DNA of 25,026 nucleotides from a virus, in the IMG/VR virus record IMGVR_UViG_3300046411_001309, positions 1-25,026 of that record. One strand, written 5' to 3'. Numbering within the stretch: the first letter of the stretch is position 1; the number at the start of each line of letters is the position of its first letter. Positions 1 through 25,026 of the stretch are shown here, piece after piece. A program made the position numbers and the translations under genes. Below the pieces are notes generated by a model. It was given only the letters and a program-made list of their open reading frames with translations, had not been told where the DNA came from and searched no databases.

Positions 1-2354
1 ACTTGACCGGTGCCAACTACAGTATGTGTAACATCCTGTTCTGTCCACCAATTTGAGTTTTCAGTATAAGTGTAAGGATCTACATACTGTACCAAGTGAC
101 TAGAATCTATATTTAAAGATGGGTATAACGATTGCATTTTAGCAATATTAAAACTATTTACAACGGGTAATATTTGAAATGGTACTTGAGAAGTTGCACC
201 ATTACTCACAGGATCTATCAGTATTTGAAAGGGCTGTGTGTACACTCCTTTATAACTAGTAAGACTATCTCCTGAACTGGCTACCATTTGTGGAGGATAT
301 ACATAACTGTTAGTTTCTGTATTGTAGAATGGATGCCCAGTTATATTAATATTACTAGATATATCGTGGTGATATGCGCCTTGGTCTTCGTTAGGGCACA
401 TATCGTCTTGACCTGGAAGATCATTTACCCATGCACCATGACTAGACGGTTTTAAATTATAAGAAGTTTCGTAAGGGCTGTCAGCTGCGTCCGGTAAACT
501 ATAAAAATAGTTATGTAAGGCATTATCAAACTTAGACCATGAAGATGGAACCTGTGAATTATATGGATTAAAACTATTTGGAAGAGAATTTGCTTGATCT
601 TCATTAAATGAATTTAATCCCTTCGCTAAAGTATACCAGTGTCCGTTGTAATGGAACACATCTCCTTGGTTATATGTCGCAGTTGTACTATAATCTCCTC
701 TATCATTCCATGTACCTATACCAACTCCATTAGCTGAATTACTATCAGCATATAGTCTTTCATTCCAATTAACGAACCAACTATATGCTCCTGTATTAGT
801 ATTAGCACCGCCGCTTACTCCACCTCCACCAGGTTCTCCTAGATATGGTTTAGCCGCTACTTCAATGCGCATTAGGGCTGGTTTATTAGGTTCTAAACCT
901 ATGTTATTAGGATTTATAAACGTACCTGTAGGACTAGGAGATATTTTAAATGATTCAATAGTTGATCTTAGAGTGCCTAAATCAGCAATTCCTGTAGGAG
1001 CATTTTCGCCTACAATAAATTTACCATTGGTTTTAAATGATATATTAACAGGCGGAGGAGCAGTTACGCTATAATATAAATCTGCTACCCCTAAATATAT
1101 TAATTGAGGATTTTTATAAAGTTTATACTCCGTGTTATTTTCGTCATTGCTAGTTTCTAACCAAACTTCAGTAGTGTCGGTATCGAGTGTAGTACTTATA
1201 TTGTTATTAGAACTTGTCATGGATAATTCTCCACCTCCTAGAATATTAGGTATTTCGTTATCCTCCGGAGAAACTATAAAGTCGGTGTTAGTCGCTATGT
1301 TAAACTGAAATGAATTTAAATTAGGTACAGTATACGATACAGTACCATTTGTCCATGTTTGTCCATTACATAAATACCATCCTTCATAGTCTGTTCCTGC
1401 AATTCCTCTCCCTACCGTTAATAGGACTTGAGAAGGGTCAACTGTCATGTCAGATATTGTTTGAGACTGTTCAAAGTTAGAAGAATTTTCATACACTTCA
1501 TCTAAGAATGATACTATAGTACCTATTGGTATACCTGCTCCTATTTCTCCCGGGGTTTTAAAACCAATAGTTCCATCTGAATCTAAAGCCACTGCTATTT
1601 TACCGTTACTAGGATCATTTGAAGTAGGGTTAGAAGGATCAGCTATATTAATTCTGAATATACTTCCTACGAATTCAGCTGAACTAGAAGCCACTAGAGT
1701 GCCTGTAAATAAAACACCATTAGAATAATCTATGGACATCATTTCGTTTCCTGACAAATCACTAACTTTAAATTTATCAGCTGAATAATTAAATTCTCCG
1801 TCGCCGGCAATAGAGTTAAACTTAAATTCTATAGTACTAGTAGATGTATCTGAATCAGTGTCTAGATTAATATCTAAATATTGATCGTAATTTTTTTCAG
1901 AAAATAACCTAATATTTGAAGTTGAATAATTAGAGTTTTTGTTAATGTTTAAAACTCCTCCTAAATTACTTAAATTCTGATTTCCGTTATATTCTGGGTC
2001 GTTAGAAGCAAATCCTATAAGTACTGATGTTGGGGGATTATTATTAGTGTCACCCTCGTTAATAGGTGTAATAGTTTTTATACTAAGATTTCCGTTTGCC
2101 CATGTACTAGCGTCTTTCCATTGTGAATTAGTACTTGTATCTGCGGGTCCTTGGGGTCCTTGGGGTCCTTGAGTTCCCTGTGCACCTTGATCTCCAGTAA
2201 CACCCTGTGCACCGGTTTCGCCAATTGAACCAGTAGCACCCATAGGTCCTCCTCCATTAGCAATAAGCTGATCGAAGTTATAATTGATTTTATCTAGTTT
2301 CTCTTGCTGAGTATCTGACTGTAAAATCTGCTTTAAATTAATAGGTATTGGCAT
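1..2354 (-). CDS. Tail fibre/collar protein with collagen-like repeat and CBM-like module (3' end outside window)
   Basis: I read this frame by hand. It is open from the ATG at 2354 to the window edge, giving 784 codons with no stop seen, so the C-terminus is missing. Residues 1-33 are a short anchor containing DKINYNFDQL. Residues 34-70 are a collagen-like Gly-X-Y run ending GPQGPQGP. Residues 275-351 resemble the phage tail-collar module: IPIGTIVSF, then GWYLCNGQTW and VPNLNSF. Residues 549-608 look like a CBM5/12 sugar-binding module (YNQGDVFHYNGHWYTLAKG). The layout matches the next gene upstream (2414-5743), so the two are paralogues. Collagen-like stretches in phage fibres form trimeric stalks, and collar modules occur in short tail fibres. 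Role inferred: a trimeric receptor-binding or fibre-attachment protein. Whether it also ends in a Hint domain cannot be seen. The start is preceded by AAAAAGAAGTA rather than a Shine-Dalgarno sequence, and a late-promoter-like motif lies 22 nt upstream. Confidence 0.85.
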   Translation of the reverse strand, partial: MPIPINLKQILQSDTQQEKLDKINYNFDQLIANGGGPMGATGSIGETGAQGVTGDQGAQGTQGPQGPQGPADTSTNSQWKDASTWANGNLSIKTITPINEGDTNNNPPTSVLIGFASNDPEYNGNQNLSNLGGVLNINKNSNYSTSNIRLFSEKNYDQYLDINLDTDSDTSTSTIEFKFNSIAGDGEFNYSADKFKVSDLSGNEMMSIDYSNGVLFTGTLVASSSAEFVGSIFRINIADPSNPTSNDPSNGKIAVALDSDGTIGFKTPGEIGAGIPIGTIVSFLDEVYENSSNFEQSQTISDMTVDPSQVLLTVGRGIAGTDYEGWYLCNGQTWTNGTVSYTVPNLNSFQFNIATNTDFIVSPEDNEIPNILGGGELSMTSSNNNISTTLDTDTTEVWLETSNDENNTEYKLYKNPQLIYLGVADLYYSVTAPPPVNISFKTNGKFIVGENAPTGIADLGTLRSTIESFKISPSPTGTFINPNNIGLEPNKPALMRIEVAAKPYLGEPGGGGVSGGANTNTGAYSWFVNWNERLYADSNSANGVGIGTWNDRGDYSTTATYNQGDVFHYNGHWYTLAKGLNSFNEDQANSLPNSFNPYNSQVPSSWSKFDNALHNYFYSLPDAADSPYETSYNLKPSSHGAWVNDLPGQDDMCPNEDQGAYHHDISSNINITGHPFYNTETNSYVYPPQMVASSGDSLTSYKGVYTQPFQILIDPVSNGATSQVPFQILPVVNSFNIAKMQSLYPSLNIDSSHLVQYVDPYTYTENSNWWTEQDVTHTVVGTGQ
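531..710 (-). other. CBM5/12-like carbohydrate-binding module within the fibre protein
   Basis: This encodes residues about 549-608 of the truncated fibre protein. The spacing of aromatic residues, with TYNQGDVFHYNGHWYTLAKG followed about 30 residues later by VPSSWSKF, fits the pattern Y-x-x-G-D-x-V-x-Y-x-G-x-x-Y that ends at a tryptophan in chitin/cellulose-binding family 5/12 domains. In those families the aromatic residues stack on sugar rings. A glycan-receptor contact is inferred, not shown. Confidence 0.45.
2145..2171 (-). repeat. Three tandem copies of a 9-bp unit encoding Gly-Pro-Gln
   Basis: On the plus strand the unit GGGTCCTTG occurs three times without mismatch or gap. It encodes the end of the collagen-like stretch (repeated G-P-Q) of the truncated fibre protein. 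Identical codons in each copy suggest recent slippage-type expansion. The number of triplets, and so the stalk length, could vary between related phages. Confidence 0.85.
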
Positions 2355-2376
2355 TACTTCTTTTTATTATTTATGG

Positions 2377-2386
2377 TTTATATATC
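2377..2386 (-). promoter_or_regulatory. Late-promoter-like motif GATATATAAA upstream of the truncated fibre gene
   Basis: The minus strand reads GATATATAAA, ending 22 nt before the ATG at 2354, within a 59-nt gap between two fibre genes. The same 10-mer lies 26 nt before the start at 24324. The core TATAAA resembles the T4 late promoter (TATAAATA). No -35-like element was seen. Confidence 0.5.
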
Positions 2387-2413
2387 TGTATTAATACTAT
2401 ATCTTAATAATTA

Positions 2414-5400
2414 TTATTCGGTTTTTGCTTCTTCTTGATTATGACAAAGTACACCATCAGCTATATAGACATCATCTGCTTCAACATCTATACTATAAGT
2501 ATTAGATGTCTTTTTTACATGTTCGTTACTGAAAACCTTGGTCCATTTTTCATTTACATATATAAATTCTCCTAAAGATATTTCACTAACCTGCTTAAAT
2601 TGAATTATATTATTGTGTTTTACTAAAACAGGGTGTTCACCTGTTATTTTAGTTAGACCTTTATTAATATCCCTATATGATGCATGTGTTCCCTTTTTTA
2701 TGTTTACAACTTTAACAGTTGAGGTCTCTTTAATTAGTTTATTTACCTTAAAATTTCTCCATTCTCCGCTTTCGCTTAATCCATTTATTTCGTATGAAGA
2801 TAGGTTATCTCCTATTTGTAAGTTTTCAACTTTTTTAAATTTACCGTTTGACATAGTTATTAATGTTCCTTCTACGTGACATGGTCCCCATATAAAATCA
2901 GTATCAGTGTCTGAGCTTGTTGTAATCGGATAAGGACCGTTAAAATCAAGATCAATCGTTTGATGGGTTCCGGCGCTTTGAGTCGGCATTATACTAATTG
3001 TTACGTTATTATTAAAGTTGCTTATACTACTTACCTCCATTGAAAGGGTACCTGGTATATTGCTGAGTGTAAAATCAGAAGTACTTAAATTAGGCCCATT
3101 CCAATTAAAATTGGCGACTGTGGTCCCGGAACCAGTTCCCATATCCGGACTAATGCTAGTGAAATCAAATGTATACTCACTAGGCGTAGAGCCTCCACTA
3201 CAATCTGATAAAGTAGGAGCCATAGAATTAGAATTAATTTCTCTATATTTTGAAGAAACTGAATCAGCGATAACTATGTTTGGTTGCTCCCCTATTATAG
3301 GACCGTCTTTTACTAGGACTAGAGGGTGTTTTCCAGTGTCAGCTAGGGAGGTTGTACTAGACGAATGAGATGCATCTCCTCTTACGTATATTTGATCTGT
3401 AATAAAGTTAAAATTTTGAGCAGAAAAATTAGAAAAAGATAAACTAACTGTATTTCCTGCAAATGTACCATAGGCGTCTCTAGCATAGAATGTTAATGAA
3501 TTTGTTCCTGATGTATCGCATGCTGCACTACTTGAATTTGCACCACTAGCTAGGTGCCATGTCCTATTATAAGGAATATAATTATCTTTAATCGTAGCGC
3601 CTTTAAATTCGTTGTCTGAATTATTCCAATATTTTCTATAAGTCAATTGATAACCGGCAGGTAAGGATATATTATAACTACCCGTAAAGGCATCTGTATA
3701 TGTAACGCTTCTCCACCATCCAGTTGTAGGAATTACAATCTGATTAGAAGAATTAACTGACCATATATGAGAATTTGACTCATAATCTGTAAAATCAGGA
3801 TCGTTAGTGTTTGAATTTTGACTATTAGCGGTAGGATTTCCTTGAAAATCACTAGACACATGCATTTCAACAAAAACAGGATTATTACTATTTTGTATGG
3901 TTGCTAGAGAAACGGGTTCATTATTATATGTTGTTTGAAAAATATCAACTGAATTTCCGTCAACATCCCATAGACCTTCTCCATACCACATCCAACTCTG
4001 TTGGGGTTCGAACACATGTTTTAAACCTGTGAATCCTGTGCCATTTTCATAATATCTTGCTATTCCGCCAGGTACTGCCGAATGTTCTCTAAAAAACCAT
4101 CCGTCATCAACTTCAATTCCATTTTCATAAACTCTAATACCTGTCGAAGATGAAGGATTGCTAGTTCCATCGGTTGTAAAAGAAGCGTCACTTAGCCAAA
4201 AGGTATCTATTGAAGTACCTCCGCTTATATCAGCAGTCCACTGTCGCGTTACAGGATTAAGAGAAGCTGCATACCTTGCTGAAATATCAAAACCATCTTG
4301 ATCAGGGGAATCGACATATTCATGGTACCCTGCTGAAAAGTCTGTTGTTTCAGCTGTAGAATCTAAATTACCCCATTCATATCCATAACTGCCTAAAAAA
4401 ATAATACTAACATGTTCTCCAAATACGATATGATTTTCATCTCCGTAATTATTTTGAATATCACTTAGGTATCTTCCGTTTTGAGACCCTGATTGATGAG
4501 ACTGTGTAATAACACCTGTGCTAGTATTAGTTGAAAGAGAAGTTTCAGATCCTCCATATATGCTTTTTCCAGGATTAGACGTAGATGACACTCCAAATGA
4601 ATAATGAAATCCATTTAAATTAGGGGTATCATATGATATAATTCCGCCATCTCCCCATTTTCTACCATTACATAAATACCATGCGCCAAACATTCCATCT
4701 GGCCTACCTGCTCCAAAGTTTGTTCTAATGTTAGTAGTTCCACCTGTACTTAAATCTGTAACAGTTGCATTATCGGTATAAAAATTAGAAGAATTAAAAG
4801 AAGTAGAAGGTATTTTAACAATAGATCCTATAGGTAACACTGAAAATAAACTTGAAACATTTTCCCAAGTAACAGTTCCTACGTTATCATTTGATTTTAA
4901 TACATTATTTAAATTAGCTTGGTGATTAAATTTTAAGCCTCCTACTACAAATTCTACTTTTCTACCGGGTTGAGTTGCATCTACATATAAAGGATAATTT
5001 ATTACAGAGTTTTCACCTAAAGTATTAATATTTCCAAGATTAGAAATAAAATTAAAATTAATATTCCTTTGAAAGTCTATTTCATATCTATAACCGGAAG
5101 ACGCGTCGTTGGGCTTTATTTCGAAAACAGAATTGAACGCTGTTCCAAGGGCCAGATCAGATGCATTACTTATTCCAAAATTAAAGTAGTGAGAACTATC
5201 ATCACTATCTAATGAAAAAGATGATAAAGAAGAATATTCATGGAAATCCTCGTTATTTGCTCTTGTTGCTCCATTTGTTAAAACATTAAAAGCTCCATTA
5301 GAAGAAAGGTTTATAGGTGCCGTTGCAGTTGTTCCATACCATGGACTTAAATAATCTCCATTAGTGTCTAAGTTAGAATTAGTACCAATTACAGGAATAG

Positions 5401-5743
5401 CCATACCAGCAACTCCAATCGGAACAGCTGGCCAAATTACTTTTTGAGTATAATTATCTCCATTTTCATCAACGCCGTTGAGCATTGTACTTTTCCAGCT
5501 TCCAACAGCCGAAGGACCTACAATTCCTTGAAAACCAAATGGACCTTGATTTCCTTCAGTTCCCGTTTCACCCTTATCCCCTTCAACTCCATTAGGACCT
5601 TCTAATCCAGATGGACCTGATGGACCTCCATTTCTAAGAAGATTAAAATTGAAATTGATTTTATCAATTTTATCCTTTGACCACCATTCATTGCTGTTAG
5701 GATCTAGATCACTCTTAAAAAGTTCTTTGATTCTTATGTTCAT
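2414..5743 (-). CDS. Tail fibre/collar protein with collagen-like stalk and C-terminal Hint domain
   Basis: A complete protein of 1109 residues. Residues 1-38 are an anchor with DKINFNFNLL. Residues 39-76 are collagen-like Gly-X-Y (GGPSGPSGLEGPNGVEG and on). Residues 303-382 are tail-collar-like (LPIGSIVKI, then AWYLCNGRKW and TPNLNGF). Residues about 390-950 are Ser/Asn/Thr-rich, probably beta-structured, and unrecognised. Residues 955-1102 are an intein-type Hint domain that starts at Cys955 and ends HN, followed by only seven residues (QEEAKTE). The N-terminal half parallels the downstream truncated gene. Role inferred: a trimeric fibre on the baseplate or tail whose C-terminus is self-processed or cross-linked. 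The ATG follows the preceding stop by 3 nt (CATAACACATG), so coupled translation is likely. Confidence is high for a phage fibre/collar protein and moderate for the processing. Confidence 0.85.
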   Translation of the reverse strand: MNIRIKELFKSDLDPNSNEWWSKDKIDKINFNFNLLRNGGPSGPSGLEGPNGVEGDKGETGTEGNQGPFGFQGIVGPSAVGSWKSTMLNGVDENGDNYTQKVIWPAVPIGVAGMAIPVIGTNSNLDTNGDYLSPWYGTTATAPINLSSNGAFNVLTNGATRANNEDFHEYSSLSSFSLDSDDSSHYFNFGISNASDLALGTAFNSVFEIKPNDASSGYRYEIDFQRNINFNFISNLGNINTLGENSVINYPLYVDATQPGRKVEFVVGGLKFNHQANLNNVLKSNDNVGTVTWENVSSLFSVLPIGSIVKIPSTSFNSSNFYTDNATVTDLSTGGTTNIRTNFGAGRPDGMFGAWYLCNGRKWGDGGIISYDTPNLNGFHYSFGVSSTSNPGKSIYGGSETSLSTNTSTGVITQSHQSGSQNGRYLSDIQNNYGDENHIVFGEHVSIIFLGSYGYEWGNLDSTAETTDFSAGYHEYVDSPDQDGFDISARYAASLNPVTRQWTADISGGTSIDTFWLSDASFTTDGTSNPSSSTGIRVYENGIEVDDGWFFREHSAVPGGIARYYENGTGFTGLKHVFEPQQSWMWYGEGLWDVDGNSVDIFQTTYNNEPVSLATIQNSNNPVFVEMHVSSDFQGNPTANSQNSNTNDPDFTDYESNSHIWSVNSSNQIVIPTTGWWRSVTYTDAFTGSYNISLPAGYQLTYRKYWNNSDNEFKGATIKDNYIPYNRTWHLASGANSSSAACDTSGTNSLTFYARDAYGTFAGNTVSLSFSNFSAQNFNFITDQIYVRGDASHSSSTTSLADTGKHPLVLVKDGPIIGEQPNIVIADSVSSKYREINSNSMAPTLSDCSGGSTPSEYTFDFTSISPDMGTGSGTTVANFNWNGPNLSTSDFTLSNIPGTLSMEVSSISNFNNNVTISIMPTQSAGTHQTIDLDFNGPYPITTSSDTDTDFIWGPCHVEGTLITMSNGKFKKVENLQIGDNLSSYEINGLSESGEWRNFKVNKLIKETSTVKVVNIKKGTHASYRDINKGLTKITGEHPVLVKHNNIIQFKQVSEISLGEFIYVNEKWTKVFSNEHVKKTSNTYSIDVEADDVYIADGVLCHNQEEAKTE
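2438..2881 (-). other. Hint (intein / bacterial-intein-like) autoprocessing domain
   Basis: Residues 955-1102 of the 1109-residue fibre protein show the order of motifs of the Hint fold. First is CHVEGTLITMSNGKFKKVEN with LQIGD (block A, nucleophile Cys955). Next is ITGEHPVLV (block B, TxxH). Last is YSIDVEADDVYIADGVLCHN (blocks F and G, His-Asn end). The length of about 148 residues leaves no room for a homing endonuclease. The residue after Asn1102 is Gln, not Cys, Ser or Thr, so normal splicing is not expected. Cleavage at one or both ends fits better, as in bacterial intein-like domains. The residue before Cys955 is Pro, which often slows the first acyl shift in inteins. Confidence 0.8.
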
Positions 5744-5746
5744 GTG

Positions 5747-8700
5747 TTATGCAATTATTTTAGAATGGACTCTTAATTTATAGGAATATCCGGGTTTTTT
5801 ATTATATATTAATCTAAAGTCCAGGGGCTTTTCCGCAAAACTTCTAATTTCAAAATTAGTCAATTCTAAATATCCTCCTGAAGAAATGTCTTCTACATCA
5901 GAAATACTATTTAACTCAGATGAAGAACCGGCAATTTGCTTTCCATATATTTTTATAGAATCTATTAAAAATCTTGGAATAATATTTTCTCTAATGTAGA
6001 TATTTACATCGTCTTCTAGTGTTGTCTTATCTCCAAATGAAGATTCGGGTTTTACATATCTATTATAATAAGAAGTAATTTTATCCTCTTTTAGCTCTTG
6101 AATAAAAGAATCAGCTACATAAAAATCTATGTATATTTTTTGAGAATCTTCAAAGAAATACGCTCCTTCATTTTCTTTTTCATCATATCTAATTATATCC
6201 AGTTCAGTTAAAGATGAAACATAAATAGTGTCATATGAAGAAATATTATATTCATTCTTAACTTTCATTATCGTAGATGCCATGAATGATCTTTCTTCTA
6301 TGGGACTTAATGTACCACTTACTGGAACCGACCTAGAACCTCCATAGGATCTAGTGTAATAATCATTAGAGTATTTACTTTTAAATAAATTTAAATCCTT
6401 TTTATCTATTGCTATCTCTCCAATCAGAGGGTATAGTGGTAATTTATCAGTTTCTTGGCTTAATTTAACAACTGTTCCTCCTTCTTCATTTACCTTGTGG
6501 AAAAAGAAATTTTTAATAAAACCATAGTTATCGTTTAATTTTAAATTAGAAGAGAACATACAATTTATTCCTGAAAATCTATTATACCTTATATAATCAT
6601 GATATGCATTTTCTTCACTTCGAGTCCATTGATCCCTGCTAATATTCTCCCATGTATTCATAAGATCGGTGTCTATGAATTTATACTTTTCATAAGGAGA
6701 TGTAAAAGTTATAACATCTCTAAACAATGGATCGTATGAACCATTCATTCTTTTTAGAGTAGTATAATAACCTCCATCTTCTCTCGCAACTAAATCATAT
6801 CCTATTTCCCTATTGTTAGTTTTAAAAGCCTTTGGTTTATCATCATCTGTTTCTACAGTTAATATCGATGTTTTTATAAATTCAACACCGTCTTCTATAT
6901 GAATAACATAGTCGTTATTTGAAATTTCACCTAATTCTGAAACAGCAACATATTCAATTTCTCTATTAGAATTTATTCTATTTGAAAGCCCGTAAGAAGT
7001 AATATCTTGTAAAATGTTGTTCCAGCCTCTTTCACCACCTCCTGAATATTCTAGAGGTGTATTATTAGGAATTATACTAGGCTGCTGTAGTGGTTGATTT
7101 TTATCAATACCTTCTACCGTCCATTTATACGCCTGATTAGTAACTATTATATTGTTGTCGTCTATCACAGAAACAACTTCAAGTGCATATGTTCCAAACC
7201 CTGGGGCATCGAACAGTATGTATGAATATTCTTCATTTATTTTAAATATGTCTTGTGAGAATCTAGGCGCATCTAGCCCTACTGATTGAGCAGAAGACTG
7301 CATTTGTGTAGTACCTGTTCCGTCTCCCCATGAAGAAGTACCTCCAAATTCTAAAAATCCACGAATTTTAGTGTTCTTTACTTCGTCACCGGATTTTAAA
7401 TCTTCAAGAGTGTATAACAAATATCTATCTAATTCTTTTACATCATTTATAGAAACTCTAAGGTTGATTAAAATAGATATTGTTTTAAATTTATCGTTTT
7501 TAATTACTTCTATTTTAACATCATCGTTTATATCTTCTTCAGCCGGATTTGTGTTTTCATCCGGTGTATGATAGCATAATATAGTAGACATTTTATATCC
7601 GTTAACAGATGAAGAAGGTGTAAATGAAATAGGTTCATCTAATTCAAATTCCTTTCTATCTTTATATACATACCTTAGACCTTTAAATACACTTGAAGAA
7701 AAATTCATAGAATCTCCTTCTCCAAATATAGTATACATTTGATGTGGAATTGCATTTACCCAGTTTTCATCAGAATCAAAACCACCTGTATAATTCATAA
7801 AATAACTAAAATAGTCAAAGGACGTATCTTTAAATGCATCTGAAAGATATTCATAAGTTCCCTTTGTATTTCCAACTTCCACATAATCTCTAATAAGTGG
7901 TATGCTGTTTTCATTTTTTAAATACGAAGGTATGTTTAACAAATAGAAATGTTCCATGTTTAATTTCTGAGGATCTCTATCAGAAAAAATAGAAATATCA
8001 GAAGATAAATTGTTTACTCCAAATGCCTCATTGACATTTAAAATATAAGGTAAATTTCTAGAATTTGTAGAATTCTTCAACGAAAATTTACATATTGTTG
8101 GAATTATTCTAGAATTTATAGAAGTTTCTTTTAAATTATTTTCATTTAGCCTATCATATTCACTTTCAATTATATTAGAATCGACATCATTTTCAGTACC
8201 GTCATCTGCAATAACTCCGGTCAAAGATTTAAATTTAAATGAATTTAAAGAATCATCTCCAGGTCTATATACAATTTCCGAGTCTTCGTTAACTTGACCG
8301 TTAGGTATAGTGTAACCTGACCAGGGTTCACCCTGTAAAGATATTCTAGTAACATTATAAGAATCTCCCGTCCATAAAACTTCTTTAACCTGTACATATT
8401 CTCCATCAGTAGATGATTTTAAAAAGTCTCCTTTTTTAATAAAATCTCTAAAGTTTCCTCCAGAAATAATTACAGCGTGGTCAGGACCTGCAAAGGTGCT
8501 GCTACCTTCATTAGGCGCTAATATAGAAACGGAATATGCGCTAGAAACTGAAAATTTATCTTCATCGTTTTTATATTGAATGCTCTCTAAATCTAATGCA
8601 GACGTATCCGAGTTTGAGGTGTCGTAAAAATCAAAATTAAAATCTTTAAAATCATATGCAGAAAACTTTCCAAATGGAGTTTCATATATAGTATAAGAGA

Positions 8701-10525
8701 TTAGATCTAAATCAGATGAAAAATTAACAGGCCTATCAAAAATAACCCTATAATTATCAGAATAAGGGTCTTTAACTATTTCTATTATTTTTACAAAAAC
8801 ATCTTTGTTTTTTTCTTTAACGTAATCTCCTATTCTAACGTTACCTATTTCTAATTCAGATATAAGTATTCCTTGTGAAACAGCACATCCTCCAATCATT
8901 GTGTATATTTCATAATCTCCAAGAGATAATCCTCCGGTTACGGTTCCACCTTCACTGATAAACTCATTATACTTTTTTTCAAAAATTTCATTAGCATCAG
9001 TAGAGCTTTGCATATTGATAAAAATATACGGATTAGAAGAATGTATTCCGAAGACTGTAGTATTTTTATTTCTACCTTGAGAATAATCGTCTATAATAAC
9101 TTTGTTTTTTATAGACGTGGCTTTATATGGTATTACTTCTGCATTTCTTATAGCTGCAGCTAATGCCGCTGCAATTTGAGAAGTATTGCCTTGTGCAGAA
9201 TATCTATTTTCTTCAAAAGTACCTATTTGTAGATTTTCATCTGCTATTAAAATAAAGTCTCCTAAATTAAAGTTTTCTATACTGATTTCTAAAAGGTCTC
9301 CTAAAAATATTTTGTCATTGTGAGAAGGAGATTGAATTATATCTAACTCAATAAACCCGTTAAAGGGCTCTTTACTTATTACAGGGGTATTAAAAGGGTT
9401 CTTTACTTTATTTACAAATAAAGAAGAATCACCTCTATATGAAGTAAGGATTTGATTACCATTTAACCTGGTTTTTCTAAATCTATTTAATATATTGTGA
9501 AAGTTTTGATTAGAATCTTTTACCCATCCTAAAATAGGCTGTGTAATATCCGTAAGAGAAGGTAAATTATCGCTATCAACAAAGCCATCTAAGTTTAAAT
9601 ATCCATGTGCATTTACCGAGTTAACTAAAACCTTTCCTTCTTCATGAACATCTACGAATAATCCAAAGTATCTGTAAATTTCATAATCATTAGCATCATT
9701 ATCATCAAATAAAAATTCTAAATTAAAAACATTATGCGAAATTATTCCATTTCTTTCAAAGCTCGTGGTTAAAGTGTTATTTGCTAATATTTCTGGAAGA
9801 TCTTCTTTTATATAATCGTCGTCAATATAGTCAGACTTTTCTATAAATCCACCCAACATTACATCAATGCCATTAAAATACGTAGGGTCATCTAATTCGA
9901 AATTAAAATCTATGTGTGACTTTGGAAGAAGAGGATCGTTAATATGGCTATTTAAATATCTACCTAATTTTGAATTATTAGTTAAATCAAACGTCTTAAT
10001 AAGAGTTGCATTTGACAGCATTTCTTGAATTCTAGAATTTTGACCTTCTGTACCTTCCCCTATGTTTTCTTTAAAATCAACATCTTTAACCCTGTAAATG
10101 ACAAATTTTTCAGGAACACTTTCTTCTAACCATATCGGAGCGAATATTCTACACTGCTCATCATATACCTTTGTAAAGTTAAAAGAAGCTCCATAGTTAT
10201 ATAAATTCTCGTATTGTGTAGAATAATCAGAAGATACACCTAAATCGGTAAACTCTCTTCCGAGTCTATATCTTTCATCTTTACTTAGTCTTCCATAAAA
10301 TTGAGAAACATCCCTACAATATTGACCGGAGTCAGAAATAGGATATTTTTGAAATTCAGATTGAGATAGGGTTCTACTCGCCTTTATTGAACTCAAATAA
10401 ATATCTTCATTAGAATCCGTAACTAGCTTTACGTTAGACGTAAGCTTTGGATTAGTTCTTAATAAGGCAAATGATTTGTTTTTATGTAAACTATTCTTTA
10501 CCGCTGTGTTAATAATTTTCGCCAT
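5747..10525 (-). CDS. Very large virion structural protein, role unknown
   Basis: 1592 residues, the largest gene here, and not recognised as a named family. The start MAKIINTAVKNSLHKNK is basic and has no signal peptide or membrane segment. The rest is rich in Asp, Asn, Tyr and Phe and alternates short beta-type stretches with loops, as in phage baseplate and tail proteins. Around residues 445-475 the stretch NTSQIAAALAAAIRNAE, followed by a beta hairpin with KNKVIIDDYS, resembles the small repeated module seen in many tail and baseplate proteins (helix AAALAAAIN, then V-x-V/I strands). No catalytic motif was noticed. It lies between two structural genes, 3 nt before the Hint-bearing fibre gene and 57 nt after the 1256-residue gene, and it has its own promoter-like motif. 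A large peripheral baseplate or fibre-network component is an inference. Confidence 0.7.
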   Translation of the reverse strand: MAKIINTAVKNSLHKNKSFALLRTNPKLTSNVKLVTDSNEDIYLSSIKASRTLSQSEFQKYPISDSGQYCRDVSQFYGRLSKDERYRLGREFTDLGVSSDYSTQYENLYNYGASFNFTKVYDEQCRIFAPIWLEESVPEKFVIYRVKDVDFKENIGEGTEGQNSRIQEMLSNATLIKTFDLTNNSKLGRYLNSHINDPLLPKSHIDFNFELDDPTYFNGIDVMLGGFIEKSDYIDDDYIKEDLPEILANNTLTTSFERNGIISHNVFNLEFLFDDNDANDYEIYRYFGLFVDVHEEGKVLVNSVNAHGYLNLDGFVDSDNLPSLTDITQPILGWVKDSNQNFHNILNRFRKTRLNGNQILTSYRGDSSLFVNKVKNPFNTPVISKEPFNGFIELDIIQSPSHNDKIFLGDLLEISIENFNLGDFILIADENLQIGTFEENRYSAQGNTSQIAAALAAAIRNAEVIPYKATSIKNKVIIDDYSQGRNKNTTVFGIHSSNPYIFINMQSSTDANEIFEKKYNEFISEGGTVTGGLSLGDYEIYTMIGGCAVSQGILISELEIGNVRIGDYVKEKNKDVFVKIIEIVKDPYSDNYRVIFDRPVNFSSDLDLISYTIYETPFGKFSAYDFKDFNFDFYDTSNSDTSALDLESIQYKNDEDKFSVSSAYSVSILAPNEGSSTFAGPDHAVIISGGNFRDFIKKGDFLKSSTDGEYVQVKEVLWTGDSYNVTRISLQGEPWSGYTIPNGQVNEDSEIVYRPGDDSLNSFKFKSLTGVIADDGTENDVDSNIIESEYDRLNENNLKETSINSRIIPTICKFSLKNSTNSRNLPYILNVNEAFGVNNLSSDISIFSDRDPQKLNMEHFYLLNIPSYLKNENSIPLIRDYVEVGNTKGTYEYLSDAFKDTSFDYFSYFMNYTGGFDSDENWVNAIPHQMYTIFGEGDSMNFSSSVFKGLRYVYKDRKEFELDEPISFTPSSSVNGYKMSTILCYHTPDENTNPAEEDINDDVKIEVIKNDKFKTISILINLRVSINDVKELDRYLLYTLEDLKSGDEVKNTKIRGFLEFGGTSSWGDGTGTTQMQSSAQSVGLDAPRFSQDIFKINEEYSYILFDAPGFGTYALEVVSVIDDNNIIVTNQAYKWTVEGIDKNQPLQQPSIIPNNTPLEYSGGGERGWNNILQDITSYGLSNRINSNREIEYVAVSELGEISNNDYVIHIEDGVEFIKTSILTVETDDDKPKAFKTNNREIGYDLVAREDGGYYTTLKRMNGSYDPLFRDVITFTSPYEKYKFIDTDLMNTWENISRDQWTRSEENAYHDYIRYNRFSGINCMFSSNLKLNDNYGFIKNFFFHKVNEEGGTVVKLSQETDKLPLYPLIGEIAIDKKDLNLFKSKYSNDYYTRSYGGSRSVPVSGTLSPIEERSFMASTIMKVKNEYNISSYDTIYVSSLTELDIIRYDEKENEGAYFFEDSQKIYIDFYVADSFIQELKEDKITSYYNRYVKPESSFGDKTTLEDDVNIYIRENIIPRFLIDSIKIYGKQIAGSSSELNSISDVEDISSGGYLELTNFEIRSFAEKPLDFRLIYNKKPGYSYKLRVHSKIIA

Positions 10526-10551
10526 TTATGAATAGACTCTATTTTTGTTAG

Positions 10552-10561
10552 AGTATATATC
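10552..10561 (-). promoter_or_regulatory. Late-promoter-like motif GATATATACT upstream of the 1592-residue gene
   Basis: The minus strand reads GATATATACT, with GATATATA ending 28 nt before the ATG at 10525. It shares its first eight bases with the two GATATATAAA motifs in the other long gaps, at similar spacing. It is the weakest of the three because positions 9-10 differ and because it overlaps a possible hairpin. Confidence 0.35.
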
Positions 10562-10583
10562 TTGCTTCGTTACAGCGAGATAT
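10557..10583 (-). other. Imperfect 10-bp hairpin at the end of the 1256-residue gene
   Basis: Plus-strand arms ATATCTTGCT (10557-10566) and AGCGAGATAT (10574-10583) are complementary apart from one position (G-T on the plus strand, C-A in the minus transcript), around a 7-nt loop. The hairpin touches the stop codon of the upstream gene. No U-tract follows, so an efficient intrinsic terminator is unlikely. An mRNA end-protecting or processing structure is possible. A second small inverted repeat (ACTCTA/TAGAGT, 10536-10554) lies next to it. Confidence 0.35.
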
Positions 10584-13500
10584 TACCTATATGGGCGAGC
10601 GTCAAAGTCGTAAAGTCTAGATGAATAGAAGTCATTATAACCGGTAAAGAATCTTCTTCTATTCCACCACCAGTTAGTTATTCCACTTCCTGAAGCACGG
10701 TATTTAGTAAGCATTACCTTATTAATACTATTCTTATTTGTTCCAACTGCTCTGTATTTAGCGTATACTTCAACGTCAAACCTAAACTCATTTTTATAAG
10801 TATCAATAATATCTAGTCCTATTTTCTTAGAATATGTCAAGTTTGAGAATGTGTTTCCGTATATTCCACCTAATCTACCTTTACCTGTTGAGTTCTTTCC
10901 AAAGTAATCGGTCATTCTATACTGAAATACCATATCTACTGAAATCGCATTTTGGCTTCCACCTTCTACTATTTTTTTACCATATTTCGTAGGACCATCT
11001 ACTGATAAACTTTCTTGATTTATAGGTGAAAGATATAAGAAAGATCCACAAGAAAGACCTCCTAATAAATATTTGTCTTCCTCTGTAAATGAGTTTTTAA
11101 TAGATTTTCTAGCTATAACCGTGCCGTCATCATCTTTAGGTCCAGATTCGCTACCATCTCTAAAGGTAATTGTAAGAGGTTGATATGCGGTTTGTAATTT
11201 GCCTCCTAGCTGATCGTTAGATCTTTTTACCGCATATTTTGGCATTGCTACTGCGCCTGTTGAAATAATTTCATCTAAAGTCATTCCGGAATTTACTTCA
11301 TCACCACTGGCGTCTTGAATTAGTGGATGAAATTTTGATAAGAAAAGACCACTATCATATTCAGATGCACCTAATTGCGAAATGGAAACTACATCAGGTG
11401 TAGTACCACTAGCACCTAAATTATTAAATGTACCATTCCAAATAAAATCATCACTACCACCTAGATTAGTAGTATTTGTAGCGATAGCTGTAAAACTGGC
11501 AGAGCTAAAATCTCTTAAGTGAGTTCTATCTTGAATCCCAGTAGTACCAGATACCGCATATGATAATCCATATTCAGCAGTTGTTACACCTGATAAATTT
11601 GCCTTTCTTGTTGCGTCTGTATCGGGGTTTGTAGTTGAATATAAATTACCATTATTTGCTAGATTTTTAAATCTAGAATAAATAAATTGACCATTTAACT
11701 GCGTAGATTGATCTGGAGAATCTGCAAAATGATTATATGAATTCGCATCTCCGGTTAAGTTTTGATAAACAACAGGGACTTGATCGTATCGTGCTTCTTG
11801 TGTATAATAAGAATCGTTTGACACCATTGAATCGGGTGTCGCATCAGCCGCTTGTTTTAGATTTCCTGTACTTAGGTCAATTATACCTAATCCAAATTCT
11901 TGTTCAGAAGTAGAAATATACGCAGGCTGTTTTAAGTCTCCTACTATTCTGGCACATAATTCAAGATCGGATGCCTTAGTATTATGTAATTCTATCTTAA
12001 AGTTTTTAGTTACTATATAGCCTTTAGTTTCTCCTGTAGGAGCATCATCTACATAATATCCTGCGAATATTTTAGCAGTAGAATTGTTTTTAACTAAAGT
12101 AACGTCTCCATCTTCATCTATAATTTTAACTTGCAATTCACCAACCGCTCCAGAAACCTGTGCTTGTAATCTTTCTAATTGATTTTGTAATTCTAATAGT
12201 TTATCATATACACTAATAGGTGTTTGTTCTCCTGTTAAAAATCCTGAAGCAACAGTATCAGCTTGGTGTGCGTAATAAGTATCTCCTGCAGTAAATCCAT
12301 CGTCTAAGTGAGTAAATAAACCTTGAGATTCTAAATCATCGTTGATTTCTACCTTAACATTATCTAAATCGTTTTGATTAACTAGTGTATTAGCTCCGTC
12401 TGTTGCGATTTCTCCTTCTGGGAATGGAATAGTAATTATCTCAGACCATTCTGATTCAACTGGTGTTTGTGGAAAACCAGCTTCAGAAATAGATTTTACC
12501 ATTAATTCTATCTTTTCTCCAGGTTGAATTGGTAAATCAATTGAATTAAAATTAATAGCTTGTGAATCTTCTTCAGATTCTATAATCCATCTATAACCTC
12601 CATCGGCCTGCTTTTCTCTTTTTCTAATAGGTCCTTTAACTTCAACCCAATTTGAAAAAGCAGCAGTCTTTTTATTAAATTTAATTTGTTCTATTACAGA
12701 AGTTTTACCAGTCGCAGAAATGTATCTATATCTTGCTACGAACTGAACTACTTCTTGTGAAATTTCATCACCAACTTTTTTAGCGTCTGGAATAGACCAA
12801 AAACCTCTAACTCTATATTTTGGAGTTACCTTTGGTAATTCATTAGATTCCGCAATAGCCTTTATTTCGCTAACGCTTGAAGAAAATACCTTTGTTTCTG
12901 CCTCTTTTTCTCTTACTAAAGAAACTAATTCATTCTTTTCCCTATTTCTTTCAATCTTAGAAGAAAACTTTTTAGTAGCAATTAATTTTCTCTTCTTTTT
13001 AATAGTAGTGTCTAATTTCTTAATTACTTCTTTGGCTTTTACTTTATCTGCCTTAATCTTCTTAACTTTTTCAACACTAGCATTATCTGTTAAATGCTTA
13101 TTAATCTGAGTAACTTTAAAGTTATCTACTTCAACTTCTGGTGAATCTGGAATAAGACCCTCAGATGCTGGCGGAATATAATCTACTTTAAGAGCTTTGA
13201 TAAATTGACCAAAGTCTGCAACTTCTTCTTTATAATATTTTGCAAGTGTAGTAACTATGCCATCCTCATTTTGAATAGTTAATTCATTAGAATAAAACGC
13301 AATACCTGGTGAAAAATCAGTAGCAGGTATTTTAGAAATAGGATCGATTGGTTTTACAAAGACAACTTGCCTTTCGTCAAACCCGACTTTAACGTCTATT
13401 GAAACTGATGCGTCAATATCTTTATAAATTCTTAAGGCTTTTGCTCCTATTTTTATAGGTGCATATCCTTCCATTAATGATAATTCTACCTGAGAAGTAG

Positions 13501-14353
13501 AAGAGTCAATAGAAGAAACCTTATATCTAGTATTATATTCCTTTGTATTCACGACCAGTGAATCTCCTACTTTAAGAGATTCAGTGTCTTTCATCTCCTT
13601 ATTAGAATCTGAATATGTTAATTTATTTAAAGTATATACTTTAACCGTTTTAGTTTGAGTGATTCCATCTACTAATAGGGTTTTCTGTACATTTTCTACC
13701 TTTAATACATCTAATTCTCCATTGTATTGAATAGATCTAATCGGCATGTCAACTGTTTCCGCATCTATTCTATATTTTAATCCATCTTCTTTTATTTTAG
13801 AGATAAATTTAGAATAGTTTATATCGTTTTGACCTTTAAATATTTCGTCAAAAGCCTCCGTAGAAGAAACATGATCTTTTTCAAAAATAAATCTTTCTGT
13901 ATAAACTCTTTCCGTGTCTACTGGAATTTGACCCTTTACATCTAGATTAATAGTTAATAATGGGTTTAAAAAATCCTCAAAGAAATCATTTAATTTAGTG
14001 TTAAATTCTTTAGGGGTTGCTAAACTAGTAATAGGGGCTGAGGGGCCTTTTAACTTTGAAGTATGTATTCTTCTATAAGAACCATCTTTTAATCTTACAT
14101 TAGCGCTTGATGTGTCTAATCCGCTTATAGAAGTTAAATTCTTATCAATTCTTTCAATTTCTCTTTTCAAAAATCCAAACGCTGGAATTTGAATCGCTGT
14201 CATTTCCCCAGTGCGATTGTCAAATAAGTCAATTGTAACTGTTTCTTTATCTGTAGAAATAGCCTCATTGATACGCTCAAAAGTTTCTAAAGAATTAGTG
14301 TTTAATTCAAGAAACTGTTCGAGTAAATGTGATATAGAATTGCTAGCGCTCAT
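10583..14353 (-). CDS. Baseplate/tail structural protein with Lys-rich coiled coil and fibronectin-III-like domain
   Basis: 1256 residues. The N-terminal 130 residues are mostly helical (ISHLLEQFLELNTNSLETFE). Residues about 422-505 are a strongly charged, Lys/Glu-rich helix likely to form a coiled coil (KVKKIKADKVKAKEVIKKLD and on). Residues about 510-645 look like a fibronectin type III domain: RGFWSIPDA, then ARYRYISATGKTS, then IELMVKSISEAGFPQTPVES followed by EWSEIITIPFP. A short second coiled coil (YDKLLELQNQLERLQAQ) spans residues about 716-735. The last 500 residues are beta-rich and unrecognised. Fibronectin-III domains are common in tail and host-specificity proteins, where they serve as spacers or adhesion modules. 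The start lies 1 nt after the upstream stop (TAATATG), so translation is probably coupled. A baseplate-periphery or fibre-connecting role is inferred. The family is not identified. Confidence 0.7.
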   Translation of the reverse strand: MSASNSISHLLEQFLELNTNSLETFERINEAISTDKETVTIDLFDNRTGEMTAIQIPAFGFLKREIERIDKNLTSISGLDTSSANVRLKDGSYRRIHTSKLKGPSAPITSLATPKEFNTKLNDFFEDFLNPLLTINLDVKGQIPVDTERVYTERFIFEKDHVSSTEAFDEIFKGQNDINYSKFISKIKEDGLKYRIDAETVDMPIRSIQYNGELDVLKVENVQKTLLVDGITQTKTVKVYTLNKLTYSDSNKEMKDTESLKVGDSLVVNTKEYNTRYKVSSIDSSTSQVELSLMEGYAPIKIGAKALRIYKDIDASVSIDVKVGFDERQVVFVKPIDPISKIPATDFSPGIAFYSNELTIQNEDGIVTTLAKYYKEEVADFGQFIKALKVDYIPPASEGLIPDSPEVEVDNFKVTQINKHLTDNASVEKVKKIKADKVKAKEVIKKLDTTIKKKRKLIATKKFSSKIERNREKNELVSLVREKEAETKVFSSSVSEIKAIAESNELPKVTPKYRVRGFWSIPDAKKVGDEISQEVVQFVARYRYISATGKTSVIEQIKFNKKTAAFSNWVEVKGPIRKREKQADGGYRWIIESEEDSQAINFNSIDLPIQPGEKIELMVKSISEAGFPQTPVESEWSEIITIPFPEGEIATDGANTLVNQNDLDNVKVEINDDLESQGLFTHLDDGFTAGDTYYAHQADTVASGFLTGEQTPISVYDKLLELQNQLERLQAQVSGAVGELQVKIIDEDGDVTLVKNNSTAKIFAGYYVDDAPTGETKGYIVTKNFKIELHNTKASDLELCARIVGDLKQPAYISTSEQEFGLGIIDLSTGNLKQAADATPDSMVSNDSYYTQEARYDQVPVVYQNLTGDANSYNHFADSPDQSTQLNGQFIYSRFKNLANNGNLYSTTNPDTDATRKANLSGVTTAEYGLSYAVSGTTGIQDRTHLRDFSSASFTAIATNTTNLGGSDDFIWNGTFNNLGASGTTPDVVSISQLGASEYDSGLFLSKFHPLIQDASGDEVNSGMTLDEIISTGAVAMPKYAVKRSNDQLGGKLQTAYQPLTITFRDGSESGPKDDDGTVIARKSIKNSFTEEDKYLLGGLSCGSFLYLSPINQESLSVDGPTKYGKKIVEGGSQNAISVDMVFQYRMTDYFGKNSTGKGRLGGIYGNTFSNLTYSKKIGLDIIDTYKNEFRFDVEVYAKYRAVGTNKNSINKVMLTKYRASGSGITNWWWNRRRFFTGYNDFYSSRLYDFDARPYR

Positions 14354-14354
14354 A

Positions 14355-16343
14355 TTATCTTAAAATATCGTATTCAAACGTTTTATTTACTTCATCTATA
14401 CAGATTATTTCTATGTATGGAATATCGCTTATTAAGGATGACGATGGAATGGATAATTTTTGTGACCATCCATTATTCTTATCTGTCCATATTGTAATAG
14501 AATTAGTTGATAGATTTTTAATTTTATTTTTAAAAGTTACTCTGACTACTTGTCCTTTTTTCCAAGAAGACACAGTATCGTCTAAGTATATATTTAGATT
14601 CGAATCAAAGTCCTCGTTCTGGTCTGTATAAATTCTAACTAAGTTATCAAAGGTTTTAAGTCTTTGCCAAACAGCTTTAGTTCCAGATTCAGAAGGTAAA
14701 AATGGTCCATCTGAATTAAGCTCTCTTTCGTTAATAGAAGAGACGGTATCGTAAACATATGCCTGACTTAAATTATAACCAAAATTAGAATTATTTATTC
14801 TAACTTTACCGTTTCCTGTTTTATCAATAGACACTCCTGAGTTACCTGACTCTAACACGTCTGTATTATATTGTATTTCTGCAGGAATTACACCAGATAT
14901 CACCTGGTTTAACCTAGAATTAGTATTAGTTATTAAATCTAAAAGTGTTCTTTCATCTTGGAAATTTAATGTAGCATTTTCTAAATCTGATTCTACTGAA
15001 TCCAATCTAGTATTTAATCCTTGTAAACTTTCTGAGTTTAGTAAAAAGCTCTCTAGCATTTCTACCTTCTCTGCAATCTCATTATATCTTTTATTTGCGT
15101 CTCTTAATAGCTGTGCTGCATTTTCTAGTGTAGACGTCGTATCTAGGAAAATGTCCATAGAGAATGTTGAATAATCATTAACATTCTTTTCAACACCAAC
15201 ATTATCTAGCGAAGAATTAAATTTTAAATTTAATTTAAGAGCAAATGCATTACCATTAAGACCCGTGACTTCGTTAGGTTTGTATTTTGTAAGCTCCGGA
15301 ATATACCATCCATCATTAGTAGTATCTTCCTTCCAGTTATCTAATAATATTACACCATATAAATTAGTTGCTTTATTTCCAATATTAGACTTAGAATATA
15401 AGTCGTAATAAACCAATATCGCATTGAATCTAAAGTCTCCACCTCTTTGTGAATAATCTAATATAGTGTTTAACTTTGGATCGTTAATTATTTTAGAATA
15501 TGCGCTTGAATTAAAATCAATTCCGAAACCAGGTATTTCATTAACATTCGTGTTATAAGTACCATCGTCTTGATCAGTATACGTTTCAAGATTTAAATAT
15601 GGATCCGGGTGTATATCATCTATAGATCTTCCAGATAAAGCTTCTCCTGGCGTAAACTTAATATTATTAGTATTGAAAGGAGAAGAAGTTAATAAAACTT
15701 CAGGAGTATATCCTACCGAAGAAGGAACGTTTACAAATATTTCATTGTATTGTTGACCTTTATAATTTTTATCATTGGTTACATCTATATTTCCAATATA
15801 TTTTATGACCTTACTGTATTCTGAACCTGATTGAAGAGAATCGTCTAATTCTATCATTCTAGAATATCCTGTAGAAACCTCTTGTGAAGTTGCAGTTCTA
15901 ACTCTAAATGCGTTAATGTGATAAAGATATTTAAAAAATATTTTTTCTGCATCACTCTGAAATAATACGTCGTCAAAATCGTCATTGCTTTCAGGGTTTA
16001 AAAGCATATTCTCTAAATTTAAAGCATAGCTTTGAAAAGTTTGTGCAAAATGAACGTTACCGTTTCCATCATGTAACGTATCGTCATAAGAACTAGCATT
16101 TTCACCACCTCCACCTTCGAATAATCTATTGTATTCAATATAGTTAGGTCCAACATACTCAGGGTTATTCGGATCGCTTTGAATTGAATCTGCATATACT
16201 GGCAAGTCTAGTAGTGCAAATTTAGAAAATTCAAAATTAATATCTGGATTATAATAGGCGCGAGTAAGATCTCTTGCTGCGTTAGCAAAAGCATACATCG
16301 TACCGCCCTGTTCCTGTGGAATCCTTATTAGTGGTGTAGCCAT
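14355..16343 (-). CDS. Virion structural protein with central coiled coil, possible baseplate wedge/fibre-network component
   Basis: 662 residues. The start MATPLIRIPQEQGGTMYAFA and the stretch HFAQTFQSYALNLENMLLN (residues about 98-116), followed by EKIFFKYLYHINAFRVRTAT, remind me of baseplate-associated structural proteins of marine T4-like phages. This is memory of style, not an alignment. Residues about 403-483 are a heptad-rich coiled coil (STLENAAQLLRDANKRYNEI, then LNTRLDSVESDLENA), which suggests an oligomeric stalk. The C-terminal 170 residues are beta-type. No enzyme motif was seen. The ATG follows the 182-residue gene's stop by 25 nt in an A/T-only leader, and the stop lies 1 nt before the next start. 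It sits just downstream of the wedge core genes, which supports a baseplate location. Confidence 0.65.
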   Translation of the reverse strand: MATPLIRIPQEQGGTMYAFANAARDLTRAYYNPDINFEFSKFALLDLPVYADSIQSDPNNPEYVGPNYIEYNRLFEGGGGENASSYDDTLHDGNGNVHFAQTFQSYALNLENMLLNPESNDDFDDVLFQSDAEKIFFKYLYHINAFRVRTATSQEVSTGYSRMIELDDSLQSGSEYSKVIKYIGNIDVTNDKNYKGQQYNEIFVNVPSSVGYTPEVLLTSSPFNTNNIKFTPGEALSGRSIDDIHPDPYLNLETYTDQDDGTYNTNVNEIPGFGIDFNSSAYSKIINDPKLNTILDYSQRGGDFRFNAILVYYDLYSKSNIGNKATNLYGVILLDNWKEDTTNDGWYIPELTKYKPNEVTGLNGNAFALKLNLKFNSSLDNVGVEKNVNDYSTFSMDIFLDTTSTLENAAQLLRDANKRYNEIAEKVEMLESFLLNSESLQGLNTRLDSVESDLENATLNFQDERTLLDLITNTNSRLNQVISGVIPAEIQYNTDVLESGNSGVSIDKTGNGKVRINNSNFGYNLSQAYVYDTVSSINERELNSDGPFLPSESGTKAVWQRLKTFDNLVRIYTDQNEDFDSNLNIYLDDTVSSWKKGQVVRVTFKNKIKNLSTNSITIWTDKNNGWSQKLSIPSSSLISDIPYIEIICIDEVNKTFEYDILR

Positions 16344-16368
16344 CTAATTAAAACTTTTTATTTTATAA

Positions 16369-16917
16369 TTAAGCAATTGTAGCGTTATAAGAACCTACAA
16401 TATACCATTTTCCGTTGTTATCTCCCATTAAGCTAATACTACCACCTTGTAAAACGGTAATAGATGTTGCACCGTGAATTAGTGCAGCTGTTAAGTCCAT
16501 TGTAAACTCAACATTAGCGGCAATTGTTAATAATTGTCCACTAGTAGAAGCACCTAATGAAATAGGGTCAGAACCAGTGTACTCATATGCACCTAATGAA
16601 GGGGTTCCTACAGGGAAATTAGCAGTATCTGCAAAAGAAACCTGTAAAGATTTTTCTAAAATAACGTTCTCTTTAAATGTGGATTCTACTCCTGATTCAA
16701 AAGAAGATCCTGTTACACTAAATGTAGATAAAGAACCGTTATTTAAAGAAAGAGTTCCCGCAGAAACAGCGCCTGTTAAAGTTAACGTAGAGTTTGTCGT
16801 GTCTAGAACGTTTGCAATTAAACCTAATTCTTCATTTACATTATCAAAGTTATTATTGATAGTAAGTCTCGAAGAAGAAAGGCTGTGCGTTCCTAAAATT
16901 GTTGTAATACTTGCCAT
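16369..16917 (-). CDS. Small fibre-like virion protein
   Basis: 182 residues, rich in Ser, Thr, Asn and Gly. The N-terminus SSSRLTINNNFDNVNEEL carries the same IN-x-NF motif as the anchors of the two collagen-like fibre proteins (DKINYNFDQL and DKINFNFNLL), which suggests a shared attachment segment. The middle has short repeated beta turns (STLTLTGAVSAGTLSLNNGS, then STFSVTGSS), as in beta-helical or beta-roll fibres. The C-terminus GKWYIVGSYNATI closes a beta domain. There is no Hint or collagen motif. It starts 1 nt after the stop of the 925-residue gene (TAA A ATG), so coupling is likely. Proposed role: a short fibre or a bridge between baseplate and fibres. The specific family is unknown. 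Confidence 0.65.
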   Translation of the reverse strand: MASITTILGTHSLSSSRLTINNNFDNVNEELGLIANVLDTTNSTLTLTGAVSAGTLSLNNGSLSTFSVTGSSFESGVESTFKENVILEKSLQVSFADTANFPVGTPSLGAYEYTGSDPISLGASTSGQLLTIAANVEFTMDLTAALIHGATSITVLQGGSISLMGDNNGKWYIVGSYNATIA

Positions 16918-16918
16918 T

Positions 16919-19696
16919 TTATTTAATTGTTAAGATGTTTTTTCTTGTTATGTTTTTATTTCCGTTAATATCAGTTAATTCCAGCTCAATACTATACTCT
17001 CCCTTCGTGTCAAATAAGTATGTCAGCCACTGATTATCATAATATATATCTTCTTTTTTTACACTATTATTTATCAATCTCCATTTCTGATTAATTACAC
17101 CCGGCATTTTAGTTAAATCGTATGAAAACGTCATATGATTAAGAAGATTAATAGCGCCGTGGTCATCAATAACGTAGGTATCGTTAAAGCTAGGGTTGTA
17201 AGCTTGATATTTAACAAAGCTGCTAGGATCTATATTTCCTGTAGTTGTTGTCGCATTGTAAAAATCATACAATTGATTAGGTTGCTTAGAAACAACTAAC
17301 ATATAATTACATAGATCGGCGCCATCAAAGTTATTTATTATATTGCCATCCGTATCTTCATATACTGGGTTCCAATTAAACTTGGTAAAGATAGGCCATT
17401 GATTAGGATTTAAATTATTTAATTCTTCTTTCAGATTTTCCCATGCAGAAAAATCAGTATTAGAAGTAGGATATGTAGAAATAGGAGAATATTCTTCAAC
17501 TATTTCAAGACCTGTTAAATTGTCTATTTGAGAAACAGAAATAGTACCGTTTGTCGCGCCATTTATTTCTAGTTTAAACGAAGAGTTTAAGTCTGGACCT
17601 ACTCTCGTTTGATCCCAGCTAATAGAAGGTCCATCATTCCATACTTGTTTTCTAAGTTTTTTCCATTGATATGGTCCGGTTGTTTCATTAAATCCAGTAG
17701 GAGTATTTGAGTCTGCAAATCTTCTAACTACTGAAAACTCTTTTCCGTCTTCATCACTATTCAGATAATTAGCTCTATCTAATGTTAAATAATACGTTGC
17801 TATATTTTCTTCAACCGTGTTTAGGTTTTCTCTTCCCCATTCCCAAGAAGATCCAGCTTCATCCCATTGATATTTATAGTTAGACCAATCTAACTCAGGT
17901 GTCAGCTTCTGATATACTCCATATATTTCTACATTTTTAGATTTAACATTAATCTTTTCGTTATGACTAACACTTCTAACGTTATATAAATCCCAAAACG
18001 CAACATCTATAGAATATTCACCAACGTATGGTAATATTAATGGTAAAGTATACCAGTCTTCAACCGGCCCTCTCACACTTTTAGAATATCCTCTAGGACC
18101 TTTGATAATCCATTCAATTTCATATACACTTCTTTTCCACCAATCATCCCATGTTAAAAAAGGATCTTGTAAAGTTGATTGTCCACTTGAATGTAAAATA
18201 TTTGCGTCATCGTCGGTGTCATTTGCATCTATATAAGTAAAGTTTGCATCGTCCCATGTGTCTTTAAGAGAAGTTCCTGATAAAATTAAAGGAGCTCCTA
18301 CGGGAATTCCGGCGATAGTATTATAAGAAGACATATCTTCATCATGCCATTCCGTGTAAAATGATCTAATAGAAGCTTCTATTTCGTTTCTAATAGATTT
18401 TGAAAAAGAAAATATATCATGACCTAGTCCTTCTAATCTATAATCAACTTTTCTTAAATCTTCTATATAAATAGATTTTACTTCAGGGAAAACTTCATAG
18501 TGGACATCTTGCCCTGCATTTTGAATTTTTATTTGGTGTTGATTGTTCCATGTTCTTTGACTGACGCTATCGAAATAATCTCCTTCGGCAGTAATATCGA
18601 CTATCTTAGCATTAAGGGGTAAATACTCTCTTTGTAATTTACGCTTTAAAGCATATAATTTTATTAATATTTCATCAGGTGAAAAATCGGTTATTTCTTC
18701 TACCTCTGGTAAATCAAATTCATTTAACCTTCCAGTAGGAACATTTAACCTATACGCTAAAGAAAATCTAGAGGTTTTCTTTTGATTAGAATTAGGTAAA
18801 TTGGTATTTCTGCTTTTCTTTGCTAGGAAACCTACTTCAGTTTGATTAGCAACAGGCACAACGATCATTTTTCCAAAACCTTCTGCCTTTTCGTTTATGT
18901 TTAACCAATACTCTCTAAGGCTTACATTGCTATATCCGAAAAAATCTATTATTCCCAATAGGGCTTTATAAGTTCCTATAAATGGCTTTATAGTGGAAGC
19001 CTGTAATAAAAGCTCTTTTCTTTTTGCATTTAATAGTTTATAATCTACTCCTAAATCTTTAATGTCAGAATCTCTAAATATTAGATAATCCATTTCGTCA
19101 AGATTAAGGGCCATGTTTGTTAAAAGAGTTTTAAGCCTTTCGTCTTCTGCAACAACTTCACCGTATACTTTTATTTCGGCTATTTTAGTTTCTACTCCAT
19201 CCTGGTCTGCGAATACTTCTAGCTTTCGTATATGAAATCCTTCAATTTCAGAACTTAAAGCTATATTAGCCAAACATGCAGTAGGGTGTAAAGCGGTTGC
19301 GTTTAAAGGAACTACCTTAAATCCCTCAGAATCTAGCCCATTATAAAAAGAACTATCTCTCATTTCGCTAGTTTGAAAATTATCTACATTAACCTCATAA
19401 TCTCCATTTTTCATAACACCACTGTATAGAAAAATATCCTCACTATCTCCATATTCGGAAACAAACTTAAATTTAATAGTATTATTATTAGCGTCTGCTG
19501 AAATAGGATGAACGAACCTTACGTTATCTAATTCATCCCTAACTTCTTCTAATACGTATAGATTTAAAGTCTCATAAAGGCCTGTTGATATTTCATTTAA
19601 AAAAACAGTACCTTTAGAATATCCTAGCACACTATCGTATTCTAAATTTAATTCGTTAGAATTATTATCAAAAAATCTAAGATTTTGATATGACAT
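16919..19696 (-). CDS. Baseplate wedge protein, gp7/gpI-like, with PKD/Ig-like domains
   Basis: 925 residues. The key region is residues about 186-265, where KRKELLLQASTIKPFIGTYK is followed by ALLGIIDFFGYSNVSLREYW. This matches the pattern of P2 gpI-type tail proteins (helix, GT-x-x-AL, then a glycine and an E-x-W end). gpI is the counterpart of part of T4 gp7, which packs on gp6 in the wedge. Residues about 515-585 (VYEIEWIIKGPRGYSKSV, then YVGEYSIDVAFWDLYNVRSV) and residues about 865-925 (KGEYSIELELTDINGNKNIT) look like PKD/Ig-like beta sandwiches. The stretch between residues 475 and 700 is unusually rich in tryptophan. Its place after gp25-, gp6- and small-gene homologues fits the wedge gene order. 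The family call rests on motif pattern only. T4 gp7 (1032 residues) is similar in size. Confidence 0.65.
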   Translation of the reverse strand: MSYQNLRFFDNNSNELNLEYDSVLGYSKGTVFLNEISTGLYETLNLYVLEEVRDELDNVRFVHPISADANNNTIKFKFVSEYGDSEDIFLYSGVMKNGDYEVNVDNFQTSEMRDSSFYNGLDSEGFKVVPLNATALHPTACLANIALSSEIEGFHIRKLEVFADQDGVETKIAEIKVYGEVVAEDERLKTLLTNMALNLDEMDYLIFRDSDIKDLGVDYKLLNAKRKELLLQASTIKPFIGTYKALLGIIDFFGYSNVSLREYWLNINEKAEGFGKMIVVPVANQTEVGFLAKKSRNTNLPNSNQKKTSRFSLAYRLNVPTGRLNEFDLPEVEEITDFSPDEILIKLYALKRKLQREYLPLNAKIVDITAEGDYFDSVSQRTWNNQHQIKIQNAGQDVHYEVFPEVKSIYIEDLRKVDYRLEGLGHDIFSFSKSIRNEIEASIRSFYTEWHDEDMSSYNTIAGIPVGAPLILSGTSLKDTWDDANFTYIDANDTDDDANILHSSGQSTLQDPFLTWDDWWKRSVYEIEWIIKGPRGYSKSVRGPVEDWYTLPLILPYVGEYSIDVAFWDLYNVRSVSHNEKINVKSKNVEIYGVYQKLTPELDWSNYKYQWDEAGSSWEWGRENLNTVEENIATYYLTLDRANYLNSDEDGKEFSVVRRFADSNTPTGFNETTGPYQWKKLRKQVWNDGPSISWDQTRVGPDLNSSFKLEINGATNGTISVSQIDNLTGLEIVEEYSPISTYPTSNTDFSAWENLKEELNNLNPNQWPIFTKFNWNPVYEDTDGNIINNFDGADLCNYMLVVSKQPNQLYDFYNATTTTGNIDPSSFVKYQAYNPSFNDTYVIDDHGAINLLNHMTFSYDLTKMPGVINQKWRLINNSVKKEDIYYDNQWLTYLFDTKGEYSIELELTDINGNKNITRKNILTIK

Positions 19697-19698
19697 TA

Positions 19699-19968
19699 TT
19701 ATCTAATTTTTTTATCGTCCTTTTTCATTGTGTATGACTTATAAATTTTTAAATAATTTACAGAATCAACCCAATCCGCTAATACCTCTTGAACGAAATT
19801 TATAAAATCATTCATTTGGTTATTTCTCCATATATGGCTAGATATAGAATTTTTTAACATGTTTTTTCTATAATCGTTTCCTAAATTTTTTCTATCATCA
19901 AAAACTGTTTCTCTAATAGAATAAATTCTTTTTTTTCTACTTTTAAAAAGACCGTTAAATAATTCCAT
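19699..19968 (-). CDS. Small basic protein in the baseplate wedge cluster
   Basis: 89 residues, rich in Lys, Arg and Asn. It begins MELFNGLFKSRKKRIYSIRE and has a likely amphipathic helix in FINFVQEVLADWVDSVNYLK, with no membrane or signal segment. I do not recognise a family. Its ATG overlaps the stop of the gp6-like gene in TAATG, and its stop lies 2 nt before the gp7/gpI-like gene, so it is almost certainly translated by coupling. Placement inside the wedge core suggests a small wedge clamp or assembly factor. It is much shorter than T4 gp53 (196 residues), so I do not assign that name. Coding is supported by the tight spacing and the lack of any competing frame. Confidence 0.75.
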   Translation of the reverse strand: MELFNGLFKSRKKRIYSIRETVFDDRKNLGNDYRKNMLKNSISSHIWRNNQMNDFINFVQEVLADWVDSVNYLKIYKSYTMKKDDKKIR

Positions 19969-21788
19969 TATATAGCTTTCCTATTTTTAGCTTGAACCTT
20001 CGCAAAGATTGTATTTTTAACAGCTGGTTCGTCAAAGTATATTGATAACGCGGCCTTTTCACCTGTTTTAACAGAATCATCTACCATTGATCCGTCCGAA
20101 TCTAGCCATCCTCCTCTGAATAATGCTACCTCTTCTTTTTCTAAAATTATATCACCAAATGAATCTAAGTTAATTACATTTTCGGGTAAAGGAGCTCCAG
20201 GCTCAAAATTAACTTGAGAAGTAGTTACGTTTCTTTTAAAGAAAACCATTTTTTGTTTACCATTACCTATGTCTTTTAACACAGGTGTAGAAGGCGTAAC
20301 AGTAACTGTCTCAGAAATATAATATCCTAGTCTTCTAGCTGTTTCTTCTTTTTCAGAAGTAAATTTTACGTTCACAGAATCTATTCCTTCTATTGCTTCT
20401 ACTATGGCAACTATATCTGATTTTGGAAGGCGGTCTCTTCTAGTTATATTAATTAAATATTCTGCAACTTTAGATCTTATTTCAGTAGCAAGATTTGCTT
20501 TAGTATACCCTTCAAAATATCTTACTTTAATGTCCATTCTAAAAAATTGGGGTTTAGGATCCACGACTTTTACTTCTGTCGTTACCATCTGTCTTCCTGA
20601 TTTTTCTAATAATCCTAAAATACCTTCTTTTTCTATTTCTGTAAAAAAGAATTCAGAAGTATCTAGAGAAAAATAGTCTTTATTATTTTGTAACTTTTTA
20701 AGAGTATTAGGTAACATAAATAGATAGATAACATTATCATCATCTAAATATCCATCGTCAGTTGTATTATATGCGTCTAAATATGAAAACATACCATATC
20801 TTGATAGAAAATGCTCATAGTTATCTGGTGTTGCTAATACAAATGAGTGTGATTGTAATGGAGCAATTAGCTTTGTTAATTCAATATCTTCAGGGTTTGC
20901 TCCCATTTTAGGAGCTACTGTAAATTCAGATTCTAATAGTTCATTTAAATCATGTGTATTTCCTAGTGAATCTGTTCCTTCTGTCTTAAATTTAAACGAT
21001 AGGTCTGCTCTTCCGTTTAAATTACCCATAGCTCCTTCAATTTTTAAATATTCTACTTCTATTGTAGATCCCATTTCAGGAATTTCTCCAAAAGATCCAT
21101 TTCCAAAATAAAGATCTAATCCTCCAGATATACCTGTTCTTACAATATATCCTTGAGTATTTTTCTTCATGTCATATAGTGAATCATATTTTGTCCAAAG
21201 CGCTGAGTTAACTTTTACCCTAACATCGCTATGATCTACCATTGATTTTGTAATTACGTTAAAAGATTGAAAAGATTCTCCAGTTGAAGTAAGCTTCTGT
21301 GTTTCATATTCACCCTGAACAACGGGAGCATATATGTAATTTGAATTTGATTTTTCTAATCTAAATTGATCGTTACTAGTTCTTAGAGTATATTTAAGGC
21401 CGTTATCTTTACATTCTATAGTAGCATTTGCTGGAATATTTAATGCATCTCCAGTGATATCGTCTAAATTAGAAACGCCTAATCTAAGTTTTATTTCACC
21501 AACGGCGGCAGCTCCTCTAAATGCATCATGACCAGCTAACCTAGATATTCCATAAATGGATTCAGGGTTTTGTGCTGTTAATATGTTTTGCTCTACTGTA
21601 GAATCTTCAATATAGAAGAATATTAATCTTCCTATTTCTGAAATGACATCTAGGATCTGTGAAAAGGGAGAAGCTGTTGTAAAAGCACCTTGTACTTCCC
21701 CGTATATCCTACTAATGTAGGATCTCACGTCTTCAATCATTTCACCAGCTTTAATTCTGGATGTCGATAAAAATTTATTATCTGCCAT
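19968..21788 (-). CDS. Baseplate wedge protein, gp6/gpJ family (Baseplate_J-like)
   Basis: 606 residues. Residues about 35-100 contain TTASPFSQILDVISEIGRLI and NPESIYGISRLAGHDAFRGA, typical of the N-terminal part of J/gp6 proteins. Residues 224-258 carry the family signature (LDLYFGNGSFGEIPEMGSTI, then VEYLKIEGAMGNLNG). Residues about 425-475 have the conserved helix-strand end (EIRSKVAEYLIN, then LPKSDIVAIVEAIEGIDSVN). In T4, gp6 forms the continuous ring that ties six wedges together and triggers sheath contraction. P2 gpJ has the same place. It follows the gp25/W-like gene by 17 nt, the same order as W-J in many contractile phages, and overlaps the next small gene by one base. The family assignment is solid. 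Start: ATG after the A-rich leader ACTAAAATTAAAA. Confidence 0.9.
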   Translation of the reverse strand: MADNKFLSTSRIKAGEMIEDVRSYISRIYGEVQGAFTTASPFSQILDVISEIGRLIFFYIEDSTVEQNILTAQNPESIYGISRLAGHDAFRGAAAVGEIKLRLGVSNLDDITGDALNIPANATIECKDNGLKYTLRTSNDQFRLEKSNSNYIYAPVVQGEYETQKLTSTGESFQSFNVITKSMVDHSDVRVKVNSALWTKYDSLYDMKKNTQGYIVRTGISGGLDLYFGNGSFGEIPEMGSTIEVEYLKIEGAMGNLNGRADLSFKFKTEGTDSLGNTHDLNELLESEFTVAPKMGANPEDIELTKLIAPLQSHSFVLATPDNYEHFLSRYGMFSYLDAYNTTDDGYLDDDNVIYLFMLPNTLKKLQNNKDYFSLDTSEFFFTEIEKEGILGLLEKSGRQMVTTEVKVVDPKPQFFRMDIKVRYFEGYTKANLATEIRSKVAEYLINITRRDRLPKSDIVAIVEAIEGIDSVNVKFTSEKEETARRLGYYISETVTVTPSTPVLKDIGNGKQKMVFFKRNVTTSQVNFEPGAPLPENVINLDSFGDIILEKEEVALFRGGWLDSDGSMVDDSVKTGEKAALSIYFDEPAVKNTIFAKVQAKNRKAI

Positions 21789-21805
21789 TTTTAATTTTAG
21801 TTTTA

Positions 21806-22159
21806 TTATACATAGACACCTAGTTGATATCTATTATCAATTCTTATGTCTACAAACACCATGTGTCTATCAACTTCTTTTGTGAAATCGACATCTACCG
21901 TGACGTTAAATTTACTAGCTAAGGGAACATATTTATAAATTTGCTCAGCAACTACTTTTTTAAGTAAATAATCATTATAACTCAAAGAGTATACGTAATC
22001 TTCTAAATTTGCACCAAATTCAGGTTCACCTAAAACATCTCCTCTTCTTGTAAAAAGAACAGTTTCTATTTGTGTCATTAATCTAGCTAAATCAGAATTA
22101 ATTTCTAACGTAGAAGGATTAAATCCGGGATCACCTTTTGCTTTTATATAAAACTCCAT
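21806..22159 (-). CDS. Baseplate wedge subunit, gp25/gpW-like
   Basis: 117 residues, close to the family's usual 110-135. The segment TRRGDVLGEPEFGANLEDYV (residues about 37-56) is the conserved core of the GPW/gp25 family (T-x-x-G-x-x-x-x-x-P-x-F-G-x-x-L). The end DRHMVFVDIRIDNRYQLGVY is the usual last beta hairpin. These proteins bind the gp6-gp7 bundle in the wedge and nucleate sheath assembly at the baseplate. The older name lysozyme for this family is not supported by activity in most members. It stands directly before the gp6/J-like gene. No membrane or signal segment was seen. Confidence 0.9.
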   Translation of the reverse strand: MEFYIKAKGDPGFNPSTLEINSDLARLMTQIETVLFTRRGDVLGEPEFGANLEDYVYSLSYNDYLLKKVVAEQIYKYVPLASKFNVTVDVDFTKEVDRHMVFVDIRIDNRYQLGVYV

Positions 22160-22175
22160 TTAACTATATATTCTA

Positions 22176-23009
22176 TTACGAGTGCATCATCCAATCGGTG
22201 CCCTCATCTGTTTTTATTTCTTCAATCACAGCTTCTAGTTCTCCTTCACCTAGGCCTTGAATTGCGTCGGGATTAACTTCAATATTTCCAGGTAATGCAA
22301 ACCCAAATATACTTAACTTTTGACCTAATGAAATTTTAATTTTTGCGGCACAATATCTAAAAAAGGCCTCATCCTCAAATAGTGCACATTCTGGGATAGT
22401 TTCATATACTTCCAATATAATGTCTCTATTAGGAGTTTCTCCTGTAAATTTAATTTCATGGGTTAATTGATTATAGTGATAACCTATTGGATTTTCTAAA
22501 ATCTGTCTAGCTAAATCAAAAAAGCTTTCATTAATTACATAATATTGTAAGTTTTCTGCAGCATCTACTACGCCATCTCCGCTAAACATACCAGTATACA
22601 TCATTCTTTCAATTGCAAAATCACCTTGTGAAAATCTAATATCTGTTCCACCTGCATATTTAGATCCTGTTTCAAAGCATCCATATACTGAATATACTTC
22701 TCCACCTCCTGTTGCTGGGTCCATTGTAGGAAGAGTAAATGTTCTTTTATTTTTAAAGTATGTCGTATTAAATAATTCCTTAGGAAGAACCATAAAGTTT
22801 TCCTTCATAGAATATTCATAGTTTTTATAAAACCATTTCTTTGCTCTTTTAACAATATTTTGAACTTCTGATTTTGGAAGATTCATAGGAATCATACAAG
22901 ACCCTGTTACTTCTGATGCTAATTCATTTACAAAATTATTAAAACACTCCGTATCCCATGAAGGTGGAGTCGTTAAATCAGATTGATTACCTATTATATT
23001 ATCGCTCAT
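22176..23009 (-). CDS. Virion-associated protein of unknown role, upstream of gp25
   Basis: 277 residues, not recognised as a named family. After an unstructured 20-residue start come helices (FNNFVNELASEVTGS, then LPKSEVQNIVKRAKKWFYKN), a central beta region (KRTFTLPTMDPATGGGEVYS) and a C-terminal helical part (FFRYCAAKIKISLGQKLSIF). An acidic tail contains VIEEIKTDEG. There are no catalytic motifs, signal peptide or membrane segment. It is next to the baseplate wedge genes, 16 nt upstream of gp25, and is preceded by the amidoligase gene with the same spacing. A head-tail joining, neck or tail-assembly role would suit the size and position, but this is inference. The start is favoured because the ATG follows TTAAAATAAA, the same leader type as other genes here. 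Confidence 0.7.
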   Translation of the reverse strand: MSDNIIGNQSDLTTPPSWDTECFNNFVNELASEVTGSCMIPMNLPKSEVQNIVKRAKKWFYKNYEYSMKENFMVLPKELFNTTYFKNKRTFTLPTMDPATGGGEVYSVYGCFETGSKYAGGTDIRFSQGDFAIERMMYTGMFSGDGVVDAAENLQYYVINESFFDLARQILENPIGYHYNQLTHEIKFTGETPNRDIILEVYETIPECALFEDEAFFRYCAAKIKISLGQKLSIFGFALPGNIEVNPDAIQGLGEGELEAVIEEIKTDEGTDWMMHS

Positions 23010-23025
23010 TTTATTTTAATTATTT

Positions 23026-24324
23026 TTAAACTTCTGTATAAAGTATTTTTTCTGTTTCAGTGCTAAACTGCGCCGTTTTCTTATCGTATTTTCCATCTCT
23101 AAATATACCACCTTCCATTTTACCTTTCATCATACCACTACCATATATGTAGCAATCCTTTAATACACATGTTTGATGGACGTATGAACTTTCTAATTTA
23201 GAAGAATTTACCTGACTAGATTGATAAAAATTAGATGAATGAATATCTGATCCGTTTACATCACAACTAAAGAAATCACATTCTGTAAATTCGCCTCTAA
23301 GAAAACACCTAACAAATTCATATCCTCTTAAATCCACACAATAAGGAAGATTACCTCCCTCAACTTGAATTGTCCCATTGTCAGAATCATAGTTAATGTG
23401 CCCAGTATTTAATTCGCCATGTGTGAAAAGCGTCAAAACTCTTTCTCTAATATTAGGCCAATGTAAATCTATTATTTTTTCATTGTCTTTAAGATCAACG
23501 GTTAGTTTTACCTTGCCATTCCATCCCTTATCGATATTTCTCCAATCAGATCTACTTTTTATAATTTTTTCATTTTTAGAAAGAATTTTTCTAAGCTCTA
23601 TTGCATTTAACGGTGTAAATGAAGTTGTTGAAGTGCTATCCCATAATTGAGATATAAATAGCTCTAACATTTGCAATATCTTAGAAGTTTTCTTTTCCCA
23701 ATCAGCACCACCCAAATATCTAAATTCTAAATAGTTTTTGTGTCTTTTTTCAAAGTTAACTCCATAATATTTAGAATCTGGAAATGTAAAATTACTAGGA
23801 GTAATATTTAAACCATCAAAGAAATAAGTATCAGATTTTGGTAAAACAAATTTAATTGATTTAGCGTAGGCTGAATCTTTTCTTTCTGGAAAAAACTTAA
23901 ACACTTGACTTTCTTTAAAATCTAAAATAAATTTAAGAACATTCATTTTAGAAATTCTGTGCTTATTTTCTATTTTACTAGTATCGAATGAAAGATTTAA
24001 ATGAATAGAACTTCTATCATTAGTATATCCGTTTTCTTCTATCCATTTACATACCTTGATAATCATCATTCTACCTGAATGATATGGTTGTGCACCAGTT
24101 ACAAGTTCCATAAGTTTTTCACCTCCACTCATATCTGGTTCTATTTTGAACTCATCTCTGGTAACTTCAAAATCGCTATGTGCCTTAGATTCTACTCTAA
24201 TCTTTTTACCTAAAAGACTAGCTAATTCTTTGGCAGTATCGTCTATGGACTTGTTTGAATAAAATTCAAATTCTACCCCGATAAGAGCATTCTCCAATAT
24301 TTTAGAGTTATTGATGTTGTTCAT
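23026..24324 (-). CDS. Predicted amidoligase (COOH-NH2 ligase) fused to a pentapeptide-like repeat domain
   Basis: 432 residues. The pattern of the amidoligase_2 family (glutamine-synthetase-like fold) is visible in order: IGVEFEF (Glu18, Glu20, metal/ATP binding type), EPDMSGGEKLMELVTGAQPY (residues 62-81, matching the D-x-S then E-x-V-T part), SSIHLNLSF (His108) and NYLEFRYLGG (Glu200, Arg202). Family members join a carboxylate to an amine using ATP and have been predicted to make peptide tags or modify cell-wall peptides. Residues about 330-410 have repeats of the type FTECDFFSCDVNGSDIHSSN, a pentapeptide-like right-handed beta helix. This is the first gene of the virion block, after a terminator and promoter-like motif, so it is likely expressed late. 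Its substrate could be a virion protein or host peptidoglycan, and neither is shown. The fusion to a beta-helix is unusual to my knowledge. Confidence 0.7.
   Translation of the reverse strand: MNNINNSKILENALIGVEFEFYSNKSIDDTAKELASLLGKKIRVESKAHSDFEVTRDEFKIEPDMSGGEKLMELVTGAQPYHSGRMMIIKVCKWIEENGYTNDRSSIHLNLSFDTSKIENKHRISKMNVLKFILDFKESQVFKFFPERKDSAYAKSIKFVLPKSDTYFFDGLNITPSNFTFPDSKYYGVNFEKRHKNYLEFRYLGGADWEKKTSKILQMLELFISQLWDSTSTTSFTPLNAIELRKILSKNEKIIKSRSDWRNIDKGWNGKVKLTVDLKDNEKIIDLHWPNIRERVLTLFTHGELNTGHINYDSDNGTIQVEGGNLPYCVDLRGYEFVRCFLRGEFTECDFFSCDVNGSDIHSSNFYQSSQVNSSKLESSYVHQTCVLKDCYIYGSGMMKGKMEGGIFRDGKYDKKTAQFSTETEKILYTEV
23095..23337 (-). other. Pentapeptide-repeat-like beta-helix at the amidoligase C-terminus
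   Basis: Residues about 330-410 of the amidoligase-like protein have a five-residue rhythm with central F/C/V/I (YEFVRC, GEFTECDFFSC, SSNFYQSSQVNSSKLESSYV, then CVLKDCYIYGSG). This is the spacing of pentapeptide-repeat right-handed beta helices. It probably serves binding or positioning, not catalysis. Confidence 0.6.
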
Positions 24325-24338
24325 TTACGTAATTATAT

Positions 24339-24348
24339 AACTTAAGTT
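24339..24348. repeat. 10-bp palindrome AACTTAAGTT in the 5' leader of the amidoligase gene
   Basis: A perfect palindrome lies between the late-promoter-like motif and the ATG at 24324, so it would be in or at the start of the transcript. It may be a small operator or hairpin. Such palindromes are common in AT-rich DNA. Confidence 0.3.
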
Positions 24349-24350
24349 GA

Positions 24351-24360
24351 TTTATATATC
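24351..24360 (-). promoter_or_regulatory. Late-promoter-like motif GATATATAAA before the virion gene block
   Basis: The minus strand reads GATATATAAATC, of which TATAAATC differs from the T4 late promoter TATAAATA only at the last base. It ends 26 nt before the ATG at 24324 and follows a terminator, where a new transcription unit is expected. The same 10-mer precedes the gene at 2354. The Bacteroidota housekeeping -7 element (TAnnTTTG) was not seen here, so a phage-specific sigma factor would be required. This is inferred from sequence only. Confidence 0.55.
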
Positions 24361-24374
24361 TCTCTTAGATACTC

Positions 24375-24386
24375 TTTCACGTGAAA
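24375..24386. promoter_or_regulatory. 12-bp perfect palindrome TTTCACGTGAAA
   Basis: A perfect palindrome abuts the terminator on its downstream (minus-strand) side and lies about 15 nt upstream of the promoter-like motif. Its G/C centre, CACGTG, stands out in this AT-rich DNA. The position suits a dimeric regulator's operator for the virion transcription unit. It may also simply follow from the U-tract of the terminator. Confidence 0.4.
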
Positions 24387-24412
24387 AAGCCCGGCGGAAT
24401 GACCGGGCTTTT
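24385..24412 (-). terminator. Intrinsic terminator after the S1-domain gene
   Basis: A perfect 10-bp stem, AAAAGCCCGG (24385-24394) with CCGGGCTTTT (24403-24412), and an 8-nt loop. In the minus transcript the GC-rich stem is followed by UUUUU. It lies 21 nt after the stop at 24433. It is the most GC-rich spot in the neighbourhood. Its flanking A and T runs mean it could stop transcription in both directions. Confidence 0.9.
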
Positions 24413-24432
24413 AAAATTAATAATAAACCTTA

Positions 24433-25026
24433 TTATAATTTAAGAAATACCTTCCTAGTATCTTCTTCAACTCTAATAATTTGAACCGTAATATCGGCTC
24501 CTTTAGATATTTCTTTAATGTCAATATTATCTGGAAATTCTGAAACATGCAATAAACCTACTACACCTTCTTCAACCTCAACAAATAGACCATAATCTTT
24601 AGTAGACTTTACCTTTCCGATAACTTCTGTCTTTTTATTATATCTTTGTGAAATACCTTCCCATGGGTCTATTTTCTTTTCAGCTGGAGAACCCTGTACA
24701 AGAGTTATTTTTCTTTCGTTAATAACTTCTTTTACATAAAAATTAATTTCAGAACCTGGTTCTAATGTTCTTTCTCTATGTAATTTTGCAGTTTCTTTAT
24801 CTAAATCATTAACATGAATCATGCCCGTTAAACATCCTTCAAATTCTACAAAGACACCATATTTTGCGGAACCCGTAACATGGCCTGTTCTTTCTACTGA
24901 AATATCTTCCTGTATTTCTTTAATCTTATTAGGAATTAAGGCTCTTAAATAAGCTCTATGAGAAACTACAACAGTTCCTTTTTCTTCAGAATAACTTACT
25001 GGAACTACATACATATCTGTTCCAAT
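24433..25026 (-). CDS. S1-domain RNA-binding protein (5' end outside window)
   Basis: The frame is open through the window edge (residues I-G-T-D precede the first in-window ATG at 25014). The visible start YVVPVSYSEEKGTVVVSHRA looks like the last strands of a preceding S1 domain, so the true start is probably upstream. Counting from the ATG at 25014, residues 39-107 form one S1 domain (GHVTGSAKYGVFVEFEGCLT, then GMIHVNDL). Residues 126-193 form another (IGKVKSTKDYGLFVEVEEGV, then VGLLHVSEF) and end exactly at the C-terminus. The order of strands and the G-x-F-V-x-V/F-x-G-x-x-G-x-x-H-V-S/N signature match ribosomal protein S1 repeats. S1 brings mRNA to the 30S subunit. A phage copy could favour phage mRNAs that lack Shine-Dalgarno sites, act in replication or protect RNA. 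The gene ends in a strong terminator, so it is a separate unit from the virion genes. Confidence 0.8.
   Translation of the reverse strand: MGTDMYVVPVSYSEEKGTVVVSHRAYLRALIPNKIKEIQEDISVERTGHVTGSAKYGVFVEFEGCLTGMIHVNDLDKETAKLHRERTLEPGSEINFYVKEVINERKITLVQGSPAEKKIDPWEGISQRYNKKTEVIGKVKSTKDYGLFVEVEEGVVGLLHVSEFPDNIDIKEISKGADITVQIIRVEEDTRKVFLKL

What the first reader, a model, noticed from the sequence alone, without database searches (positions are those of the whole stretch)
2438..2881. Intein-type Hint domain capping a tail-fibre protein
The sequence shows Cys955, TGEHP, a VEADDVYIADG strand and a terminal His-Asn only seven residues from the end of a collagen/collar fibre protein. There is no homing endonuclease and no Cys/Ser/Thr after the Asn. 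Known chemistry of bacterial intein-like domains would allow thioester formation at Cys955 and Asn cyclisation. From that I infer that the fibre is self-cleaved, or that its C-terminus is transferred to a nucleophile (another subunit, a chaperone, or a host-surface molecule). Covalent self-processing at a receptor-binding tip would be a distinctive maturation or adhesion step.
Basis: partly seen in the sequence, partly recalled or inferred. Interest (0 to 1): 0.8.

Follow-up and report, generated by a model that had tools for sequence, protein, structure and literature searches.

The report
Self-processing lysine-tailed cap on phage fibre
A large-phage tail fibre ends in a small domain of the self-splicing-protein (intein/Hedgehog) family, and in its relatives the short stub after that domain almost always carries a lysine, which suggests that such caps cut themselves off or weld the fibre end to that lysine.

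Summary
Window 2438-2881(-) encodes a complete Hint domain, Cys955 to Asn1102, ending seven residues before the stop of a 1109-aa collagen-type fibre protein. PHROG_38766 matches it at 1.9e-12. A family profile finds the Clostridium bacterial intein-like (BIL) domain in the PDB at 1.9e-13. The AlphaFold model is mostly above pLDDT 90; its best fold match is BIL2 of the Tetrahymena BUBL1 ubiquitin locus, Z 19.4. By sequence it fits an A-type BIL with no +1 nucleophile.

The rule was noted first and held in loci fetched later, 11 of 11 clusters. My reading: thioester at Cys955, Asn1102 cyclisation, and the tail lysine as acceptor, as in BUBL1 BIL2. No activity was tested. Pro954, one tail without lysine, charged tails in general, and the lack of a cap in four related phages count against it.

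The parts
2414..5743 (-). fibre ORF, 1109 aa, with C-terminal Hint cap
   Evidence: contigs with 99% and 89% identical domain carry it intact
5513..5626 (-). collagen-like stretch, residues 40-77
   Evidence: Pfam Collagen 0.00068 (below cut-off), PHROG tail fibre families to 1e-8
2882..3139 (-). last module before the cap, residues 869-954; exchanged between close relatives
   Evidence: 37% aa identity to L015 and dS 0.96, against 91% and dS 0.16 for the Hint
2438..2881 (-). Hint domain, Cys955-Asn1102
   Evidence: PHROG_38766 1.9e-12; AF2 model mostly above pLDDT 90, VIA Z 19.4 to 6y75
2879..2881 (-). Cys955, residue 1 of the domain (thioester nucleophile by homology)
   Evidence: Cys in 34 of 40 clusters
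2633..2644 (-). block B TxxH, Thr1034-His1037
   Evidence: His at this position in 39 of 40 clusters
2444..2446 (-). Cys1100, second cysteine of the domain, beside His-Asn; Cys here in 2 of 40 clusters
2438..2443 (-). block G His1101-Asn1102
   Evidence: HN in 36 of 40 clusters, HD in 4
2417..2437 (-). C-terminal tail QEEAKTE, residues 1103-1109
   Evidence: translation; 29% identical to L015 over 7 aligned codons
2423..2425 (-). Lys1107, proposed acceptor amine
   Evidence: Lys in the tail of 51 of 52 (80%) and 29 of 30 (50%) clusters of short-tailed caps
3..2354 (-). neighbouring paralogous collagen fibre, cut by the window end, no Hint match in the part seen
   Evidence: 39% identity over 92 aa at the N-terminus; no Hint family hit; the complete 1073-aa counterpart in L002 shows no Hint or terminal His-Asn to my eye

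Best explanation
The fibre ends in a single-use autocatalytic cap of the A-type BIL kind. Step 1: Cys955 takes the preceding peptide bond as a thioester, helped by Thr1034 and His1037. Step 2: because no Cys/Ser/Thr follows Asn1102, the side-chain amine of a lysine in the short tail (Lys1107) attacks the thioester and makes an isopeptide bond. Step 3: Asn1102 cyclises, helped by His1101, and frees the Hint. The product would be a fibre whose tip has lost the roughly 16-kDa cap (my estimate) and carries a short peptide on an isopeptide bond. If the lysine of a neighbouring chain is used, tails are exchanged between chains. Shown: Hint fold (model), catalytic residues, purifying selection, C-terminal placement and the lysine rule. 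Inferred: every chemical step, its timing and the product. Layered confidence: Hint domain 0.99; catalytically active in the family 0.8; lysine is the acceptor 0.45.
For: Fold and family. Catalytic residues kept down to 23% identity: Cys1 34 of 40, block B His 39 of 40, HN 36 of 40 clusters. Hint omega 0.04-0.37 in nine pairs, three of them with dS under 0.1 and so rough. +1 is Cys/Ser/Thr in only 8 of 36 HN clusters. Tail lysine: first set 33 of 34; rule noted; loci fetched afterwards (18 of 45 new Hint ORFs have a readable short tail) 11 of 11 at 50% clustering, 4.8 expected; all loci then held, 29 of 30, 14.6 expected from 511 length-matched gene ends, Arg 3 against 10.8; tails of just K, VK, KH, KVD, LKL. 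Chromosomal C-terminal Hints of Flavobacteriaceae: Lys at +1 in 6 of 7, against 0 of 8 Hints with a long C-flank, Fisher p 0.0014, the +1 position chosen after seeing the data. Precedent: BUBL1 BIL2, the top fold match, makes an isopeptide bond to Lys (PMC8616854, passages read).
Against: No activity was tested. This clade has Pro at -1 (3 of 34 clusters); Pro was in the slow class for N-cleavage of one intein, though cleavage was near complete in 20 h (PMC11842431). Tails are charged overall: Glu in 24 and Asp in 21 of 34 against 13.3 and 11.8 expected, so lysine might serve solubility or binding, although Arg is depleted. One tail has no lysine (L090/L170, 291 aa) and one chromosomal tail is RS. 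One Hint with a 63-residue C-flank also has Lys at +1 (L277). The lysine sits anywhere from +1 to +10, loose for a catalytic nucleophile, and a cap that lacks Cys1 and the block B His (L004, 153 aa, tail KVD) has it too. Leaving one lysine (HNK*, in two tandem-Hint proteins) gives no obvious benefit. Type A BILs are proposed to splice through the freed alpha-amine (PMC4031507 passages), which needs no lysine. Four phages related by the neighbouring 1256-aa gene have no cap.
Confidence: 0.45

Rival explanations
1. Plain autocleaving cap: the Hint works like an intramolecular chaperone that leaves after the fibre has folded. The thioester at Cys955 is hydrolysed and/or Asn1102 cyclises; either no ligation follows, or the freed alpha-amine of the tail takes the thioester as proposed for type A BILs. 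The tail lysine serves another role, such as solubility, placement of Asn, or binding a partner.
For: Terminal placement on proteins with very different N-terminal parts; the literature says BILs mostly give cleaved products (PMC7664689, PMC4031507, passages). Self-cleaving C-terminal chaperone domains are known on phage spikes (PMC3742443 and PMC8326128, search listing with the start of the abstracts only).
Against: Does not predict a lysine in 29 of 30 tails with Arg depleted, nor tails that are a single Lys.
Confidence: 0.33
2. Covalent transfer in trans: the fibre end is passed to a lysine of another virion protein or neighbouring subunit, fixing the fibre, as BUBL1 BIL2 passes a ubiquitin-like protein to several substrates.
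For: BIL2 conjugates ubl4 to different substrates (PMC8616854 passages). In several phages two Hint genes lie side by side or within a few kb (L150, L152/L172, L180, L182, L136, L090, NCTB).
Against: No partner identified here; the neighbouring fibre shows no Hint match, though the window cuts it.
Confidence: 0.1
3. Inert structural cap: the Hint fold is kept as a knob, with chemistry lost or irrelevant.
For: Six of 40 clusters lack an aligned Cys1: two have Ser there, four have no aligned residue, one of these because the ORF is cut at its 5' end, so the fold may persist without it. Pro at -1 in this clade.
Against: Cys1, block B His and HN are kept together in most clusters across deep divergence; purifying selection.
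Confidence: 0.1
4. Relic of a splicing intein that lost its C-extein.
For: Same fold and motifs; Hint matches in phage helicases and terminases exist.
Against: Terminal placement in 30 clusters at 50% identity, selection on the domain and its absence from four related phages do not look like decay.
Confidence: 0.02

Closest known systems
A-type bacterial intein-like (BIL) domains (PDB 2lwy, Clostridium thermocellum)
   Same: Cys1, TxxH, terminal His-Asn, no +1 nucleophile, no endonuclease, variable flanks; best profile hit in the PDB, 1.9e-13
   Different: Here the domain is the C-terminal cap of phage proteins with a short (1-26 residues) lysine-bearing tail; the review passages I read do not describe such a tail. 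They differ on whether A-type BILs can ligate (PMC7765530: cannot; PMC4031507: can, though cleavage dominates)
BIL2 of the Tetrahymena BUBL1 polyubiquitin locus (6y75, 6tmm)
   Same: Closest fold, Z 19.4, 1.7 A over 137 residues, 1.2 above the best intein; known acceptor is a Lys side chain (PMC8616854 passages)
   Different: BIL2 lies between two ubiquitin-like domains in a ciliate; here the C-side flank is a stub. Its two Zn-binding histidines were not compared
Hedgehog Hog domain (1at0)
   Same: Hint fold, Z 17.3; C-terminal; Gly-Cys junction in most relatives of our domain; that Hedgehog also has Gly-Cys is recalled
   Different: Hog passes the N-terminal part to cholesterol (PMC7664689 and PMC7765530 passages); no room for a sterol region here, and His-Asn plus tail is present
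Intramolecular chaperone autocleaving C-terminal domains of phage spikes (S74 type, name recalled)
   Same: C-terminal, self-removing by proposal
   Different: Different catalytic apparatus as far as I recall (Ser/Lys); no sequence relation was looked for
PHROG_38766 'virion structural protein'; the Y3 member is noted in its record as tail protein containing an intein domain
   Same: Same Hint region; 28 of 28 aligned members match
   Different: Known only as an annotation in the records that I saw; no function assigned

Membership tests
HINT superfamily | Hint fold | tested here: met
   AF2 model mostly above pLDDT 90 over the core; Z 14 to 19 to inteins, BILs and Hog
A-type BIL domain | Cys/Ser at position 1 and block B TxxH | tested here: met
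   Cys955, TGEH
A-type BIL domain | C-terminal His-Asn | tested here: met
   His1101-Asn1102; 36 of 40 clusters
A-type BIL domain | No Cys/Ser/Thr at +1 | tested here: met
   Gln1103; in the family 8 of 36 HN clusters do have Ser or Thr
A-type BIL domain | Sits in variable, non-conserved host proteins, not at enzyme active sites | tested here: met
   Fibre; the module just upstream is exchanged, 37% identity to L015
A-type BIL domain | Autocatalytic cleavage or splicing | not testable with these tools
   Needs protein
Canonical class 1 intein | +1 Cys/Ser/Thr and a C-extein that restores a host protein | tested here: not met
   Gln at +1 and a 7-residue tail
Hedgehog Hog protein | Sterol-recognition region after the Hint | tested here: not met
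   Only 7 residues follow
BUBL1 BIL2-type conjugating BIL | Lys acceptor of the N-flank | tested here: inconclusive
   Lys present in the tail; the reaction is not shown
PHROG_38766 | Match to the family profile | tested here: met
   1.9e-12, best stretch residues 955-1104 on profile 329-470 of 478, the Hint part

The most novel reading that the evidence does not exclude
Lysine-acceptor Hint caps are a general C-terminal conjugation device of phage fibres and of some bacterial YD-repeat and surface-type proteins. The Cys1 thioester is resolved by a lysine within ten residues after His-Asn, a form of protein splicing that uses an amine side chain instead of the +1 Cys/Ser/Thr and makes an isopeptide bond at the tip of the particle.
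Probability: 0.35. Interest if true: 0.85.

Novelty: new variant of a known kind. Interest (0 to 1): 0.7.

Why it matters
If right, phages weld or trim their fibre tips with a self-removing domain, and protein splicing has a lysine-based variant in wide use that, in what I read, was shown only for one ciliate locus. It would offer an answer to how BIL domains without a +1 nucleophile finish the reaction, give a ready way to make C-terminal isopeptide conjugates, and mean that the gene-predicted end of many phage fibre proteins is not the end found in the particle. It can be tested with one recombinant protein and a mass spectrometer.

Tried and rejected
Single-sequence Pfam and PDB sequence searches gave only weak or misleading hits (Pfam best Hint-type 0.012; PDB best Ataxin-1 AXH 0.088); the alignment profile was needed. 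'Just a splicing intein' was rejected (no +1 nucleophile, 7-residue tail). A first genome-contig scan with A3 found no confirmed relative; a second, built on four prophage-type caps, found six Flavobacterium contigs. A second fold job (last module plus Hint, six sequences) gave mean pLDDT 59 and was not used, so the fold of residues 869-954 is unknown; it was not compared with any library. A tree of 49 domains did not resolve the backbone; long branches met. Conserved tail residues in the Erwinia phages (TDIVAKAEK) might partly reflect signals for the next gene, which starts at the stop codon in the record seen; I did not separate the two. Literature: ten answered searches listed no paper on such caps as far as titles and abstract starts show; the phiCbK, CBB and PaBG papers, in the passages seen, speak of terminase or reductase inteins. 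Subscription papers, such as the phage Y3 report, were not held; no virion proteomics was seen.

Rows dropped before counts: one search used 34 of 36 HN clusters (two with tails of 45 and 289 left out) and left out 4 HD clusters; one search used tails up to 26, so 18 of 45 new Hint ORFs, the rest having long C-flanks, no readable His-Asn or a cut end; one search used 98 of 137 Hint proteins (15 with longer C-flanks, 24 cut or without a readable His-Asn left out). In one search one held-out tail (L201, 343 aa) was read from a later HD; the true tail is VHDK, still with Lys. The chromosomal test left out the six prophage-type caps already counted (L242-L247), duplicates (L264, L266) and two rows without His-Asn (L259, L263). 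Control gene ends are predicted ORFs, not annotated genes, and clusters were treated as independent.

Full report
What is there. The minus-strand ORF 2414-5743 encodes 1109 residues. Residues 955-1102 form a Hint domain: Cys955 at 2879-2881, Thr-Gly-Glu-His 1034-1037, His1101-Asn1102 at 2438-2443, then QEEAKTE and stop. The coordinates of the finding are exactly Cys955 to Asn1102. The protein begins like its downstream neighbour (39% identity over 92 residues) with a collagen-like stretch, so a fibre is the natural reading. Baseplate genes lie upstream in the window (PHROG_219 baseplate wedge 2e-35, a gp25-like wedge protein 1.3e-5). The virus is akin to large phages of Bacteroidota: the 1256-aa protein of 10583-14353 matches PAU, pT24, PTm1, MaF61 and Lak phages (31 records).

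Is it a Hint domain. One PHROG family matches residues 955-1104 at 1.9e-12. A 28-sequence profile finds, in the PDB, the Clostridium BIL domain 2lwy at 1.9e-13, the Tetrahymena BUBL1 BIL2 at about 1e-12, then inteins. The AF2 model has 136 of 183 residues at pLDDT 90 or more. Foldseek ranks BUBL1 BIL2 first (4.0e-9); VIA-align gives it Z 19.4, 1.7 A over 137 residues, then a second BIL2 entry at 18.8, inteins from 18.2, the Clostridium BIL at 18.1 and Hog at 17.3. Rows within 1 are ties, so BIL2 stands only slightly ahead. The aligned range ends place Cys955 on BIL2 residue 1 and Asn1102 on residue 143 (inferred from the end points).

How widespread. A viral-contig scan with a 10-sequence alignment gave 79 loci with 54 distinct proteins; a later one 63 loci, many the same. 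GenBank phages: 67 records match, 48 of them Erwinia phages, also Dickeya AD1, Yersinia fHe-Yen9-02 and NCTB, plus helicase inteins of Vibrio and Lactobacillus phages. Over 40 clusters at 80% identity (from 76 distinct ORFs), Cys1 is present in 34, the block B His in 39, His-Asn in 36 and His-Asp in 4. Of the 36 HN clusters 34 end within 22 residues. N-terminal parts differ: collagen, proline-threonine stalks, FTPFG repeats and other modules, often followed by a glycine run and then Cys1. The residue before Cys1 is Gly in 28 of 34. That all of these are virion proteins is inferred from annotation and context of some. The cap is not universal: PAU, pT24, LR756500 and MaF61 have no match at E 0.001 (0 of 4).

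Selection and modularity. In nine pairwise comparisons the Hint has omega 0.04-0.37, three of them with dS under 0.1 and so rough. Between this protein and L015 the Hint is 91% identical, but the 86 residues just before it only 37%, with dS 0.96 against 0.16, and the 7 alignable tail residues 29%. The last module and the tail were exchanged or re-made while the cap stayed.

The lysine rule. Short tails vary in length and sequence, but nearly all hold a lysine. I noted this and measured it (33 of 34 clusters, 17.4 expected). Loci fetched afterwards brought 45 new Hint ORFs, 18 with a readable short tail: 11 of 11 at 50% clustering with 4.8 expected (simulated P 2e-5), 15 of 15 at 80% with 6.5 expected. 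The count over all loci then held is 51 of 52 clusters at 80% (26.5 expected) and 29 of 30 at 50% (14.6 expected); none of 200,000 simulated draws reached it. Arginine is depleted, 6 of 52 against 19.7 and 3 of 30 against 10.8. The expectation comes from 511 ends of other predicted genes in the same loci, matched in length; clusters are treated as independent. The first lysine, where there is one, lies at +1 to +10. Some tails are only K, VK, KH, KVD or LKL; the K-only ones end two tandem-Hint proteins, the VK one is a fragment, and KVD ends a copy without Cys1. The exception is the 291-aa protein of L090/L170.

Chromosomal Hints. In 397 genomes of the family of G012 (by its source, Flavobacteriaceae) 17 had a match. 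Apart from prophage-type caps, 7 Hints end their protein within 26 residues, 6 with Lys at +1 and one with RS, against 0 of 8 Hints with C-flanks of 90 or more (Fisher p 0.0014). The +1 position was picked after seeing these tails. Several of the seven carry YD-repeat sequence (my reading; no family search was run). In 395 genomes of the phylum 32 matched; the short tails seen were VK (L267) and NKPLDPPTNP (L268, the same as in L247). Of 13 Hints there with long C-flanks and readable His-Asn, 9 have Ser at +1, as inteins do, and one, L277, has Lys.

Reading. A-type BILs lack the +1 nucleophile and mostly cleave; splicing through the freed alpha-amine has been proposed (PMC7664689, PMC4031507 passages). 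BUBL1 BIL2 completes the reaction on a lysine side chain and so conjugates its N-flank (PMC8616854 passages). The same kind of domain here, with a lysine in almost every stub, suggests the same chemistry at the end of a fibre. This is inference from pattern and precedent. The stubs are also rich in Glu and Asp, so a non-catalytic reason for the lysine is possible, although arginine is depleted rather than enriched.

Peculiarities of this protein. It belongs to a clade with Pro, not Gly, before Cys1 (3 of 34 clusters) and, in two clusters, a second cysteine, Cys1100, next to His-Asn; these are the only two cysteines of the domain. Pro was in the slow class for N-cleavage in one engineered intein (PMC11842431 passages). 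The window's own member may thus be slower or controlled, for example by redox, which is speculation.

Verdict. Annotators had already noted an intein domain in tail proteins of NCTB and Y3, so the presence of the domain is not new. The lysine-tail rule, its spread, and the link to BUBL1 BIL2 I did not find in the ten answered literature searches listed under Tried and rejected.

Noticed in passing
L188 1624-4356 and L191 1618-4356: Proteins of 910 and 912 aa with four Hint matches each in tandem, the later ones joined as His-Asn-(Arg/Lys)-(Ala/Phe)-Cys and ending His-Asn-Lys-stop.
   Followed up: partly
L150 2-2981; L152/L172, L180, L182; L136 2538-7328; L090 2663-7293; L004 (NCTB): Hint genes side by side or within a few kb; in L150, L152/L172, L180 and L182 one ORF has an internal Hint with about 290 residues behind it and the next is a short cap.
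   Followed up: partly
L089, L091, L092 and L090 6007-7293: A group of caps without aligned Cys1 (Ser in one), SxxH instead of TxxH and His-Asp instead of His-Asn, with 35-39-residue tails.
   Followed up: no
L251, L252, L253, L255, L257, L258, L261: Chromosomal Flavobacteriaceae proteins, several with YD-repeat sequence and one with repeated surface-type modules (my reading), that end in a Hint followed by Lys at +1 (six) or RS (one).
   Followed up: partly
window 23026-24324 (-): Amidoligase_2 match (25.4 bits, cut-off 22, only profile positions 4-59 of 245) near the baseplate genes; such enzymes are thought to make amide bonds (recalled).
   Followed up: no
window 24433-25026 (-): Protein with two S1 RNA-binding stretches (1.6e-20), odd next to tail genes.
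   Followed up: no
window 2882-3139 (-) and L015: The module before the cap is exchanged between otherwise near-identical fibres, as expected of a receptor-binding module.
   Followed up: partly
L089, L090, L205, L058: Low-complexity stalks (FTPFG, PYYNPYSNPP, PTPTPT, INTIDT repeats) lead into the caps.
   Followed up: no
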